Part shown: positions 1 through 64,000 of the stretch, one piece after another
Layout: every line of letters begins with the position of its first letter
Numbering within the stretch: position 1 is the first letter of the stretch
Assembly: GCA_021784595.1 (NCBI GenBank)
Contig: JAJYHT010000088.1
Location: 1-64,000 of the forward strand
Direction of reading: 5' to 3'
Length of the DNA: 64,000 nucleotides
Origin: Bacillota bacterium
GTDB taxonomy: Bacteria; Bacillota; Sulfobacillia; Sulfobacillales; Sulfobacillaceae
The notes under the pieces: model-generated
What the model was told of the DNA's origin: nothing
The model's database searches: none
What the model saw: the letters and a program-made list of their open reading frames with translations, nothing else
Program-made: the position numbers and the translations under genes

Positions 1-384
1 TATGACAATCGGAGCCCATTATTTTGATCTCCTCGTCATTGTAAATCGAACCACCCCACGCCGTCATTGGAGAGTTTTACTATCGCTGGAAAAGAAGCGG
101 TATACATGCCAACGGAGTGAATGGGACCCCGGGTACTAATGTGACCGCCATTTTAGTCGATCCGATGACAAATAGCATTAGCGCCAACACATTACCACGG
201 GACGTGGTTTTTCACACCACTCTCTCCCTCTCAGTGTCACGAGTAGAATCGCGGGTGTTGACATCAGCGCGGCGCGGGGAACTCAGAGAAAAAATTCCTC
301 CCCAAAGCGTATCCTGCGAAAGGAAAATCAAAATTGATGTCGAACTTTTACCTCGGATACGGGGTTTTGCTGACGGAGGTCGTC
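1..384. other. No supported gene
   Basis: I see no convincing coding sequence here. A 148-codon frame begins at 117, but it has no ribosome binding site, resembles no family I know and runs into the lipoprotein gene in another frame. The stretch probably holds the promoter of the gene starting at 385. Confidence 0.4.
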
Positions 385-1269
385 ATGTTCGCAAAAGGAC
401 CGCCCCGGCGACCGGGGCAATGGCTGTGGGTCCTGGTATTGCCCGAAATGATTGTGGGTTGCGGGCTGTTTTCCCGTGTTGCCAAAACTCCTCTAGCTCA
501 TACCGTGCCCATTGTCATGTCGTCTACTACTCCAAGTGCGACACCTTCCAATACGAAGTCTAGCTCTCCCTTCTCGCCAACGCCGTCGTCAGTACCCTCG
601 GAATCACCACTGAGCTCGTCTCCGGTCTCCTCTTTCCCGACCACCAGCATTCCGGTCCCGTCTGCTACGCATCCCGGTCTCGTGTCCATGTTTCCGATGT
701 CGGGACCGCATGGGACCGTCGTAACTTTTGTCGGAGTGGGATTAGGCACCAGCCCCGGCCGGGTGGTGTTCCTCTCCTCCCTGCAAACGCAAGGTGGCAC
801 TGCGCTCGCCATCCGAGGATGGACGGAGACTCGGATTCAGGCGATAGTGCCGTACCCTTTAGCTACCGGGGTGTACACGCCGGAACTCTGGACAGCGGCA
901 GGGATACCAGTGGGTCCGACCAGCGATGTAGCGTGGCCGCTGTTTACGGTCTCCGGGCCAGCGCCTTCGGTGACCGGACTGAGCCCCGCCATGGCCATGG
1001 CGGGAAGTTTGATTACCATCACCGGCGACAATTTCGGATCGAAATCCGGCCGCGTCTCGCTGTGCCAGTTTTGCGGTACGGCATCACAAATCGACGGGAC
1101 CGCCACGATTGTCGTCTGGACCCCCACCGAGATCCAGGCACGAGTGCCGGGGATGCAGAACGGTGTCGCGGAGATCCACCTGACCACGGCGGCGGGGCAA
1201 GTCGTGCTAGCGGGCACCATTGAAACAGGAGGGGCGTCTTCATCCCCCGGAGGCGCAGCCTCCGGCTAG
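385..1269 (+). CDS. Secreted lipoprotein with two IPT/TIG domains
   Basis: Probable surface lipoprotein of 294 aa. The chosen ATG follows GGAGG by five bases; an in-frame start 51 bases upstream has no such site. A basic N-terminus and a hydrophobic stretch lead to the lipobox I-V-G-C near residue 21, so lipidation and export are predicted. A Ser/Thr/Pro-rich linker (about residues 35 to 95) resembles a wall-spanning spacer. Two immunoglobulin-like IPT/TIG repeats follow, each with a motif of the type P-x-x-G-x-x-x-T-I-T-G-x-x-F-G (clearest at GDNFGSKSG). Such domains usually bind carbohydrate or protein; the ligand is unknown. It lies in the accessory region next to two other unusual envelope proteins. 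Confidence 0.7.
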   Translation: MFAKGPPRRPGQWLWVLVLPEMIVGCGLFSRVAKTPLAHTVPIVMSSTTPSATPSNTKSSSPFSPTPSSVPSESPLSSSPVSSFPTTSIPVPSATHPGLVSMFPMSGPHGTVVTFVGVGLGTSPGRVVFLSSLQTQGGTALAIRGWTETRIQAIVPYPLATGVYTPELWTAAGIPVGPTSDVAWPLFTVSGPAPSVTGLSPAMAMAGSLITITGDNFGSKSGRVSLCQFCGTASQIDGTATIVVWTPTEIQARVPGMQNGVAEIHLTTAAGQVVLAGTIETGGASSSPGGAASG

Positions 1270-1343
1270 GGTAGGTCAGAAGTCAGAGATGTCTAACCGC
1301 GTCGATCCGAATAAGATTGGACGCAATAAAAGGAGGCAACATC

Positions 1344-1847
1344 ATGGCAGTCGGGTCTCGGTCATTGGCGGATGTGGAGAAAATCCTTTCCAGTGTGGAT
1401 TGGAAGCAAGGCGCAGCCCTGTCCGATTTGTCGGCCGGCGATTTTTGGCTGACGCTGGACAAAGGCTTTGTGCCCTTGGGACTGGTGTTGGGCAACAGTG
1501 TGTTTAGCATGGGCATTACCGGCGGCTTCGCGACGGGGCTTCGGGGTTTGGCACGCGGTGAACTGATCGAGTTCACCGAACTGATGTACGACGCGCGGCG
1601 CTTGGCCCTGGCCCGCATGAAAACCGAGGCCGACGATCTCGGCGCAGATGCCGTGGTCGGCGTAAAAATCAACATTATTCATCATGGTGACGTGATCGAA
1701 GTCACAGCAGTGGGCACGGCGGTCAAAAAGGTGAGCGCGCCGCAGGATTCGCAGGCGCAGGTCGTGGTCCCTGTTGGCGGACATCAGGTGGTGCACCAGG
1801 AAACCGTCGTGCCTAATTCGGGCGGTGGACCCAGCCGCAGATTTTAA
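1344..1847 (+). CDS. YbjQ/UPF0145 family protein
   Basis: A 167-aa protein with the YbjQ (UPF0145, heavy-metal-binding domain) fold. The segment ELMYDARRLALARM, then DLGADAVVGVKIN, then the strand DVIEVTAVGTAV is the family signature, in which small beta-rich subunits form pentamers. The biochemical role of the family is unsettled. The ATG at 1344 is preceded by AGGAGG with seven bases between; an upstream in-frame TTG lacks a site. An N-terminal extension of about 60 residues and a Gln/Val-rich tail exceed the usual family length of about 110. It is probably co-transcribed with the zinc-ribbon gene 36 bases downstream. Confidence 0.75.
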   Translation: MAVGSRSLADVEKILSSVDWKQGAALSDLSAGDFWLTLDKGFVPLGLVLGNSVFSMGITGGFATGLRGLARGELIEFTELMYDARRLALARMKTEADDLGADAVVGVKINIIHHGDVIEVTAVGTAVKKVSAPQDSQAQVVVPVGGHQVVHQETVVPNSGGGPSRRF

Positions 1848-1883
1848 TGACGGAAGAAACACAGAGCAAAGGAGATCTGGGCC

Positions 1884-2879
1884 ATGAGATGTCAGAATTG
1901 TCGGGGATTTGCGCCGGACGATGTGGAGCGTTGTCCCTATTGTGGCGAGCCGCTGGCGATAAAGCCACCTACTGCCAGCAATTCTTCATGGGATCCCCCG
2001 CTACTGGGCAATCCTGCCGCTGGGACAGAACCCTCGTCGACGGATCCCCCCGGCGGGACATCGCAGCATGGGGCGACACCACCAACCACAAAGCCGGAGA
2101 TCTATCCTTGGCAGGAAGGCCCGTCGGACGTCAGAGGTGGTGCCTTTCAGCGCCTGGTGTCGTGGACCATGGGGCACCTCTGGGGAATTGCCGGTGCCAT
2201 GGTCTTGTTGATCCTGGCATTGGGCATGGATGCGGTCAGGCACAGTATCGGCGGGTTTTTGGACATTTTTTGGGGATTGCTGGCATGGCTTCTGGCGGTG
2301 AACTTGGTGCGCCGACGAGGCCTTCCCCGGGTACCCGTGGGAGTTATCCTTGGCGTTGTGGGAACGGCATTATGGGTACTCGGATTTCGCGCACTTAGTG
2401 CCTCCACCTCCTCGTCAGCGGTGCCGGAGCCTGTCGTGCATCCGGTAGGGACTAGTCCGAGCGTGCCCGGTGTCAGTGTCCGCACAGTGGACGTGACCAT
2501 TACGGGAAACCGACCTTGGGTGGCGACGCCAGTATACCTGGAACCTGGTGAGGTGGTGAAGATCACTGCGACCGGGATTATCAACAACGGTAGTATTTAT
2601 CCCCAAGTAGCCAACAACTCGCCAGCGGGTCATGGGGTGGTGACTGCGAACGGCGGCTGTACCGCGGCGGTGACGCCGCAACACGGGTACATTGCGCCGG
2701 GATTTCCGTGTTGGTCGCTTATCGGACGCATTGGATCCGGGGCACCCTTCGAAGTCGGCACTCAACGTAGTTTCACTACCCCTGTCGCCGGCGTACTCTT
2801 TCTGGGCGCGGACAACAATACGTTTGGCACAAGCACAGGAAGCTGGTCGGTGGCAATTACGGTGTCGGGACGCCTTTAA
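1884..2879 (+). CDS. Zinc-ribbon membrane protein with PA-IL (LecA)-like domain
   Basis: A 331-aa protein with three parts. Residues 1 to 22 form a zinc ribbon (CQNC then CPYCG). After a Pro-rich linker, about residues 98 to 170 hold three hydrophobic membrane segments. The last 130 residues resemble the calcium-dependent galactose lectin PA-IL/LecA: GEVVKITATG early, LIGRIG in the middle and GSWSVAITV at the end. The LecA loop that supplies calcium and sugar ligands is only partly kept (an Asp is present, the Asn-Asn pair is not), so sugar binding is uncertain. The lectin-like part would face outside and the zinc ribbon inside. The combination is unusual. Confidence 0.65.
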   Translation: MRCQNCRGFAPDDVERCPYCGEPLAIKPPTASNSSWDPPLLGNPAAGTEPSSTDPPGGTSQHGATPPTTKPEIYPWQEGPSDVRGGAFQRLVSWTMGHLWGIAGAMVLLILALGMDAVRHSIGGFLDIFWGLLAWLLAVNLVRRRGLPRVPVGVILGVVGTALWVLGFRALSASTSSSAVPEPVVHPVGTSPSVPGVSVRTVDVTITGNRPWVATPVYLEPGEVVKITATGIINNGSIYPQVANNSPAGHGVVTANGGCTAAVTPQHGYIAPGFPCWSLIGRIGSGAPFEVGTQRSFTTPVAGVLFLGADNNTFGTSTGSWSVAITVSGRL

Positions 2880-3114
2880 CCGCGGTCCTAATTTCCAAAA
2901 CGCGCCGCAGGCAACCCAGTTTACACTACAACAAGAACACCTGGAGTTTTATCCTGATGTCGAGTTTGTTATTGTTCACAATACTGGGTAATCATCAAGA
3001 ACGGAGCCCCACCACCATATGCGCTAACTTTTGATTCTAGGGCGTCACCCTAATGGATTTTGATAGATCGGTCGCGAAGTAGAACGGAACAATCCATTCC
3101 TACTGAGATGAGCT
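2880..3114. other. No supported gene
   Basis: I see no coding sequence or clear regulatory element between the lectin-like gene and the transposase relic. Confidence 0.4.
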
Positions 3115-3357
3115 GTGATGCCGCACGAGAAGGTGAGTGATATGAGGAGCTCACGGCTGAACAAACAATGGGCGATCTTGTTACATTTTCTGTCCGAAAC
3201 GGCGGCATGCGCCGTCGAAATCTTAGAACTGTATCGCTTTCGATGGCAAATCCAATGCACCTTCAAACGCTTAAAAACTTTGGGTATGCAGATTTTAGTG
3301 CGTTGCCGAAGGCGCGCGGCTTGGGAGCAAGTCGTCGCCGAACTATGCGAGAGATGA
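3115..3357 (+). pseudogene. IS4-type transposase C-terminal remnant
   Basis: An 80-codon fragment whose centre reads ILELYRFRWQIQCTFKRLK. This matches the conserved C-terminal block of IS4-family DDE transposases (Y-R-x-R-W-x-I-x-x-x-F-K-R-L-K, containing the tail of the YREK signature). The catalytic N-terminal and central parts are missing, and I cannot identify inverted repeats. It is a decayed insertion sequence in a region with other mobile-element debris. Confidence 0.6.
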
Positions 3358-4009
3358 GGCACGGCCCCTCGAAATCGCCTTACAGGAGGAGATTTCAAAC
3401 CACCGTCAGCGGCTTGGACCAAAAGCCCCGGTCGTGTGCGTGACGGGGAAAAGGCTCCACTAGACGGCGTCAGGTGTGTGCACGGGAGCTGAACGTCGGT
3501 GAGCCCCTGATGAGGTGTCGAAAGGATAGAGACGCCATCAAAATCGGGATCCTGAAATTATCCCGGCAGGAGTGGCGGGAATGTTTACTGGCTTCACGAT
3601 GGTCGGCATGAAGGGGGCAGGAACCGTGCACAGGCTCGCGCATGGAACGCAGGACCCTTCGTTGCGATGGGCGGTGGAAAATGCTGAGCGGCAGCGCCGC
3701 GAGACAGAAAGACCCAAAGCGCAGCAAGGGACGGAGGTTCTTGTCGTAGTGATGGACATTCGTAATGGCAGGGGAGCCAATATCTGTATATCGTCATAGA
3801 GATGGACGAATTCAGCAATAAAATTTCCCACTTAGGTCGGGAATTTTTTACAGCCTAGCATGCCCGTATTCTCCCAATCCAGCCAGTATTTAACTGGGAA
3901 TTGCCACTGGGGAATGAATACGCTTTTTTGAGGAATCGTAAATGACGATATACAGCCATGATAGACTTGGACTTGCATTGGGGGCTCCTTTCCACGCATT
4001 TCGCCGTTC
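3358..4009. other. Degenerate intergenic stretch
   Basis: Several short frames exist on both strands, but none shows a ribosome binding site and a recognisable family together. The stretch lies between an insertion-sequence relic and an integrase relic and is best read as decayed accessory DNA. A weak hairpin with a T tract lies at its centre right (3825 to 3849). Confidence 0.4.
3825..3849 (+). terminator. Weak hairpin plus T6 tract
   Basis: TTCCC at 3825 to 3829 can pair with GGGAA at 3839 to 3843, and six T residues follow at once. The five-base stem is short, so this is a marginal intrinsic terminator with no convincing gene upstream. Confidence 0.25.
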
Positions 4010-5069
4010 TTGGGCTCGGAACCAGGATTCTGTTCCGCGTGCGTGGCCAAGCCAGCAACAATGCGGGATGCCCAAGACGCTCTAGGTCAAACTGTGTCGC
4101 GGATGCGTGATCCCACAGAAGGGACAACCGTCGCGAGAAAGCGTAGGAAAGACTTCGACATCTCAGGCACAAATGCAAAACCGGTGATGGCGAGCGCGGT
4201 TGCGAAGAAACCGCTGAAGGCACTGACGCCTTTGGACTTTCAAGGCATTTACACGGATATGACCCGAGCGGGGAAAGCGGCGACGACGGTTCGGCATACG
4301 CATACCGTTGTGCGAGACGCGCTGAGTGATGCGGTCGAGTGGGGGATGATTCCCTTTAACCCCGTTGATCGCACCAAACCCCCGAAGAAGACGGTGGCTC
4401 CTGTCGACACAATGTCGGCGTCGGATGAGGCGAGGGCACTATTAGAGGTGGCGGATCATCACCGCCTCAAGGCGTTATGGTAAGTTCTTGCGTTAAGCGG
4501 GTGTCGGCGAGGAGAAGCTTTGGTTCTCCAATGGACCGATATCGATGAAAACAAGAAACTCATTTACATCCGATGGGAGTTTACGCAGTATCCATGAACC
4601 TGAAACTGCTTAGGGGCGACGCACATTAGCGGTGACGCCCTATGTGTTAGGATTGCTTGACCAACATCATCGTCAACAGACACTCGAACGGTTGACTAAA
4701 GGTTCGGCGTGGAACAATAAAGATGGGTATGTCTTTGCCACGCGAGACGGCAGAATGTTGTGGCCTAACGACGTGTGGGCGACATTCAAACGCCTGCTCA
4801 AAAAAGCCGGATTGCGAAGCAACATTCGCATCCATGACCTACGCCATGCGATGGCTTCGTTCTGGCTTGCCAACGGTGTCCCCATTAAAATCGTCAGCGA
4901 ACGGTTGGGACATGCGAATATTAGCATTACGCTGCAAGTCTACGGCCATCTGCTTCCCAATATGCAAGAGCAAGCGGCGGCCGACATGGAAGAGGCGTTC
5001 TTAGGGACACGGGCCGCAGAAACATCCATAAACACCGTGACAAGTCGGATACAGGACACCGATTTTTGA
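4010..5069 (+). pseudogene. Tyrosine recombinase (phage integrase), disrupted
   Basis: Relic of an island or phage integrase. The first part carries the core-binding domain (LKALTPLDFQGIYTDMTRAG, then DAVEWGMIPFNPVD). The catalytic domain follows, with Arg in SGCRRGEAL, the H-x-x-R box IHDLRHAMAS, LGHANI and the tyrosine in LQVYGH, so every catalytic residue can still be read. The frame is broken three times: TAA at 4481, a +1 shift near 4595, and TAG at 4611 in the second frame. The N-terminus before about 4190 is poorly conserved and the true start is lost. The relic ends 58 bases before a tRNA-Gln 3' fragment, which fits a tRNA-targeting integrase. Confidence 0.85.
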
Positions 5070-5127
5070 CAACTGGTGGAATGACGCCATTTATCATGAC
5101 AGTTCATCATACAAAAAACGTGATTTT

Positions 5128-5178
5128 GCGGGACTTTGGATCCCGCACGCGCAAGTTCGAGTCCTGCCTCCCCAGCCA
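5128..5178 (+). repeat. tRNA-Gln(TTG) 3' half, putative att site
   Basis: The sequence can be read as the 3' half of a tRNA. An anticodon stem of CGGGA and TCCCG encloses the loop CTTTGGA (anticodon TTG). A T arm follows with loop TTCGAGT, its stem carrying one A-C mismatch, then the acceptor strand CTCCCCA and GCCA. The 27 bases upstream contain no D arm or 5' acceptor strand, so this is not a complete gene. Integrases that target tRNA genes leave exactly such a duplicated 3' segment at the far end of the inserted element. The relic integrase directly upstream supports this reading. Confidence 0.75.
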
Positions 5179-5355
5179 CCGCGGCGTCACTACATATCGT
5201 GCATTTATACAACGTGCGACGGGTGCATGGCAAGCAAACTGCAAAGAGACAGCGGGGTGTCATGCTAAAAATTTTTTCAAAGGGCAGGAATTCGCCCAAG
5301 CCAGAGCGAAACCATTGAAAAACAGTAAAAATCTTGTGCCCGAAAGGAAAGCTCC

Positions 5356-5592
5356 ATGGACGCGGAATTAAAAATGTACCTTGACGCCATTCGCCATGAA
5401 ATGGTGAAGTTAAATGCTGACACTAATCAGCGCATGGAACAGTTGATCGCGCAAACCCAGATTTTGATGGAGGCGGTGCGCCATGACGTACGGGGAGTGG
5501 CGGACGGGGTCATCCAAGTAGAGGCGAAACTTGACCGCGTCTACACCGATCACGAAAGGCGTCTGACCCGTTTGGAAGAACGCATAGGTTAA
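5356..5592 (+). CDS. Small coiled-coil protein of unknown function
   Basis: A 78-aa hydrophilic protein with heptad-like spacing (LDAIRHEMVKLN, RMEQLIAQTQILMEAV, then LDRVYTDHERRLTRLEERI), which predicts an almost wholly helical coiled coil. The ATG follows AGGAAAG by five to six bases. Similar short coiled-coil proteins occur near mobile elements in Firmicutes, but I cannot assign a function. It sits just outside the putative att site. Confidence 0.5.
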   Translation: MDAELKMYLDAIRHEMVKLNADTNQRMEQLIAQTQILMEAVRHDVRGVADGVIQVEAKLDRVYTDHERRLTRLEERIG

Positions 5593-5895
5593 AACCTAGC
5601 AGAACAAGATGCAACATGATGGCCTCCTGAGGCAAAACGTGCTTTTATCGTTCTTTAGGTTATTTTTGGACCGAGTATCACCAAGCCAAGGGTTCGAACC
5701 GGAAGCCATACCACGCGATGATTTCGATTGCGCTCTCGGTAGTGGAAGAGGGGTCGCTAACTTAGGATGCATGAGATGCATGGTGGGCGGGATCGAAAGT
5801 CACCGTGATCGGTTAGCGATGCCGACATGATTGGGGAGTTCTCACGGCAACTGTGATGCAAAGTGACCGTGAACCCAGAGCATTTGATTTATGAT
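5593..5895. other. Possible mobile-element debris with repeats
   Basis: No intact gene is visible. A 32-codon frame at 5667 to 5765 reads like part of a protein (YHQAKGSNRKPYHAMI) and then stops. Two near-identical 15-mers of the form AAAGTSACCGTGAWC lie at 5796 to 5810 and 5860 to 5874. The sequence gtcgctaac near 5753 is inverted as gttagcga near 5812. This looks like insertion-sequence debris, but I cannot name the family. Confidence 0.3.
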
Positions 5896-6270
5896 TTATG
5901 TTTTGGCACGGCGTTTGCTGCGCGCGATGCCCATTTCCGCCATGCCCATCGCCACTAGCATCAAAACCAAGTGCAATATACCTAGTAGGTTACCCGAAAT
6001 CCGCATGAAAAGCGCAATTACAGCTCCAAGCAGAACGACAAAGGACGCTACCCATAGAGGTCCGGAGGCGCCAGGGGCAATCTTGCCTGCTTGCCAAGCC
6101 AGCGCCCACATAGACCCTAACACGAGCAGACCTGCAATAATGTGGGCATCAATCAATATCGGGGTGGGAGACCAGATGTTAAATAAATCCCCCAAACCCA
6201 GCAGCAGAGCCAACAAAAAGGCCGTACGTAAGAACATGGTGCCAAACTTCATCGGTTGTGCAGGTTTCAT
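5896..6270 (-). CDS. Small four-helix membrane protein
   Basis: A 124-aa hydrophobic protein with about four predicted membrane helices (FLRTAFLLALLLGLGDLF, DAHIIAGLLVLGSMWALA, WVASFVVLLGAVIALFM, GILHLVLMLVAMGMAEMG). The ATG at 6270 follows a GAGAGG sequence. It is the last gene of the menaquinone operon, 41 bases after menA. I do not recognise a characterised family. Its place suggests a role near quinone or respiratory metabolism, but that is inference only. Confidence 0.6.
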   Translation of the reverse strand: MKPAQPMKFGTMFLRTAFLLALLLGLGDLFNIWSPTPILIDAHIIAGLLVLGSMWALAWQAGKIAPGASGPLWVASFVVLLGAVIALFMRISGNLLGILHLVLMLVAMGMAEMGIARSKRRAKT

Positions 6271-6311
6271 TGTCGTCAACCTCTCTCTTCGAATATCCGT
6301 ATTTTACCATG

Positions 6312-7193
6312 TTATCGTAAAAATCCGCTCCATAAGATGCCCACGGTCAATAAGGTGCCTAGGATCAAATGCAATCGACCCACAATCGGAACTGCTTTCC
6401 GCAAGGCGTGGGGTGCTTGCAGTTGGCGCAGTGTGACGAAGGCTACGGGCAATGCCAGCCATACGATCAATAAAGGTGCCGGCAAGGCGCCCAAAGCTAC
6501 GGCCCCCGTAATCCATAGGACAATGGTTATAATCATCCCTCCAAACACTCGGAATCCACCGTTGACGCCGAATACGATAGGGATGGTACGACGTCCGTGC
6601 TGAGCATCTTTAATGCGATCGCGCAGGTTGTTGGCCAAGAGGATGGTAGCTACGGAAATTCCGACTGGCCAAGAAATGATCCAGGCAAGAGGTGTCATTT
6701 GGCCAGAAGCGGCGTACGTGGTGCCGAGAACCTCTAGCGGTCCCATGATGGCGAGCACCATAATTTCACCGAATGGTGTGGCCGATACGGGGTGGGGACC
6801 GGCGGTATACAGAAAACCTCCCAGAATGGCTAAAAGTCCTATAACCAGCAAAATATAGCCACGGAACCATACTAGCAATAGTCCTAGGACCAGTGCTACG
6901 GCGTAAGAAAGCAATGCCGCACGCAACACGGTTTGCGGTTTGACCTCGCCGGTTACGATAATGCCGCCGATTCCGAGGGATTCGATGTTGTCTTCTCCTC
7001 GTCGCCAATCGAAATATTCGTTGAGCATGTTGGCGGCAATTTGCATGATAAATGCGATTGCCAGCATATCAAACCAACACCACCAGACAAAATGCCCTGT
7101 GGTCCAGGCTGCGGCACCGCCGGCAAAAAGTGGAACTACAGTTGCCGTGAGTGTAGGCGGTCGCGCCACTCGTAGAAATTGTCTAAAAGTCAC
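6312..7193 (-). CDS. menA: 1,4-dihydroxy-2-naphthoate polyprenyltransferase
   Basis: Membrane prenyltransferase of 293 aa that attaches the polyprenyl tail to 1,4-dihydroxy-2-naphthoate, giving demethylmenaquinone. It is a UbiA-superfamily protein with both Asp-rich motifs: NEYFDWRRGED near residue 58 and NLRDRIKDAQHGR near residue 192, which bind the Mg-diphosphate of the prenyl donor. Eight or so hydrophobic helices surround them. The start is GTG, with GAGG seven bases upstream, 14 bases after menE. It completes the ring-to-lipid part of the pathway encoded by this operon. The methyltransferase MenG/UbiE is not in the window. Confidence 0.92.
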   Translation of the reverse strand: MTFRQFLRVARPPTLTATVVPLFAGGAAAWTTGHFVWWCWFDMLAIAFIMQIAANMLNEYFDWRRGEDNIESLGIGGIIVTGEVKPQTVLRAALLSYAVALVLGLLLVWFRGYILLVIGLLAILGGFLYTAGPHPVSATPFGEIMVLAIMGPLEVLGTTYAASGQMTPLAWIISWPVGISVATILLANNLRDRIKDAQHGRRTIPIVFGVNGGFRVFGGMIITIVLWITGAVALGALPAPLLIVWLALPVAFVTLRQLQAPHALRKAVPIVGRLHLILGTLLTVGILWSGFLR

Positions 7194-7207
7194 TATAATC
7201 CTCTTTC

Positions 7208-8710
7208 TTAGTCATGTAACGGAAAGACCTCATTCTGTTGCACCTGCCGACGCACCTGGTGGCGTTGGATTTTTCCACTCGGTGTTCTCGGCAGGGCGTT
7301 GACTAGAAAATACGCTGTAGGAATTTTATAACGCGCCAAGCGCGTCTGCAAGAAAGTCGTCAGATCATGGGGAATGGTGTCGTCGACGGTGACTAGCACG
7401 GCCACAATTTGTTCTCCCCATTCTTCATCAGGAATTCCGACTACAGCAGCTTCGGTCACTGCCGGGTGAGACGACAAGGCATTTTCTATTTCGGTGGGGG
7501 CAATATTTTCTGCACCACGGATTATCATATCGCTAAGGCGGTCTTTTATAAAAACCCATCCTGTATTGGTCAACATTCCGACATCGCGAGTATGCAGCCA
7601 ACCTTGTTGAAGAGTATTTGCGCTAACTGTCTCTTGTTTCCAATACCCAGCAAATACGGTGGGACCAGACACTAATATTTCGCCAGTTTGACCTACAGGC
7701 AGATCATGTCCGTCTTTGTCCACGATGCGTATTTCGGTGGGGAAGATGGGACGGCCCGCACTTCCGGGCGGTTCATCTTCCCACGGAACGAGTCCCGTAA
7801 CAACTTGCGAGCAGGTTTCAGTCAAACCGTAAGTAGGAACAATGGGAAGCCCTGATTGCCGGCCACGTTCAATCAAGTCTGGTGATGCCCCCGCTCCTCC
7901 CAACAAAATCATACGCAAGTCAGGCACTGCCCGGCCGCTCAGACCGTGGTCCAAAAGGCGCCAAAGCATAGTGGGGACCAACGAGGCTAAGCTAACCTGT
8001 TCTTCAATCATAGCATTCATCGCCGAATTTGCTTCAAAAGGGCTTCGCATGACAATGGCGCTCCCGTGAATGACGCTGCGAAAAATGATGGAGAGACCAG
8101 ACACATGGAATAGCGGCATAACAAACAGCCAACGGTCTTTGGGATCGGTACCCATATGCAGTCCCCCAAAGACAGCGCTCCAAAAGAAGTTTCCTGTCCG
8201 AAGCAACGCTCCCTTAGGTTGACTGGTCGTACCCGAGGTGTAAATCAGGGCGCATATTCGATTCAACTCGATGTTGGGCACCGGGGCATGGTGGGCTTCT
8301 ATGCGTGCCATAGTGCTCAATGGGACAACGGGAATCTCCTTAAAGGCCTGTAAATCGTAGCGAATCGCTTTAGGATCATAAAGAATCAATCGTGGTTCGG
8401 CATCTTTGAGTCGCACTTCAATTTCGGCCAGCGTTAATTTAGGATCCAACGGCACTAAGATGGCACCTAGACGTAACACACCGTGAACCAGGGCTACCGC
8501 GTCAGAAGTAGGAAATCCGATCCAGGCAATGCGGTCGCCCCACTGGGCGCCCGCTTGCACTAACAATGACCAGGCCCTATTAGCGGCTTGGTCTAGTTCG
8601 TGAAACGTCCACCGGGTATTGCCGTCATCCACCGCGAGGGCGCAGGGCCGAGTTAAGGCTTGCGCCCTCAGCCAATCGGGCGTGGCCGAAAGCTTGGTGT
8701 CGATCATCAT
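7208..8710 (-). CDS. menE: o-Succinylbenzoate-CoA ligase
   Basis: AMP-forming ligase of 500 aa that activates o-succinylbenzoate to its CoA thioester, in the cytoplasm. ANL-superfamily motifs are present: the P-loop-like [11 protein letters not shown] near residue 157, the A5 motif [10 protein letters not shown] near 296, [16 protein letters not shown] near 392 and the C-terminal catalytic lysine in [11 protein letters not shown]. Position inside the men operon makes MenE the best assignment over other acyl-CoA ligases. Its ATG overlaps the menB stop codon in an ATGA arrangement, so the two are probably translationally coupled. Confidence 0.88.
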
Positions 8711-9534
8711 GGCAGACGGGGAAATTTACCAAAGTCCGGAGTCCGTCGTTCTAAAAAGGCATTTTTGCCTTCTTTCGCTTCTTCCGTCATGTAGTAGAGC
8801 ATGGTCGCATTGCCTGCTAATTCTTGGATGCCCGACAAACCATCCGTGTCGGCATTAAATGCCGACTTCAAAAACCGAATCGCGATCGGGCTCTTAGATA
8901 ATATTTCGTTAGCCCACTCAACGGTGGTCGCTTCCAGATTTTCCAACGGCACCACCGTGTTTACGAGTCCCATATCGAGTGCCTCTTGGGCATTGTACTG
9001 GCGGCATAAGTACCATATTTCCCGGGCTTTTTTGTGTCCCACGATGCGCGCTAACAGGGTAGAGCCATAACCTGCATCAAAACTGCCGACTTTAGGTCCG
9101 GTTTGTCCAAATATGGCATTGTCTGCGGCAATGGTCAGGTCGCACACAATGTGCAAAACATGGCCGCCGCCGATGGCATAACCTGCGACCATAGCGATTA
9201 CCGGTTTGGGGAGGCTTCTAATTTGCTTTTGCAAATCGAGTACATTTAAGCGAGGCACTCCGCTGGGGTCTACGTAGCCGCCTTCGCCTCGAATTCGTTG
9301 ATCGCCTCCAGAGCAAAATGCCAGGTCTCCCATTCCGGTCAGAATGGCGACCCCAATGTTCGGATTGTCGCGTACCCACGTAAACGCATCGGCTAGTTCA
9401 AACAGGGTTTGCGGTCGAAACGCATTGCGCACCTCAGGCCGGTTAATGGTGACTTTGGCAATGCCCTCATGTTCTTCTAATACAACATCGGTATAGGTTT
9501 TCACGAGATCCCAGTGGATTCCTGAATTAGCCAT
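8707..9534 (-). CDS. menB: 1,4-Dihydroxy-2-naphthoyl-CoA synthase
   Basis: Crotonase-fold enzyme of 275 aa that closes the second ring of the naphthoquinone by converting o-succinylbenzoyl-CoA to 1,4-dihydroxy-2-naphthoyl-CoA. Diagnostic segments are [13 protein letters not shown] (oxyanion and substrate loop), [36 protein letters not shown] and [16 protein letters not shown]. The GQTG segment is of the type found in bicarbonate-dependent MenB proteins. Length fits the family (about 270 to 285). It overlaps menH by eight bases upstream and menE by four downstream. Confidence 0.95.
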
Positions 9535-10384
9535 TTGCTATCAATCCTTTCTTTAATAGGTGTTGAGTCAAAAACGGCGATGCTATGTTCAGAAAATGAT
9601 CGGGCTGTTCAAGGTGGACATTATGGCCCGCATTTTGTAGAGCAGTCCATTTTACGCTAGGCCACTGCTGTTGCATAGTCAACGCAATGGCATGATATTT
9701 TTGGTCAAGAAGACCTGTAATCAAAAGCGTCGGACTTGAAATCGAGGCCAGACGGTTCCACAGTGGCTCTTGGGTACCTGTACCCGCCCCTCGCAGGCTT
9801 TGGGCCAATCCCCAAGGGGTATGTTGGGAGCGCTCCCGCACTTGTGCTGCTTGCAGATCTTTCGGAAGGCGGCTTTGGCTGGAAAAGAGCGGCAACTGAG
9901 TCCAATATGGCACGAACCAATCCATGCCACGCTGAATAATGCGACGAGCAAGCTCTTGGTCAGATATCTGGCGAAGTTGGCGTAGATGGTCGTCAGCAAT
10001 GCCTGGAGACGTGCTCTCCAAGATTGCACAAGATATCTCCTGACCTGCTATGGTCAGCAAGTGCAGAGCAATGCGGCCACCGAACGAATATCCCACCACA
10101 CCATAAGGGACAGCTCCCAAGGACAACATCAGTTGATGGAGCACGATCGCGGTCTGGCTAACCGACATATCTTGCGCGACGGGCAGAGGAGGACTTTGAC
10201 CATGTCCGGGCAGATCCGGTGCTACCACAAAATATGAATGGGACCATAAGGATGCTAGAGATGCCCAACTGCTAGCGGCACCCGTAAATCCATGAAGTAA
10301 TAGCAGGGGAGGATTATTCTCTTTGCCCCAGCTGCTGTAGGTTAGGGTGAGACCATGGCTGGTGAACTGCCGCTCGTTATTCAT
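9527..10384 (-). CDS. menH: SHCHC synthase, alpha/beta hydrolase
   Basis: A 285-aa alpha/beta hydrolase. In this operon it is expected to eliminate pyruvate from SEPHCHC to give 2-succinyl-6-hydroxy-2,4-cyclohexadiene-1-carboxylate. The oxyanion segment [13 protein letters not shown], the nucleophile elbow GYSFGGR, the acid in TGLLDQKYH and the histidine in [11 protein letters not shown] form the expected triad. It overlaps menD by eight bases, the usual menD-menH neighbourhood. Sequence alone cannot exclude another hydrolase activity, but the context is strong. Confidence 0.85.
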
Positions 10385-12155
10385 CAGTCAACCCATCGGC
10401 AATGGCTTGGATACTTGTCTGATGGGCAAGCCGATTATCGTCTCTGTTTGCGACAACCCATTCGACAATTCTCAATCCTTTAGTTTTTCGAAAGTCTCTT
10501 AGGCTCTCTAGCAGAGCTTGTCCGTTGGCCACTCGACGGAAAACACCTCCATATAAAGATGCTACATGGGAAAAATCAAGATTGAGTGGAGTTCCGTAAT
10601 AACTTTCAAAGACCTCTCGGGTCAAGTGTTCGCGTTGAGGCAGGAAAGAAAAAATGCCGCCTCCTTGATTGTTGACCACGACGATGAGGGCATTTAAGCC
10701 CAGTTTGGCAGCCGCCAAAAGACCGTTCATATCGTGGTAAAAGGCCAAGTCTCCGATGATCAGAACAACATCGCCGTAGTGCGCTGAGAGGCCTAAGGCA
10801 GTTGAGGTTACTCCATCAATACCATTGGCTCCACGATTGGCAAAGAACTGCAGGCGGGCTGCACCTTGAATTAAATAGGTATCCAGATCGCGAATCGGCA
10901 TGCTGTTGCTCACCATAACGGCCAATTTGTGTTCGCTGTCAGCCCCGATCCACGTATCCAAATGGGCGAATAGATGGGGCTCCGCGTTAGGTGCCAGTGC
11001 GTCTAGGGCAAATGCCAGATGGCGGACAATTGCGTCATGAGTTGTGCGCCAGCGGGTGAGCCATTGAGGATCCACACGATAATTGGGAGCTGGTTCAGCT
11101 AAGGCGGTCAACGACAGTTCAAGATCCCCGCCCAATATCAGCAAGTCTTGGCTGTTGGGATCTAGTCCTTGGGGTTGGGTTTCCAGGATCACGCCGGGTA
11201 GACCTCGCAACAATTGGTTTAAGGATTTTGATGTGGGTATGCTGCCTACTCTTAAAACAGCTTGGGGTGACAGCACTGCACCGCTTCTAAGCATGAGATC
11301 ATACGATCCTATTACGGGCCCTCCATAGTGTCGCATATTGGACAGAGGGTCTGCCAGGATAGGCCAGCCCCAAGCGTTTGCCCAGTCGACCAGCTTTGCT
11401 TTCACCGCATCCCCAATGCCTGAACCAGCCACCACAATCCCGTGTGGATGCTGGCCTAAGAGCTCTTTGGCACGAGTCACCGCCTGCGGCATCGCAACTA
11501 ATTGCGGATGCCAGATCGGTACCGAGGTCGGCGCAGGAGCGCTGTGGGTCCAATCTGGCAACAAGGGCTCGCGCAAGGGGAAATTAAGATGTACGGGGCC
11601 AGGAGGTTGGTCTCCGGCAATTTGCAACGCGCGTGCGACTTGTGTTCGGACATAGCGCATGACTTCCAGCAAGGGTTCAGGAGTGGGCAGGTCAATAAAA
11701 TATTTGGCATGAGACCCGTAAAGTTCAACTTGGTCGATGGTTTGACTAGCGCCTACACCGCGTAGTTCACGAGGCCGATCGGCAGTCATGACGATTAAGG
11801 GAACCTGGCTCAATGATGCCTCCACGACTGCAGGCAGGAGATTGGCGGCTGCCGTGCCGGAAGTGACAACCAGGGCTACTGGGGCATGAAGGGCGCGGGC
11901 TAGTCCGAGAGCGAAATACCCAGCGGAACGTTCATCGATGAGGACGTTGATTTCGATGTTTAGGGATCTGTGCAGTGCTAACGTCAGTGGTGTGGAGCGC
12001 GAACCAGGACAGACTACGGCGTGCGAAACGCCGCCCGCTTCGAGCTGATGAACAATGGTATCCAAATACCATGCTAAAGGATCTATTACTACAGGCGATT
12101 GGGAACTCCCATCGCTTCCAACATCGATTGAAGTTTCCATTGCGATTCCATCCAC
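10377..12155 (-). CDS. menD: SEPHCHC synthase (MenD)
   Basis: Thiamine-diphosphate enzyme of about 592 aa that joins isochorismate and 2-oxoglutarate, the committed step of menaquinone synthesis. The N-terminal segment VVCPGSRSTPLTLALH and the later ANGIDGVTSTALGLSA are MenD signatures. The C-terminal block GDLAFYHDMNGLL followed by VVVNNQGGGIFSFLPQ binds Mg-ThDP. The gene overlaps the 3' end of menF by 67 bases if the ATG at 12155 is used; GAGGAG lies three bases before it, and a second ATG follows 15 bases later. The exact start is uncertain, but the overlap implies translational coupling. Confidence 0.93.
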   Translation of the reverse strand: MDGIAMETSIDVGSDGSSQSPVVIDPLAWYLDTIVHQLEAGGVSHAVVCPGSRSTPLTLALHRSLNIEINVLIDERSAGYFALGLARALHAPVALVVTSGTAAANLLPAVVEASLSQVPLIVMTADRPRELRGVGASQTIDQVELYGSHAKYFIDLPTPEPLLEVMRYVRTQVARALQIAGDQPPGPVHLNFPLREPLLPDWTHSAPAPTSVPIWHPQLVAMPQAVTRAKELLGQHPHGIVVAGSGIGDAVKAKLVDWANAWGWPILADPLSNMRHYGGPVIGSYDLMLRSGAVLSPQAVLRVGSIPTSKSLNQLLRGLPGVILETQPQGLDPNSQDLLILGGDLELSLTALAEPAPNYRVDPQWLTRWRTTHDAIVRHLAFALDALAPNAEPHLFAHLDTWIGADSEHKLAVMVSNSMPIRDLDTYLIQGAARLQFFANRGANGIDGVTSTALGLSAHYGDVVLIIGDLAFYHDMNGLLAAAKLGLNALIVVVNNQGGGIFSFLPQREHLTREVFESYYGTPLNLDFSHVASLYGGVFRRVANGQALLESLRDFRKTKGLRIVEWVVANRDDNRLAHQTSIQAIADGLTDE

Positions 12156-13468
12156 TCCTCTTCTGGGTCAGACTCCGGCATAATGCCGCAGCCTCCAAAT
12201 AGTGTGGCTTTTTTGCCTTCGATTAACGCAGATCGGAGGGCCACCATGAGACGACCCCGTCCTTGAAGCGAGACGTAGCCAATAACTCCTGCGTACCATC
12301 CGCGGTCGAATGGTTCGTGCCGCGCTATCCAATCCACCGCGGCCGGGGTCGGCAATCCGCCTACCGCTGGAGTCGGCTGCAAGGCTTGCGCAATCTCCCA
12401 AAAGGAGGTGTTAGAGCCAACTTGGGCGGTAATTGGAGTATAGAGATGTTGGACTGTCGGCAGTCTTTTTATCAGCGGCTGCGATGGATACTCCAACTCG
12501 CAACCGAAGCGTGTTAGGACGCCGATGATGTGATGCTTAACCGCTTCGTGTTCTGCTCGATTCTTAGCGTGCATCAGCAATGCTTGGGATTTTTGGGCAT
12601 CCTCTACAGAGGTCTGGCCCCGTGGCGCAGAGCCCGCCAATGCCATGGTTGAAACCCTCGACCCCATGGTTTCCAAAAGCACTTCAGGAGTAGCGCCTAC
12701 GAATGTGCGCGACTGCATGCGCATCGCAAATACGCTGGACTGCGGATTCCTATCGGTTAACTGATGTAGGACCTGGCTCGAGCGCAACGGCCCAGAAAAT
12801 TCTGCAGTGACAGCACGCGCCAGCACCACTTTGTCCATCTGTCGGCTATTGATGGCGGATACCGCTTCACGGACCAATTGATTCCACTGATCATGATCGG
12901 GCGTGCTCTGGTAATGGATTAAAGTTGGGGTCGACTTTTGAAAATAGCGAGGGGTTGATATTTTTTCAAGAATCTCTTGGTAGTAGGTGATGATAGGATT
13001 GAGTGGCACATTGCCGTCTATTTCAGCCACCACTTGAGCAGTGAGGCCACTGGACCCCAGGTAAAGTGATACGGCAGGCAACGTCCAAGCCATGCGTGGG
13101 AAAGTTCCCCACGGCTTGGCATTGCCCGTGTTGTCCAGTGAAAATGCAACACCCCCGGCTAATTGCAAGTCCGCCGGAAGATTTGTGGTGGAGATCAATT
13201 GGTGCCAATCATGCATCCAGTTCGACCAAGACTTAGGTCCCTGGTACGTCCATCGTCGAGCGATGCCGACACCGACACGATGGTGTCCAGATTCAGTAAA
13301 GGCCCAAATATCCCGAAATTCATCTACCAGTGACAAAATATCGACGGGTGGCAAAACCAGAGTTTGGGTGACCCATACGGCCTGGCGCTGTTGTCGTGCT
13401 AGGCGCCATGCCTCATAAAACTGATCCGCAATTTGCGACAGATATTTGTGTACTGAATGCGTGTTCAT
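12089..13468 (-). CDS. menF: Isochorismate synthase
   Basis: Chorismate-binding enzyme of 459 aa that isomerises chorismate to isochorismate, the first step of the pathway. The conserved C-terminal half contains LAGSAPRG, KNRAEHEAVKHHI, PTPAVGGLPTPAA, EPFDRGWYAGVIGY and GCGIMPESDPEEEW, all typical of isochorismate synthases, including the Mg-binding glutamates. It is the first gene of the men operon. A sigma-A-like promoter places the transcription start at or next to the ATG, and no Shine-Dalgarno is visible, so leaderless translation is likely. Confidence 0.93.
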   Translation of the reverse strand: MNTHSVHKYLSQIADQFYEAWRLARQQRQAVWVTQTLVLPPVDILSLVDEFRDIWAFTESGHHRVGVGIARRWTYQGPKSWSNWMHDWHQLISTTNLPADLQLAGGVAFSLDNTGNAKPWGTFPRMAWTLPAVSLYLGSSGLTAQVVAEIDGNVPLNPIITYYQEILEKISTPRYFQKSTPTLIHYQSTPDHDQWNQLVREAVSAINSRQMDKVVLARAVTAEFSGPLRSSQVLHQLTDRNPQSSVFAMRMQSRTFVGATPEVLLETMGSRVSTMALAGSAPRGQTSVEDAQKSQALLMHAKNRAEHEAVKHHIIGVLTRFGCELEYPSQPLIKRLPTVQHLYTPITAQVGSNTSFWEIAQALQPTPAVGGLPTPAAVDWIARHEPFDRGWYAGVIGYVSLQGRGRLMVALRSALIEGKKATLFGGCGIMPESDPEEEWMESQWKLQSMLEAMGVPNRL

Positions 13469-13474
13469 GTTGTT

Positions 13475-13503
13475 ATCATAAAAGCCCTTTTCTAAGAAAT
13501 CAA
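13475..13503 (-). promoter_or_regulatory. men operon promoter, probably leaderless
   Basis: On the minus strand TTGATT (13503 to 13498) and TATGAT (13480 to 13475) are spaced by exactly 17 bases. The -10 element ends six bases before the menF ATG, so the transcript should begin at or within a base or two of the start codon. Confidence 0.6.
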
Positions 13504-13522
13504 TGGCTAGACGGTACCATGG

Positions 13523-13771
13523 CTAGTGATGCCCTATTGAAGGCAAATAAAATCGGTTATCCAGATTATGATGCGCCCGCAAAGGCGCACGGCTTTGTTC
13601 GTAATCAGGCGCCAAACTGCGCGTGGAGATAAGGACAGGCTCCTCGAAACGTTCTTGCGTGGACAAGGTTGCCAACCAGTCAGCGGCAAGGATTAGAAGC
13701 TCTGATGGTGAACAGGGGGCAAAGCGCGCCGCCAGGCGAGGTCCGTTGGTGTGGGAACCGACACCTGACAA
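13523..13771 (-). CDS. Hypothetical protein, 82 aa
   Basis: A doubtful gene. It starts with TTG immediately after the TAG of the upstream unknown gene, an arrangement that would allow coupled translation, and ends 54 bases before menF. No family is recognised. A central segment (PSELLILAADWLATLS) could be helical. The men promoter lies inside the gap after it. It may be a non-coding tail instead. Confidence 0.3.
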   Translation of the reverse strand: MSGVGSHTNGPRLAARFAPCSPSELLILAADWLATLSTQERFEEPVLISTRSLAPDYEQSRAPLRAHHNLDNRFYLPSIGHH

Positions 13772-14728
13772 CTAGTGAAGGTGGAGTTCGTTGATTAGGG
13801 AGGCAAACAGATGAGAGGATAGCTGGTCCTCCAAGGTCCGGCGTGCACTCTGTGGATGCAGCCGGGTCCGTGAGCCGCGCTCGGACTCGAGCCACACGCC
13901 ACTATCAGAAATGCGGAAAGAGACCGCACCGCGAGGCGTTTTGATGACGGCTGTGCGATGAGCTACAAGATCGCGCACAGCCTTGTCAACCCATGCGGTG
14001 AGCCAAGCCGGTTGGGAATCGAGTTGATCATTTTCGGAGATTGGCACCACTTCGAGAATCGAGTCATGAATCAGACTATCAATCAGTGTCTGGGACCCCG
14101 CGACTATGCTCCATGGCAGATCTACATCACCCGCGACGACCCAGGCATGGTCCTGGGGCCACCAAAAGTGCGGCGTTTGGTGTTTGGTGGGAATCCATAC
14201 CAAGGCATCCTCGATGCTGCCGCTGTAGACGATATAGTCACGACTCGGGATGCGCATGCGAGGGCCGTTTCGAACCGATAGGGGAATGGGGTCAGGGGCG
14301 GGTTCAGGCGGGTGCCCCAAACGGCAGAGTATGGCACGATCCCATCCCAATCCGTCCCAGAGGGCAAACCAGATAGTGTCTGGGGTGTGGGTGTGGGCTG
14401 CCAACACATGTCCCAAATGCTCCGCTTGATGGGATTCCAGGGTGCCGATGTCTGGCGGATCGCCCATCCACGCGATGCCACCGTCCGGCAATCTCTCTGC
14501 TATGGCCAGGTGGGAGAAGTCGCTGGTCGGCGTCATCGGCGTTCCGTTGTGGGAGGCTACCTCGGCCCATCGCACCAGTGTGCCGTCTTGAGCAGGAGCG
14601 GGATGCAGAAGTCTCCCATAGGCCGCAAACCCGGATGGGGCAAGGGATGCCAACCGAAAATCCCCAAAGTTCTTCAGCCTCTCCGCCATCCAATCTGCTT
14701 CCAATTGATTAAAGGTCCAATCCAACAC
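13772..14728 (-). CDS. Conserved hypothetical protein, 318 aa
   Basis: A soluble protein of unknown function. The first 230 residues resemble a conserved family seen in actinobacteria and some Firmicutes, with landmarks FAAYGRLLHPA, HTHTPDTIWFALWDG, RDYIVYSG, HFWWPQDHAWVVAGDVDLPW and IVAGSQTLIDSL. About 85 residues at the C-terminus look like an added module, without a recognisable family. The start is GTG, with AGGAGGAG about eight bases upstream. No catalytic motif can be named. Confidence 0.6.
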   Translation of the reverse strand: MLDWTFNQLEADWMAERLKNFGDFRLASLAPSGFAAYGRLLHPAPAQDGTLVRWAEVASHNGTPMTPTSDFSHLAIAERLPDGGIAWMGDPPDIGTLESHQAEHLGHVLAAHTHTPDTIWFALWDGLGWDRAILCRLGHPPEPAPDPIPLSVRNGPRMRIPSRDYIVYSGSIEDALVWIPTKHQTPHFWWPQDHAWVVAGDVDLPWSIVAGSQTLIDSLIHDSILEVVPISENDQLDSQPAWLTAWVDKAVRDLVAHRTAVIKTPRGAVSFRISDSGVWLESERGSRTRLHPQSARRTLEDQLSSHLFASLINELHLH

Positions 14729-15228
14729 TATTGCACTCCTCCTGATTCGTTGCTTTCAGGGAATTATCGTCATGCTATGATTTCATCGGGAGATCCTATA
14801 GACTAATCCTTGCGGCAAGTCGCCCCCGTGACACGCTTTTCGGACTGACTTGATAAAAACTCTCGCAAATCGATTTGTATGCCGACACGAGCTGCTTCAT
14901 CCCGCTTGGCCGACAAGCCCCGCATCAGGATAGGTGCCCCCACACTGTGGGCAAAGTTTTTGCGGGAACCCGCACACCCACGACCTTAGACTGATCCTCT
15001 TAGAAATCAGGCAGGTCACCGTTGCCTGGTTAAAAAACTCGCATCCCACCGCAGGGGACCCGGTCGCCTGGACATACTCCCGACAACCTTTTACTGACTA
15101 TTCTACTATGCAAGCTCCGGTGTGCGCGGTGAAAGCTAGTACTATCGGCCGGCGCACTCAAAAACATAATCCGATGTGGCGTGCCCTCGACGATCCTGTG
15201 AGATGGCCAAGTTTGCATATCCAGCGAC
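14729..15228. other. No supported gene
   Basis: Frames in this 500-base stretch lack ribosome binding sites and family resemblance. Part of it probably serves as promoter for the minus-strand unknown gene; the rest shows nothing I can support. Confidence 0.4.
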
Positions 15229-15633
15229 CTATTTTACCGGAATCAGCGCCCGGAGCTGGATGACATGGCCGTTCGGATTATGCCAGACAACCGCTAATTG
15301 CCAGGTGCCGGACATGCAAAAAGTGGGATGGAGGATCCAAGTGTGGAATGGGGCGCGTCTTATAGTGCCGGATTCGCAATGCGGCATCGGCATGTCCGGC
15401 ATGCCCCACTCCAATTGGGTCAATGTTCCGAGAGTTTTGGTGCCGTTGATGCGAATTCTCACCATTCCGTCGGTTTGGTTTAAAGGGTATGGAGATGTGG
15501 TTACCGACGCAGTAGCTCCGGGTGGCCCAGCAAATTGAATAGAAACAGCATGCCACGCGGGGTTAGCCGACGTGCCGCACCCAGCCAATATCAACAGCCA
15601 TAACGACCACAAGAGTGATTTAAGAGTTTTCAT
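15229..15633 (-). CDS. Lipoprotein with YtkA/FixH-like domain
   Basis: A 134-aa predicted lipoprotein. Residues 1 to 18 are basic then hydrophobic, and a lipobox L-A-G-C follows at about residue 17 to 20. The mature part ends in a small beta-sandwich with MPDMPMPHCESG and the block FCMSGTWQLAVVWHNP. This resembles the YtkA/FixH fold (M-x-M-P-x-H, then M-x-G-x-W), often linked to copper or respiratory oxidase assembly. The ATG at 15633 is chosen because the signal sequence begins there, although its ribosome binding site is weak. Confidence 0.55.
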   Translation of the reverse strand: MKTLKSLLWSLWLLILAGCGTSANPAWHAVSIQFAGPPGATASVTTSPYPLNQTDGMVRIRINGTKTLGTLTQLEWGMPDMPMPHCESGTIRRAPFHTWILHPTFCMSGTWQLAVVWHNPNGHVIQLRALIPVK

Positions 15634-16095
15634 GGTTTCAGCATACGCATTCAGCGGAAAATGCTCAATTATCATGAACTAGGGGAAAAGTCCAGAGAAA
15701 GTACCTGCCCTAGTGAAATCCGACAAATCGTCCGAATCGTCGGTGTCATGTGACACGGTGCTGTTGAGAGCGAAAATTTCCGAACACTGGCCTGATCTGG
15801 ACTGGAGCTCAGCGCAACTGGCGTTAATTGACCGGACTTCTGGACTTTTAGGATTGGGCCATATATTTTTCCGGTAGGACGGACATGCGAACAAAATCAA
15901 CGTTTACAGATTGAAATGGCCGTGTTGAGCGATTTGATGTTCTCACTGCCCATTCCTCTGCGGGTTGGGGCGGGATATATGAGTCCATTCCCGGGCATGC
16001 GGCCAAGCCTGACGAAAGTGAAAACTCCACAATCCAAACAGGGGAGCGGAGATGTGGTATGCTTGTTGTAATAATTCCTTACCGGAGGTCAAGCT
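15634..16095. other. No supported gene
   Basis: No coding sequence is supported in this stretch. Its right end carries the ribosome binding site CGGAGG and probably the promoter of the toxin-antitoxin pair. Confidence 0.4.
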
Positions 16096-16380
16096 ATGGA
16101 GACGTCTCGAGTGACCACCAAAGGACAAGTGACGATACCACAGAAGATTCGTGAGCGGTTCGACATTCACGCTGGCGATGTACTCGCGTTTGTCAGTGCA
16201 GAGGACGGGACTTTACGGGTGCAGAAGCTGAATCTGCCCGATGTGGAGGGCGCGCAAGGTCGCCTGGGGGTAATCGCGGCCGCCGAAGGCATTACCGAAA
16301 ACGATGTCTACCGTTGGGCCCATGAGGTCCGGGCGGAGCAATGGGCGGAACGACAGAAGGGTCGCAGGAACCCAGAATAA
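16096..16380 (+). CDS. AbrB/MazE-type antitoxin
   Basis: A 94-aa protein whose first 45 residues form a SpoVT-AbrB swapped-hairpin DNA-binding domain (RVTTKGQVTIPQKIRERF, then AGDVLAF). The remainder is acidic and probably helical and would bind and neutralise the toxin. The ATG follows CGGAGG by seven bases. Its stop codon overlaps the start of the PIN gene as TAATG, the typical arrangement of a type II module, so it probably represses its own promoter with the toxin as co-repressor. Confidence 0.85.
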   Translation: METSRVTTKGQVTIPQKIRERFDIHAGDVLAFVSAEDGTLRVQKLNLPDVEGAQGRLGVIAAAEGITENDVYRWAHEVRAEQWAERQKGRRNPE

Positions 16381-16799
16381 TGCGCGTTCTGTGGGATACC
16401 AATGTCGTGGTGGCGGGTTTGGTGTTTGCGCGGGGACAGGCGGCACAGGCTCTTTACAGCGGTTGGGAACGATGGCCCCAATTGCTGATTACCCAATGGA
16501 TCGATGCGGAAACGGCACGCATTCTTGCGGCAAAATTTCATGCCCCGGAAGTGTGGCCCGGCGTGCGGTCCCGGTTTATGGTACTCACAGACCCGCCGAA
16601 TGACACGATAGTCGAGTGGGCCGAAGTCTTACGGGATCCACAGGATGCACCGATTGCGGCGGCGTGTGTTTGGCACCAGGTCACGCACTTGGTCACCGGT
16701 GACAAGGACCTCCTGGAAGATCCTGCGGTCCTCACGCGACTGGATGAGTATGGGGTCCACGTATTGAGCGTCGCTCACTGGCTGGACATTACCCCTTAA
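16380..16799 (+). CDS. PIN-domain toxin ribonuclease
   Basis: A 139-aa PIN-domain protein, predicted to be a Mg-dependent endoribonuclease toxin of the VapC type. The four acidic positions are visible: Asp in LWDTNVVVAGL near residue 6, Glu in DAETARIL, Asp in DPQDAPIAAA and Asp in TGDKDLL. The ATG is fused to the antitoxin stop codon. Subfamily is closest to the PIN_3 type seen with AbrB-like antitoxins. The RNA target cannot be told from the sequence. Confidence 0.85.
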   Translation: MRVLWDTNVVVAGLVFARGQAAQALYSGWERWPQLLITQWIDAETARILAAKFHAPEVWPGVRSRFMVLTDPPNDTIVEWAEVLRDPQDAPIAAACVWHQVTHLVTGDKDLLEDPAVLTRLDEYGVHVLSVAHWLDITP

Positions 16800-17350
16800 G
16801 GCGGGACACACGTGCCAGCCACCAAAATTAGGAGCGCCAGCGGAGTTCTTGGGGACGTCAGCGCATTAGGGCCGATCCCGTCATTACGATCGGTTCTTTC
16901 TTCATGGCGGATGGCTGCGCAAGGATCCCTCACTTGCCATAACATCCTTCAACCATATTTTGCACAATACAGCACCTGTGCTTCAAAAAGAAGTCTACCC
17001 GATATTGCACAAATCGGACCCCAGTCCGTCCAAGCCGTTTGTTGTTTTTTCAACCACTTTGTGCAAATAGCCGAAATTACAATATGATGGGAATGGCTCG
17101 TTGATCGGTCTAATACGCAATCCAAAAAAATTTTTTTCAAAATCAGCAGGAATTAGACTTTGTTCCGCGAATCACTAATGTTATAGTTAAGCATATCAGT
17201 CGAAGTGTACCTAGGGATCCGCCGAGAGATATCGGAAGGACCGAGCGGTACAGGCTCCAGTTTGTGAGCTACACCGTGGGGATAAAAAACCCGTGGCAAG
17301 TTCGGCAACTTAAAAGAACTTGCAACGTGGGGCAATTGCTCCGCTTGCCT
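16800..17350. other. Long gene-free leader region with repeats
   Basis: No gene is supported. The stretch holds three copies of TTGCACAA (16960 and 17005 forward, 17059 inverted) and an inverted repeat GCAAGTTC/GAACTTGC at 17296 to 17323. A possible promoter (TTGCTC at 17336, TATGAT at 17357, 15 bases apart) lies just before the T-box leader. Confidence 0.4.
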
Positions 17351-17364
17351 ACAGGCTATGATAG

Positions 17365-17587
17365 GGACTAGATGTAGGAGAGTAGCTTACAGCGACTTAG
17401 GGATGGTGAAAGCCTAAGGTTACGTCTATATCCTCTCACCCTTGAGCCAGCTTCTCGAACCTTATCACAGGTGTAGACGAAGCCGGGTGATCCCGTTATC
17501 AATCGAATGAGGCCCGAGTGGTGTTGGGCGAATAAGGGTGGTACCACGCTGCGGCGTCCCTTTCTAGAAAAGGGGCTTTTTTGTTTT
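17365..17587 (+). promoter_or_regulatory. T-box leader of the ilv-leu operon
   Basis: A T-box riboswitch that senses uncharged tRNA. The invariant T-box AAGGGTGGTACCACG lies at 17534 to 17548 and is followed by a terminator: CCCTTT at 17558 pairs with AAAGGG at 17569, then a T run. Stem I includes AGTA near 17382 and the paired TTAGG/CCTAA arm. The specifier loop probably contains ATC (Ile, 17430) or CTC (Leu, 17433); I cannot decide by eye. Both suit the branched-chain amino acid genes that follow. Confidence 0.9.
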
Positions 17588-17612
17588 GCGAAAATGGGGA
17601 GGATTATACGCA

Positions 17613-18155
17613 ATGAGCCAAACAATCAGAGTCGAGATGCAGGATGGACTGGGGGCAGTGCAGCGCCTGCTCTTGCTGCTGGGCCAACGCAGTATTGCCA
17701 TTGAACATCTTGCTGTACAGTTTGCGCCAGAAACCGGATCGATAGTGGCCCACTTAGGTATCGCGGGAGACAGCCCGCGGGCTCAATGGGTGATGCGGCA
17801 AATCTCCCGCCATAAGAATGTGGTTGCGGTATATCTCATCGCGGAAAGGGATCAAAACACATGGGCTGAGGTGCGATTAGCGCCTTACCAAGAAGTGAGA
17901 CCGCATCCTAGTGTGACAGTTTTGCAGCATGATCATGAGCAGGGCCGCTATCGCATTATGGGATCTGGGGCAGCGGTAGGGCAGTGGGTCTCCGCCCATC
18001 AGGGACAGGTTGAATCGGTTTCGCAAACCGGACTGTGGGCAACCCCGCGACCCCAGCGCAATGAAATCCCGTCTTTTAAACTTCGAGGAGGAATTGACAG
18101 TGAACGCAAAATTATACTACGACGACAGCGCCGATCTCGGGTGGTTAGCCGATAA
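17613..18155 (+). CDS. ilvN: Acetolactate synthase small (regulatory) subunit
   Basis: A 180-aa regulatory subunit of acetohydroxyacid synthase. Residues 1 to 75 are an ACT domain ([20 protein letters not shown], then [11 protein letters not shown]), which binds valine for feedback inhibition; the rest matches the family's second domain loosely. The ATG lies about ten bases after GGGGAGG. The frame runs 56 bases into ilvC, ending in a very basic tail ([11 protein letters not shown]) that is unlike the family and may simply be read-over. The catalytic partner ilvB is four genes downstream rather than adjacent, which is unusual. Confidence 0.8.
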
Positions 18156-19131
18156 AACAGTAGCGATTATCGGCTACGGGAGTCAAGGACACGCACATGC
18201 TCTAAATCTTCGCGATAGCGGGGTCCAAGTGGTAGTGGGAATTCGTCCTGGTGCTTCTCGAAATCGAGCCCAAGCCGAGGGGCTGGTGGTAATGGACGTT
18301 CGGCAAGCTGCAGAACTTGCCGACGTGGTGATGATTCTCGCGCCAGATCATGTCCAAGCTGAGATTTATGAAAAGGACATTCGGCCCGGATTGAAACCGG
18401 GCAATGCATTAGCGTTTGCACATGGTTTTGCCATCCGCTACGAACAGATCGTTCCTCCTTTAGACGTTGATGTGTTTATGATCGCGCCCAAAGCTCCAGG
18501 GCATTTGGTGCGACGCCTTTATGTTGAAGGACAAGGCACTCCCGGTCTTTTGGCTATCCATCAAGATGCGACCGGACATGCGGAAGAAATTGCCCTAGCC
18601 TACGGAAAGGGCATCGGATGCACACGGGCGGGTGTCATCAGGACGACCTTTGCGGAGGAAACGGAGACCGACTTGTTTGGAGAGCAAACGGTCTTATGCG
18701 GGGGTATTACATCGCTAATTCAAGCAGGATTCGAAACCTTGGTAGGCGCAGGATACCAGCCCGAAATTGCATATTTTGAAACCTTGCATGAGATGAAATT
18801 GATTGTGGACCTCATGTACGAGGGGGGGCCGCGCGCTATGTGGTACTCGGTTTCGGATACGGCAGAGTATGGCGGGATGACGGTTGGCCCTACCATAGTG
18901 ACCAACGAAACCAAAGCCCGAATGCAAAAAGTTTTGAAAGACATTCAAGATGGCACGTTTGCGGAGAACTGGATTTCGGAAAACCGCAGTGGAAGGCCGC
19001 ATTTTACCCGCTTACGCGAACAAGCCGCCCAACATTCCATTGAATCAGTGGGAAAAGAGTTGCGTGGCATGATGTCTTGGTTGAAGCCGTCAGTGGTCGA
19101 TGAGGAGGTCCCCAGCGAAGGAGGACGATAA
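18100..19131 (+). CDS. ilvC: Ketol-acid reductoisomerase
   Basis: NADP-dependent class I enzyme of 343 aa that rearranges and reduces acetolactate or acetohydroxybutyrate in valine and isoleucine synthesis. The Rossmann motif [15 protein letters not shown] begins near residue 20. Catalytic metal ligands are seen in ETDLFGEQ and in [18 protein letters not shown], and the substrate serine in [10 protein letters not shown]. The GTG start at 18100 is preceded by GAGGAGG about eight bases upstream, and the protein begins where family members begin. It overlaps the end of ilvN in another frame and lies two bases before leuA. Confidence 0.95.
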
Positions 19132-19133
19132 CA

Positions 19134-20666
19134 ATGAAAGAAACCGTGAAGATTTTCGATACAACCTTGCGCGATGGGGAGCAATCGCCGGGCGTTGCGT
19201 TGACTGGACAGGAAAAACTGGCTATCGCAGAACAATTGTCGCGGCTCGGTGTGGATATTATTGAAGCAGGGTTTCCCCAAGCCTCGGAAGGGGACTTTGC
19301 GGCCGTGCGCAATATTGCCTCGGCCCTCACGGGACCCACTATCGCGGCATTAGCTCGATGCAATGAAATCGACATTGCCCGGGCTGCCCAAGCGCTAGAA
19401 CCTGCCGATAGGCCGCGGATTCATGTTTTTATTGCCACCTCACCCATTCACATGCGATCCAAGTTGCGCATGAGCCCCACTGAGGTTTTGGATCGCATTG
19501 GGGAAACGGTGCGGCTAGCACGTACTTATTGCGACGATGTGGAATTTTCAGCTGAAGATGCCACCCGGTCAGACATCGACTTCTTGTCCCAAGTAGCCCA
19601 AGTGGCGGCCGGAGCAGGGGCCGGAACCATAAACCTACCTGATACGGTAGGATACACCACGCCTGCTGAATATCGGGCCTTAGTTGAGACTATTCGTCAA
19701 GCGGTTGCAGATCCTGGGGTAACCTTGTCGGTCCATTGCCACAACGATTTGGGCCTAGCAGTCGCTAATACGCTGGCGGGCATTGAAGCGGGTTGCCGAC
19801 AGGTCGAGGTGGCGGTCAACGGAATTGGAGAGCGAGCCGGCAATGCCGCCTTGGAAGAAGTGGTGATGGCACTGACTGCTCGGGCCGATGTGCTGGCTTG
19901 TGGTCATCATGTGGACACCCGGGAAATCTTTCGCGCCAGCCAATTGGTCAGCCGCCTGACTGGTATGTCGATTCAGTTCAACAAGGCTATTGTGGGCCGC
20001 AACGCATTTCGGCATGAGTCAGGAATCCATCAGGATGGAATGCTGAAGGATCGCAATACTTATGAAATTTTGTCTCCTGAAAGTATTGGTCTCGGATCTA
20101 CGGTGTTAGTGCTCGGCAAGCATTCTGGCCGGCACGCGCTGCGGCAACGATTGGACGAATTAGGGTTGACAGTGACCACTGAGCAATTGGACCACATTCA
20201 GCAACGGATCAAAGCACTGGCTGAAGAAAAAACTGCTATCAATGATCAGGACCTGGAAGCTATCTGGCAGGGGGAAGTGGGAGCCAGCACCACCGGATCC
20301 AATAGCGAGCTGTTGTCATGGCAGGTAACCACTGGGACTCAGGTCAAACCCACTGCTCACGTCGTCATTAGATGCCAGGACAGCATTCGGGAAGATTCGG
20401 GAAGTGGGGACGGACCCGTGCATGCCTTATTCCAGGCACTGATTCGCGCATTTGACCAACCGCAGGTTGAACTGACTAATTATCAATTGGTCCCCGTGTC
20501 GCCGGGTGAAGGCGGATTGGCCACGGTGCGGGTTGAGGTTGTGGCCCAAGAGCAGGATTTTTCGGGACAGGCCACGGACAGCGACGTGCTGAGGGCATCG
20601 GCGTTTGCTTTGCATCAAGCGCTCAGCCGTGTAGCAGAGCGCATTACGAAAGGTGTTGTGGCTTAA
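19134..20666 (+). CDS. leuA: 2-Isopropylmalate synthase
   Basis: A 510-aa enzyme that condenses acetyl-CoA with 2-oxoisovalerate, the entry step to leucine. The HMGL-like barrel starts with [13 protein letters not shown] and includes [18 protein letters not shown] (metal-binding His pair) and [15 protein letters not shown], then [12 protein letters not shown]. The last 130 residues form the LeuA dimer/allosteric domain, so leucine feedback inhibition is expected. It starts two bases after ilvC with a GGAGG site inside the ilvC end, consistent with coupled translation. Confidence 0.95.
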
Positions 20667-20670
20667 AGTT

Positions 20671-21729
20671 ATGGCAACCAAACAAGTATTGGTGTTGGCT
20701 GGAGACGGCATTGGCCCAGAAGTAACGGATGCCGCGTTGCGAGTGCTGGGCAGTGTGGCCAAGGCCTCGGGCAGTGCAGTGGAGGTTGACCAGGCGCTGA
20801 TTGGCGGGGCCGCCATTGACGTCACCGGAAGTCCACTGCCGAAGGAAACTATCGAAAAGGTCGATAAGGCCTCGGCAGTCTTATTAGGGGCGGTGGGTGG
20901 ACCTCGTTGGTCTGGAGGGCCCCGACCAGAAGCTGGGCTTTTGAATTTGCGCCGACACATGAAATTGTGGGCCAATCTACGTCCTTTTGAGGTGTTTGCG
21001 GGGTTGGAAGAACGTTCGCCGCTTAAAAATCCCCGAGGAGTAAAAGGCCTGATCATTCGTGAACTGACCGGAGGAGCCTATTTTGGCCAACCCCAAGAAC
21101 GGGGGGGCGAAGGCGAGGAATCATGGGCTCTAGACACCATGATTTATCATCGGTATGAAATTGAGCGCATTGTCCGGTTGGGTTTTCAGATCGCGGAGAG
21201 TGAGAACGCTCCCTTGACGTCAATTGATAAGGCCAATGTGTTGGAAAGTTCTCGTCTGTGGCGGGAGATTGTGCTCGAAGTGCAAAGAGATTTCCCGCAC
21301 GTTCCGGTAGTGCACCGTTTGGTCGATTCGGCAGCGATGGATATGGTACTGCATCCCCAAGAGTTTCGCGTGGTGGTAACCGAGAACTTATTCGGTGATA
21401 TCCTAAGCGACCTCACAGGAGGATTAGTGGGTAGCCTAGGGCTTTTAGGGTCATCCTCAGTGTCGGGCGCTCCGGGAAGTCCGGGTCTGTTTGAGCCGGT
21501 GCACGGTTCGGCGCCCGATATTGCGGGGCAGGGTCTTGCCAACCCAATCGGAACCTTTTTGTCACTGGCGGCTTTGATGCGGTGGTCGTGGCAAGAAAAT
21601 CAATGGGCGGCAAATGTGGAATCGGCTGTGAGAATGGTTTTAGCAGATGGGATTCGCACAAGAGACTTGGGCGGGCAGGCTAATACGGAGGACATTACCA
21701 ACGCCGTGATTAGGCGTTTGGAGAACTAG
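20671..21729 (+). CDS. leuB: 3-Isopropylmalate dehydrogenase
   Basis: NAD-dependent beta-decarboxylating dehydrogenase of 352 aa, third step of leucine synthesis. It begins LVLAGDGIGPEV, has the substrate arginine region ANLRPFEVF, the metal-binding ENLFGDILSDLTGGL and the NAD-type loop after FEPVHGSAPDIAGQG. ATG at 20671 is four bases after leuA; an upstream in-frame GTG overlapping leuA is less likely. The isomerase genes leuC and leuD, normally next to leuB, are not in this operon or in the window. Confidence 0.95.
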   Translation: MATKQVLVLAGDGIGPEVTDAALRVLGSVAKASGSAVEVDQALIGGAAIDVTGSPLPKETIEKVDKASAVLLGAVGGPRWSGGPRPEAGLLNLRRHMKLWANLRPFEVFAGLEERSPLKNPRGVKGLIIRELTGGAYFGQPQERGGEGEESWALDTMIYHRYEIERIVRLGFQIAESENAPLTSIDKANVLESSRLWREIVLEVQRDFPHVPVVHRLVDSAAMDMVLHPQEFRVVVTENLFGDILSDLTGGLVGSLGLLGSSSVSGAPGSPGLFEPVHGSAPDIAGQGLANPIGTFLSLAALMRWSWQENQWAANVESAVRMVLADGIRTRDLGGQANTEDITNAVIRRLEN

Positions 21730-21749
21730 AAAGCGGGAGGCTGATAAAC

Positions 21750-23417
21750 ATGACGGGAGCAGAACTAGCATGGAAAACATTGCGGCAATTGGGGGTCTCA
21801 GTAGTTTTTGGCGTGCCCGGTGGAGCCATTTTGCCTCTGGTAGATGCCATGGTGGCCCATCAAGATGCTGTGGACTTCATAGTAACCCGTCATGAATCGG
21901 CTGCTATACATGCAGCTGACGGCTACGCTCGGGTGACTGGGCGCCCTGCATTGGCGCTTGCGACGTCGGGGCCGGGAGGCACTAACGTCATTACGGGGTT
22001 GGCTACTGCTATGACCGATTCCGTTCCGCTGGTGCTGATAGTAGGACAAGTGCCGACCACGCTGATTGGCACTGATGCTTTTCAAGAAGCGGATTTGTTC
22101 GAGATGACAATGCCGGTGGTCAAACACAGTTGGAGAATCACCAGAGCCCAAGATGTGGACCGCATCTTCCGCCAAGCCTATAAAATGGCGGGTGAAGGGC
22201 GGCCAGGTCCAGTCGTGGTCGAATTTCCCAAAAACATTCAATTTGAAGAAGCAGAAAATGTTCCGGCACTCGATGCGCCTACGGAACAAACGGCTTCCTC
22301 GTGGCATCCCGAGCCACTGGCTTGGGCTAAAGCTCAGGCATATTTGAAAAGGGCCCAACGCCCAGTGCTTTATGTCGGAGGCGGGGTGTCGAGCAGTGGG
22401 ACCTCAGAGTGGATTTTGCGCTTAGCCGAGCGTTACGACTGCCCTGTGACCACAACGCTTTTGGGACTGGGGGCGTTTCCCGCCAATCATATCTTGTCTT
22501 TGGGCATGTTAGGGATGCACGGAACCTGGTATGCCAACACGGCAATGCAAGAGGCGGATTTAATTGTGGCGTGCGGTGTGCGGTTTGATGACCGGGTTAC
22601 CGGCAAGTTGGATGAATTTGCTCCCAAAGCCCGCATCATCCATATGGAAGTGGACCCCGCGGAAGTCAACAAACTGGTTCATCCCGACGTGGTGTTACAA
22701 GGGAACTTAACGGATATCTTGCCGCGATTCATGGAAATTGTTCCGATTACTAAGCATCCTCTATGGCGAGCCACTGTTGCTGAATGGATTCGCGAGCATC
22801 CTCTCAAAGTGCCCAAGGCTCCAGTCGGCACGGTGGCCTCAGCCCAAGCGTTGCAAATCATTGCCGAAAGTCTGGACGACGAGGATGTGGTGGTGACAGA
22901 GGTCGGACAGCATCAAATGTGGACCGCCCTTTTCCTACCCCGCAATTTGCCCCGACGGTTTTTGACATCAGGCGGAGCGGGAACGATGGGATACGGATTT
23001 CCCTCCTCCTTGGGGGCGAAGGTTGCGACTCCGGACCATCGGGTGATTTTGATTGCGGGCGATGGCAGCTTTCAAATGAATCTGCAAGAGATGGCGACCT
23101 TGGCGCAGTACCAAATTGGGGTCCGAATCATTGTGTTCAACAATGCGGGCCATGGCATGGTCCGGCAATGGCAGGACTTGTTTCATGGGCAGAGACGGTA
23201 TGGAGTGCGGCTGTTTAATCCCGACTTTGTCAAACTAGCGGAGTCTTTTGGCATTAAAGGATTTTCGGTGAATACGGTTGAAGGATTGAAAGAGGCCCTC
23301 ACAGTGGCCGACCAGGTCAAAGGGCCGGTCTTGCTTGAAGTCACAGTCCCGGAAGACGAACACGTATATCCCATGGTGCCTGCCGGGCGCTCGCTGTCTG
23401 CTGTATTGGAAGGGTAA
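21750..23417 (+). CDS. ilvB: Acetolactate synthase large (catalytic) subunit
   Basis: ThDP- and FAD-dependent catalytic subunit of 555 aa, which makes acetolactate or acetohydroxybutyrate. Motifs include VFGVPGGAILPL, the catalytic glutamate in VTRHESAAIHAADGYAR, the FAD domain in the middle, and the ThDP-Mg block IAGDGSFQMNLQEMATL followed by FNNAGHGMVRQWQ. The ATG follows GGGAGG. It depends on the small subunit encoded by the first gene of the operon. Confidence 0.95.
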   Translation: MTGAELAWKTLRQLGVSVVFGVPGGAILPLVDAMVAHQDAVDFIVTRHESAAIHAADGYARVTGRPALALATSGPGGTNVITGLATAMTDSVPLVLIVGQVPTTLIGTDAFQEADLFEMTMPVVKHSWRITRAQDVDRIFRQAYKMAGEGRPGPVVVEFPKNIQFEEAENVPALDAPTEQTASSWHPEPLAWAKAQAYLKRAQRPVLYVGGGVSSSGTSEWILRLAERYDCPVTTTLLGLGAFPANHILSLGMLGMHGTWYANTAMQEADLIVACGVRFDDRVTGKLDEFAPKARIIHMEVDPAEVNKLVHPDVVLQGNLTDILPRFMEIVPITKHPLWRATVAEWIREHPLKVPKAPVGTVASAQALQIIAESLDDEDVVVTEVGQHQMWTALFLPRNLPRRFLTSGGAGTMGYGFPSSLGAKVATPDHRVILIAGDGSFQMNLQEMATLAQYQIGVRIIVFNNAGHGMVRQWQDLFHGQRRYGVRLFNPDFVKLAESFGIKGFSVNTVEGLKEALTVADQVKGPVLLEVTVPEDEHVYPMVPAGRSLSAVLEG

Positions 23418-23452
23418 CAGGATTGAAGAGACAACAAGGGAGAGAGATAATA

Positions 23453-24361
23453 ATGACGGAGTCCTCGGAAAGAAAAATTTTTATGGACGGACAGTTGGTT
23501 CCGGCGAGTGAAGCTAAAGTATCCGTGTTCGATCACGGTTTCTTGTATGGTGATGGAATTTTCGAGGGAATCCGCGCTTATCGAGGCCGTGTATTTAAGT
23601 TGAAAGAGCATCTCGATCGACTCTATGATTCGGCGAAGGCAATTTTACTAGACATACCCTATACCAAGCAAGAAATGACCGAGGCCGTGGTGAACACGGT
23701 ACGCGTCAATGGATTGCAAGATGCCTACATCCGGCTGGTGGTTTCGCGAGGACCGGGAGATCTTGGCTTGGATCCGACAAAGTGCCCGCATCCCACCGTG
23801 ATTATTATTGCGGATACAATCAGCCTTTACCCCGAAGAGGTTTATCAAAAAGGCATGACGTTGGCTTCGGTGTCGATTCGCCGTCCGGCCACGGATGTTT
23901 TGAATCCCGCCATCAAGTCGTTGAATTACCTGAACAACATCTTGGCAAAAATCGAGGCAAATCTGCGCGGATTGCCAGAAGTGCTGATATTGAATCAAGA
24001 GGGTTACGTGGTGGAGGGGACTGGCGACAATGTATTCATTGTCAAGGATGGGGCTCTTTATACTCCCCCTACCTATGCCGGAATTCTCAATGGGATCACT
24101 CGGCAGGTGGTGTTGCGCTTAGCCAACGACCTAAATGTTTCAACTCATGAAGCTCCGCTTACAATGCATGATGTGTATACGGCGGACGAGTGCTTCCTCA
24201 CCGGAACAGCGGCCGAAGTGATTGGGGTCGTGCGCTGTGATGGCCGAACTATCGGTGCCGGCGACGTGGGGCCGTACACCGCGCGTTTACGCGATGCATT
24301 TTATACCTACGCCACCAACGAAGGAACGCCGGTTTACAACGAGGCGGTTATCGGGGCATGA
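23453..24361 (+). CDS. ilvE: Branched-chain amino acid aminotransferase
   Basis: PLP-dependent fold-type IV aminotransferase of 302 aa, last step of Val, Leu and Ile synthesis. The region FDHGFLYGDGIFEGIRAY is typical of the BCAT/DAAT class; the PLP lysine is in IKSLNYLNNILAK and the phosphate-binding segment in EGTGDNVFIV and GITRQVV. The ATG at 23453 follows a GGGAGAGA site. Its stop codon overlaps the pheA ATG. D-amino acid transaminase is the main alternative by sequence, but the operon favours IlvE. Confidence 0.92.
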   Translation: MTESSERKIFMDGQLVPASEAKVSVFDHGFLYGDGIFEGIRAYRGRVFKLKEHLDRLYDSAKAILLDIPYTKQEMTEAVVNTVRVNGLQDAYIRLVVSRGPGDLGLDPTKCPHPTVIIIADTISLYPEEVYQKGMTLASVSIRRPATDVLNPAIKSLNYLNNILAKIEANLRGLPEVLILNQEGYVVEGTGDNVFIVKDGALYTPPTYAGILNGITRQVVLRLANDLNVSTHEAPLTMHDVYTADECFLTGTAAEVIGVVRCDGRTIGAGDVGPYTARLRDAFYTYATNEGTPVYNEAVIGA

Positions 24362-25197
24362 GCCGATTAAACACTATTTTATATCAGGGAGAACCTGGCT
24401 CGTTTAGCGAGGCTGCAATTTTGAGCCACTGGCCACAGGCTCGTGCGGTGGGCCTGCCGTCATTTGGCGAGGTGGTTGATGCCTTGCAGGAAGATTCTGG
24501 CGCGGTGGGTCTTCTCCCCATTGAGAATGCCTACCGGGGTCCCGTCTACGAGGTGCTGGACTTGCTGACCTCAGGTCAGCATCTCTTGGATATACGGGCA
24601 GAAGTGGTACAGCCGGTGGAGTTGGCTCTTTTGGCTCAAAAGGGTACGGAACTGACAGATGTCCGCCTGGTACGCTCCCATCCGCAGGCTCTGATGCAAA
24701 GCCGGGGATTTTGGCAAGCTCGGGGCTGGCAAGGGGAGCCTGCTCTGGATACCGCGGGCAGTGCGCGTGAATTGGCGGAGTCCAACCGGCCGGGAGTAGC
24801 TGCAATCGCCAGTCGTCGGGCAGGGTCCTTGTATGGACTGGAAGTACTGGCCGAGGGCATACATGACCATCCGGACAATCGAACCCGGTTTTGGCTCGTC
24901 TCGCAAATGCCGGTAGGATTTAGCGCTTCCCCATTAGGACTCTACAAAACTAGTGTGGTGTTCGACGTGCCTAATGTTCCCGGTAGCTTGGTGCGGGTGC
25001 TCACGCATTTTAGTCAGTGGGGGTTAAATCTCAACAAAGTGGAATCGCGTCCCAGACCTGGAGTACCTTTTGCCTTTCGGTTTTGGATCGATGTGGCTGG
25101 CCGGCCTGAGCAGTTGGAGTCGGTGGTGGGCCAAGCGGTTGCTGAAATGGAATGGCATCGGGTGTTGGGAGCAGGGTATCCGGTGTACGACCAGTAA
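24358..25197 (+). CDS. pheA: Prephenate dehydratase
   Basis: A 279-aa monofunctional enzyme that converts prephenate to phenylpyruvate. The catalytic domain (about residues 6 to 183) contains QGEPGSFSEAA, LLPIENAYRGPVYEV and the TRF motif in NRTRFWLV. A C-terminal ACT domain (VPGSLVRVLTHFSQWGLNL, ESRP) should bind phenylalanine for feedback inhibition. Its ATG overlaps the ilvE stop, so phenylalanine synthesis is tied to the branched-chain operon and its T-box. No chorismate mutase domain is present. Confidence 0.94.
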   Translation: MSRLNTILYQGEPGSFSEAAILSHWPQARAVGLPSFGEVVDALQEDSGAVGLLPIENAYRGPVYEVLDLLTSGQHLLDIRAEVVQPVELALLAQKGTELTDVRLVRSHPQALMQSRGFWQARGWQGEPALDTAGSARELAESNRPGVAAIASRRAGSLYGLEVLAEGIHDHPDNRTRFWLVSQMPVGFSASPLGLYKTSVVFDVPNVPGSLVRVLTHFSQWGLNLNKVESRPRPGVPFAFRFWIDVAGRPEQLESVVGQAVAEMEWHRVLGAGYPVYDQ

Positions 25198-25221
25198 CTG
25201 CAGTAGCGCAGTCAAGCATTT

Positions 25222-25230
25222 TGATATAAT
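25222..25230 (+). promoter_or_regulatory. Extended -10 promoter for the thiamine operon
   Basis: TG, one base, then TATAAT (25225 to 25230) forms an extended -10 element. No good -35 box is visible, as is common with extended -10 promoters. Transcription would start about 25237, just before the riboswitch. Confidence 0.5.
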
Positions 25231-25263
25231 ATGGCCTTAACAACTAAACATGATGGTCGTTTG

Positions 25264-25341
25264 CTAGGGGAGCCCAAACGTGGCTGAGAGGTGCACACCA
25301 ACCCTTGGAACCTGCTCTGGGTAATGCCAGCGGAGGGAAGC
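25264..25341 (+). promoter_or_regulatory. TPP (THI-box) riboswitch
   Basis: The conserved core of a thiamine pyrophosphate riboswitch is clear: GGGGAGCCC, GGCTGAGAGG near 25282, CCTTGGAACCTG near 25303 and GGGTAATGCCAGCGGAGGGA from 25319. It precedes thiamine genes and an intrinsic terminator, so TPP binding should stop transcription. Confidence 0.95.
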
Positions 25342-25350
25342 AAGTCTTCT

Positions 25351-25391
25351 AATGCAGACACTTGCCCGCTAGGCGATCTGTCTGCATTTTT
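25351..25391 (+). terminator. Riboswitch-controlled terminator
   Basis: AATGCAGACA (25351) pairs with TGTCTGCATT (25379) and runs into five T residues. An alternative pairing of GCAAG (25340) with CTTGC (25361) would disrupt this stem when the riboswitch is unbound, giving an antiterminator. Confidence 0.85.
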
Positions 25392-25437
25392 GTTGCAGCA
25401 ATTCGATCATCAATCTATGGGACAAAGGGGCGAGTCA

Positions 25438-26499
25438 ATGAACAGTGAATTGCCTGCAATTGGCAAAATTTCTCCCGAAGTGTTTCGGGATTATGTTTAC
25501 CCCCATCTGGGTGCAGTTAATGACAACGTGCTGGTGGGACCTCAGTCTGGGGTTGATATTGCGATTACTCGGATTGCTCCCGGCATTGTCATGGCCACCA
25601 CCACTGACCCGGTTTTTGTGGTTCCCCAATATGGGTGGGAGCGCGCAGCCTGGTTTGCGGTTCACATTTTGGCATCGGATGCTGCGACCTCCGGGATTCA
25701 GCCATCGTTAATGACGGTGGATTTCAATCTGCCATTATCGATAACAACCCAGGAGTTTCATTCGCTGTGGCAGGGCTTTGCCAAGACGTGCGCCGATATT
25801 GGGATTAGCGTAATTTCTGGTCACACCGCCCGATACGAAGGGTGCAATTATCCCATGATTGGGGGAGCCACGGTGATGAGCATCGGAGCTGAAGAGCAAT
25901 ATGTTACGACGGCGATGGCAAAACAGGGCGACGTGGTGCTTTGCACTAAGGGCGCAGCCATCGAGGCGACCGGTCTCTTCGCAGCAACCTTTCCGGACTA
26001 CATTCGGCGCAGTTTGGGAGAGGACGTATATCTTGCGGCGGACGCGTTGTTTGAGAAGATGTCGGTCGTAGAAGATGCCATGGCGGCTGCTTCTGTGGGA
26101 GTTCGTGAAAAAGGAGTCACCGCCATGCACGATGCTACGGAATGTGGGGTGGTGGGTGGCGTATATGAACTTGCTGAAGCGTCGCACCTTGGGGTGACAC
26201 TATACGATGACCAGGTTCTGGTGCGGCCCGAAGTGGCTGCGGTAGCGAAGCTGGTGGACATCGATCCACTGATTGCAATTAGTGAAGGTTCTTTATTGCT
26301 GACGGTGCGCCCGACATATGTTGATGCCGTAACCAAAGCCTTAGCTGCACGGGGCATTTCGGTGGCCGCCATTGGGGAAATGACCGATCCCTCGGCTGGG
26401 ATGTGGCGTGTTCATAATAATGGACAAAAACCCTTAATCCATCCGCGGGTAGATCCGTTTTGGGAAGCTTTTGGGCGAACGGCAGAACGGGAGGGATAG
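25438..26499 (+). CDS. PurM/HypE-superfamily protein in thiamine operon
   Basis: A 353-aa member of the AIR-synthase (PurM, HypE, ThiL, SelD) ATP-binding superfamily. The N-terminal half has ATTTDPVFVVPQYGWERAAWFAV, LASDAATSGIQPSLM and DIGISVISGHTARYEG; the C-terminal half has VTAMHDATECGVVGGVYELAE. These layouts resemble HypE more than canonical ThiL. It is the first gene after the TPP riboswitch, four bases before thiD, and no hydrogenase genes are near. Thiamine-phosphate kinase is an attractive guess because the operon otherwise lacks ThiL, but that is inference. ATG at 25438 follows AAAGGGGCG. Confidence 0.7.
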   Translation: MNSELPAIGKISPEVFRDYVYPHLGAVNDNVLVGPQSGVDIAITRIAPGIVMATTTDPVFVVPQYGWERAAWFAVHILASDAATSGIQPSLMTVDFNLPLSITTQEFHSLWQGFAKTCADIGISVISGHTARYEGCNYPMIGGATVMSIGAEEQYVTTAMAKQGDVVLCTKGAAIEATGLFAATFPDYIRRSLGEDVYLAADALFEKMSVVEDAMAAASVGVREKGVTAMHDATECGVVGGVYELAEASHLGVTLYDDQVLVRPEVAAVAKLVDIDPLIAISEGSLLLTVRPTYVDAVTKALAARGISVAAIGEMTDPSAGMWRVHNNGQKPLIHPRVDPFWEAFGRTAEREG

Positions 26500-26502
26500 C
26501 AC

Positions 26503-27300
26503 ATGAAACGCGTGTTGACCATCGCGGGATCTGATTCCGGAGGTGGCGCGGGAATTCAAGCCGACTTGAAAACATTTATGGCATTTTCGGTATATGGCAT
26601 GTCGGCGGTGACTGCCGTGACCGCGCAAAACACTCGGGGCGTAGCGGCTATCGCAGCGATGACACCTGAAATGGTGGCGGAGCAGATTCGTGAAATCGTG
26701 TCTGATATTGGTGTGGATGCGGTGAAAATTGGAATGCTCTTTTCCGCTGAGATTATTAGCGCAGTGGCGTTCGAACTGAAAAAACTGGATCACGAGATTC
26801 CTATTGTTGTTGACCCCGTGATGCGCGCTAAAGGTGGCGGTGCGCTCTTGCAGCGCGACGCCGAGCAGGCGTTTCGAGCTCTGATAATTCCCCACGCCAC
26901 CATTCTTACCCCAAACCTTCCCGAGGCTTCCGCGTTGGCCGAAATTGTGGTCAATGATCGCGACGCCATGGTAAAGGCGGCTGCTGTGTTGACGGATATG
27001 GGCGCGTCGGCAGTGCTTGTCAAAGGGGGACACTTAAAAGAGGACGTCGCGGCAGACCTCTTGTGGTTTGAAGGAGAAGGGCAGTGGTTTGAATCATCCC
27101 GCATAGACACGCGCCATACCCATGGCACAGGGTGTACGCTATCTAGTGCCATCGCAGCTAGCCTGGCACGCGGACTGCCTATGGACCAGGCGGTGGGATT
27201 GGCTAAACGGTATGTCACCGAAGCCATTCGTCTCGCGCCGGGCTTGGGTAGCGGCAATGGACCACTCAATCACCATTGGGGGCAAAGCGCATGGATTTAG
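26503..27300 (+). CDS. thiD: HMP / HMP-phosphate kinase
   Basis: A 265-aa ribokinase-family enzyme that phosphorylates hydroxymethylpyrimidine and its monophosphate to HMP-PP for thiamine synthesis. It starts TIAGSDSGGGAGIQADLKT, has the conserved VDPVMRAKGGGALL and PNLPEASAL, and ends with the anion-hole motif THGTGCTLSSAIAA containing the catalytic Asp-equivalent region. The ATG follows GGGAGGG. It overlaps thiE by ten bases. Confidence 0.94.
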   Translation: MKRVLTIAGSDSGGGAGIQADLKTFMAFSVYGMSAVTAVTAQNTRGVAAIAAMTPEMVAEQIREIVSDIGVDAVKIGMLFSAEIISAVAFELKKLDHEIPIVVDPVMRAKGGGALLQRDAEQAFRALIIPHATILTPNLPEASALAEIVVNDRDAMVKAAAVLTDMGASAVLVKGGHLKEDVAADLLWFEGEGQWFESSRIDTRHTHGTGCTLSSAIAASLARGLPMDQAVGLAKRYVTEAIRLAPGLGSGNGPLNHHWGQSAWI

Positions 27301-27923
27301 CATTGCACATTCTGCTGTCGCCGGACGATCTATCCTTGGATGAAGTCCCGTCTTTTTGTGCCGCCATCCGGCGCGGGGGGGCCACTGTGGTGCAATTGCG
27401 GGCAAAAGTGGTCCCCGTGCGGACCATGATAGCATACGGTCGGGCCCTGCGTGATGCTACCCGGGAACAAGGGTTGGGCTTTGTCGTAAACGATCGGCTG
27501 GATGTCGCGATGGCTGTTCATGCGGATGGGGTTCACGTGGGGCAGGACGACATCCCAGTGCCTTTGGTGCGTGCTATCGCCCCTTATTTGTTGGTGGGAT
27601 TGTCGGTGAGCAGCCAGGCTGAAGCCCAGGAGGCGCTTCGCTTGCGTCCAGACTATCTAGGGGTGGGGCCGGTCTTTCATACGTGGTCTAAAGAGGATGC
27701 CGGCATTCCGTTAGGGGAGAAGGGGCTGGCAGAAATCTCGACTGTGGTGCAGGACAGTTTGCCTATGGTAGCGATTGGCGGCATTACATCACAAAATGCG
27801 GGAACTGTATGGCACTATCCGGTTTCTGGTTTGGCGGTCATTTCAGCAGTAATGGGGGCAATCGACAAAGAGGACGCCTGCCGGAAACTTTGCGATGCAC
27901 GAAAGGAGTCTCATCATGGATAG
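27291..27923 (+). CDS. thiE: Thiamine-phosphate synthase
   Basis: A 210-aa TIM-barrel enzyme that joins HMP-PP and thiazole phosphate to thiamine monophosphate. Family segments are VVQLRAK (diphosphate binding), FVVNDRLDVAMAVHADGVHVGQDD, LSVSSQAEAQEA, DYLGVGPVFHTWSK and VAIGGIT. ATG at 27291 overlaps the end of thiD, giving coupled translation. The thiazole branch (thiG, thiS, thiM) is not in the window. Confidence 0.93.
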   Translation: MDLALHILLSPDDLSLDEVPSFCAAIRRGGATVVQLRAKVVPVRTMIAYGRALRDATREQGLGFVVNDRLDVAMAVHADGVHVGQDDIPVPLVRAIAPYLLVGLSVSSQAEAQEALRLRPDYLGVGPVFHTWSKEDAGIPLGEKGLAEISTVVQDSLPMVAIGGITSQNAGTVWHYPVSGLAVISAVMGAIDKEDACRKLCDARKESHHG

Positions 27924-28578
27924 GTCATTTTCACACACACTTAAAGAGAATAATCAGGACGTCTGGGAATCCATTATGACACACCCATTTGTGGTTGACA
28001 TGGGGCGGGGTACATTGAGTGACGAGCGGCTGAGCCGATTCATTGCCCAAGATTACCAGTATCTTAAGGATTTTTTTCGAGTGCTGGCGGTGGCTGCCGC
28101 AAAGGCGCCTACCAATGAATGGCGGGCTATCTTCACGGCGCACGCACAAAACGTGGTTGCAGTCGAACGCCAATTGCACCTTAAAATAGCTCCGTTATTG
28201 GATGTGTCGGTCGACGAGCTTCAGACCATAGAACCCTTGCCGATCACCATTGCATATACCGATCATTTGCTTCGCATCGCATGGACCGAATCCTTTGAAG
28301 CCATTGTGGCGGCGGTCTTGCCATGTTATTGGACGTACCGCGAGATTGGAATCAGGCTGGGGGACCTGGGATTGCCCGATCATCCATTGTTGCGTGATTG
28401 GATCGAAACCTATCGGGGACCGCTTTATGGCCAATCGGTTGAGGAGGTGCTTGGAATTGCGGATGCGTTGACATTGAATCCGGTCTGCCATATGGCGTTT
28501 GAACGGTCCTTGCGCTATGAGCGTCTATTTTGGAGCCAAGGATATGGACTGAACGAGTCTGGCTTTTTAATGGACTAA
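27916..28578 (+). CDS. tenA: TenA-family thiaminase II
   Basis: A 220-aa heme-oxygenase-fold protein of the TenA family, which hydrolyses degraded aminopyrimidines (such as aminomethyl-HMP) to salvage HMP for thiamine. The conserved segment AVLPCYWTYREIG carries the active-site cysteine; IAQDYQYLKDFFRVLA and the C-terminal FERSLRYERLFWSQGY match the family. The ATG at 27916 follows AAAGGAG by eight bases and overlaps thiE by eight bases. With thiD and thiE it forms a salvage-oriented operon. Confidence 0.9.
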   Translation: MDRSFSHTLKENNQDVWESIMTHPFVVDMGRGTLSDERLSRFIAQDYQYLKDFFRVLAVAAAKAPTNEWRAIFTAHAQNVVAVERQLHLKIAPLLDVSVDELQTIEPLPITIAYTDHLLRIAWTESFEAIVAAVLPCYWTYREIGIRLGDLGLPDHPLLRDWIETYRGPLYGQSVEEVLGIADALTLNPVCHMAFERSLRYERLFWSQGYGLNESGFLMD

Positions 28579-28703
28579 GCATATCGGTGCCGACATCTCG
28601 GGGCCTAGCATTTTTGGCCGGTGCCAGCTCGCGCTCTTTCACCCTTTTGAGACCCGTATTGCCTAATCATGCGGTGCTTCGCCTTGCGGGGGTTAGCTTT
28701 TGT

Positions 28704-28997
28704 TTAGAGCGATAACAGCCGAGACAACAGGCTAATGGTCATTGCGATCAGGACGGTCAACCCGAGATTTTTTGTACGCCAGGCCACAAACGTGGCAACA
28801 GTCATCGCAATTCCGACGGCCCAGTCTAGATGCCCCAGATCGTTAACCGCTAAGGTGGCGAATGCCGCTGGCGCCACAAATTCAAACCACTGCTGGAGCT
28901 TTTGTGGCAAGCCAGCCCGCTTTGCTGCCAACCAAGGGACACTGCGTTGGGCATAACCGACAACGGCCAAGAGAAAGATTAGCGTCCATGTGATCAT
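28704..28997 (-). CDS. azlD: AzlD-like branched-chain amino acid export subunit
   Basis: A 97-aa protein with four hydrophobic helices (TLIFLLAVVGYAQRSVPWL, FEFVAPAAFATLAV, WAVGIAMTVATFVAW, LTVLIAMTISLLS). Size, pattern and pairing with AzlC mark it as the small subunit of an AzlCD-type exporter. Its ATG overlaps the azlC stop as ATGA. Confidence 0.8.
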   Translation of the reverse strand: MITWTLIFLLAVVGYAQRSVPWLAAKRAGLPQKLQQWFEFVAPAAFATLAVNDLGHLDWAVGIAMTVATFVAWRTKNLGLTVLIAMTISLLSRLLSL

Positions 28998-29668
28998 CTG
29001 GAGGAGACTCTCTCTTGTAGCAAATATCCTGAGGTCGCTCCGACTAAAATGGGAACCACCAAATATTCGGGAGGAAAATGTGCCAAACGTCCTATGGCGG
29101 TCAACAATGCGGCACTCACAGCAGCCACCCAAGGCGCTCGATGGGTCAATCGAGGCATGAGAAGGCCGATAAACAAGGCTGGTAGAGCTAGGCCCAAAGA
29201 GACCAGCCAGTTTGGCGGGATGAATCGAGCACTGAAAATGCCTAGACCGGTGCCCAAGATCCAACTTAAATACAAACCGATCCCAATGAGGCTCCAATCC
29301 TGCAGCGAGAGAGTAGGGTCAAGCCCAACCGCATAGAGCTCGTCCGTAAGAAAGGCGCTTATGAGCCACCGATGCCATGGCCTCCAGTCACTACGGGCCG
29401 ATTCCAAGTGAGGGCCGTACAGGATGTGGCGAAGGTTTACGGCGAGAGCCACCAATATCACCAACCACCCGGGATTATACGTAACGGATAGGCCCAGTAC
29501 AGTAGATTGCAATGCCCCAGAATAGGCAAACAGAGAGAGGCCTAAAATTAGAGGCCACGGCACATGCAAGGCGATTCCCATGGCTCCAAAGGCGATGGAT
29601 GCCGGTAAATATCCTAACATGGCAGGCACGCCGATTAAGCGCGCGGTATTATGGCCTTTACTTTTCAT
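28994..29668 (-). CDS. azlC: AzlC-family amino acid exporter subunit
   Basis: A 224-aa membrane protein of the AzlC/YgaZ family, which with AzlD exports branched-chain amino acids or analogues. Landmarks are ARLIGVPAMLGYLPASIAFG, LFAYSGALQSTVLGL, VALAVNLRHILYGPHL and TDELYAVGL. The ATG at 29668 follows AAGGAG by eight bases; a longer in-frame version has no such site. It is divergent from the metallo-beta-lactamase gene, and its presence near the ilv-leu operon suggests pool balancing, which is inference. Confidence 0.85.
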   Translation of the reverse strand: MKSKGHNTARLIGVPAMLGYLPASIAFGAMGIALHVPWPLILGLSLFAYSGALQSTVLGLSVTYNPGWLVILVALAVNLRHILYGPHLESARSDWRPWHRWLISAFLTDELYAVGLDPTLSLQDWSLIGIGLYLSWILGTGLGIFSARFIPPNWLVSLGLALPALFIGLLMPRLTHRAPWVAAVSAALLTAIGRLAHFPPEYLVVPILVGATSGYLLQERVSSR

Positions 29669-29859
29669 CAACGAGGCTCCTTCGACAAAGGGAGATAGCG
29701 AGCAATCAGCTGTTTTCCGTAGCGGAGATACATCCACCAGGTCATATAGTAAACGGGTATAGTCCAAAACAAAAGACGCAATGGTTTTCTAGAAACATTG
29801 GCTCAAACCTTCTTGGGGATGACACGGAAGAAATTGCGGGAATTTCACGCATTCATCTA

Positions 29860-29888
29860 TTGAGATGAGTCGATGACGCATATATAAT
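29860..29888 (+). promoter_or_regulatory. Promoter of the UGA-containing MBL gene
   Basis: TTGAGA (29860 to 29865) and TATAAT (29883 to 29888) are separated by exactly 17 bases, a near-consensus sigma-A promoter. The predicted start site overlaps the inverted repeat at 29895 to 29910. Confidence 0.7.
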
Positions 29889-29894
29889 TGGTAC

Positions 29895-29910
29895 ATCCGG
29901 ATTAACGGAT
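29895..29910. promoter_or_regulatory. Candidate operator ATCCG-N6-CGGAT
   Basis: A perfect five-base inverted repeat with a six-base spacer covers the expected transcription start of the MBL gene. It is a plausible binding site for the ArsR-type regulator encoded 0.7 kb downstream, but this is not shown. Confidence 0.4.
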
Positions 29911-29928
29911 ATATAAGGAGGATGAACG

Positions 29929-30666
29929 ATGATCTTTCGTCAATTCCTTCACGATTCACCGGTGGTGGCCGCGAGCTATCTTTTTGGATGAAGCGGGAAA
30001 GCGCGAGCGGTGGTGGTGGATCCACTGCCTGATTTGTCGGTTTACCTGCATACGTTGGATCAGTTTAGTTTGAATTTGCTATACGTCATTGATACCCATA
30101 TTCATGCGGATCATCTGTCCGGGGCTCATGCATTGGCCAAAGCTACAGGCGCCACGTTGATTATGCACCACTTGAGTCCGCTTGAAATACCCTTTACGGC
30201 AGTGGCAGACGGGGACCGAATTGAACTGGGGAATGTCGATGTTGAGATTTTGCATACGCCAGGTCATACGCCCGAACACATCAGTTTAGTGGTGACGGAT
30301 CGACGGCGAGGACTTGAACCGTGGTGCGTATTGACGGGACACACCTTGATGGTCGGGGATGCGGGGCGGCCCGATCTGTTGCCCGAAGATGGAACGCTAG
30401 AGCTATACCATAGTTTGTTCGATCGACTGGCTACTATGCCTGATTATATGGAAATTTATCCTGGCGCGTATGCAGGCTCGACGTGAGGACGCGATCTCAG
30501 TGGAAAAGTTGTTTCCACCATCGGGTTTGAACGCCGATACAACGCTGCGATGCAGTTGCGTAGCGTGGAGGGATTTCGTCAGTTCATTATGACAAGTCTT
30601 CCCGAACATCCGACTGATTTTGCACAGATTCGAGCAGCCAATCTGCAGGGAGGTCGACTGATCTAG
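29929..30666 (+). CDS. MBL-fold persulfide-dioxygenase-like protein with two in-frame UGA
   Basis: Reads as a 245-aa metallo-beta-lactamase protein of the persulfide dioxygenase/ETHE1 kind if TGA at 29989 (codon 21) and 30484 (codon 186) are translated. Both flanks of each TGA remain family-like: MIFRQFLHDSP and ASYLFG before the first, AVVVDP after; YPGAYAGST before the second, GRDLSGK and STIGFERRYN after. The second TGA sits where relatives have Cys (GSxCG). HxHxDH (THIHADHLSG) and HTPGHTPEH are intact. However, the bridging Asp is His (LTGHTLMVGD) and the last His is Ala, so a decaying gene is possible. AAGGAGG lies seven bases before the ATG, with a strong promoter upstream. No TAA, TAG or frameshift interrupts it. 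Confidence 0.6.
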
Positions 30667-30994
30667 CATTCGGCGCGAGATATTGGCTCACGGTCTGCAA
30701 CCAATTTATGGCATCGTGGATACGCATCGCATCCACACCATAATAATGCCAAGTGCGCCAGCGGGAATGTGTCACCAGCCCGGCGCGGGATAAAATGGCG
30801 AGATGCCGGGAGACTGTCGATTGCGGCACGGATAAGTATTGCGATAAATCGTGAACGCATATCCCTTGCAGCGCATCTTGGGTTGTTTTGCAAAAGTACT
30901 GCTGATCGCTCAGCAGTGAGAGAAGTTTTCGACGCAATGGGTCGGCGAGTGCTTTGAAAACCAGATCCAGCTCCTGTGTTGACAACCGTTCCAT
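30587..30994 (-). CDS. ArsR-family transcriptional regulator
   Basis: A 135-aa winged-helix repressor: FKALADPLRRKLLSLL leads to the recognition region ICVHDLSQYLSVPQSTVSRHLAIL and the wing GLVTHSRWRTWHYYGVD. One Cys lies in the ArsR metal-box position (ICVHDL), but the second Cys of metal sensors is lacking there; another Cys is at YFCKTT. It faces the UGA-containing MBL gene, whose read-through frame overlaps its last 80 bases, and is divergent from the rhodanese gene. It probably controls this sulfur cluster. GGAGG lies about ten bases before the ATG. Confidence 0.8.
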   Translation of the reverse strand: MERLSTQELDLVFKALADPLRRKLLSLLSDQQYFCKTTQDALQGICVHDLSQYLSVPQSTVSRHLAILSRAGLVTHSRWRTWHYYGVDAMRIHDAINWLQTVSQYLAPNARSVDLPADWLLESVQNQSDVREDLS

Positions 30995-31097
30995 AGCTAT
31001 AAGGCCTCCTGTAGATGCTCCTTTTATAGTATCGCAAACGTCAATGGCTATATAGTGCGCATTTGTTGAACAAGAAATGGTGGATGGAGGTCTATTA

Positions 31098-31715
31098 TTG
31101 GAAATCTACACCGTGGATAGCATGCTGATGATGGATGATGATTCGTCGATGAGTTGGATAGATGTGAGGCCAGCGGCCGCCTTTATTCGACAATGCCTGA
31201 AGCAGAGTCACAACCTGCCATATCAAAAAGATACACCCATTCCACAGGCATGGCAGTCCAAGCCTATTGTGGTTGTCGGTCCTGCAGGAATAATAGCCAG
31301 ACGAGCCGCTGAGAGTTGGCGGTCGCAAGGGCATCTGGTTGCTGGGTATGTCGATGAGCCTTTTGGAAGGTTAGTGCAAGAGATACCCCAACACCGATTT
31401 CACGGGGCCACGGTTCTATCACCGGAGGCGCTTTCATCGTGGAACGGCACCTTGCTTGACGTGCGTCTCAAAAACGATGCCCGCTCCGGCACTATTGCTG
31501 GAAGTGTCTGGATCCCACTGCCTGAACTTCAGCACGCGATCGGCGCACTGTCTCGTGAGAAGCCGGTCTTGACTTATTGCAATTCAGGTTCGAAAGCCCT
31601 AGAAGCCGCGGCTAAACTGCTCAGCGCGGGATTTTTGGATGTCAGTGTGATAGCCCAGGGAGGAATGGAGAATTGGTATCGCCAAGGGCGTCCAACGGAG
31701 GTCTGTTGTGAATAG
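31098..31715 (+). CDS. Tandem rhodanese-domain protein
   Basis: A 205-aa protein with two rhodanese folds. The first (about residues 15 to 95: WIDVRPAAAF, PIVVVGPAGIIARRAAE) lacks the active-site Cys. The second (LLDVRLKNDARSGTIAGSVW, then TYCNSGSKALEAA) keeps the sulfur-accepting Cys. It probably transfers sulfane sulfur and may supply or drain persulfide for the neighbouring MBL enzyme. TTG at 31098 is preferred because GGAGG lies seven bases upstream; an ATG at 31077 is possible. It overlaps the next gene by eight bases. Confidence 0.75.
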   Translation: MEIYTVDSMLMMDDDSSMSWIDVRPAAAFIRQCLKQSHNLPYQKDTPIPQAWQSKPIVVVGPAGIIARRAAESWRSQGHLVAGYVDEPFGRLVQEIPQHRFHGATVLSPEALSSWNGTLLDVRLKNDARSGTIAGSVWIPLPELQHAIGALSREKPVLTYCNSGSKALEAAAKLLSAGFLDVSVIAQGGMENWYRQGRPTEVCCE

Positions 31716-32982
31716 GCCGCATGGAATTCGGCCCAACTTAGGACAATTTTTATGGTTGGTGGTCAACACCATTTTCGTGGGTTTGGCAGTCGGGGTTGAG
31801 CGCACTATAGTGCCTATTTTGGGAAGGGATGTATATCATGTCGGTGCACTTTTAACCCTTTCTTTCATAGCATCTTTCGGATTAGCCAAAGCCCCGTTGA
31901 ACTTGGTGGCTGGACGGTGGTCGGATCGCATAGGCAGGCGGCCGGTGCTGATTCTGGGGTGGTTTTTTGGGATTCCGGTGGTAGGCCTCTTGCTCTTTTT
32001 TCACGCGTGGTGGGCCGTCATTGTGGCTAACCTGTTTCTAGGGGCAAACCAGGCGTTTGCCTGGACCATGACCATTAACGCGCAATTGGATATTGCCGGC
32101 CCGCGGCAACGCGGCTTAGCTATGGGCATAAATGAAGCCACTGGGTATATTGGGGTGGCCATTGCGACCTGGTTGGCGGGCTATAGCACCCGTTGGGGTG
32201 GATTAAACCGGGCCCCTTTTGTGATGGAAGCGTTTGTAGTGCTGTTTGGGCTTGTTACCAGTATGATCTTTATTCGTGATACCAGAGGTTTCGTGGCTTC
32301 TGAGACAAAATCCCGTGCGGTCCGAAGTCATGACCATGCAGTGCGTGAACATTCCGCGTGGGAATCGTTTGTGTTTGCCAGTTTTCGAGAGCCCTCGCTT
32401 TCGGTGGCCTCCTGGGCAGGGTTGACGAATAAGCTCGCTGATACGGTAGCCTGGGGAGCCATGCCCCTCTTTTTAGCGGCACGGGGTGTGCATCTGATAG
32501 ATATTGGCTGGGTTAGCGGCAGTTACACCGTAACCTGGGGAATTAGCCAATTTGGAACCGGGGCGTTATCCGATGTTGTGGGCCGCAAACGTCCGATTGT
32601 GGGAGGATTTGTCCTTTTAGGATTGGGATTTTTAGGACTGACGCTGGTCAACCGGTTGTCCGGGTGGGTGCCCATGGCTATCCTAAGCGGACTAGGGATG
32701 GCTTTGTTATATCCTAATCTTAACTCTGCAGTGAGTGATGTAGCCCCAGCCGACCGACGCGGTAGCATCCTCGGGGTCTACCGACTATGGCGGGATGGTG
32801 GGTATTTTGTGGGCGGATTGCTGGTTGGAGGTTTGGTGGCTATTTTTGGAGCAAAGTGGGCAATTGAGGTGATCGCGATGTTGGTGCTGGGTATGGCAAT
32901 ATTGCTTTGGATGCGACTGGAGGAAACGCATCAGCCTGCTGGCAGCTTGCCATCTTCACGTCGTCATATAGGTCATCCCTAG
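31708..32982 (+). CDS. MFS transporter
   Basis: A 424-aa major facilitator protein with 12 predicted helices. The loop 2-3 motif is GRWSDRIGRRPVL, and a second copy between helices 8 and 9 reads GALSDVVGRKRPIVG. It starts with GTG inside the end of the rhodanese gene, so the two are coupled. Neighbours suggest a sulfur compound or other anion as substrate, but the sequence does not fix it. Confidence 0.85.
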   Translation: MNRPHGIRPNLGQFLWLVVNTIFVGLAVGVERTIVPILGRDVYHVGALLTLSFIASFGLAKAPLNLVAGRWSDRIGRRPVLILGWFFGIPVVGLLLFFHAWWAVIVANLFLGANQAFAWTMTINAQLDIAGPRQRGLAMGINEATGYIGVAIATWLAGYSTRWGGLNRAPFVMEAFVVLFGLVTSMIFIRDTRGFVASETKSRAVRSHDHAVREHSAWESFVFASFREPSLSVASWAGLTNKLADTVAWGAMPLFLAARGVHLIDIGWVSGSYTVTWGISQFGTGALSDVVGRKRPIVGGFVLLGLGFLGLTLVNRLSGWVPMAILSGLGMALLYPNLNSAVSDVAPADRRGSILGVYRLWRDGGYFVGGLLVGGLVAIFGAKWAIEVIAMLVLGMAILLWMRLEETHQPAGSLPSSRRHIGHP

Positions 32983-33022
32983 ATTACAGCCAACGCCGGA
33001 TGCAAATGGCGTTGTGCTGGAA

Positions 33023-33268
33023 TCAAGGACGGCGCTCTGTTCGTACCAATCGCTCGGCGATATGATCGAACTCTTCTTTGGAAATCAGACCTTGTGCGTA
33101 GCGCTCCCTCGCAGTTTCCAAGGGATCCGGCCTTGTATCGGGGGGATTGATATAACGATGGCCAGGATTTCGTGTGCGAAAGAATAGCATCCAAGCAAAA
33201 AATCCCATGACTCCCATACCAAACAAAGGAAATATCCACCACAAACCTACTGATCCCATCATGGGCAT
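33023..33268 (-). CDS. Small membrane protein with SHOCT domain
   Basis: An 81-aa protein with one membrane helix (WWIFPLFGMGVMGFFAWMLFF) and a C-terminal SHOCT motif (DPLETARERYAQGLISKEEF). The chosen ATG is eight bases after GGAGG. Such proteins are common, of unknown function, and often near transporters or regulators. Confidence 0.7.
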   Translation of the reverse strand: MPMMGSVGLWWIFPLFGMGVMGFFAWMLFFRTRNPGHRYINPPDTRPDPLETARERYAQGLISKEEFDHIAERLVRTERRP

Positions 33269-33468
33269 ACCTAACACCTCCACTTTTGCCTCTGCATTCA
33301 TTATACTCCGTCGCGCGCAATCCAGCGTCATCCGCGATGTACTGCAGTTGCTGATATCGTTGCGCTTTATGTCATCTGGTATACCAAGTAAAGCGACAGG
33401 CATATTCTTAAGAGGTTTGCTATACAATACAACACGTTGCTGGACGAGTTTGGTGTTGCGACGGGACA

Positions 33469-34092
33469 TTAGTCGGGGGATTTGCCAACGACGTCCCATC
33501 GTGGGATCATGTGGTTTACGGCAAAGGCTCCTGCGGTTAAGTCTTTCAACTGGGAATACAGAGGTTCCCAATCGCTCTGCGCTATCGAAAACGAGATGGC
33601 AACATCTGTGGTAAACGTAGGACAGAAGCGGGCTACCTGCGGTTCTACCAAACGTCTGACCATATCGTAACTAGTGTAGGGTACTGTCACAGAGAGGTCA
33701 AAAACGGGGACCAGTTGGCCCCATTTCGTGTTGTCCACTGAAAGTTGAGCGGCTTTTTGGTAAGCGTGGACTAATCCGCCGTGTCCTAGTTTAATGCCTC
33801 CGTAGTAACGCACCACGATGATGAGGGTGTGGAAAAGATTTTTCTTGGCCAGCAAGTGTAAAATGGGTAGACCAGCCGTGGCGTGGGGCTCGCCGTCATC
33901 ATAGGCCTTATCAATCCCATTGGGCAATCGGTAGGCGTACACGTAGTGCGTGGCGCCGGCCCACTCTGTTTTGACTTGCGACAACAGCAGATTCAACTCA
34001 TTGGGCGACGCCAAGGCATGGGTGTACCCAATGAACCGTGACTTTTTGATGTCGTAAAAGGCAGGCTGGGACTCTAATGGCACTGTATACAT
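33469..34092 (-). CDS. yigZ: YigZ/IMPACT family protein
   Basis: A 207-aa UPF0029/Impact-family protein. The N-terminal Impact domain holds KKSRFIGYTHALAS, GATHYVYAYRL, DDGEPHATAGLPIL and VVRYYGGIKLGHGGL; the C-terminal part is the ferredoxin-like DUF1949 domain. Relatives are linked to translation or stress control, but the bacterial function is not firm. AGGAGG lies four bases before the ATG at 34092. Confidence 0.9.
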   Translation of the reverse strand: MYTVPLESQPAFYDIKKSRFIGYTHALASPNELNLLLSQVKTEWAGATHYVYAYRLPNGIDKAYDDGEPHATAGLPILHLLAKKNLFHTLIIVVRYYGGIKLGHGGLVHAYQKAAQLSVDNTKWGQLVPVFDLSVTVPYTSYDMVRRLVEPQVARFCPTFTTDVAISFSIAQSDWEPLYSQLKDLTAGAFAVNHMIPRWDVVGKSPD

Positions 34093-34237
34093 GAAGCCTC
34101 CTGGGTGACGATGGAGTCGAGACGAGACATTCCGCTCCACCTGGCGTACAATAGCGCTAGCCAAAATATTTCTTAGTATTCATTATGGGAAGTCGTTGGG
34201 TCGGGGTCAACGACATTCGACAGAAGTGAGGTGGCGC

Positions 34238-35470
34238 ATGGACCCAGCATCGTTGGATTCTCCAAGAACGGCGGAATTGGCAGAATGGGTGAATTGGTTG
34301 CCCAATCACCACGATGCAACCCTCGCAATGCATCCGGAAGTGATGATACTCGCAGCGCGCTACGGCGACGGACATCTGCGTGCGGCAAAGGCTATTGCCC
34401 TGCAATTACTATTGTTAAATTCCGCCCTAAAATTGGGCATTTTAGATTACTATCGATTTGTCAATCCGAAGTTGGACCATACAATTCGATGGGCATATCT
34501 AAACAGCGTACGGTTTGCTCCTTCGCTATGGCGATGGTTTTATACCGCTACGCAACGGATCGACCCATTGTCGTCGACCCAACAATTTTTAAACCATATT
34601 GGACTCACGCGCTTTTACGATGCCATCAGCGCCAGCCCGCCGAAAATTATTGTGTCCACTTATCCGACTGCGGCGGGAGTGGTATCCACGCTTAAGCAGG
34701 CAGGCAAACTCGATGTGGTAAACTATGTCGTTATGACCGATTACAGTGTTCATTCCCAGTGGATTCATCCGGCGGTCGACACCTATTTTGTGGGCAGCGA
34801 GGATATGCGGGATGCTCTGAAAGCTCGGGGGATTGATAAGGACAAGATTGTGGTGTCAGGCATCCCCGTGGACGAAAGATTCCGGGAAGTTGTCGATACT
34901 GCTGCGGTGCGAGTTCGGTTAGGTATAGGGGACGGCCCCGTAGTGTTGTTTATGGGCGGTTCCTATATGCCGATTATAGAATATGAAAAAATTTTACATG
35001 CCATTGATGGGATCGTGGCGACGCATACCACCATCGTTGTTGCTGGCCGGGAACCAGCGCGCCAGCGCATCGCGCTGGAGTATCAAGAACAATCTAAACA
35101 TCCTATGGTTGTACTGAAGTACGTTGATAATGTGCATGAATTGATGGCGGTAGCTGATATTTTAGTAAGTAAAGCGGGGGGATTGACCACGACGGAATCA
35201 CTCTGCCGGGGCCTTCCGATTGTGATATATCGGCCGATTCCCGGTCAAGAAGATGCCAATGCCGAGTTTTTGGTACGGCACGGTGCCGGAAGGCGAGCAA
35301 AATCGGAGGATGAAGTTGGCGAATTGATTACTCATTTATTGGAACATCCGTGGGAATTGCGGGCGATGGCGCGTCAATCCCGACAACTGGGCCATCCGGA
35401 GGCAGCCGAGACGATTGCCTCGGCGGTTCACGAATCTTTGGCCGAGCGACGGGCGCATGCGCCAGCCTAA
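34238..35470 (+). CDS. UgtP/MGDG-synthase-like glycosyltransferase
   Basis: A 410-aa GT28-type glycosyltransferase. The N-terminal MGDG-synthase domain has ILAARYGDGHLRAAKA and NYVVMTDYSVHSQWIHP; the C-terminal nucleotide-sugar domain has VLFMGGSY and DILVSKAGGLTTTESLCRG, where the donor binds. It probably glycosylates diacylglycerol or a similar lipid on the inner face of the membrane. The ATG at 34238 is chosen for the GAGGTGG just upstream. It overlaps the following MFS gene by 14 bases, and a polysaccharide deacetylase follows, which suggests an envelope glycolipid pathway like the Bacillus yko genes. Confidence 0.85.
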   Translation: MDPASLDSPRTAELAEWVNWLPNHHDATLAMHPEVMILAARYGDGHLRAAKAIALQLLLLNSALKLGILDYYRFVNPKLDHTIRWAYLNSVRFAPSLWRWFYTATQRIDPLSSTQQFLNHIGLTRFYDAISASPPKIIVSTYPTAAGVVSTLKQAGKLDVVNYVVMTDYSVHSQWIHPAVDTYFVGSEDMRDALKARGIDKDKIVVSGIPVDERFREVVDTAAVRVRLGIGDGPVVLFMGGSYMPIIEYEKILHAIDGIVATHTTIVVAGREPARQRIALEYQEQSKHPMVVLKYVDNVHELMAVADILVSKAGGLTTTESLCRGLPIVIYRPIPGQEDANAEFLVRHGAGRRAKSEDEVGELITHLLEHPWELRAMARQSRQLGHPEAAETIASAVHESLAERRAHAPA

Positions 35471-36629
35471 AGAACGGCTTTCACTGGCGCAAATATGGCT
35501 GGTTAGCATTTTAGGACTTGCCGAGTTCGCCCGCGGCGCATTGATTGTATCCTTATTGCCAGCATTTGTCACCGGACCTTTGGGAGCACCGATCACGATT
35601 GTTGGATGGGCCCTATCAAGTCATTATTTTCTGGATACGGTGTTTCGCGGTCCATCTGGCTGGTTGGTAGACCGCATTGGACCGCCGAGGGTACTGACCA
35701 TTGGCGTAGCCATTGAAATTTTGGCGCTGATCGGCGCCATGAATACTCGTAGTGCGGGATGGGTAATCGTGTTTGTGTCGTTGTTGGGGGTGGGGACGGC
35801 AACCCACTGGCCTGCAGTGGTCACGGGAACCAATAGACTCACGGCCCCCGAACGCCGGGCGTCGGTGATGGGACTGGTATTTGCAGCGTGGTTGACGGGG
35901 TCTGGCCTAGGGCCAGTGCTCATTAACTTTTTGCTTAATGGGCGGGACCGCGTGGCTTTTTTGGTTCTCATAATGGCCGACATTGCCGCTTTTGCCATGA
36001 CCATCATAGTTTACGATCCCCGGCTGTATCATATTCATGAAACCGGCCACCGAGTCCACCATTGGTTTAAGACGTTAAAGCCGTTTCGCGCCGTATTGCC
36101 GGGAATGTTTGTGCAAAATATGACATTGGGCGTCATGCTGCCAATTTTGCAGCCCTTTGTATCACGAGTGCTGCATTTTAGCCACTGGCAGTTTGCAGAA
36201 CTTTTGATTGGTAGCGGAGCTTTTACGGTGGTATTATTGGTGCCAATGGGACGGATCACGGATCGGTTTGGCTTAAAGGTGCCCTTGGTAACCGGATTTT
36301 TTTTGGCGGGTGTGTCGTTGACTGCGGTGGGTGTGGTGCGGCACTTTTGGCCACTAATAGTAGCAGGAGGGTTTTTGGGCTTGTCCTATGCAATGATCTT
36401 GCCTTCTTGGAATGCATTTTTAGCAGGAATGATTCCCAAAGAAATAGAAGGCTGGTTATGGGGGGTCTTCATGACGGTCGAAGGCATGGGTATGGCGATA
36501 GGCCCCATCATTGGCGCTAGACTTTTTGGCTTTCGCATTTGGGCGCCGTTTATGGTGTCAGCAGCTATTTTGCTTCTAATGGGCTGCTTTTACGTAATCT
36601 ATCCCTTGGGTAAATCGGTTAAGACTTAG
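35457..36629 (+). CDS. MFS transporter (envelope cluster)
   Basis: A 390-aa major facilitator with about 12 helices. The loop motif between helices 2 and 3 reads GWLVDRIGPPRV, and that of the second half GRITDRFGLKVPLV. It starts inside the glycosyltransferase gene and shares its operon. It could move a lipid or sugar precursor across the membrane, which is inference from position. The substrate is not determined. Confidence 0.8.
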   Translation: MRQPKERLSLAQIWLVSILGLAEFARGALIVSLLPAFVTGPLGAPITIVGWALSSHYFLDTVFRGPSGWLVDRIGPPRVLTIGVAIEILALIGAMNTRSAGWVIVFVSLLGVGTATHWPAVVTGTNRLTAPERRASVMGLVFAAWLTGSGLGPVLINFLLNGRDRVAFLVLIMADIAAFAMTIIVYDPRLYHIHETGHRVHHWFKTLKPFRAVLPGMFVQNMTLGVMLPILQPFVSRVLHFSHWQFAELLIGSGAFTVVLLVPMGRITDRFGLKVPLVTGFFLAGVSLTAVGVVRHFWPLIVAGGFLGLSYAMILPSWNAFLAGMIPKEIEGWLWGVFMTVEGMGMAIGPIIGARLFGFRIWAPFMVSAAILLLMGCFYVIYPLGKSVKT

Positions 36630-36669
36630 CAATGGGGGGGAACTGGGAGGCGGGTCTAACGAGATCGGC

Positions 36670-36697
36670 TTGAACAGAGATGAAAATACATTGTATA
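36670..36697 (+). promoter_or_regulatory. Possible promoter of the deacetylase gene
   Basis: TTGAAC (36670) and TGTATA (36692) are 16 bases apart in the 136-base gap before the polysaccharide deacetylase, so this gene may have its own promoter. Confidence 0.35.
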
Positions 36698-36765
36698 GCG
36701 GGGATACCCGTGCCAGGCATGTCTGTACCCTATAGCTACCACGCGTTGATTTGGAGCGTGATGGC

Positions 36766-38010
36766 ATGATCACCATCGTGGGGTTCGTGGTGGGGTTGTG
36801 GGTCCTCGCCTATGGTTTGCCTGATCTCTTCTGGCACCACCTGCAATGGGGAAGCTTTCAAGGTTCCCGCGACAGTCACAAGATTGCCTTAACCTTCGAT
36901 GATGGACCGGGACAGGATACCGCGGCCATTTTGGATGTGCTAGCAGCCCATCAAGCAAAGGCGACATTCTTCATTGTGGTAGAGGCCGCGGAGCGTCACC
37001 CGGATTTAATTCAACGCATGGTGCGGGACGGGCATACGCTTGGGTTGCACGGGGTATCTCATCGATCCATGTACCTGGAAACACCGTGGGCAAGTGTGCG
37101 AACCATTCGACAGGGAGCTCGTCTACTGGAAAATTTGACCGGGCAGCCCTTGCGTTACTATCGCCCGCCATGGGGACACGTCAATCTGTTTTCCTGGTGG
37201 GCATGGAAGAAATCTGGCCTGGTTCCTGTATTTTGGACTATCGCGCCCGATGATTGGAATCCGCTTCATAATGCCGAGATGATTTATCGCACCATTGTTC
37301 AGTGCGCATCACCCGGATCGATTGTGGTGCTGCACGATGGAGGCGGCGACCGTCAACCCACTATTGCGGCTTTAGACAAAGCCATTGGGGTTTTAAGAAA
37401 GTTAAACCTGGAGCCGGTCAGTCTGGACTCCATGCCATTGGATGCGTCTGAATTACGACGGATGTGGACTTGGTGGGAAATGCGGTTTACCCAGGCATGG
37501 GATATCGACACCGTGCCGTCGTCACTGGGCGGGGATCCTGTTCTACGGTTGGGCCACATTCAATATAAGGGTTCGGCGGTTAGGTTTGCCGAGGGCACAC
37601 AGCTGGTTCGGGGAACTCCCATGGCGGAGATTCACTTTGGGAACCCAGCTCTGGCTCAATTAAGCAAAAACGCCACGGGCGGGCTGAGAGCTTTTCATGC
37701 CGTATTGAGAAGTTTGACAGACGTAGCCCAGTTTGTGGAGACCAGTGAGAAGTATCGGGACGTGCAAGCGGTAGGCGGTATCACGCTGCTCGACGCTTCG
37801 AGCGCGATTGAAAAATTGGGGTTTTTAAGGATCCCTATTCGTGGTTGGCAAAAATGGTCCATGTGGTTTTATTTGGCGATACTGATGTCGGTTTACCACA
37901 CGCAAGGATGGCGCACCTTGAAGCGTTTTTTTAAACTTCAACCAGTCTTATTGGTCATGTCAAGGAAACACTTGGAAGATCGGTATTTGCGACGATCCAA
38001 AGAAGCCTAA
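36766..38010 (+). CDS. Polysaccharide deacetylase with YkoP-like C-terminal domain
   Basis: A 414-aa protein. A hydrophobic N-terminus (ITIVGFVVGLWVLAYGL) anchors or exports it. Residues 40 to 220 are a NodB-type deacetylase with ALTFDDGPG (catalytic Asp and metal Asp), GLHGVSHRS (metal His pair), YYRPPWG and LHDGGGDR. The C-terminal 200 residues (RMWTWWEMRFTQAW, LRLGHIQYKG, LTDVAQFVET) look like the YkoP-type domain, from memory. It likely modifies an extracytoplasmic glycan or glycolipid made by the upstream glycosyltransferase. Confidence 0.85.
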   Translation: MITIVGFVVGLWVLAYGLPDLFWHHLQWGSFQGSRDSHKIALTFDDGPGQDTAAILDVLAAHQAKATFFIVVEAAERHPDLIQRMVRDGHTLGLHGVSHRSMYLETPWASVRTIRQGARLLENLTGQPLRYYRPPWGHVNLFSWWAWKKSGLVPVFWTIAPDDWNPLHNAEMIYRTIVQCASPGSIVVLHDGGGDRQPTIAALDKAIGVLRKLNLEPVSLDSMPLDASELRRMWTWWEMRFTQAWDIDTVPSSLGGDPVLRLGHIQYKGSAVRFAEGTQLVRGTPMAEIHFGNPALAQLSKNATGGLRAFHAVLRSLTDVAQFVETSEKYRDVQAVGGITLLDASSAIEKLGFLRIPIRGWQKWSMWFYLAILMSVYHTQGWRTLKRFFKLQPVLLVMSRKHLEDRYLRRSKEA

Positions 38011-38030
38011 GGCAGGGATCATCCCTGCCT
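38010..38030. terminator. Strong inverted repeat after the deacetylase gene
   Basis: AGGCAGGG and CCCTGCCT form an eight-base stem with a five-base loop that begins at the end of the gene. There is no T tract, so it is either a poor terminator or an mRNA-stabilising hairpin. Confidence 0.4.
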
Positions 38031-38169
38031 ATAACGGCGGTATGACAATGGCCTGTCCGATCTGGGCGGGTGCCTGCAACTAACGGTAATGGCTCCAAGA
38101 ATTCCGCCACCATCCACCTCTTCTAGTGGTCTTTAGCCGATATGGATGCAGGACGGTTAGGCATGTCGT

Positions 38170-38445
38170 CTACCAATCGGAATTTAGTGCTTGCGCAACT
38201 TTTTCCCGGAATCCCGGTTGGTTGCGCAGTCGTCCTACTAGCTGCAGAACGATTTTTTCTAAATAGTTGTCCGTGTCGGAAGCTCCCGGTTTCATCCAGG
38301 CAAATATTGTCTCAGCCAACACGTCTGAGATGACGGCCTCTCCGCGAGGAGAGGTCATGAACTGGTGTAGCCACTTCTCCATACGGGGCTCTATCACCGC
38401 TTCGAGCCGTTCTTCGAACATTCTTTCCAATTGGCGGGGAAACAT
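38170..38445 (-). CDS. Hypothetical helical protein, 91 aa
   Basis: A small soluble protein, predicted mostly helical (RQLERMFEERLEAVIEPRMEKWLHQF, then LEKIVLQLVGRLRNQPGF). AGGTGA lies a few bases before the ATG at 38445. No family or function is recognised. Confidence 0.45.
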   Translation of the reverse strand: MFPRQLERMFEERLEAVIEPRMEKWLHQFMTSPRGEAVISDVLAETIFAWMKPGASDTDNYLEKIVLQLVGRLRNQPGFREKVAQALNSDW

Positions 38446-38654
38446 TAGGTCACCTGCCCTTCTAGTGTATATAGTGTCATAGAACAGCCTGGAGCTCAAT
38501 CTGAGGACCGCAGCATCACAATATAACGATGAAAACATGTCAATGCGGGCCATCATATAGACTATTTGACCGTGTTATACATGACTAGAGACCTGTTTAG
38601 CAACTGCACCAGGTTAGCCAATGATGGAGATCAGAGAATCCAAGGGGGCGTTGG

Positions 38655-39107
38655 TTGGTGAAGTTGGATGGACGCAGAACGTTGGAAGCTACCATAGAAC
38701 AATCGTACGCTTTGTTAACTAATCCTGAGGTGCTGGTTCGAACCATGCCCGGGTTGAAAAGTTTGGTTGCACGCGGACCATGGAGCTATGATGCCGAAAT
38801 CGAGTGGGGAGTGGCTTCGATCGGGGGCAAATACGTCGGAGAGATTCGCATGGTTGATGCCAAGCCGCCGGCATTTTATCGTATGATGATGGAGGGGCAG
38901 GGTCCCAAAGGATTGGTGACTATCGATTTAGCGATGACCTTGACGTCATCGGGACAGCGGAGCACGGAACTGCATTATCAGGGAGAAGCGCATGTGGACC
39001 AAAGCGCGACGGGCTCGGCTGTCGGTCAGCGCATCATGTCCGGTTTAACCCAGGCGATGATGAACCAGTTCTTTTCGGCTTTAGCAAAAGAAGCGAAACG
39101 CATTTAA
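38655..39107 (+). CDS. coxG: CoxG-like SRPBCC protein
   Basis: A 150-aa START-like (SRPBCC) protein of the CoxG type. It opens like the family (AYALLTNPEVLVRTMPGLKSL, then the strands GVASIGGKYVGEIRM) and ends with an amphipathic helix. CoxG helps bring aerobic CO dehydrogenase or related molybdenum hydroxylases to the membrane. It sits 17 bases before xdhC. The structural genes coxM, coxS and coxL are not in the window. TTG (38655) and GTG (38658) are both possible starts behind a GGGGG site. Confidence 0.75.
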   Translation: MVKLDGRRTLEATIEQSYALLTNPEVLVRTMPGLKSLVARGPWSYDAEIEWGVASIGGKYVGEIRMVDAKPPAFYRMMMEGQGPKGLVTIDLAMTLTSSGQRSTELHYQGEAHVDQSATGSAVGQRIMSGLTQAMMNQFFSALAKEAKRI

Positions 39108-39124
39108 TTTGGGGGGAGGCAATC

Positions 39125-40129
39125 ATGTCGTCGATACGAGAAGCCCAACAAGTCTGGCAGGCTATATTGCGCGCGAATCAGCGCGGTGCGGATACGGCAC
39201 TTCTGAGTTTGGTCGCCGTGCGAGGATCGGCCTACCGCAGGCCGGGGGCCAAAATGATGATGGCTAGCGATGGCGAGATGTTTGGTACACTCAGCGGAGG
39301 GTGTTTGGAAGGGGATCTATATCATTATGCGGAAGAGGCGATGCAGTCGGGGAAAGCGCAAATGCGCCAGTACGATTTGACGGAAGATACCATGTGGGGC
39401 CTTGGTATTGGTTGCAAAGGCACGATTACGGTATGGGTGGAGCCCTTAAAGCCTGGCACGCCATTTTGGCAACTCTATGGCCAGCTTTTGACGGCGGACC
39501 AACCATTTTTGTTATGGGCCCAACTGCCTGAAGGTTTTCGCAGAATTTGCCACACCAGGCAGTGTGTTCCCGAAGGCGTTTTGCCTGATCGCATCGTTCC
39601 TTGGCGCGGGGCCACCGAGTATGTGGATGGTGTCCTGTATGATGTTTTAGTGCCTCCTCAACGGCTTGTGGTGGCGGGTGCTGGACATGACGCGGGGCCT
39701 TTGGTGGCGTTGGCGGACCAGGCGGGATTTGAGGTGACGGTTTTGGACCCACGACCTCATTTCAACAACGCGAGAAAATTGCCAGGGGCTAGCGAATATC
39801 TGGTCAAGCAAGCCGAGGAGGTGGCCCCCCAAAGTCTTAGAGGCGCTTACTGGGTCATTATGAATCATCATGAGGCGCGGGACCGGGCGGCATTGGCGCT
39901 GGCACTAAGCCAGGAGCCGCAATATATCGGAATGTTGGGGCCTCGCAGCCGAACACTGGATTTGCTGAACGGGCATTCTGTACCCTCGCCCATGAGAACT
40001 CCGGTCGGATTGAATATTGGGGCCGAGACTGTGGACGAAGTGGCCATCAGCATCGTGGCGGAACTGCTCGCGGCCCGTAATGGAAAAACCGGAGGTCCCC
40101 TGAATGGACAAGACCGTATCCACGACTAA
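39125..40129 (+). CDS. XdhC/CoxI-family molybdenum cofactor maturation factor
   Basis: A 334-aa protein of the XdhC family, which guides sulfuration and insertion of the molybdenum cofactor into hydroxylases. The N-terminal XdhC_CoxI domain has RGSAYRRPGAKMMM and LSGGCLEGDL; the C-terminal Rossmann domain has LVVAGAGHDAGPLVALADQAGF, MNHHEARDRAAL and GMLGPRSR. A GGGGGGAGG site precedes the ATG. The last 26 bases overlap the nucleotidyltransferase gene. Confidence 0.88.
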   Translation: MSSIREAQQVWQAILRANQRGADTALLSLVAVRGSAYRRPGAKMMMASDGEMFGTLSGGCLEGDLYHYAEEAMQSGKAQMRQYDLTEDTMWGLGIGCKGTITVWVEPLKPGTPFWQLYGQLLTADQPFLLWAQLPEGFRRICHTRQCVPEGVLPDRIVPWRGATEYVDGVLYDVLVPPQRLVVAGAGHDAGPLVALADQAGFEVTVLDPRPHFNNARKLPGASEYLVKQAEEVAPQSLRGAYWVIMNHHEARDRAALALALSQEPQYIGMLGPRSRTLDLLNGHSVPSPMRTPVGLNIGAETVDEVAISIVAELLAARNGKTGGPLNGQDRIHD

Positions 40130-40748
40130 GCCGATTGCGATTATATTAGCTGCGGGTTTATCGCGGCGGATGGGACGTCCGAAATCGGAATTGGCTTGGG
40201 GCAATGGTACATTGGTGACACATGTTGTGCGATTGACCCGTGAACACATGGGTTGGGTCACAATACTGGTTCGCTCGCCTTTCGTTGCGCCGTTGCAGGG
40301 TGTTGTGGATATTGTTAATCCGTCTCCCGAAAAAGGTATAGCAGAGTCGTTGCGCTTAGGGTTGGAAGTGGTCTTAAATCGTCATGACTTCTTGCCAATC
40401 GCCATTTTTCTGGCAGACCAACCTTTTGTCCAAGCACGTGATACGACCGAGGTATGGACAGCGTTATTGCAGCATCCCGAAGCGATGGCCGCGCGGCCAA
40501 AATATAACGGGCGCATCGGGCATCCGGTGCTCATACGGTCCAACCTCTTAGCGTCGATAATGAAAGACTTGTCCGGCGATGAAGGCTTAGGCTCTTGGTT
40601 GGGCAAACGGTCAGATGTTCTGACAGTAGACATTGCCGTGGGATCCCGACCCAATCCTGCCTGGGATTTAGACACACCGGAAGATTATGCTTTGGCTTTA
40701 GCATGGCATGAACAAGGAGAGGATACCGATGGCACAAAACATATTTGA
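40104..40748 (+). CDS. mocA: MocA-like molybdenum cofactor nucleotidyltransferase
   Basis: A 214-aa NTP-transferase domain protein. The signature IILAAGLSRRMGRPKSELAWG binds the nucleotide, and IFLADQPFV carries the metal Asp. Such enzymes cytidylate the molybdenum cofactor to MCD for hydroxylases. It overlaps xdhC upstream and the acyl-CoA synthetase downstream (20 bases). MobA (GMP transfer) is a less likely alternative given the xdhC and coxG neighbours. Confidence 0.8.
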   Translation: MDKTVSTTKPIAIILAAGLSRRMGRPKSELAWGNGTLVTHVVRLTREHMGWVTILVRSPFVAPLQGVVDIVNPSPEKGIAESLRLGLEVVLNRHDFLPIAIFLADQPFVQARDTTEVWTALLQHPEAMAARPKYNGRIGHPVLIRSNLLASIMKDLSGDEGLGSWLGKRSDVLTVDIAVGSRPNPAWDLDTPEDYALALAWHEQGEDTDGTKHI

Positions 40749-42669
40749 AAATGCTCCTATCGTGTGGCAACCTACGCCAGAACAATTAGAGACTGCCAAT
40801 ATCACCCGGTTCATGGGGCGTTATGGGATTTTGTCTCTGAATTCGCTGAGAGATCGAGCGGCGAATGATCCGGCCTGGTTTTGGGATGCGGTGATGAAGG
40901 ACATGGAATGGCCTTTTGTCACCCCATATCAAGAAGTGCTGGATGTCTCTGACGGGATTGCTTGGCCCAAGTTCTTTGTGGGGGGACGCACGAATTTGGC
41001 GCTGGCGGCAGTGGATCGTCATGCATTAGGCCCAAATGGCGATAAAATTGCAGTAATCGCCCACCCCGAATTGGGTGCGGTTAAGACTTGGACCTATCGT
41101 CAGTTGTACGACCAGGCAAATGAATTGGCGGTTAAGTTAAGAGAGTTGAATATCGGACCGGGTGATGTGGTAGGAGTCTATCTGCCGATGATGGGGGAGG
41201 CCGTCGTGGCCATGATCGCGCTAGCCAAAATTGGTGCGATATTCTTGCCCATATTTTCGGGCTATGGGGCCGATGCTTTGCGCATTAGACTGGTGGACGC
41301 CCGAGCTAAAGCACTGATTTGCGCCGATGGCATGACTCGTCGCGGCCGCTCGATTAATATGAAAGAAACAGTCGATATCGCGATTAGAGACTTAAGCCAG
41401 ATTGCTCATATCATTGTCGTGCAGAAAACTCATCAAGACGTGGGTTGGGTCCCCACCCGCGATGTTTGGTGGCAGGACCTGGTCTTGGGGGAGACAGTTG
41501 CTGATCAGACGGTGGCGGTGGAATCAGAAACTCCATTGATGGTAATTTATACTTCAGGTACCACTGGCAAACCTAAAGGCGCCGTGCATACTCATACCGG
41601 TTTTCCGGTAAAATGCACCCAAGACTTGCAGCACAGCTTTGATTTGAAGCCCCAAGACAAGCTCTTTTGGTATACCGATATGGGATGGATGATGGGACCT
41701 TTTATGGTATACGGAGGACTTGTCACGGGGTCTACCATAGTTTTGTACGATGGGACTCCCGACTGGCCGGATCCAGGGGTTTTGTGGCGCATTTTGGACG
41801 AACATCGAGTAACTGTGTTTGGGATTTCTCCGACTGTAATTCGCGCGCTTATGGCTTATGGTACGGATCCGATTAAGACATACCAGTTGGATAGCTTGCG
41901 CGTGCTCGGTTCTTCAGGAGAACCCTGGAATCCTGATCCGTGGGAATGGTTTTTTACTCAGATAGGACGTAAACGTTGTCCGATTGTAAATTATAGTGGG
42001 GGGACAGAGATTTCGGGCGGGATTTTGGCGGCGTCTACAGTAGAACCACAAAAACCGTGCGCATTCTCGGGCCCCATTCCTGGGATGGCGGCTGCAGTGT
42101 TGAATGATCAAGGGACATCGGTTCACGAATCGGTGGGCGAACTCGCCTTGATGCAGCCGTGGCCCGGTATGACACGAGGATTCCTCCATGACCGCGACCG
42201 ATATCTGGAGTCTTATTGGAGTCGTTTCCCCGGAATTTGGGTGCATGGCGATTTTGCTTATATTGATGGAGAAGGTTTTTGGTATATATTAGGCCGGAGC
42301 GACGATACCATTAAGGTCGCGGGCAAGCGTGTGGGCCCAGCAGAAATCGAATCTGTTTTGGTTAGTCATCCACAGGTCGCGGAAGCCGCTGTCATTGGGG
42401 TGCCCCATCCTGTAAAAGGAGAAAGCTTGGTATGCTTTGTTGTCTTAATTGATCCGACACCACCCGAAGAAGAGCTGGTTCATCTCGTAGAGTCCAGCAT
42501 GGGCAAGGCGCTTAAACCAGCCAAAGTGATCAGGGTTCAGGAATTGCCCAAAACCCGTAATGGCAAGGTGGTGCGTAGAGCGATCAAGGCCCAGTATTTA
42601 GGCCAACCATTGGGAGATGTAAGCGCCATTGAAAACCCGGGAGCTTTGGCGGCAATTCAAAAGGCCTAG
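40729..42669 (+). CDS. Acetyl-CoA synthetase-like AMP-forming acyl-CoA synthetase
   Basis: A 646-aa ANL-family ligase of the Acs type. The N-terminal ACAS_N-like part (NDPAWFWDAVMKDMEW) is followed by the phosphate loop IYTSGTTGKPKGAVHTH, then NYSGGTEISGG, WVHGDFAYIDGEGFWY, the hinge GRSDDTIKVAGKRVGPAE and the catalytic lysine in KTRNGKVVRRA. Substrate may be acetate, propionate or another short acid. The ATG at 40729 is seven bases after AGGAGAGG and lies inside the end of the nucleotidyltransferase gene. Confidence 0.85.
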   Translation: MAQNIFENAPIVWQPTPEQLETANITRFMGRYGILSLNSLRDRAANDPAWFWDAVMKDMEWPFVTPYQEVLDVSDGIAWPKFFVGGRTNLALAAVDRHALGPNGDKIAVIAHPELGAVKTWTYRQLYDQANELAVKLRELNIGPGDVVGVYLPMMGEAVVAMIALAKIGAIFLPIFSGYGADALRIRLVDARAKALICADGMTRRGRSINMKETVDIAIRDLSQIAHIIVVQKTHQDVGWVPTRDVWWQDLVLGETVADQTVAVESETPLMVIYTSGTTGKPKGAVHTHTGFPVKCTQDLQHSFDLKPQDKLFWYTDMGWMMGPFMVYGGLVTGSTIVLYDGTPDWPDPGVLWRILDEHRVTVFGISPTVIRALMAYGTDPIKTYQLDSLRVLGSSGEPWNPDPWEWFFTQIGRKRCPIVNYSGGTEISGGILAASTVEPQKPCAFSGPIPGMAAAVLNDQGTSVHESVGELALMQPWPGMTRGFLHDRDRYLESYWSRFPGIWVHGDFAYIDGEGFWYILGRSDDTIKVAGKRVGPAEIESVLVSHPQVAEAAVIGVPHPVKGESLVCFVVLIDPTPPEEELVHLVESSMGKALKPAKVIRVQELPKTRNGKVVRRAIKAQYLGQPLGDVSAIENPGALAAIQKA

Positions 42670-42764
42670 CAGGCTATCGGACGATCGCGACCCGATCACG
42701 TAAGAAGGGCACCGATTTTTAGGGGACAACAGGAGAATAAAGTATTTTTGAGGGAGTTCATTTG

Positions 42765-43538
42765 ATGAAGGCACCTAACGGATTAGTGTACTATCGGCAA
42801 GGCGTTGGTAAAGAGACCATATTGATGCATCCTAGCCTCGGTCTGGGACGATTCCTATTCCACCGTCTATCGCCGTTTTTGACGCAGGATTATTCGGTGG
42901 TGACTTGGGATCCCCGAGGTGTTGGTGATCGACGCGACCGAGAGCCGAGTCTTTCGGGGTGGGTTGACGATGTGCTCACACTGATTGAAGCGTCCGACGA
43001 GCCTGTCCATTTGTTGGGGATATCGCTAGGAACCTGGGTAATGGGCAGGGCTGCTGTTTTGGCGTCGGACCAAATCGCCAGTCTTACGTTGATTGGGGCC
43101 AGTCTTGGTTTTGCGGGCGGGGAGGAAGAAGTGGCCCGCCGGCGCCAGCAGTTAAATGATGAAGGCATGGCAGAGTTCGGCAAACGGTATGCCGAGACTA
43201 CTCTAATGCCCGCCACTCAGAAAGAAATCAAAGACAACTTGGCGATCGAACTTGGGCTCGTAAAGCCCGAAAGCTATTTAACAGCAATGAAAGCCATTTA
43301 CACTGAGGGTAACCAGACCGTCTTTTCTGAAATTCGATGTCCGACGCTGGTATTGGTTGGTCAGCAGGATCAGAGAACACCGCCAGCGATGGCGGACGCT
43401 GTCGCCGAAACTATTCATACACCCTATGTCCGCATTATTCCTCGTGCGGGACATTTGGCCGTGCTCGACCAGCCGGGCCGAGTGGCGGCAATTGTATCGG
43501 CTTTTTGCCGATGGCGCCGTCTGCCTCCAGACTATTGA
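42765..43538 (+). CDS. Alpha/beta hydrolase
   Basis: A 257-aa alpha/beta-hydrolase. The oxyanion region follows MHPSLGLGRFLF, the nucleophile is in LLGISLGTWVMG, the acid is probably in GQQDQRTPP and the histidine in RAGHLAVLDQPG. Family close to 3-oxoadipate enol-lactonase-like hydrolases, but the substrate is unknown. ATG at 42765 follows GGGAG. It stands about 95 bases after the acyl-CoA synthetase. Confidence 0.8.
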   Translation: MKAPNGLVYYRQGVGKETILMHPSLGLGRFLFHRLSPFLTQDYSVVTWDPRGVGDRRDREPSLSGWVDDVLTLIEASDEPVHLLGISLGTWVMGRAAVLASDQIASLTLIGASLGFAGGEEEVARRRQQLNDEGMAEFGKRYAETTLMPATQKEIKDNLAIELGLVKPESYLTAMKAIYTEGNQTVFSEIRCPTLVLVGQQDQRTPPAMADAVAETIHTPYVRIIPRAGHLAVLDQPGRVAAIVSAFCRWRRLPPDY

Positions 43539-43621
43539 AACCTTCACTGTCCTTGCTTGCAGTGTTTGGGGCTAGGATACGGTACAATAAGAAGGAATTA
43601 GTTCGGAAAGGGGAGGACATG

Positions 43622-44536
43622 ATGAATTTTGATGATCGACGCCGTTATCGTCGATTAAAAATTCTGACTACAGTTGGACCCACCCTTTTCGTAGCTGTTG
43701 CTGAGACCTTTCGTTTCTATTACTTGCGGTTGGTATTGCCGCCTGCTAGTGTGAGCCTAGTGGCAGTGGCGGTGACTTTAGTGGGTGCGGCGGGATTTTC
43801 CACTTACGTCTTCGATGTGGTGGAGAAGATGGAGAATGAACGCCAGCAATATAAAGATGCGATGTTGGCGTTACAGGAACGGGAAAGATTGGCTCGCGAA
43901 ATGCATGACGGGTTGGCGCAAAACCTGGCGGCGATTAATCTCAATGTACACCGGGCCAAGAAGTTATTGGAATCCAAAGACTATCCAGGGCTCGACGAAG
44001 AACTCGGACATATTCAGTCGGCTGTTAATCTGTCATACACGGAAGTGCGTCAGTCGCTGTATGATTTAAAGGCCTCCCAGACCTTGCAGCAGGGATTTTG
44101 GAAAACCTTGCATAAACAATCTCAAGATTTTGAGCGCAGCACGGGCATACCGGTGAAGTTGGAGCCGCTGCCTGAGGAACAAGAGCCATGGAACGATTCT
44201 ACTGCAGTCCAGATTTTACGCATTGTGCAAGAGTCCCTGGCCAATGTTCGAAAGCATGCAGCGGCCAAGTTGGTGATAATTCGAGCCATTCGAGAAGACA
44301 ATCGCGTAAAAATCAGCATTATTGACGATGGCAAGGGATTTGTGCCGGTGCCGGCGGGCGAAGTGGGCCATCATTTTGGATTAAGCATTATGGAAGAGCG
44401 CGCAGAATCAGTTGGTGGACGTGTTACGATTCACTCACAACCGGGTGTGGGCACCACGGTAACCATTATCTTAGCCCTTGATGGGCAACGAGGAGGGGAC
44501 AACCTTGGAAAAGGCAAGACTTATGTTGGTGGATGA
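43622..44536 (+). CDS. NarL-type sensor histidine kinase
   Basis: A 304-aa kinase with two N-terminal membrane helices and almost no external loop, then a coiled segment (VEKMENERQQYKDAMLALQERE). The HisKA_3 phosphoacceptor is in LAREMHDGLAQNLAAI, and the ATP-binding HATPase_c domain has VQESLANVRKHA, IIDDGKGF and GLSIMEERAE. With so small a sensor region it probably senses a membrane signal or a partner protein. It overlaps the response regulator gene by 32 bases. Confidence 0.88.
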   Translation: MNFDDRRRYRRLKILTTVGPTLFVAVAETFRFYYLRLVLPPASVSLVAVAVTLVGAAGFSTYVFDVVEKMENERQQYKDAMLALQERERLAREMHDGLAQNLAAINLNVHRAKKLLESKDYPGLDEELGHIQSAVNLSYTEVRQSLYDLKASQTLQQGFWKTLHKQSQDFERSTGIPVKLEPLPEEQEPWNDSTAVQILRIVQESLANVRKHAAAKLVIIRAIREDNRVKISIIDDGKGFVPVPAGEVGHHFGLSIMEERAESVGGRVTIHSQPGVGTTVTIILALDGQRGGDNLGKGKTYVGG

Positions 44537-45149
44537 CCATGCGCTTTTTCGCTCTGGTCTGGCAGCGCTCTTATCGAGTCAAATGGACATGGAAGTGGTG
44601 GCGCAAGCCGACAATGGGGTGGAGGCGGTCAAGCAGGCAGAAGAAGTCATGCCTGATTTGATTTTGATGGATATCAACATGCCTGGCGGCGACGGATTGG
44701 AAGCTACGCGAATTATCAAAGACAAGATGCCATATGTCAAAATTGTGATGTTGACGGCAAGCGATGAAAATGATTTGCTGTTTGAAGCGGTAAAGGCAGG
44801 CGCTCAGGGATATCTGCTCAAGCACTTAGATCCTGAAGTGTTTTTGGCCGAACTCTCTGCCCAATTGCGGGGAGAAGCATCGATATCGGGCGACGTGGCG
44901 ATGAAAATTATTCGGGCATTCTCCGCTCATGATATGGAGCGCCAACAAACCCAACTCACCGCTCGGGAATTAGAGGTTCTCAAACTGGTGGGCGAGGGAT
45001 TTTCCAACCGCGATATTGCCAATCGTCTGTTCATATCGGAAAACACCGTCAAGAATCATTTGCGCAACATCTTACAAAAATTGCACTTTGAAAATCGAGT
45101 TCAGGCGGCTGCGTATGCTATCCGCCGAGGACTTGTGGAGCCGCATTAG
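44505..45149 (+). CDS. NarL/DegU-type response regulator
   Basis: A 214-aa regulator. The receiver has the acidic pair in LVDDHALFRSGL, the phospho-Asp in LILMDINMPGGDG and the conserved Lys in GYLLKHL. The C-terminal LuxR-type helix-turn-helix is LTARELEVLKLVGEG followed by NRDIANRLFISENTVKNHL. TTG at 44505 is preferred because GAGGAGGGG stands about seven bases upstream. It pairs with the kinase upstream; targets are unknown. Confidence 0.9.
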   Translation: MEKARLMLVDDHALFRSGLAALLSSQMDMEVVAQADNGVEAVKQAEEVMPDLILMDINMPGGDGLEATRIIKDKMPYVKIVMLTASDENDLLFEAVKAGAQGYLLKHLDPEVFLAELSAQLRGEASISGDVAMKIIRAFSAHDMERQQTQLTARELEVLKLVGEGFSNRDIANRLFISENTVKNHLRNILQKLHFENRVQAAAYAIRRGLVEPH

Positions 45150-45152
45150 TCT

Positions 45153-45911
45153 ATGGCAGATCGCGAAATGAGTTTGACCGAGCACTTGAATGAACTCAGA
45201 AACCGCCTCTTTGTCGTGATCGGCACAGTTGCGGTCTTGTTTATGGGAGGGTTCTTCTTTGTTCGCCCGATTTTAAATTGGATAATTCATAGCACTCCAG
45301 TGCATCACGTGATCGTGACCGGTGTGACCGAGGCTTTTTTTGCATTGGTAGAAATCGACTTGGTGTTGACGCTGATTGTGACGTCACCGCTGATCCTGTA
45401 TGAGATAGCGGCCTTTGTGCTGCCGGGTTTAACCTCGTTGGAACGCAAAGTATTGATAGTGGTAACGGGCCCGGGACTCATTTTATTTGCCTTGGGAACG
45501 GCTGCGGGTTATTTCTGGGTGGTCCCGCTGGTTCTTAAGGTGATGTTGAGTTTTACGGGCTCCACGGTAGAGCCGCTATGGCGGTTAGGAAGCTTGCTAG
45601 GCTTTATCATTGATTTGTCGATACCTTTTGGCGTATTGGCTGAATTTCCACTGGCGGCTGGCGTGTTGGCTCGGCTGGGCATCTTAAATCCCGAACTGTT
45701 CCGCCGTTATCGGCGCTATGCAGTGTTCATCGTGTTTCTGATATCTGCGGTGATTGCTCCGCCGGAGGCGTCAGCGATGCTGTTGATGGCCATTCCCATT
45801 TATCTCATGTATGAGTTGTCCGCTTTTGTCGCCCGCATCTTCTATCGACCGCCATACTCAGAGGGAACCTCTTCAACGTTGCCGGACGTGTCGAAGACTG
45901 ATGACAGATGA
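45153..45911 (+). CDS. tatC: Sec-independent translocase component TatC
   Basis: A 252-aa inner-membrane protein with six helices. The family start LTEHLNELRNRLF and the conserved loop EAFFALVEIDLVLTLIVTSPLILYE, ending in FVLPGLTSLERKV, identify TatC, which recognises twin-arginine signal peptides. tatA and tatB are not adjacent. It follows the response regulator by three bases and its stop overlaps feoA. The Tat system exports folded cofactor proteins. Confidence 0.92.
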   Translation: MADREMSLTEHLNELRNRLFVVIGTVAVLFMGGFFFVRPILNWIIHSTPVHHVIVTGVTEAFFALVEIDLVLTLIVTSPLILYEIAAFVLPGLTSLERKVLIVVTGPGLILFALGTAAGYFWVVPLVLKVMLSFTGSTVEPLWRLGSLLGFIIDLSIPFGVLAEFPLAAGVLARLGILNPELFRRYRRYAVFIVFLISAVIAPPEASAMLLMAIPIYLMYELSAFVARIFYRPPYSEGTSSTLPDVSKTDDR

Positions 45912-46138
45912 CGCTAGACCAGGTTCCTTTAGGGGGCAAAGTTAAAATCACAGCGATTGAATCTCCTTCGTTAGTGCTGCAGGCCATGCGCCTGGGAGTG
46001 GGTCCGGGGGCGGTGGTAACCGTCCAAAGAATAATTGGCGGCGGTCCGATTATTGTCCGTCGGCAAGGGGGACTGTTTGCGGTGGGCCGTCCTTTGGCCC
46101 AAAAGATGACAGTATCTTTTGATTGCGACCAACAATAG
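45908..46138 (+). CDS. feoA: FeoA-type protein
   Basis: A 76-aa SH3-like protein of the FeoA family (LDQVPLGGKVKITAI, RLGVGPGAVVTVQRI, then FAVGRPLAQKM). FeoA aids ferrous iron transport by FeoB. Its ATG overlaps the tatC stop. feoB lies 3.8 kb away behind other genes and so is not in the same operon. Confidence 0.85.
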   Translation: MTLDQVPLGGKVKITAIESPSLVLQAMRLGVGPGAVVTVQRIIGGGPIIVRRQGGLFAVGRPLAQKMTVSFDCDQQ

Positions 46139-46208
46139 TTGCACTTGTAAAGTAAAGAGCTGGTTGTTACACTGTCAGTGAGGATTATGCGATAGGGAGG
46201 ACTCATCA

Positions 46209-48206
46209 ATGACTCTCGACCACTTATTGTTCATTGTCATCTTCGTATTGGCGGTCTTATGGTTTGGCCTCCTGGTAGAGGAAAAAGTACGCTATGTCGG
46301 CGTAGGACAGCCGATTGACCGTAGCAGTCACGCGCCTCAACGTTGGGAAAGCGTGCTGGTCTATGTATTTGGACAAAAACGTCTCTTTAAAGATCGCTAT
46401 TCTGGGCCCATGCACTTTTTTATCTTTTGGGGTTTTATCGTTTTGTCCATTGGCACAATAACCTTTTTGATTAAAGGCCTGTTTCCTGGTTTTGTCAGTT
46501 TTGGTGGCCCGGCAGCGGTGGCTATTAACACCTTGTCAGACGTGATGGGTGTACTCGTATTGATTGCGCTGGCCATGGCCGCGTATAAACGGTATGTGCT
46601 AAGGCCCAAACGATTGGTGCGCAATGTGGACGCTGCGCTGGTGCTAGGACTGATTGCCGTGGTGGTGCTTTCCGACATGGCGATTGAAAGTTTTACCTTG
46701 GCATTGCATCCGCACGCACCGTATGCTCCGCTCGGTACATTCGTGGGCGGATGGCTCCACACCTTTGGCCCATCCGCCGATCGGACCGGACTGATGGTGG
46801 CGGACTGGACGAAGTTGATTTCGTTACTAAGTTTTTTGGTCTATTTGCCGTACTCCAAGCACTTTCATCTCGTCATAGCGCCATTTAATATTTATCATCG
46901 CAATTTGGACCCTTTAGGGAAACTTCCCAGTCTAAATTTCGAGGATGACACGGTGGAGAGCTATGGCATCGGACAGGTTACGGATATGACGTGGGCCGAT
47001 CTGCTTGATGCCTATGCGTGTGTGCAGTGCGGTCGGTGCACGGCCGAATGTCCAGCCAATGCAACGGGAAAAACCCTGTCGCCGAAAGAAATCATGGTAG
47101 ACTTGCGCCATCAACTCGAACGGGTAGCGCCGATCTTGTTAAAAGCTCCAGAGGGTCTCACAGCATCGGACAATGCGCTGTTGGAAATACCGATGGCGGG
47201 CGGAGTGACCCAAGCGGATGATCTGTGGGCGTGTACCACCTGTGGAGCCTGTGTGGAGGCCTGCCCAGTGTTTAATGAGCATGTGGTCAAAATTGTGGGC
47301 ATGCGGCGCCATTTGGTGTTGACCCAGGGAGAAATCCCCCAAGCTGCGCAAAACTTCTTTAAGAATGTAGAGAATACCGGCAATCCCTGGGGATTGGGCT
47401 TAGATCAGCGTCAGCAGTTTGCCGTAGACATGGGTATCAAAGATGTGTCACGAGGAGATCACCCCGAAGTCCTCTATTGGATGGGGTGTGCGGCTACGTA
47501 TGATGATCGGGCCCGCAAAGTCGCAGAGTCCACTGTACGCCTGATGAAAGAAGCGGGTGTCGATGTCGGCGTGTTAGGCGCTTTGGAAAAGTGCACGGGT
47601 GACTCGGCTCGGCGAATGGGCAATGAATATTTGTTTCAAAGTTTGGCCCAAGAAAATGTCGAGACCTTGAACCAAGCCGGCGCCAAGACGATTGTCACCA
47701 CGTGTCCGCATTGCTTCAATACGTTGAAAAACGAATATGGTGATTTTGGCGGCTCGTATGATGTCGTGCATCACGCCGAGTTCTTGGCGGAATTGGTTAA
47801 AGCGGGTGACCTCAAACCCAAAAACGACAATCCAGTGACCCTGACCTACCATGACTCCTGTTATTTGGGGCGCTACAACGACATTTATGATGCGCCGCGA
47901 GACGTGTTGGGCGCGGTGCCTGGCGTGCATCTGGTGGAAATGGAGCGGTCCCGGGAAAAAAGCTTTTGCTGTGGTGCAGGTGGGGGACGCATGTGGATGG
48001 AAGAAAAAGTCGGGCAAAGAATTAATCAAAACCGTTCCCAACAAGCGATTGCGACTGGGGCGACCACGGTGGCCACGGCCTGCCCCTTTTGTCTGACCAT
48101 GATGCGCGATGGCATTCAGTCGTTGGGCGAGGACGAGAGAATCATCGTGAAGGATTTTGCAGAAATATTGGCAGATTCGGTGTTGCCTATGGCCGATTCC
48201 CACTAA
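46209..48206 (+). CDS. Membrane Fe-S oxidoreductase (NarI-like plus HdrD-like)
   Basis: A 665-aa fusion. About 240 N-terminal residues form five to six membrane helices like the cytochrome b domain of NarI/DsrM (PMHFFIFWGFIVLSIG, with His residues for heme). Two [4Fe-4S] motifs follow: CVQCGRCTAECP near 273 and CTTCGACVEACP near 346. Two CCG domains come last (TTCPHCFNT in the first; HDSCYLGRYN, FCCGAGGGRMW and TACPFCLTMM in the second), as in HdrD. It likely passes electrons between the quinone pool and a soluble partner. A GGGAGG site precedes the ATG. Its last four bases overlap the next gene on the opposite strand. Confidence 0.88.
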   Translation: MTLDHLLFIVIFVLAVLWFGLLVEEKVRYVGVGQPIDRSSHAPQRWESVLVYVFGQKRLFKDRYSGPMHFFIFWGFIVLSIGTITFLIKGLFPGFVSFGGPAAVAINTLSDVMGVLVLIALAMAAYKRYVLRPKRLVRNVDAALVLGLIAVVVLSDMAIESFTLALHPHAPYAPLGTFVGGWLHTFGPSADRTGLMVADWTKLISLLSFLVYLPYSKHFHLVIAPFNIYHRNLDPLGKLPSLNFEDDTVESYGIGQVTDMTWADLLDAYACVQCGRCTAECPANATGKTLSPKEIMVDLRHQLERVAPILLKAPEGLTASDNALLEIPMAGGVTQADDLWACTTCGACVEACPVFNEHVVKIVGMRRHLVLTQGEIPQAAQNFFKNVENTGNPWGLGLDQRQQFAVDMGIKDVSRGDHPEVLYWMGCAATYDDRARKVAESTVRLMKEAGVDVGVLGALEKCTGDSARRMGNEYLFQSLAQENVETLNQAGAKTIVTTCPHCFNTLKNEYGDFGGSYDVVHHAEFLAELVKAGDLKPKNDNPVTLTYHDSCYLGRYNDIYDAPRDVLGAVPGVHLVEMERSREKSFCCGAGGGRMWMEEKVGQRINQNRSQQAIATGATTVATACPFCLTMMRDGIQSLGEDERIIVKDFAEILADSVLPMADSH

Positions 48207-49468
48207 CGGCCGAGCACGCGCCACCAGAGGCTCCGGGCGTCAGATACGGCCCCCGGGCCCCGGGCGGCGGTGGCGAACAGCAGAGCGCCTGCCAACCGCC
48301 AGCCCGAAGAGAGGATCATGGTTCCCTGCATGTGAATCCATTGAAAGCACCAAATGCCAAATTCAGGAGCCAAAAACGCGATGGCTCCTAATACGACGTT
48401 ATAGGCTGCGATATAATGCGCACGGTTTTCTTGGGGAATTTTTGCTAACAGCTGGGTAAACAAAAGCAAATTGACCCCACTGAGGAAGATCCCGCTTTCC
48501 ATGTTGACCGCGGTAAGGTACCAGAGGTTGGTACTTAAGACGGTGAGCCAGGGCACGGTGGCTACGCCCGCCGATGCGAAAGCTAGTGTGCCCATGCCGC
48601 CTTTAGTGTCGGATTGCCGTCCCCACCATCGAAAGGTAAGGATTTGCCCCAACTGGGCCGCCACGGCAAACAGGCCTAGCCATAACCCCGTGGCCCCAGC
48701 GTCCCGAATTTGAAAGATGTTGAACAAGGGCCAAGACATTTGCCAACCAAAGTTGAAAAACGCCGACAACAAAGTATATCTTACAAACTCAGGGTGTTGC
48801 CACATTGTTTGCCAATTAATGGGAAGCGCGGTGCGGGAAGGCGTGCGCAGTGAGAACGGCTCTCGGTGGCGTACAAGATAAAGCAATTCGATGGCGCCAA
48901 AGGCCGAGGCCGCGATGAAGAATATTTGATAGGGCCAAATCCAATGCGGATTGAACCATTGCAGGATGCCGCCGGTAACAGCGGTAGCCACCAAACCGAT
49001 TAACGCCACGACAAGATTGCGTTGACTAAAGAATCCTGATCGCAAACTTTGAGGGATTAATTGGGCAATCAGCGCCTGCCACCCTAAATTGCCCAATGAT
49101 TGGGGAAAACTTCCTAGCGCAATAATATCTAGAGTTAAGGTGGGAGACCACGGAAGACTGATCCAAGGGATTAATCCCAGTAGCAAATACGACAGACGGG
49201 TGGCCAAAATGTTTATGAAAGTAAAAGGCTTGAAATGCGTTAAATGAGGAATGATGACCAGGCCCGCCAGGCTGGCGATCACGCTGACGATAGCAGGCAA
49301 CGAGTTCAAGAGAGCAACTTGCTGGTTTGACCCGTGGAGCGCGTCAAGCAGATACAAGGGAACAAAAGTTCCAATGATGCCCGTCGAAATCATCGCGAAT
49401 CCACCGTTTAAGATGGAAACCCGAATGTTGTGTCGAAGATTGCCGCGTTCTTTCCGCTCGATGGACAC
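48203..49468 (-). CDS. MFS transporter
   Basis: A 421-aa major facilitator protein with 11 to 12 helices (GGFAMISTGIIGTFVPLYLL at the start, FFNFGWQMSWPLFNIFQI in the second half). The loop motif reads RWWGRQSDTKGG. The substrate is unknown. It is convergent with the Fe-S oxidoreductase, the two stop codons overlapping. Confidence 0.8.
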   Translation of the reverse strand: MSIERKERGNLRHNIRVSILNGGFAMISTGIIGTFVPLYLLDALHGSNQQVALLNSLPAIVSVIASLAGLVIIPHLTHFKPFTFINILATRLSYLLLGLIPWISLPWSPTLTLDIIALGSFPQSLGNLGWQALIAQLIPQSLRSGFFSQRNLVVALIGLVATAVTGGILQWFNPHWIWPYQIFFIAASAFGAIELLYLVRHREPFSLRTPSRTALPINWQTMWQHPEFVRYTLLSAFFNFGWQMSWPLFNIFQIRDAGATGLWLGLFAVAAQLGQILTFRWWGRQSDTKGGMGTLAFASAGVATVPWLTVLSTNLWYLTAVNMESGIFLSGVNLLLFTQLLAKIPQENRAHYIAAYNVVLGAIAFLAPEFGIWCFQWIHMQGTMILSSGWRLAGALLFATAARGPGAVSDARSLWWRVLGR

Positions 49469-49516
49469 TCTCTTAAAAGCCTTCTCTCAAAACGGATGCT
49501 GGTCCCTTAGCAGCAA

Positions 49517-49915
49517 TTATAGGGGCTCGGACAATTTCATACCACGGGGATGAATGGCAAAGCCGTGTTTTTTGTAAAAATCTTCTTTCCCTTCTGCGGC
49601 AAAGAGTGCGATAAAAGAAAACCCTCGGTGGATAAATGGAGCAACAGACGCCTCCAGCAATTGCGTGCCAATGCCCTGCGCTTGGAATTCGGGATCAACG
49701 ATAACGTCCCATAAAGTGGCGTAATAGGCTCCGTCGGTTAGCACTCGGGCGGTGCCGATCAGGCGCTGGCCATCCCAAGCATGCACAACCAGCGCGCTGT
49801 TGGACAGCGCTAACGCGATAGTCTCCAAATCGCGTCCTTGGGCCCAGGAAATTTTGTCCCATAATGCTTTGACAGCGGGTATCGGAAGATTGCAATCAGT
49901 ACGGATAGTAACCAT
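49517..49915 (-). CDS. GNAT-family N-acetyltransferase
   Basis: A 132-aa acetyltransferase. The acetyl-CoA loop is DVIVDPEFQAQGIGTQLLEA (motif Q-x-x-G-I-G), and the end FYKKHGFAIHPRGM matches the YjdJ/PhnO-like group. Substrate is not clear. GGGAGG stands four bases before the ATG at 49915; longer in-frame starts have no such site. Divergent from feoB. Confidence 0.85.
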   Translation of the reverse strand: MVTIRTDCNLPIPAVKALWDKISWAQGRDLETIALALSNSALVVHAWDGQRLIGTARVLTDGAYYATLWDVIVDPEFQAQGIGTQLLEASVAPFIHRGFSFIALFAAEGKEDFYKKHGFAIHPRGMKLSEPL

Positions 49916-49983
49916 AAATCCTCCCGGAATTTTAGGCATGTTGCCGAGCGTTTCCTGCATAAGGTGTTTAGGGGGAGACAAGC

Positions 49984-51777
49984 ATGCCGCGCCTTATTGT
50001 TTTAGCAGGAAATCCGAATGTTGGGAAGTCCCGCCTCTTTATGGAGCTTACTGGACATTATGCGCATGTCTCTAATTTTCCCGGCACTACGGTAGAAATA
50101 CGGATGGCGCCGTTAGGATCGGATAGTCTTTGCGATACGCCTGGCATTTATGGCTTGGGCCGATTTTCCGAAGACGAAGCCGTGGCTCTGCAGACTATAT
50201 TAGACGCCGATGTAGTCGTCAATGTGGTGGATGCTACCCATTTGCCGCGCGATTTATTCCTTACATTGCAACTGTGCGAGCTCGGAAAACCCATGTGCAT
50301 TGTGCTGAATTTTATGGATGAAGTGCGCCGTAATGACGCATTCGTGGATGGTAAGGCATTGGCGGCCGAGTTAGGCGTGCCGGTCATCGAGGGGTCTGCG
50401 GCCACCGGGGAAAATATGGTTGTTCTTCGCAACCAGCTTAAGGAAACTTTGCCGGTGGCGCCCCCGCATCTTAGGTTGGCCATGCCTGCCGGATCGTGGA
50501 GTCCGGCTGACTCCTTATTATTTTACGAAGAAGATCCCGTTGTAATGAACAAAGTCGGCCATGCTCCACCCTTGGGCAGTCGCGAGCGCCTGTATATGAA
50601 AAGGCGGGAAGAAGCCGATGGCCTGGCCCAAAAAGTGTGGCGTCCTCCGCTTGGGCCGCAACGGTGGTCTTTTCGGTTGGATGCTTTCTTGTTAAGTCCG
50701 ATGGGCGGGGCGCTTGCGATCTTATTGCTTATAGCCGCAATCTATTACGGCATTGGCATCGTCGTGGCCGGAGTCGTGGTGACAACGGCAGAGTCTGTGT
50801 TAAAACTCTACGTGGTGGGGTTGTTGGAACAGGTCACAGGACTATGGATACCACGGGGCACCATAGGGTTTCAGTTGTTGTTTGGGGAGTATGGCATGAT
50901 TAGAGCGGGCCTGGTAGCAATAGGAGGGTTGTTGCTGCCGTTGGTGGCATCGTTCAATCTTGTGTTGGCAATCTTAGAGGGTACCGGCTACTTGCCCAGG
51001 CTGGCAACTTTGTTAGATCGGCTCTTTCTAAGTTTGGGGCTCAATGGTCGAGCTGTCATCCCGCTGGTTTTGGGGTTTGGATGCGTCACGATGGCAACCC
51101 TTAGCACACGGGTGTTGTCCACCAAAAGAGAGCGTTCGATTGCCACTGTGCTTCTGGCCTGGACCATTCCTTGTTCGGCTCAAATGGGGGTGGTGGTAGG
51201 ATTGATGAGCGGGTTGGGCTTTGGATATGCCTTATCCTATGCCGTGATCATCCTGGGCTTATTTGTTTTGGTGGGGACCCTTATGGATAGGACGCTGCCC
51301 GGGCAACCGACGCCACTGCTGTTGGATTTGCCACCGCTGAGATGGCCTAAACTGAGGGATATTTTGCTTAGAACCGAGGGCCAAGTCAAAGAGTTCTTGC
51401 GTGAAGCAACCCCGTTATTTGTGGTCGGTACCGGTCTCATTGAATTGGCTCATCTGTTTGGTGTTTTGAGGAGGGTGAATCATTTTCTAAGTCCCATATT
51501 TCAACAGTGGCTGGGACTGCCACAGCAAGCCACGGGGGCTTTTGTCCTGGGGTTCATTCGGCGGGATTTTGGGGTGGCGGAATTTTATCAAATGCATTTA
51601 TCTCCTCATCAGGTCCTTACAGGGGCGGTCACGCTGACGCTTTTTGTGCCGTGCGTGGCATCGACATTGGTGATTTTGAAAGAGCGTGGCGCATTTGTTG
51701 GAGCCGTCATATGGGCGGGCTCCATTGCGGTAGCTTTGGGGTGTGGGTCAGCGGTGGCTCATTGGTGGCCGATTTGA
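49984..51777 (+). CDS. feoB: Ferrous iron transport protein B
   Basis: A 597-aa iron transporter, a little shorter than usual. The N-terminal GTPase has G1 GNPNVGKSRLF, G2 Thr in FPGTTVE, G3 DTPGIY, G4 as NFMDEV and G5 in GSAATGEN. The C-terminal membrane part has two Gate motifs (GRAVIPLVLGFGCVTMATLSTR, then PCSAQ) and ends in VPCVASTLVILKERG. It imports Fe(II), abundant in acidic habitats. feoA is elsewhere. A GGGGGAG site precedes the ATG. Confidence 0.93.
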   Translation: MPRLIVLAGNPNVGKSRLFMELTGHYAHVSNFPGTTVEIRMAPLGSDSLCDTPGIYGLGRFSEDEAVALQTILDADVVVNVVDATHLPRDLFLTLQLCELGKPMCIVLNFMDEVRRNDAFVDGKALAAELGVPVIEGSAATGENMVVLRNQLKETLPVAPPHLRLAMPAGSWSPADSLLFYEEDPVVMNKVGHAPPLGSRERLYMKRREEADGLAQKVWRPPLGPQRWSFRLDAFLLSPMGGALAILLLIAAIYYGIGIVVAGVVVTTAESVLKLYVVGLLEQVTGLWIPRGTIGFQLLFGEYGMIRAGLVAIGGLLLPLVASFNLVLAILEGTGYLPRLATLLDRLFLSLGLNGRAVIPLVLGFGCVTMATLSTRVLSTKRERSIATVLLAWTIPCSAQMGVVVGLMSGLGFGYALSYAVIILGLFVLVGTLMDRTLPGQPTPLLLDLPPLRWPKLRDILLRTEGQVKEFLREATPLFVVGTGLIELAHLFGVLRRVNHFLSPIFQQWLGLPQQATGAFVLGFIRRDFGVAEFYQMHLSPHQVLTGAVTLTLFVPCVASTLVILKERGAFVGAVIWAGSIAVALGCGSAVAHWWPI

Positions 51778-51825
51778 TATGACGGCATAGGATGCCATCA
51801 AGAGAGCGAAAAGGAGGCTCGGGCG

Positions 51826-51993
51826 ATGGTAGACGAACCGACTTGCCCAACATGCCACTTGGTGGTGCGCGCTGCGTTAGGGAGGTGTCCACGTTGCGGA
51901 CAGGCGTTGCCCTTGACACTATGGCAGCATTGCGGAGTATGCCGATGGGAGGCCTCGTGCTTGCCGAGCGCATTGTTTGAGCCGAAACGCTAG
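51826..51993 (+). CDS. Small zinc-ribbon protein, 55 aa
   Basis: A short gene not easily found by length. AAGGAGG stands eight bases before ATG. The product has two Cys pairs, CPTC and CPRCG, followed by CGVC and a further Cys, so it can fold as one or two zinc ribbons. It lies 48 bases after feoB and 27 before the DUF881 gene, likely in one operon. Function unknown; it could be a regulator of its neighbours. Confidence 0.6.
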   Translation: MVDEPTCPTCHLVVRAALGRCPRCGQALPLTLWQHCGVCRWEASCLPSALFEPKR

Positions 51994-52020
51994 AGTATAA
52001 TGGCGCCGAGGTGGTCTGTG

Positions 52021-52692
52021 GTGCGGTTGAAATCAGGTCGTGTGGCAGTAGGATTAGCGGCGCTGTTATTAGGGGTAATGATTGCGCTGCAATTTCGTTT
52101 GCAACGGATCGTGCCGCCGCCTACGGCAACCGATCAACTGCTGTCCTTATTAAAGAGTTCAGACCAAAAACGGGCCCAATTGACGGCCGAAGTAGCGCAT
52201 CTCAATATGTTGTTAGACCAAAAACTCACCCAAGCCGCGGCGGCTAAACGGTTGTCATCCCAATTGCTTGATGCCGAAATGCTAGCCGGCACCATTCCTG
52301 TTAAGGGGCCTGGGATTACCGTGTTTTGGGGCAATGGTCAGGCGCCAAGCGGCTATCAGTTGACGGATATCGACTTGCTGTTGATGGTTAATGAACTTAG
52401 GGCTGCAGGGGCTCAAGCGATTGCAATCAACGGGCAGCGCATTACGGGAGAAACCGAGATTCGTTCAGCCGCCAACTACATTTTGATTAACGGCAGTCAA
52501 CAAAGCGCTCCCTTTACCATCGAGGCGATTGGCAGTGCCTCCACGCTTGCGGATGCACTTACTTTGCCTGGCGGGCTTTTTGACGAATCGCAACAGGAGG
52601 GGCGCGTGATGACCATCCAGCAGGCCAAGACCGAGAGAATTCCTGCTGCCCCACCCTTGCTGGTCAACTATGCACAGCCAGTTAACCCGTAA
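52021..52692 (+). CDS. DUF881 family membrane-anchored protein
   Basis: A 223-aa protein. One N-terminal helix (VAVGLAALLLGVMIALQF) anchors it, a coiled coil follows (SSDQKRAQLTAEVAHLNMLLDQ), and the outer domain is DUF881 (PVKGPGITVFWGN, LLLMVNELRAAGAQAIAINGQRI, then IRSAANYILING). Such proteins occur near division and envelope genes in Gram-positives, role unknown. GTG at 52021 is chosen because GAGGTGG stands six bases upstream. Confidence 0.8.
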   Translation: MRLKSGRVAVGLAALLLGVMIALQFRLQRIVPPPTATDQLLSLLKSSDQKRAQLTAEVAHLNMLLDQKLTQAAAAKRLSSQLLDAEMLAGTIPVKGPGITVFWGNGQAPSGYQLTDIDLLLMVNELRAAGAQAIAINGQRITGETEIRSAANYILINGSQQSAPFTIEAIGSASTLADALTLPGGLFDESQQEGRVMTIQQAKTERIPAAPPLLVNYAQPVNP

Positions 52693-52884
52693 ACGGCATG
52701 CTGCGGATATCAGAATAGTACCATTGTTCCACCTAGACGGGTAAAAGAACCAAGGTGCCCGGATTGTGTCATGATAATAGTGAACTCGGGGTATCAGAGT
52801 GATGCTGCCAGGGAAAGAGATATATTGCGCAGCCCCCAGGGTGCAGAGATATTGGAAGCGTGTTTTTGCGGTAGAAAATGTTGG

Positions 52885-52904
52885 ATTGCTAGTTTACTAG
52901 CAAT
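52885..52904. promoter_or_regulatory. Perfect inverted repeat upstream of icd
   Basis: ATTGCTAG and CTAGCAAT, separated by four bases, sit just before the icd ribosome binding site (AAAGGAGG from 52907). It can act as an operator or as a hairpin in the 5' leader that affects translation. Confidence 0.5.
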
Positions 52905-52921
52905 TTAAAGGAGGGGTCTTA

Positions 52922-54142
52922 TTGGCACTCAACGGACAGCCGATTACATACCAGGATGGCAAGATGGTAGTTCCTGATCAACCGATTATTCCCTACATCG
53001 AGGGTGATGGCATTGGCCCAGATATTTGGCGCGCCACCGAGCGAGTGGTTGACGCGGCAGTGGCGAAGTCATATCACGGACAGCGCCGTATTGCTTGGAT
53101 GGAGGTGTTGGCCGGCGAAAAGGCGCACGAGCAAACCGGACAGTGGTTGCCAGAAGCAACCTTGGAGGCTCTTAAAACCTTCAAAGTGGGTATTAAAGGA
53201 CCTTTAACCACGCCAGTGGGTGGGGGTATTCGCAGTCTTAACGTGGCTATGCGACAAGGACTGGATTTGTACGCGTGCGTTCGACCGGTCAAGTATATCG
53301 ATGGGGTGCCGTCTCCCATGCGCGAGCCGCAAAAAGTCGACATGGTGATATTCCGGGAAAATACGGAAGATGTCTACGCGGGCATTGAATGGTCCTCTGG
53401 GTCAAAAGAGGCCGTTGCCGTGATTGAGTTTATTAACGAGCATACCAACAAGCACATCGATTTGACAGCAGGTATCGGAATCAAGCCAATGACTCGCGCT
53501 GGCAGCGAGCGGTTGATCCGCCGCGCTATTCAATACGCATTGGACAATGGCCGGCGATCTGTCACGTTAATGCATAAGGGCAATATTATGAAGTTTACCG
53601 AAGGCGCATTTCGTGACTGGGGGTATCAACTGGCAGCCAGGGAATTTGCTGACAGCGTGGTGTCAGAGGAGGATTTATATAGAGATTTCGGCGGAAAGAT
53701 GCCCGATGGCAAGATTCTCCTAAAGGACCGGATTGCAGATATTACCTTTCAGCAGGTTCTGCTTCGACCCGACGAGTACGATGTTATCGCTACCCCCAAT
53801 CTCAATGGTGATTTCCTGTCTGATGCCCTGGCCGCCCAAGTCGGGGGAGTAGGGATGGCGCCGGGCAACAACATGTCAGATGATGTGGCGGTCTTTGAAG
53901 CCACTCACGGTACCGCCCCCAAGTATGCCAATCTGGACAAAGTCAACCCGAGTTCTTTAATTTTGTCTGCCGTAATGATGCTGGAACACCTGCAGTGGAA
54001 AGAAGCGGCAGATTTGGTTCGTCAAGCATTAGCAAAGACCATCCGCGATCGTATTGTGACCTATGATTTGGCACGACTCATGTCGGGAGCGACCGAGGTT
54101 AAAACCTCCGAATTTGCGACAGCGATCATTGAGCGGATGTAA
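52922..54142 (+). CDS. icd: NADP-dependent isocitrate dehydrogenase
   Basis: A 406-aa TCA-cycle enzyme that oxidatively decarboxylates isocitrate. [14 protein letters not shown] opens it, the substrate serine and arginines are in [13 protein letters not shown] and CVRPVKY, metal Asp residues lie in the [10 protein letters not shown] region, and [16 protein letters not shown] has the Lys-Tyr pair that marks NADP preference. TTG start with AAAGGAGG upstream. It heads a block of TCA genes. Confidence 0.95.
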
Positions 54143-54156
54143 CAGGAAAGGACGCG

Positions 54157-55092
54157 ATGAGGATGTTTAAGCGACACAAGATTACGGTGGTTGGAGCTGG
54201 CGCCACGGGCGCTACCACGGCCCACCTGTTAGCGTTGAAAGAATTGGGCGATATCGTCTTAGTCGATGTGGCAGAGGGCATTCCCCAGGGCAAGGCGCTC
54301 GACATGTGGGAATCCTGTCCTATTGAGGGATTATCCATTAAGGTGCTGGGCAGCAACGACTATGAACCAACCGCCAATTCTGATGTCATTGTTGTGACTG
54401 CAGGCATGCCCCGAAAGCCTGGCATGAGTCGAGACGACTTGCTGAAGGTCAATGCTGAAATTGTTTACCAGGTCGTGGAGAAAGCGGCTAAACTGTCGCC
54501 TGATGCGGTTATCATAGTGCTGACCAACCCGGCGGATGTGATGGCTTACGTGGCGCAAAAGGCCTCTGGCTTTCCGCACCGCCGGGTTATTGGACAGGCT
54601 GGGGTACTGGATTCGGCACGGTTTCGGACCTTCTTGGCAGAGGCGCTTAATGTGTCGCCTAGAGATGTCTCGGCCTTTGTAATGGGTGGGCATGGCGACG
54701 ACATGGTTCCGCTAGTTCGCTATTCTTATGTGGGTGGGATTCCAGTCGAAAAGCTTTTGCCCCGCGAGACCTTAGAGGCCATTGTGCAACGCACGCGCAC
54801 GGGCGGGGGCGAAGTATTGGGACTAATGAAGGTTTCAGCATTTTATGCTCCAGGATCCTCGTTGGCAGAGATGGTAAAAGCGGTACTGAACGACGAGCGC
54901 CGTGTGATTCCGGCCATCTGTTATCTGGATGGCCAGTATGGTGAAAAGGACATTTACGTGGGGGTACCCGCCGTATTGGGCGGTAACGGAGTCGAAAAAG
55001 TACTTGAGATCGATTTCACCAGTGAAGAAGCCGGTGCGTTCAAAAAATCCGTGGCCTCGGTACGCACACCATTGTCGATGTTGTCGTACTAG
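54157..55092 (+). CDS. mdh: Malate dehydrogenase
   Basis: A 311-aa NAD-dependent, LDH-like malate dehydrogenase. The Rossmann loop is VVGAGATGATTAHLLA, with an acidic residue after the second strand (VLVDVAEG), for NAD. The substrate loop ITAGMPRKPGMSRDDL carries the Arg that selects dicarboxylates, and the catalytic His is in VMGGHGDDMVPL. Starts 14 bases after icd. Confidence 0.94.
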   Translation: MRMFKRHKITVVGAGATGATTAHLLALKELGDIVLVDVAEGIPQGKALDMWESCPIEGLSIKVLGSNDYEPTANSDVIVVTAGMPRKPGMSRDDLLKVNAEIVYQVVEKAAKLSPDAVIIVLTNPADVMAYVAQKASGFPHRRVIGQAGVLDSARFRTFLAEALNVSPRDVSAFVMGGHGDDMVPLVRYSYVGGIPVEKLLPRETLEAIVQRTRTGGGEVLGLMKVSAFYAPGSSLAEMVKAVLNDERRVIPAICYLDGQYGEKDIYVGVPAVLGGNGVEKVLEIDFTSEEAGAFKKSVASVRTPLSMLSY

Positions 55093-55104
55093 AATATCCC
55101 GTCA

Positions 55105-55147
55105 TGGCATCGCGCGAGATCTTCTGAGGAGATTTCGCGCCATGCCA
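55105..55147. terminator. Long hairpin between mdh and malic enzyme
   Basis: A 17-base stem with one mismatch (C-C) and one G-T pair: TGGCAT at 55105 pairs with ATGCCA at 55142, GCGCGA with TCGCGC, and ATCT with AGAT, leaving a seven-base loop. No T tract follows, so it may end mdh mRNA from the 3' side or separate expression levels rather than work as a simple terminator. Confidence 0.5.
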
Positions 55148-55228
55148 GCGGTTTGACCGAAACGAGTCCCATTGCTGGTGATAGCGAGGGAAATTATTTT
55201 TCACGGGAATTAGGTAGGAGGCCAATCC

Positions 55229-56500
55229 ATGCAAAGTCGCGACCGCGCCTTGCATTATCACGAAGAGCATCGTGGCAAAATTCAAGTCCTAAGCAAAGTG
55301 CCGGTCCGCAGCCAGGAGGATCTGGCGCTGGCGTATACGCCGGGTGTGGCCGAACCCTGCCGTGAGATCGAAGCCAATCCGTCTCTAGTCAACCGTTACA
55401 CCAACCGAGCCAACACGGTGGCTATCGTGACGGATGGCACCGCGGTGTTGGGGTTGGGCGATATTGGCCCGATGGCAGGGTTGCCGGTGATGGAAGGCAA
55501 GTCTGTCCTCTTCAAGATGTTTGGTGGAGTTGATGCGTTTCCCATTTGTTTGGACACAAAAGATCCAGACAAAATTGTAGAAACCGTGCGCTTGCTGCAA
55601 CCGTCCTTCGGCGGAATTAATCTCGAGGATGTATCTGCCCCGCGCGCTTTCATGATTGAGGAAAAATTGCGCGAGACCTTGTCGATCCCGATCTTTAACG
55701 ACGATCAACATGGCACGGCGGTGGTTGTGGGCGCGGCTCTGACTAACGCTTTGCGCTTTGCTGGCAAAAGCATTGCCCAAGTCCGGATTGTGTTCAATGG
55801 AGCCGGTGCAGCCGCGATTGCGACCGCGCGGCACCTTTTAGCCATGGGCGCTCTGGATATTAGTCTGGTGGACCGGCAGGGTTTGATATACGAGGGACGG
55901 GCAGGCGATTCCAACCCGTATAAAGAGGCCATTGCCCGGTTGACGAACCGTGAAGCGCGCCGTGGTGGGTTAGATCAAGCGCTTAAAGGAGCCGATGTGT
56001 TCATCGGGGTTTCGGTGGCGGGAGCGCTGTCCATGGAAATGATGAAAGACATGAACCGCGATGCGATTGTATTTGCTCTGGCCAACCCGGTGCCTGAAAT
56101 CTGGCCTGTTTTAGCGATGGAAGCAGGAGCAAAAGTTGTCGGTACCGGTCGAAGTGATTTTCCCAACCAGATAAACAACGTCCTAGGGTTTCCCGGCATT
56201 TTCCGCGGCGCGTTGGATGTGGGAGCCCGGGAAATCAATGAGAGTATGCGTTTGGCAGCTTCAGCGGCGTTGTCCCGTCTGATTGCCGACAAGGACTTGC
56301 GAGATGATTACATTATTCCTCAGCCAATGGATCGACGGGTGGCGCCAGTGGTGGCGGCGGCAGTCGCTGAGGCGGCTAGGGAGAGCGGCGTGGCGACGGT
56401 TGACGTGTCACCGGAATGGGTAGCTGACCACTGCCGTCGACTTGTCAATGAGGTGCTGAGGATAGAGGATAAAATACTGGAAGGGGAGGATGGCGTGTGA
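55229..56500 (+). CDS. NAD(P)-dependent malic enzyme
   Basis: A 423-aa enzyme that decarboxylates malate to pyruvate, linking the TCA cycle to pyruvate. The N-terminal part holds LALAYTPGVAEPC and the catalytic Tyr region, then TDGTAVLGLGDIGPMAGLPVMEGK, the metal site EDVSAPRAF and FNDDQHGTAVV. The nucleotide loop is FNGAGAAAIATARHL. Its size fits the short bacterial MaeB-like form without the phosphotransacetylase domain. GGAGG stands upstream of the ATG, and its stop overlaps sucC. Confidence 0.93.
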   Translation: MQSRDRALHYHEEHRGKIQVLSKVPVRSQEDLALAYTPGVAEPCREIEANPSLVNRYTNRANTVAIVTDGTAVLGLGDIGPMAGLPVMEGKSVLFKMFGGVDAFPICLDTKDPDKIVETVRLLQPSFGGINLEDVSAPRAFMIEEKLRETLSIPIFNDDQHGTAVVVGAALTNALRFAGKSIAQVRIVFNGAGAAAIATARHLLAMGALDISLVDRQGLIYEGRAGDSNPYKEAIARLTNREARRGGLDQALKGADVFIGVSVAGALSMEMMKDMNRDAIVFALANPVPEIWPVLAMEAGAKVVGTGRSDFPNQINNVLGFPGIFRGALDVGAREINESMRLAASAALSRLIADKDLRDDYIIPQPMDRRVAPVVAAAVAEAARESGVATVDVSPEWVADHCRRLVNEVLRIEDKILEGEDGV

Positions 56501-57609
56501 AGCAGTATGAGTATTTGGCCAAGCAAATTTTGGCCGCCTATGGGATCCCTATTCCCGCAGGCAGAGTAGTGGACAACCCTCTACAAGCGTACCAAGCGGT
56601 TGAGGCAATAGGACCGGCAGCATTGAAAGCGCAAGTTTTGGTGGGCGGCCGGGGTAAAGCGGGAGGCATCAAGTTTGCCACCACCCCTGAGGAAGCCCAG
56701 AAGTTGGCTCAGGATATGCTTGGCATGAACCTTAAGGGGTACATTGTCGAACGGCTTTATGCCGAGGGAAAGTTGAACATTGAACAAGAACTGTATGTGT
56801 CTGTGACGACCGACCGGAATGCTAAGGCTCCTCTGGTGATGGCGTCGTTGGCTGGTGGAATGGAAATCGAAGATGTGGCCGACGAACAGATTGTCCGGCG
56901 CTATGTCGATCCGCGTGTGGGAGTGATGCCCTATTTTGGCCGTGAAATGGCATCAGCATTGGGATTGACGGGAACGATATTCAAAGAGTTCGCGGATTTG
57001 ATCGTGAAACTTTACACCATTTATCACGAAAAGGATGCCGAGTTGGTAGAAATCAATCCGTTGGCGGTTGTTAACGGACATTTGGTAGCTGCGGATGCGC
57101 GGCTGAATATTGACGACAGCGCAATGTTTCGCCACCCGGAGATTGAGGCGATTGAAGAAGGGTCGGAATTGGAGAAAAAGGTCCACGAAATTGGGCTGGC
57201 CTATGTTGAATTGGACGGGGACATTGCGGTCATGGCGAACGGCGCCGGAATGGCTATGGCCACATTAGATGCCATAGAATTTTTTGGCGGAAAGCCAGCC
57301 AACTTTTTGGATGCCGGCGGGGGTGCCTCGGTGGAACCCACCGCGCAAGCTTTAGGGGTGTTGGTCTCGATGGAGCCCAAAGTGATTTTTGTTAACATAT
57401 TCGGTGGCATTACGCGATGTGATGATGTTGCCCGAGCTATTCTCCAGGTTAAAGAAACCATAGGGATTCCCGTGCCATTAGTCGTGAGACTGGTTGGAAC
57501 CAACGAGGCAGAAGGCGTACGAATGCTGGCGGATAGCGGCATAGCGGCGTACTCGGAAATGGCTGAAGCTGCTGAAGAAGCCGTAAAATTAGCGGGGGAG
57601 GGACGTTAA
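56497..57609 (+). CDS. sucC: Succinyl-CoA synthetase beta subunit
   Basis: A 370-aa ATP-grasp subunit, forming succinyl-CoA synthetase with SucD. Landmarks are EYLAKQILAAYGIPIP, KAQVLVGGRGKAGGIK, EINPLAVV and the CoA-ligase part NGAGMAMATLDAIEFFGGKPANF, then FVNIFGGITRCD. GTG start overlaps the malic enzyme stop; GGGGAGG is seven to ten bases upstream. Confidence 0.95.
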   Translation: MKQYEYLAKQILAAYGIPIPAGRVVDNPLQAYQAVEAIGPAALKAQVLVGGRGKAGGIKFATTPEEAQKLAQDMLGMNLKGYIVERLYAEGKLNIEQELYVSVTTDRNAKAPLVMASLAGGMEIEDVADEQIVRRYVDPRVGVMPYFGREMASALGLTGTIFKEFADLIVKLYTIYHEKDAELVEINPLAVVNGHLVAADARLNIDDSAMFRHPEIEAIEEGSELEKKVHEIGLAYVELDGDIAVMANGAGMAMATLDAIEFFGGKPANFLDAGGGASVEPTAQALGVLVSMEPKVIFVNIFGGITRCDDVARAILQVKETIGIPVPLVVRLVGTNEAEGVRMLADSGIAAYSEMAEAAEEAVKLAGEGR

Positions 57610-57610
57610 C

Positions 57611-58480
57611 ATGGCCATTTTGTTGACAAGCCAATCCCGGGTCATTGTACAAGGGATGACCGGCAATCAAGGTCGATTTCACACGGGACAAATGGTGGCG
57701 TATGGAACCCAGGTGGTTGGTGGAGTATCGCCAGGCAAGGCTGGACAGTCAGTGGATGGGGTGCCGGTGTTTGACACCGTGCGCTCGGCCGTGGCCGAGA
57801 CTAAAGCGGATGCTTCGATTGTGTTTGTTCCGGCACCATTTGCCAAGGACGCTGCCTTTGAAGCCATGGAAAATGGTATCAAACTGCTGGTGATGATTCC
57901 CGAACACATCCCGGTGGAGGACGCTATCGCGATCGTCACGCGGGCTAAGGATTTGGGTGTGGTGGTCATTGGGCCGAATACCTTTGGCCTAATCTCTCCT
58001 GGCGAGAAGACTAAAATGGGGATTATGCCCAATCATATCTACAAACCGGGCCCCGTGGGCGTGGTCGCGCGCTCTGGGACTTTAAGCTATGAAATTGCTT
58101 TCAGTCTTACCAACGCCGGATTAGGACAGACCACCGTGGTGGGGATGGGCGGAGATCCGGTTGTGGGACAGACCTTTGTGTCGGTACTCGAGGAATTCAA
58201 GCGGGATCCCAAGACTCGCGTCATTGTCATGGTAGGAGAAATTGGCGGCAGTGCCGAGGAAGAAGCTGCGCAACATATTAAGGATCTCGGCAAGCCGGTG
58301 GTGGCTTACTTAGCTGGTCGCGCAGCACCTCCGGGCAAACGGATGGGCCATGCAGGAGCCATTATTGAGCGTGGCAGAGGCACTTTGGAAAGCAAAGAGA
58401 AGGCACTGACGGCAGCAGGCGCAACCGTGGTCACGATGCCATGGCAAGTAGCCCAAGCGGTTGCGGGTGTGTTGCAATAA
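57611..58480 (+). CDS. sucD: Succinyl-CoA synthetase alpha subunit
   Basis: A 289-aa CoA-binding subunit. QGMTGNQGRFHTGQMVAYGTQVVGG starts the Rossmann domain, GPNTFGLISPGE follows, and the phospho-histidine is in KRMGHAGAIIERGRGT. It begins one base after sucC and ends the TCA block before an intrinsic terminator. Confidence 0.95.
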   Translation: MAILLTSQSRVIVQGMTGNQGRFHTGQMVAYGTQVVGGVSPGKAGQSVDGVPVFDTVRSAVAETKADASIVFVPAPFAKDAAFEAMENGIKLLVMIPEHIPVEDAIAIVTRAKDLGVVVIGPNTFGLISPGEKTKMGIMPNHIYKPGPVGVVARSGTLSYEIAFSLTNAGLGQTTVVGMGGDPVVGQTFVSVLEEFKRDPKTRVIVMVGEIGGSAEEEAAQHIKDLGKPVVAYLAGRAAPPGKRMGHAGAIIERGRGTLESKEKALTAAGATVVTMPWQVAQAVAGVLQ

Positions 58481-58499
58481 CAAAAATTCTTAGGCCAAG

Positions 58500-58536
58500 C
58501 GGTACCGTGCAATGCTGACGGTGCCGTTTTGTTTTT
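58500..58536 (+). terminator. Intrinsic terminator after sucD
   Basis: CGGTACCGT at 58500 pairs with ACGGTGCCG at 58518 (nine pairs, one G-T) and is followed by TTTTGTTTTT. This is a good Rho-independent terminator and the strand-switch point before the minus-strand regulator. Confidence 0.85.
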
Positions 58537-58882
58537 AAGAATGGCGATAAAGGCTGACTTTGTGGCGGATCAAGGCCACCACCTCAGCCCACTCTTCGGG
58601 TGGCAAAATGGTTTGGGCTTCAAGCCATTCATCCCAGGAGAGGCCATAAGGCCGCAACACTTCGCGAGTGCGAGTTGGTCCGTATCCTGCTAATTGGAGT
58701 AAAAAATCAGGGTCCACTTTAAGCGCAAGGGCTAAGCTGTTGATTTGCTCAGGATCTGGAGCTGGGCGTTCGCCTCGTTCGATGCGGGACAAATATGAAG
58801 GACTGATGCCGCTTAGCGCCTCGATAGCTTTAAGCGTCAGCGAGAGATAGCGGCGGCGATTCCTGATGTAATCACCAAACAT
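58535..58882 (-). CDS. XRE-family transcriptional regulator
   Basis: A 115-aa regulator. The helix-turn-helix spans residues 5 to 60 (IRNRRRYLSLTLKAIEALSGISPSYLSRIERGERPAP), similar to Cro/CI. The C-terminal half (WDEWLEAQTILPPEEWAEVV) is probably a dimerisation or ligand part. GGAGGG stands seven bases before the ATG. It is divergent from another small XRE gene, with three palindromes between them. Confidence 0.85.
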   Translation of the reverse strand: MFGDYIRNRRRYLSLTLKAIEALSGISPSYLSRIERGERPAPDPEQINSLALALKVDPDFLLQLAGYGPTRTREVLRPYGLSWDEWLEAQTILPPEEWAEVVALIRHKVSLYRHS

Positions 58883-58938
58883 TCGATGTCCCTCCCGCCA
58901 AGATGGTGTGTCCTTCCTTCGCCATGGTACTCAAGATA

Positions 58939-58952
58939 TTGCCTATAGGCAA
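58939..58952. promoter_or_regulatory. Palindromic operator 1 (TTGCC-N4-GGCAA)
   Basis: First of three copies in the intergenic region of two divergent XRE genes; arms are identical to those of copies 2 and 3, the spacer is four bases instead of five. Nearest to the minus-strand regulator. Confidence 0.65.
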
Positions 58953-58977
58953 CAGTAAGCAGTCCAAAACATGGAAT

Positions 58978-59007
58978 TTGCCAAAATGGCAATAAATAGG
59001 GTATGAT
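58978..59007 (+). promoter_or_regulatory. Promoter overlapping operator 2
   Basis: TTGCCA (58978) and TATGAT (59002) are 18 bases apart and form a plausible promoter for the plus-strand XRE gene. Operator copy 2 (TTGCC-N5-GGCAA, 58978 to 58992) covers the -35 box. Confidence 0.6.
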
Positions 59008-59008
59008 T

Positions 59009-59023
59009 TTGCCAATCTGGCAA
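59009..59023. promoter_or_regulatory. Palindromic operator 3 (TTGCC-N5-GGCAA)
   Basis: Third copy, directly after the -10 box, where it covers the expected transcription start. Binding of a repressor here would block the promoter. Confidence 0.65.
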
Positions 59024-59037
59024 AGGGAATGGTTGTA

Positions 59038-59265
59038 ATGCCCACCTTAAAGGTCAATGTACCGGGTCTGCGTCAGTTTATGAAGGACAAAGGATGGTCC
59101 GAGCGCGAATTGGCACTACATATGGACCTGGCCTACTCCTACGTGAATCGCATCTTAAGTGAGAAAAGGCAACCGGGTGCTAAGTTCATTGCGGGTGCGC
59201 TTACGATAGGCTTACGCATTGAAGATGCCTTTATCATTGAGGATGTACCGCCGAAACCGTCGTAG
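59038..59265 (+). CDS. Small XRE-like DNA-binding protein
   Basis: A 75-aa protein that is little more than a helix-turn-helix: LRQFMKDKGWSERELALHMDLAYSYVNRILSEKRQPG, then FIAGALTIGLRIEDAF. The ATG at 59038 is about eight bases after AAAGGGA. It is divergent from the 115-aa XRE gene and shares its palindromic operators; one of the two may repress both. Confidence 0.75.
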   Translation: MPTLKVNVPGLRQFMKDKGWSERELALHMDLAYSYVNRILSEKRQPGAKFIAGALTIGLRIEDAFIIEDVPPKPS

Positions 59266-59292
59266 TGGAGATAGAAAATCTTGCTTGTTTGG

Positions 59293-59318
59293 TTAAACCC
59301 TTGATATCAAGGGTTTAA
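59293..59318. repeat. 26-base perfect palindrome
   Basis: TTAAACCCTTGAT and its exact complement meet without a spacer (centre at GATATC). It lies between the small XRE gene and hemA. It could end the XRE transcript on either strand as a hairpin, or bind a regulator of the heme operon. A clear T tract is missing. Confidence 0.6.
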
Positions 59319-59401
59319 ATTTGCTTTAATAAGGCTAGAGTGTACAGGGCACTTATAAGATTGCTCATTCGGGTACAGGCTAGAAGTTGAGGTGAAGTCG
59401 G

Positions 59402-60712
59402 GTGCAGATCCAAACGATTGGATTGAACCACCATACGGCTCCTTTAGAAATTCGGGAACGGGTCAGTTTGACGCCGGACCAAGTCAGGCAAGCGTATAAG
59501 ACTCGCCGCGGATTTGCCAGGATTGAAGGGGTCGTCATCGTCTCGACGTGCAACCGGACTGAGTTATACGTTGCGGGCGCTGTGGCGCTGGGAGAAGTGC
59601 TGAGCTGGTGGGAGTCTCTCACTGGGGTGGAACGCGCAGACTTTGTCGACTACCTGTATTGGTACCAAGATGCCGAGGCATACGACCATTTATTTAGGGT
59701 AGCTTCGGGACTAGACTCCATGGTTTTGGGAGAAACGCAAATATTAGGACAGGTAAAAGATGCCTATCAGTTGGCGGATGCCTATAAAGCGGTGGGCCCT
59801 TTGCACCGACTCTTCCACTATGCCCTGCGTGTCGGCAAACGCGCACATTCGGAAACCGGCATTTCTCATAATGCCCTATCCATGGGACATGCTGTGGTAG
59901 AACTGGCTAAAAAAGTTTTTGGCGACATCGCCCCGCTGACGGCTTTGGTTGTGGGGACTGGTGACATGGGTGCTTTAGTATCCCGACATTTGCATGCTAG
60001 TGGCGTGCAAAAAATATTAGTGGCCAATCGCACGGCAGACAACGCTCGGGCTCTAGCGCGAGAATTAGACGCAACCATAGTGGAGCTAACCCACCTAGAC
60101 GAAGCGATGCGTCAATCAGATATCATTGTGTCGTCTACCAGCGCTCCTGCCCCAGTCATTACCATACCGATGGCGCGACGGGCGTTTAAGGGACAAACAC
60201 AGCGTCTGCGGTTTCTTTTTGACCTTGCGGTGCCGCGCGATGTCGATCCCGGGGTGGCTAAATTGGGCTCAGGCATCTTTTTATATGATGTCGACGATCT
60301 CAAAGGGATAGTGCAAGCCAATCGCTTGCAAAGACAGAAAGAGGCGATAAAGGTCGAGCGGATAATTCGGGAGGAGCAGGAAACCTTCGTGGAAGAGTTG
60401 GGGGCAACTCGAGTGGGACCGGTTATTCGCTCGTTACGGGAAAAAGCGGAAAACATTCGACAAACAGAGCTTACCAAAGCGCTGGATCGTCTGCCAAATT
60501 TGACCGAACAAGAACGTGCCGTGGTGGATGACGCCACTCGTCTGATGATTAATAAGTTCTTAAACGACGCAATGGTCAGCATCCGAAGCTGGGGCAATGA
60601 CGGTGACAAGGCGGTTTACATTGAAGCACTGCGGGATCTATTTCGGTTGACCGAGCCCGATGACGGCAACGAACAACATCCGGTGGCGGGAGATGTGGCG
60701 CCGGAACAATGA
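59402..60712 (+). CDS. hemA: Glutamyl-tRNA reductase
   Basis: A 436-aa enzyme that reduces glutamyl-tRNA to glutamate-1-semialdehyde, the first step of C5 heme synthesis. IQTIGLNHHTAPLEIRE begins it, the catalytic Cys is in IVSTCNRTELY, and the region DSMVLGETQILGQVKDAY and the NADP loop LVVGTGDMGALVSRHL are typical. GTG start with GAGGTG eight bases upstream. First gene of the heme operon. Confidence 0.95.
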   Translation: MQIQTIGLNHHTAPLEIRERVSLTPDQVRQAYKTRRGFARIEGVVIVSTCNRTELYVAGAVALGEVLSWWESLTGVERADFVDYLYWYQDAEAYDHLFRVASGLDSMVLGETQILGQVKDAYQLADAYKAVGPLHRLFHYALRVGKRAHSETGISHNALSMGHAVVELAKKVFGDIAPLTALVVGTGDMGALVSRHLHASGVQKILVANRTADNARALARELDATIVELTHLDEAMRQSDIIVSSTSAPAPVITIPMARRAFKGQTQRLRFLFDLAVPRDVDPGVAKLGSGIFLYDVDDLKGIVQANRLQRQKEAIKVERIIREEQETFVEELGATRVGPVIRSLREKAENIRQTELTKALDRLPNLTEQERAVVDDATRLMINKFLNDAMVSIRSWGNDGDKAVYIEALRDLFRLTEPDDGNEQHPVAGDVAPEQ

Positions 60713-60727
60713 AGCCGGAGGGATACG

Positions 60728-61534
60728 TTGGGCCAAACTCTGTCAATAATCACTTTTTTTGGCTATTTAGGGGCTTCCGTGTTTTATGTGGGAGCCCTCT
60801 ATGATGGCCGAAGAGAGCAATGGGGTCGATGGGGTGCGTTACTAGGATGGTCTGCGCAGACGATATTCTTAGCTCATAATGCATGGGTTGTGCGGGGATT
60901 TCCGGTGGTTACCCTATACGATTGGATGTCGTTTTTTGTTTGGCTTATGATCTCGTTGTTTTTGGCGAGCCAAATCCGCCGCAGTTATGCCCACATCGGC
61001 AGTTTCCTGGTGCCGATCGTATTTTTATTATGGTTGATTAGCCAGTTTTTGGCACATCATAACACTGCCGCAGGCACACCGTTAATAGGTGGGTGGCTTG
61101 GATTGCATATTGCCTTGGCGACGGCGAGCTATGCCGCATTTTTGCTGGCAGCAGTATTTGGCATCATGTACATGGAGAAAGAACGTGAACTGAAAAACAA
61201 AAAAGTGCGCCTGTTTTACTATCGGCTGCCGCCGTTGGAAGATATGGATGAGATGGGTGCCCGGCTTATTATGATAGGTGTCCCATTGTTGACGGTGGCT
61301 TTATATTTAGGGGCTCAATGGGCCAAGTTGGTGTGGGGCCATTATTGGAGCTGGACGGCCAAGGAAACCTGGTCGTTTGTGATTTGGGTCGTATATTTAG
61401 GCTATTTGGCCCTGCGTTGGTTCTTTGGTTGGCGAGGACACCGCACTGCGATATATGCTATGGTAGCGTTTTTGCTAGTGATTATCAATTTTTGGGGCAT
61501 CAATCTTTTGTTTCCTGGCGCGGGATCATTTTAA
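60728..61534 (+). CDS. hemX: HemX/CcsA-like cytochrome c assembly protein
   Basis: A 268-aa membrane protein with about eight helices. The WWD-like motif WGHYWSWTAKETWSFV is in the loop near residue 205, as in the CcsA/CcmC/HemX group that handles heme. Between hemA and hemC, the Bacillus order gives HemX, which lowers HemA levels; a CcsA role in cytochrome c maturation is the alternative. TTG start with GGAGGG upstream. Confidence 0.85.
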   Translation: MGQTLSIITFFGYLGASVFYVGALYDGRREQWGRWGALLGWSAQTIFLAHNAWVVRGFPVVTLYDWMSFFVWLMISLFLASQIRRSYAHIGSFLVPIVFLLWLISQFLAHHNTAAGTPLIGGWLGLHIALATASYAAFLLAAVFGIMYMEKERELKNKKVRLFYYRLPPLEDMDEMGARLIMIGVPLLTVALYLGAQWAKLVWGHYWSWTAKETWSFVIWVVYLGYLALRWFFGWRGHRTAIYAMVAFLLVIINFWGINLLFPGAGSF

Positions 61535-61567
61535 ACCCGGAGTGCGACGGCAGAGGAGAATAGGCAG

Positions 61568-62470
61568 ATGATGAAAATCGGGACGCGCTCGAGTGCGCTG
61601 GCCGTAGCTCAAGCCGAGGCGGTCCAAAAGGCATTGCAAGGCCTCGATATAGAGAGCGTGTTAGTGACGTTTGATACCAAGGGAGACCAGATTTTGGACC
61701 GCGCCTTGGATGAAATTGGGGATAAGGGGCTTTTCACCACGGAATTGGAACGCGCTTTATTGGATCATCAAATCGACTTAGCAGTGCACTCGCTAAAGGA
61801 TCTGCCTACGCAACTTGCCGATGGGCTGACCATTGCGGCATATGCATTGCCAGAAGATGCCCGCGATGTATTGATTGCTGGAACCGGACAAAAGTTAGAC
61901 AATTTGCGACCAGGCGCCGTGGTGGGCACCTCGAGTCTGAGGAGGGCGGCTTTTCTAAGGGAGCGGCGGCCTGACCTTAAGATTGTGCCTGTGCGTGGAA
62001 ATTTGCAGACTCGGCTCGACAAGTGGCGAAATAATCAGTGGGATGGACTAGTGTTGGCCGCCGCAGGGGTACATCGTTTGGGATGGCAGTCGTTGGTATC
62101 TGAATATCTGGATCCTGCGGCCATCGTACCGGCCCCAGGACAAGGTGTGTTAGCTGTCGAAATGGCGCGAGATCACAAAGAAGTGCCGCGGGTATTGAAT
62201 CTGCTGAACGATGCTGGCATTGCCCCTCGCGTTGTGGCGGAACGTCAAGTGCTGGCCACACTGGCTGGCGGGTGTCAAATCCCGCTGGGTGCGTATGCCA
62301 CGGTACAGAGGGACCGCATTGAGTTAATCGCCAAAGTCGCGTCGCGAGACGGTAGCATTTGTCTATTGGCCAGTGGCCAAGATAGTGTGGCGAACGCCGT
62401 CTTGCTAGGACATACGGTGGGTCAAGAGTTATTAAGGCAGGGAGCCCATGAGCTTATTACCGCCGGATGA
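61568..62470 (+). CDS. hemC: Hydroxymethylbilane synthase
   Basis: A 300-aa porphobilinogen deaminase that joins four porphobilinogens. KIGTRSSALAVAQAEAV opens it, then FTTELERALLDHQIDLAVHSLKDLPTQL, GTSSLRRAAFLRERRPDL and the cofactor Cys in ATLAGGCQIPLGAYA. GAGGAGA before the ATG. It overlaps hemD by 23 bases. Confidence 0.96.
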   Translation: MMKIGTRSSALAVAQAEAVQKALQGLDIESVLVTFDTKGDQILDRALDEIGDKGLFTTELERALLDHQIDLAVHSLKDLPTQLADGLTIAAYALPEDARDVLIAGTGQKLDNLRPGAVVGTSSLRRAAFLRERRPDLKIVPVRGNLQTRLDKWRNNQWDGLVLAAAGVHRLGWQSLVSEYLDPAAIVPAPGQGVLAVEMARDHKEVPRVLNLLNDAGIAPRVVAERQVLATLAGGCQIPLGAYATVQRDRIELIAKVASRDGSICLLASGQDSVANAVLLGHTVGQELLRQGAHELITAG

Positions 62471-63242
62471 AACGCGGCCACTGTTGGGCCGCCAACTTTT
62501 ATGGCTAAGGAATTCGCCTGCGGTCCAAAAGGCTATTTTGCGATGCGAAGCGCTTGGTGCTCAAACGTTGTTGAGTCCGGTCAGCGAGCTGGTGGATGCG
62601 CCCACGGGGGAGGTCCTGGATCGCTTTTTAGGGCGTTTGGACCACTATGATTGGCTGATTCTGACCAGCCAAGAAGGGGTGGCCCGCCTTGTCAAACGGG
62701 TGCGCGAGATGGGGCTTGTGGTGCCTGCGCGACTGACCATCGCCGCTGTAGGAGCGAAAACCGCTGATGCGTTGAAATCTAGTCATATGCGCGTCGATGT
62801 TGTGCCCGACCAGGATTATAGTCAAGAGGGCTTAATAGCCGTCATTGCGCGATTAGGAAATTTGACGGGGCAGTCCGTGCTGCTGCCGATGGCCGAGCGA
62901 GCACGGAGGGAATTGGGCGATTACTTGGAATCCCAAGGCGCTCAAGTTGACCGCGTGGTGCTCTATACGTCACAATCGCGGCCGATTGAGCCCGAGGTTT
63001 TGGAGCGCCTGAGGTTGGGACTGATCGACGCCATTTTTTATACGGCATCCTCTAGCGTCGAGTATTTCGTGAATCAATTGCCACCCCCACAAGCTTATAC
63101 AGCGAAGAGGACCTGGGCGATCAGCATTGGGCCGCAAACGACCGAGACTTTGAAAAAATTTGGGATGGAACGCATAGCGGAAAGCGCTTGGGCATCCATT
63201 GACGCGATGGTCGATCAAGCCGTGGCTACGTTTTGGCCATGA
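62448..63242 (+). CDS. hemD: Uroporphyrinogen-III synthase
   Basis: A 264-aa, two-domain enzyme that closes the tetrapyrrole ring with inversion of ring D. The family is weakly conserved; landmarks are DWLILTSQEGVARLVKRV, IAAVGAKTADALKS, VLLPMAERARRELGDYL and FYTASSSVEYFVNQL. Position between hemC and hemB confirms it. Confidence 0.92.
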   Translation: MSLLPPDETRPLLGRQLLWLRNSPAVQKAILRCEALGAQTLLSPVSELVDAPTGEVLDRFLGRLDHYDWLILTSQEGVARLVKRVREMGLVVPARLTIAAVGAKTADALKSSHMRVDVVPDQDYSQEGLIAVIARLGNLTGQSVLLPMAERARRELGDYLESQGAQVDRVVLYTSQSRPIEPEVLERLRLGLIDAIFYTASSSVEYFVNQLPPPQAYTAKRTWAISIGPQTTETLKKFGMERIAESAWASIDAMVDQAVATFWP

Positions 63243-63273
63243 TAAGATGGTTTTAGGAAAGGAATGATCAATT

Positions 63274-64000
63274 ATGTATCCTATAGAACGACCGCGACGA
63301 CTGCGAGTCTCGCCGAATCTGCGCGCGATGGTGCGAGAAACGGATCTTCGACCAGAACAATTGATTTATCCGGTTTTTGTCAAACCGGGCGAGATGCGAC
63401 GTGACCCGGTGCTCTCGATGCCCGGAGTCTATCAGTGGTCAGTGGACACTTTGGTGGACCATTTGACCGAAGTATACGCCAGTGGCGTCCATGCTTTTTT
63501 GCTTTTTGGCATCCCTGAACATAAGGACGAGACGGGGAGCGAAGCGTATGATGACAACGGCATTGTGCAAAAGGCGTTGATTGCGTTAAAGAAAGCCTTG
63601 CCGGATAGCATATTAATCGCCGATTTGTGCCTGTGTGAATATACCAGTCATGGACATTGTGGCATTCTTACACCTGAGGGAATGGTAGACAATGATCCTA
63701 CGGTCGAAATCCTGGCACGCACCGCCGTTGTGCAAGCTCGGGCGGGTGCGACTATTGTCGCGCCCTCCGATATGATGGATGGGCGGGTCGGCGCTATCCG
63801 ACATGCTTTGGACCAGTCAGGGCATACTGAGGTAGCTATTATGTCCTATGCCGCCAAGTATGCTTCAGCATTTTATGGCCCTTTCCGGGAAGCGGCGGAA
63901 AATACGCCAACCTTTGGTGATCGCAAAAGCTACCAAATGGATGTGGCCAATCGTCGAGAGGCCCTGCGCGAAGTCTTGTTGGATGTAGATGAGGGAGCGG
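63274..64000 (+). CDS. hemB: Porphobilinogen synthase (partial, 3' end cut)
   Basis: The first 242 codons of 5-aminolevulinate dehydratase; the rest is outside the window. RPRRLRVSPNLRAMVRET begins it, the zinc Cys cluster is DLCLCEYTSHGHCGI near residue 117, and the first Schiff-base Lys is in SYAAKYASAFYGPFR. The ATG at 63274 follows AGGAAAGGA by about ten bases. It follows hemD, so the heme block has the order A-X-C-D-B. Confidence 0.95.
   Translation, partial: MYPIERPRRLRVSPNLRAMVRETDLRPEQLIYPVFVKPGEMRRDPVLSMPGVYQWSVDTLVDHLTEVYASGVHAFLLFGIPEHKDETGSEAYDDNGIVQKALIALKKALPDSILIADLCLCEYTSHGHCGILTPEGMVDNDPTVEILARTAVVQARAGATIVAPSDMMDGRVGAIRHALDQSGHTEVAIMSYAAKYASAFYGPFREAAENTPTFGDRKSYQMDVANRREALREVLLDVDEGA

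Follow-up and report, generated by a model that had tools for sequence, protein, structure and literature searches.

Although the biosynthetic route to thiamine is regarded as closed, a gene controlled by TPP recurs in many phyla whose product attains only weak scores against the profiles of HypE and ThiL; which step does it carry out? The question is raised here by the first gene of an operon lying in a stretch of Bacillota DNA of 64,000 nucleotides (the window), for which an earlier note had suggested, from an operon without ThiL or a thiamine kinase, that the HypE-like product might be a thiamine-phosphate (TMP) kinase or act on another step. The protein, P0001, and its relatives, to which we give the working name thi-AIRS, form a distinct, widespread and apparently uncharacterised clade of the PurM superfamily, on the side of HypE. 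The wider TPP-controlled pattern is real and, in the openly licensed literature searched, undescribed; no description of the clade was found in openly licensed papers, and an earlier mention may exist elsewhere.

Organization of the Locus

The arrangement reported in the earlier note, namely a TPP riboswitch ahead of a PurM-superfamily gene followed by the genes for ThiD, ThiE, and TenA, is borne out (Table 1): the call of the aptamer is secure, the same RF00059 element being recovered by a whole-genome scan which found three TPP riboswitches in the genome, and the three enzymes pass the curated cut-offs. The start proposed for the first gene, 25264, has to be abandoned, since it lies inside the aptamer, as does the GTG at 25291 which opens the longest reading frame. 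In the leader, the arms of the terminator-like hairpin (25351–25360 and 25379–25388) are accompanied by T's at 25387–25391; taken over its full length, the 145-nt leader folds with no exceptional stability (z −0.69), a simple terminator scan did not list this hairpin among its terminators, and a promoter and terminator scan across the operon returned counts at chance level. Reading of the sequence favours the ATG over a TTG at 27276 as the start of ThiE, and places the start of TenA at an ATG preceded by AAAGGAG. Immediately 5′ of the riboswitch (21750–25197) the window encodes acetolactate synthase-like, branched-chain aminotransferase, and prephenate dehydratase genes, whose order is retained in several close relatives.

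Table 1: Features of the leader and of the operon (window coordinates).
Feature	Position	Strand	Evidence or remark
TPP riboswitch aptamer (RF00059)	25256–25355	+	cmscan 67.7 bits, gathering threshold 54.3, E 7.9e-12
Likely expression platform: terminator-like hairpin with T run	25351–25391	+	sequence and fold; putative function
Shine-Dalgarno-like AAAGGGG	25424–25430	+	sequence; 7 bases 5′ of the ATG at 25438
thi-AIRS, PurM-superfamily protein P0001, 353 aa	25438–26499	+	ATG start; HypE-like fold (predicted), own clade
ThiD, HMP/HMP-P kinase	26503–27300	+	TIGR00097, 335.2 bits, cut-off 204.95
ThiE, thiamine-phosphate synthase	27291–27923	+	TIGR00693, 169.8 bits, cut-off 145.1; ATG start
TenA, thiaminase II/aminopyrimidine salvage	27916–28578	+	TIGR04306, 133.6 bits, cut-off 130; ATG start

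As the earlier note had stated, no gene for ThiL or for a thiamine kinase is found within the operon. The search of the genome (3.79 Mb, 97.5% complete) revealed, on another contig (C88:24954–25922), a canonical thiL scoring 313.3 bits with the TIGR01379 profile (cut-off 184.15) and flanked by reading frames which we take to be tsaE- and tsaB-like; the last thiamine step is therefore not missing, the idea of an organism without ThiL is rejected, and with it falls the operon gap as a ground for assigning a TMP kinase. The second TPP riboswitch precedes ThiC, a TenI-like protein, ThiG, ThiF, and a ThiO-like protein, and the third an ECF-type transporter; ThiG, the TenI-like protein, and the small subunit of the transporter have Pfam or profile support, while several of the other names come from reading of the proteins. 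By profile and protein reading the genome also encodes SelD, PurM, and PurL, SelD being a separate gene with the motif GGHS.

Sequence and Predicted Structure of P0001

Both AIRS (PF00586, 46.8 bits, cut-off 24) and AIRS_C (PF02769, 68.5 bits, cut-off 23.1) are present in P0001, whose best NCBIfam scores, thiL 70.5, hypE 64.3, and selD 57.0/54.3 bits, all stay far under the cut-offs of the respective families (184.15 for TIGR01379, 251.6 for TIGR02124, and 125 for TIGR00476, with which the score is 54.3). The label “HypE-like” was well chosen, HypE being both the best sequence match in the PDB and the best fold match of the AlphaFold2 model (pLDDT 94, pTM 0.91), with a Z score of 33.9 (2.9 Å over 324 residues, 21% identity) compared to 28.7 for ThiL and 28.5 for SelD. 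The model computed confidently predicts a PurM-type fold; as this predicted fold is common to other members of the superfamily, the match to HypE is not decisive.

Seven residues, K10, D40, D57, D81, H231, D232, and E283, are invariant in all 99 clade rows. The GGDT motif of ThiL, whose Asp is important and which is carried by the window genome's own ThiL, becomes GGHT in the clade, H129 being found in 98 of the 99 rows. HypE ends with a Cys (PR-I/V-C) bearing the cyanide, and a PRIC terminus was found in all nine readable HypE controls (L323 was not readable); P0001 terminates with AFGRTAEREG, without the Pro-Arg-Ile-Cys end. Plain HypE was accordingly discarded on the TIGR02124 score, the absent Cys, and the separate clade; judged by profile, tree, and missing C-terminal Cys, P0001 is neither a ThiL nor a HypE nor a SelD. 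A divergent second copy, about 42% identical and without the GGHT stretch, occurs outside thiamine operons in one genome (L043:6669–7775, G020).

A Distinct Clade of the PurM Superfamily

Matches to P0001 are present in 20 of 41 genomes, 13 of them full-length at 65–100% identity (both counts include the window genome). In the twelve full-length close orthologues a TPP riboswitch at the gathering threshold was detected for eight, and in ten a ThiD-labelled gene follows when the loci are read, the two exceptions being a contig that ends (L040) and a gene call out of frame (L042). A profile search extended to 299 genomes of the phylum gave a match in 101; in the tree of these matches 27 rows, including the window protein, form a single clade (SH-aLRT 100), the rest constituting what we call the “solo” family. 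When HypE, ThiL, SelD, and PurM are added, 28 clade rows group together (99), as do 15 ThiL rows (95) and HypE (100), and the clade is placed weakly on the HypE side (SH-aLRT 81); these are quick maximum-likelihood trees with some long branches. The computed phylogeny gives the clade an ancestry separate from those of ThiL, HypE, and SelD; the phylogeny proposed in the earlier note places the protein with those on the HypE side and apart from ThiL.

Association with TPP Riboswitches and Thiamine Genes

Twelve TPP riboswitches served to construct a covariance model, which, applied to the loci of the phylum sample (three AIRS matches, G200, G196 C82, and G174, lie outside this set), detected a riboswitch in 13 of 24 clade loci versus none of 76 solo-family loci (Fisher p 3.5e-10, relatedness being ignored). 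At least 586 relatives came from a scan of named genomes; among the best 80 of these loci, 33 carry a TPP riboswitch, in 29 cases within 600 nt upstream of the gene, and those bearing it span Bacillota, Zixibacteria, WOR-3, Myxococcota, Acidobacteriota, Calditrichota, and others, the same 80 loci coming also from Sulfobacillus, Chloroflexota, and Planctomycetota. One set compiled from these named loci comprised 43 of the 80. The riboswitch often precedes a single gene; elsewhere the operons read ThiC-AIRS-ThiD-ThiE (L250), AIRS-ThiE-ThiL (L251, L255), AIRS-TenA-ThiE (L266, L282), and AIRS-TenA-ThiE with a ThiL fragment (L289), labels in fetched loci such as ThiM, ThiE, and ThiL being phmmer matches to single seed sequences. 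In a scan covering 96 of 162 neighbouring operon proteins, from which the close window relatives L236, L237, L241, and L242 were excluded, the TMP synthase type was found 11 times, the ThiD type 7, TenA 5, ThiN 2, and ThiC once. Each of the 18 genomes with the clade in the 299-genome sample has ThiE or ThiN, presence and absence being called here and below by profile thresholds on mostly draft genomes. The clade is associated, by computation, with TPP riboswitches and with thiamine operons and fusions.

Two other arrangements were met in these loci. In G040 (L048:5931–8210) an FMN riboswitch is followed, about 0.7 kb on, by an AIRS gene of the solo family that comes after a riboflavin-type ECF S component, and in G218 an 800-aa frame with ThiD and ThiM matches lies behind a TPP riboswitch (L317:7811–10213); a thiE profile match falls in the latter frame, so that ThiM, ThiE, and ThiD may be one protein.

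Fusions with ThiN

A search of the window genome gave no ThiN. Of the 22 ThiN domains in the phylum sample, nine are fused to a clade protein and two more are adjacent to one; in G034 the AIRS-ThiN fusion lies within a TPP-ThiD-ThiE-ThiM-ThiC operon (ThiM and ThiC by protein reading). A His is described as essential in the ThiN of Thermotoga (PMC11551756); in a register taken from the 2pb9 alignment, the corresponding position in 10 fused domains is occupied by His in five, Tyr in four, and Asn in one. Its loss in half of them implies that ThiN is often retained as an inactive synthase, perhaps in order to hold TMP, and suggests that a fused ThiN lacking the His would bind TMP rather than make it. 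The residue is kept or lost from genome to genome, even in close relatives (L133, L134, L136, L137, L139, L140, L142, L144). One frame of G224 (L138:728–3127) joins AIRS and ThiN with a C-terminal region that, on reading the protein, looks like a nicotinamidase.

Coexistence with ThiL

A thiL over the cut-off is present in 36 of the 41 genomes (own included); across phyla, in the hosts scored for ThiL (50 of the 80 named loci), a match is found in 43 and is over the cut-off in 38; in the 299-genome sample, 12 of 18 clade genomes are ThiL-positive versus 94 of the 216 TMP makers as a whole. The clade does not avoid ThiL, and a ThiL-labelled gene shares a short operon with the clade gene at L251, L255, and L289. 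The broad AIRS family is mildly depleted in ThiL holders (among TMP makers: both 22, AIRS only 51, ThiL only 72, neither 71; Fisher p 0.006, relatedness ignored), and 28 genomes with a broad-family AIRS have neither ThiE nor ThiN; the proposal that AIRS replaces ThiL is weakened, because it is the solo family, devoid of thiamine context, that causes the depletion, and because most thiamine-clade genomes hold ThiL.

Seven hosts lack ThiL, five of them having a full TPK. Profile searches of the other two, G034 and G096, gave no ThiL over the cut-off and no full-length thiamine pyrophosphokinase; both are TMP makers with an AIRS-ThiN fusion, and in G096 ThiE- and ThiM-labelled genes stand side by side. 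In G034, which is 94% complete, so that a ThiL might have been missed, the TPK search yielded, inside a longer frame, only a partial match (2.5e-9); ThiL-holding hosts show matches of this type too. A HAD phosphatase belongs to the operon of some ThiL-less hosts (G102 and G315, and G196 by position and size only); together with TPK, this would allow TMP to be dephosphorylated and then re-pyrophosphorylated. A TMP-kinase role is thus possible, and attractive in G034 and G096, but is not the general reason for which the gene is retained.

The Sulfur-Operon Subclade

Nested within the clade, 26 rows lie alongside NifS-type desulfurases, NifU, NIL-domain proteins, Rrf2 regulators, HcyBio, FdhD, and CysE, and 25 of them have no TPP riboswitch; a scan covering 86 of 130 neighbour proteins counted Aminotran_5 (9), PALP (9), NifU (6), NIL (6), Rrf2 (5), HcyBio (3), and FdhD (3). 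This context hints at a chemistry beyond that of a simple TMP kinase. Sulfur or Fe-S operons without the riboswitch were read at L258, L268, L275, L284, L285, L296, L306, L307, and L315, where threonine synthase and cystathionine gamma-synthase-like proteins are further neighbours. A need of the gene for de novo thiazole synthesis was also considered; the idea is weakened, ThiG being present in only 15 of 71 clade hosts (a count for clade hosts alone) and absent in 56, several with thiazole-salvage genes; ThiM-labelled genes occur in G096, G157, and G218. No Thi4 was found among 20 neighbours scanned individually, nor in the top 25 neighbour families of either neighbour set.

Possible Functions

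That the riboswitch-controlled members have a role in thiamine metabolism is very probable, and the link of the first gene to thiamine is stronger than the earlier note had claimed, even if its reasoning from an operon without ThiL does not hold; TMP-kinase activity is a possible, candidate role, beside the alternative of another step. The explanation that we tentatively prefer, thinking it possible rather than probable, is a TPP-repressed auxiliary enzyme acting at the thiamine-phosphate stage, with a second TMP kinase as the leading reaction. When TPP is low, bacteria would make thi-AIRS, which would bind ATP-Mg and serve as an accessory enzyme at the point where thiamine phosphate is formed or consumed, alongside ThiL and not replacing it; the most likely single reaction, admittedly a guess, would be transfer of the gamma-phosphate of ATP to TMP or a closely related compound. 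The clade protein would then be a second TMP kinase, repressed by TPP and supplementing ThiL, and thi-AIRS fused to ThiN might carry out the TMP-to-TPP step alone in a few lineages. Riboswitches, neighbours, ThiN fusions, invariant residues, and the two hosts without ThiL or TPK speak for this explanation; against it are ThiL in the window genome and in 43 of 50 hosts, the GGHT motif, the five ThiL-less hosts with TPK, the sulfur-operon subclade, which a TMP kinase leaves unexplained, and the operons at L251, L255, and L289, which would hold two TMP kinases. The TMP-kinase reaction itself is proposed with some diffidence. It is a serious possibility, put not far below an even chance, that the clade is an unrecognised B1 enzyme family of many phyla, switched by TPP and catalysing a non-textbook ATP-dependent step, maybe the activation of a formamide or thio intermediate (in salvage, repair, or sulfur insertion) and not a kinase reaction; ATP-driven activation could be the shared chemistry, because the closest sisters serve NifS/NifU/NIL sulfur operons.

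PurM, PurL, and HypE activate amide oxygens, and thi-AIRS, with HypE as its closest fold, might similarly use ATP to activate a degradation product, amide- or formamide-like, of the pyrimidine or of opened thiamine, feeding ThiD, ThiE, and TenA. Coexistence with ThiL suits such a salvage or repair step, as do TenA and ThiD in clade operons (G315 adds a ThiX-like permease and an NMT1/ThiY-like binding protein) and the frequency of salvage in the hosts, seen in the absence of ThiG and in the ThiM-labelled genes; since many copies under riboswitch control are solitary, with no salvage genes around them, since the proposal offers a class of candidate substrates rather than a single one, and since G034 and G096 would be left without a TMP-to-TPP enzyme, we regard it as possible, though slightly less so than the preferred explanation. 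An ATP-dependent activation of sulfide or persulfide, as in SelD, would unite the thiamine with the sulfur and Fe-S operons, TPP-controlled copies supplying the thiazole sulfur, and would fit the nested subclade and the resemblance of GGHT and the acidic residues to SelD; it appears improbable, given that SelD has a conserved N-terminal Cys of a type absent from the clade, that thiazole sulfur is not a general role where ThiG is missing, unless Thi4 is used, and that the function may have shifted in the subclade, nearly devoid of the riboswitch. Loss of catalysis, leaving a regulator or binding protein of the TPP pathway, could account for the frequent lack of the synthase His in fused ThiN and recalls the ThiN domains that serve as ligand-binding domains in archaeal regulators; the invariant K10, D40, D57, D81, H231, D232, and E283 argue for catalysis, and we consider this quite unlikely. 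The weak thiL and hypE scores would finally suit an ordinary HypE or ThiL paralogue placed by chance and devoid of a dedicated thiamine role, which is hardly credible in view of the recurrent riboswitches, operons, and fusions, the monophyly, and the missing HypE Cys.

Naming the reaction of thi-AIRS would close a gap in B1 metabolism; it could explain the supply of TPP in hosts like G096, where ThiL is missing and no TPK was detected, and might reveal a chemistry common to thiamine and sulfur or Fe-S operons. The case also warns that TMP kinases are not assignable from operon gaps alone.

Comparison with Known Systems

HypE, like the clade, belongs to the PurM superfamily, is its best match by fold and PDB sequence, and is placed, with weak support, on its side of the tree, but it is accompanied by hydrogenase genes, whereas the clade has thiamine genes and a TPP riboswitch and is devoid of the PRIC end. 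ThiL shares with the clade the superfamily and the thiamine operons and gives P0001 its top NCBIfam score (70.5 bits) with a fold Z of 28.7; P0001, however, is far under the 184.15 cut-off, belongs to a separate clade in which GGDT is replaced by GGHT, and coexists with a true ThiL. The resemblance to SelD lies in the GGH(S/T) motif, the acidic residues, and the fold (Z 28.5), but P0001 scores 54 bits against the 125 required and the genome's SelD is another gene. ThiN (PF10120), a TMP synthase or ligand-binding domain, occurs in Clostridia-like genomes, where it is joined to clade members or lies next to them. The solo AIRS family of Bacillota, finally, is a PurM-superfamily relative about 24–33% identical, but lies outside the clade, has Ser in place of E283 in six of six sequences, and has a TPP riboswitch at none of its 76 loci.

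Follow-up and report, generated by a model that had tools for sequence, protein, structure and literature searches.

Organization of the divergent XRE locus

The locus contains two divergently transcribed XRE genes, a large one in the repressor position and a small one in the Cro position, with three predicted operators between them. The pair is flanked by sucCD and by hemA-ccsA-hemC-hemD. Coordinates refer to the window, the whole 64,000-nucleotide stretch of DNA analysed here.

58535..58882, minus strand: repressor-position gene encoding the large XRE protein (115 aa), with an HTH spanning residues 2-66 and a short helical tail at the C terminus
58924..58952, minus strand: large-gene promoter, TTGCCT-N17-TACCAT, its -35 box covered by site A
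58939..58952, no strand: operator A (predicted), TTGCC-TATA-GGCAA, TTGCCTATAGGCAA, containing the large-gene -35 box
58978..58992, no strand: operator B (predicted), TTGCC-AAAAT-GGCAA, TTGCCAAAATGGCAA, carrying the -35 box of the small-gene promoter
58978..59007, plus strand: small-gene promoter, TTGCCA-N18-TATGAT, from the promoter scan
59009..59023, no strand: operator C (predicted), TTGCC-AATCT-GGCAA, TTGCCAATCTGGCAA, lying after the small-gene -10 box and ahead of its ribosome-binding site
59038..59265, plus strand: small XRE protein, Cro-position gene, 75 aa from the ATG at 59038 or 78 aa if the ATG at 59029 is used
59293..59318, plus strand: probable terminator, a stem-loop with a T-rich tail, 3' of the small gene and between it and hemA

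The large XRE protein matches the Pfam families HTH_31 (1.4e-12) and HTH_3 (8.9e-11), and among PDB entries its profile finds SinR (6.7e-14) as well as a phage immunity repressor (8bny; 1.5e-13). The AlphaFold model has a mean pLDDT of 85, with P22 c2 and SinR among the best structural matches to its HTH part. The protein resembles the Bacillus SinR/SlrR regulators, its HTH being closest to SinR in sequence and similar to it in structure, but no SinI-like partner is seen. Orthology with SinR/SlrR was rejected, the protein scoring 22.5 bits against a curated SlrR cut-off of 250.

The small XRE protein, whose start at 59038 is the best choice judged from homologues, matches HTH_3 (4.2e-05) and the phage family phrog_3642, 'HTH DNA binding protein' (6.3e-13). 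Its recognition-helix residues, S-x-VNR-x-L, are invariant among 19 relatives. A structure search with the model (mean pLDDT 92) returned weak generic HTH folds, none with E < 0.001, and a PDB sequence search with the small-protein profile gave no match. Taken as predictions, the two models support HTH folds for both proteins, and two divergent HTH repressor-type genes are the arrangement found in cI/Cro-type regions.

No integrase, structural, replication or transfer genes occur near the pair, whose neighbours across the family belong to the TCA cycle and heme synthesis. The probable terminator is built on a perfect inverted repeat, TTAAACCCTTGATATCAAGGGTTTAA, that is kept in the genus (G001, G003 and G004) with one compensating stem change.

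Operators and promoters

Both promoters use an operator arm as their -35 box: the TTGCC arm is the hexamer itself, TTGCCA for the small gene and TTGCCT for the large gene. Site B covers the -35 box of the small gene and site C follows its -10 box, with 31 bp between the B and C centres, while site A lies on the -35 box of the large gene. As read from the DNA alone, shared operators overlap both promoters, as in cI/Cro-type regions. The original prediction had described three TTGCC-N(4-5)-GGCAA sites with identical arms between divergent XRE genes, and it proves exact in its coordinates, with a 4-bp spacer at A and 5-bp spacers at B and C. Its placement of two sites on the small-gene promoter, at the -35 box and just past the -10 box, agrees with our promoter scan, and the two genes do encode helix-turn-helix proteins by Pfam; the position of A on the large-gene promoter is a point that it did not contain.

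The window holds four matches to TTGCC-N3-6-GGCAA where shuffles give 0.69 on average; none of 100 shuffles reached four, and three of the four fall inside 85 bp. A chance origin of these three was rejected, the strongest argument being that 23 genomes of the order share them. The fourth match, an isolated palindrome at 50992-51007, has a 6-bp spacer, which is absent among the conserved operators, and is probably due to chance.

Conservation across the order

Of the 42 genomes searched within the order, 24 have the divergent pair. Intergenic regions were compared by one scan in 23 genomes and by eye in the remaining one (G026), because a cysteine synthase gene sits inside its intergenic region. 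Outside the family, this gene lies between the XRE genes in G026 (L071) and downstream of the small XRE gene in G027 (L073) and G028 (L074).

Site A has perfect arms and a 4-bp spacer in 23/23 genomes, and the distance between the B and C centres is 30–31 bp in all 23. The A–B distance varies from 28 to 414 bp in these genomes, suggesting that each promoter is a unit of its own. Each -35 box falls within an operator, and spacers are constant. Every one of the 20 family genomes examined has a large-gene promoter that reads TTGCCT-N17 followed by TACCAT, TACGAT or TAGGAT; in most relatives the small-gene promoter combines TTGCCN or TTGCAA/TTTGCA with TATGAT or TATTAT across 17 or 18 bp. Sites B and C are less constant than A, and several family members and genera have degenerate copies, down to 8 of 10 arm bases. 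Within the family, the spacer is 4 bp at A versus mostly 5 bp at B and C, which hints from sequence that the two proteins differ in preference. Together with the degeneracy of B and C, the spacer difference means that one protein may not bind all three sites.

Relatives in phages and mobile elements

A tblastn search of 50,697 phage records matched both proteins in a single phage, phiOH2, which stands under two accessions in the set and in which the two genes are adjacent and divergent. This is a temperate phage of Geobacillus, whose lysogen has been described (PMC3744691, PMC11737034). Its immunity region (AB823818) has the same divergent order, with 36% identity for the small protein and 42% over the HTH for the large one, so that both XRE proteins have homologues in a known phage pair. 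The annotation calls the large relative an immunity repressor; a Zn peptidase and an integrase flank it, and an antirepressor follows the small relative. Four intergenic operators (TTACCAATTGGTAA, TTACCACTAGGTAA, TTGCCAAAAGGTAA and TTACCAAAAGGAAA) follow the form TTRCC-N4-GGYAA, two of them placed like B and C here, on the small-gene -35 box and behind its -10 box. The phage region differs from the present locus in having four operators, a larger repressor (155 aa) and the adjoining integrase, Zn peptidase and antirepressor. The original prediction saw a resemblance to a phage-type repressor/Cro region set apart from other phage genes, between central-metabolism operons; the shared divergent arrangement and B/C placement in phiOH2 support the first point, and the sucCD and hemA-ccsA-hemC-hemD neighbours the others.

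Other Firmicutes carry the pair or the small gene near genes that look by eye like integrases or excisionases (G215, G270, G310 and G350); Pfam confirmation covers the PrgI and T4SS-pilin genes of G270. The G270 sites are TTGCCTAAAGGCAA, TTGACAAGTGGCAA and TTACCAGATGGCAA, with 31 bp separating TTGACAAGTGGCAA from TTACCAGATGGCAA. The pairs of G255 and G276 have ordinary chromosomal surroundings and a perfect A site. The pairs of G178b, G178c and G310 have no TTGCC sites, indicating that this operator type is not universal in the wider protein family. Solo small-XRE paralogues were also seen in family genomes (L046, L047, L048, L049, L050 and L051); in them a TTyCC-GGTA-GGCAA-like site is conserved ahead of a -10-like sequence. 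Near one such paralogue (L154) lies a possible type III restriction-modification pair, recognized by eye.

History of the locus

In 16 family genomes the pair immediately precedes hemA, and 14 of them have sucD on the far side; of the other two, G013 gave no sucD match and the G021 contig is too short. Among genomes that lack the pair, sucD adjoins hemA in G005 and G008, and other genes lie upstream of hemA in the other six. Two changes of pair presence suffice on the hemA tree, a number as low being obtained in 0 of 500 shuffles, and the distances of the pair correlate with those of hemA (r = 0.84; 0 of 2000 permutations). Both sequence-based results fit one ancient presence followed by one or two losses. 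The pair has been inherited vertically across the family of the window and is not a local prophage remnant. With no phage genes around it, we also rejected a present-day prophage or integrative element. In other families of the order the neighbours of the pair differ.

A probable domesticated repressor/Cro-type switch

The locus is most likely a domesticated repressor–Cro switch of the phage or ICE type, as the relatives of both proteins in the phiOH2 immunity region and beside integrase-like genes elsewhere suggest. We put at roughly 0.8 the probability that it is a compact switch of this type that descends from one controlling lysogeny or maintenance in a phage or integrative element. Architecture, conservation, synteny and mobile relatives are features of the genomes compared; from sequence we infer binding, repression and the site preference of each protein. 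The large and small proteins would be expressed from the divergent promoters, and XRE dimers would bind TTGCC-N4/5-GGCAA. Since an operator arm forms the -35 box of each promoter, occupancy of A would turn off the large gene and occupancy of B and C, which lie about three helical turns apart and bracket the -10 box, would turn off the small gene. The predicted outcome is auto- and cross-repression through promoter occlusion, as in cI/Cro switches. The switch would already have been in the sucD–hemA gap of the family ancestor and would have descended vertically since then without mobile genes. No lysogeny-type output gene adjoins the pair, so that simple autoregulation could take the place of a bistable switch.

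Candidate targets and alternative explanations

A search for further sites, the check proposed with the original prediction, found 45 TTGCC-N3-6-GGCAA palindromes in the genome against 16 for the reversed control pattern, with no second close cluster. Nearly all of the other exact N4/N5 sites examined lie in coding DNA or in a T-box terminator, and a genome-wide regulon built on exact sites was rejected because these sites fall mostly inside coding DNA. At the exact site after atpC (L078), the overlying ORF may be spurious. The site before ileS was discarded as an operator, being recognized by eye as a T-box terminator stem (CCCTTGCCATTTGGCAAGGG after GGGTGGTACCGCG). This T-box-leader lookalike, TTGCCATTTGGCAA at G000 C95:36690 (L088:1991), is also present in L096, L098 and L099 and misleads motif searches. 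A single further exact N4/N5 site of the genome stands at an operon start: TTGCCTAAAGGCAA at G000 C91:40345, 26 bp before a pilin gene.

G000 C91:40345-45454 (L153:10346-15455): chromosomal type-IV-secretion-like operon with pilin PF18895, TrbL PF19597, a PrgI-like gene and a TraG-like ATPase

This operon is core to the order, its TrbL-like gene being found in 40 of 42 genomes, and the switch might repress it as well. A site is kept at this position before the pilin gene as an exact match in G006 and with mismatches in G002, G003, G004 and G015 (two genera), and in another family G027 and G028, which have only 5 and 4 exact N4 sites in their respective genomes, carry TTGCCATATGGCAA further upstream of the operon. 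Sites occur at 8 of 20 T4SS loci of pair-bearing genomes versus 1 of 19 other loci, a group to which G002 (incomplete) and the second G026 locus were assigned (Fisher p = 0.02), but the association was picked after the search and the genomes are related, so that the p-value overstates it. Of the nine sites counted, at least two look like chance matches; most genera with the pair have no such site, and the arms are degenerate elsewhere in the genus of the window. We consider this wider regulon possible but doubtful, and the operon a lead as a target, drawn from sequence comparison. The fuller scenario, in which an acidophilic Firmicutes order captured a mobile-element switch that now governs a core T4SS-like operon, is more doubtful still.

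The pair might instead have been kept as immunity, repressing incoming phages or conjugative elements that use the same operators. Mobile relatives with this operator type exist, and TTyCC-GGTA-GGCAA-like sites stand at the promoters of the small-gene paralogues of these genomes; however, no element of these hosts with exact operators was found, and the operators of distant elements partly differ (TTACC, TTGAC), making this explanation rather improbable. Control of hemA-ccsA-hemC-hemD by read-through is less likely again. Although the small gene lies just upstream of hemA on the same strand in 16/16 family members examined, in the genus it is followed by the conserved stem-loop with its T-rich tail, hemA has its own extended -10-like sequence by eye in other genera, and the neighbours change in other families of the order. 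Given that stem-loop, neither neighbour is an obvious target of the pair. MntR-type boxes resemble the TTGCC-N4/5-GGCAA palindrome, and the sites could in principle belong to another regulator, such as a DtxR/MntR-type metal regulator, with the XRE genes merely its targets. This is very improbable: these sites also accompany the XRE pair in phages and integrative elements of other classes, and by eye no metal-transport gene was recognized beside the other exact sites of the genome.

Implications

The putative domesticated switch recalls a cI-cro-like pair of phage origin that is fixed in Listeria, where the two proteins repress each other and, in some species, the adjoining mtz-tim genes are under the control of the locus (PMC8235301). 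In both cases an XRE pair of phage origin appears to be kept at one chromosomal spot, a likeness drawn without sequence comparison, but an adjacent target is recognized in Listeria and none here. By this analogy the Listeria locus is a direct precedent, and the present pair would be another such case, family-wide and with its own operator type. We found nothing specific in the literature on this locus, this operator or Sulfobacillus regulators.

The pair offers a clear case of a phage or ICE repressor circuit that a whole family has retained in the absence of the element. Its operators have been preserved through a protein divergence that has brought the large protein down to about 40% identity. 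Its fixed anatomy, with an operator arm as the -35 box and 30–31 bp between B and C, makes it a compact natural test case for such switches, and the possible T4SS link is a specific target for testing. If that link is true, a domesticated conjugation-type regulator would be paired with a domesticated secretion machine.
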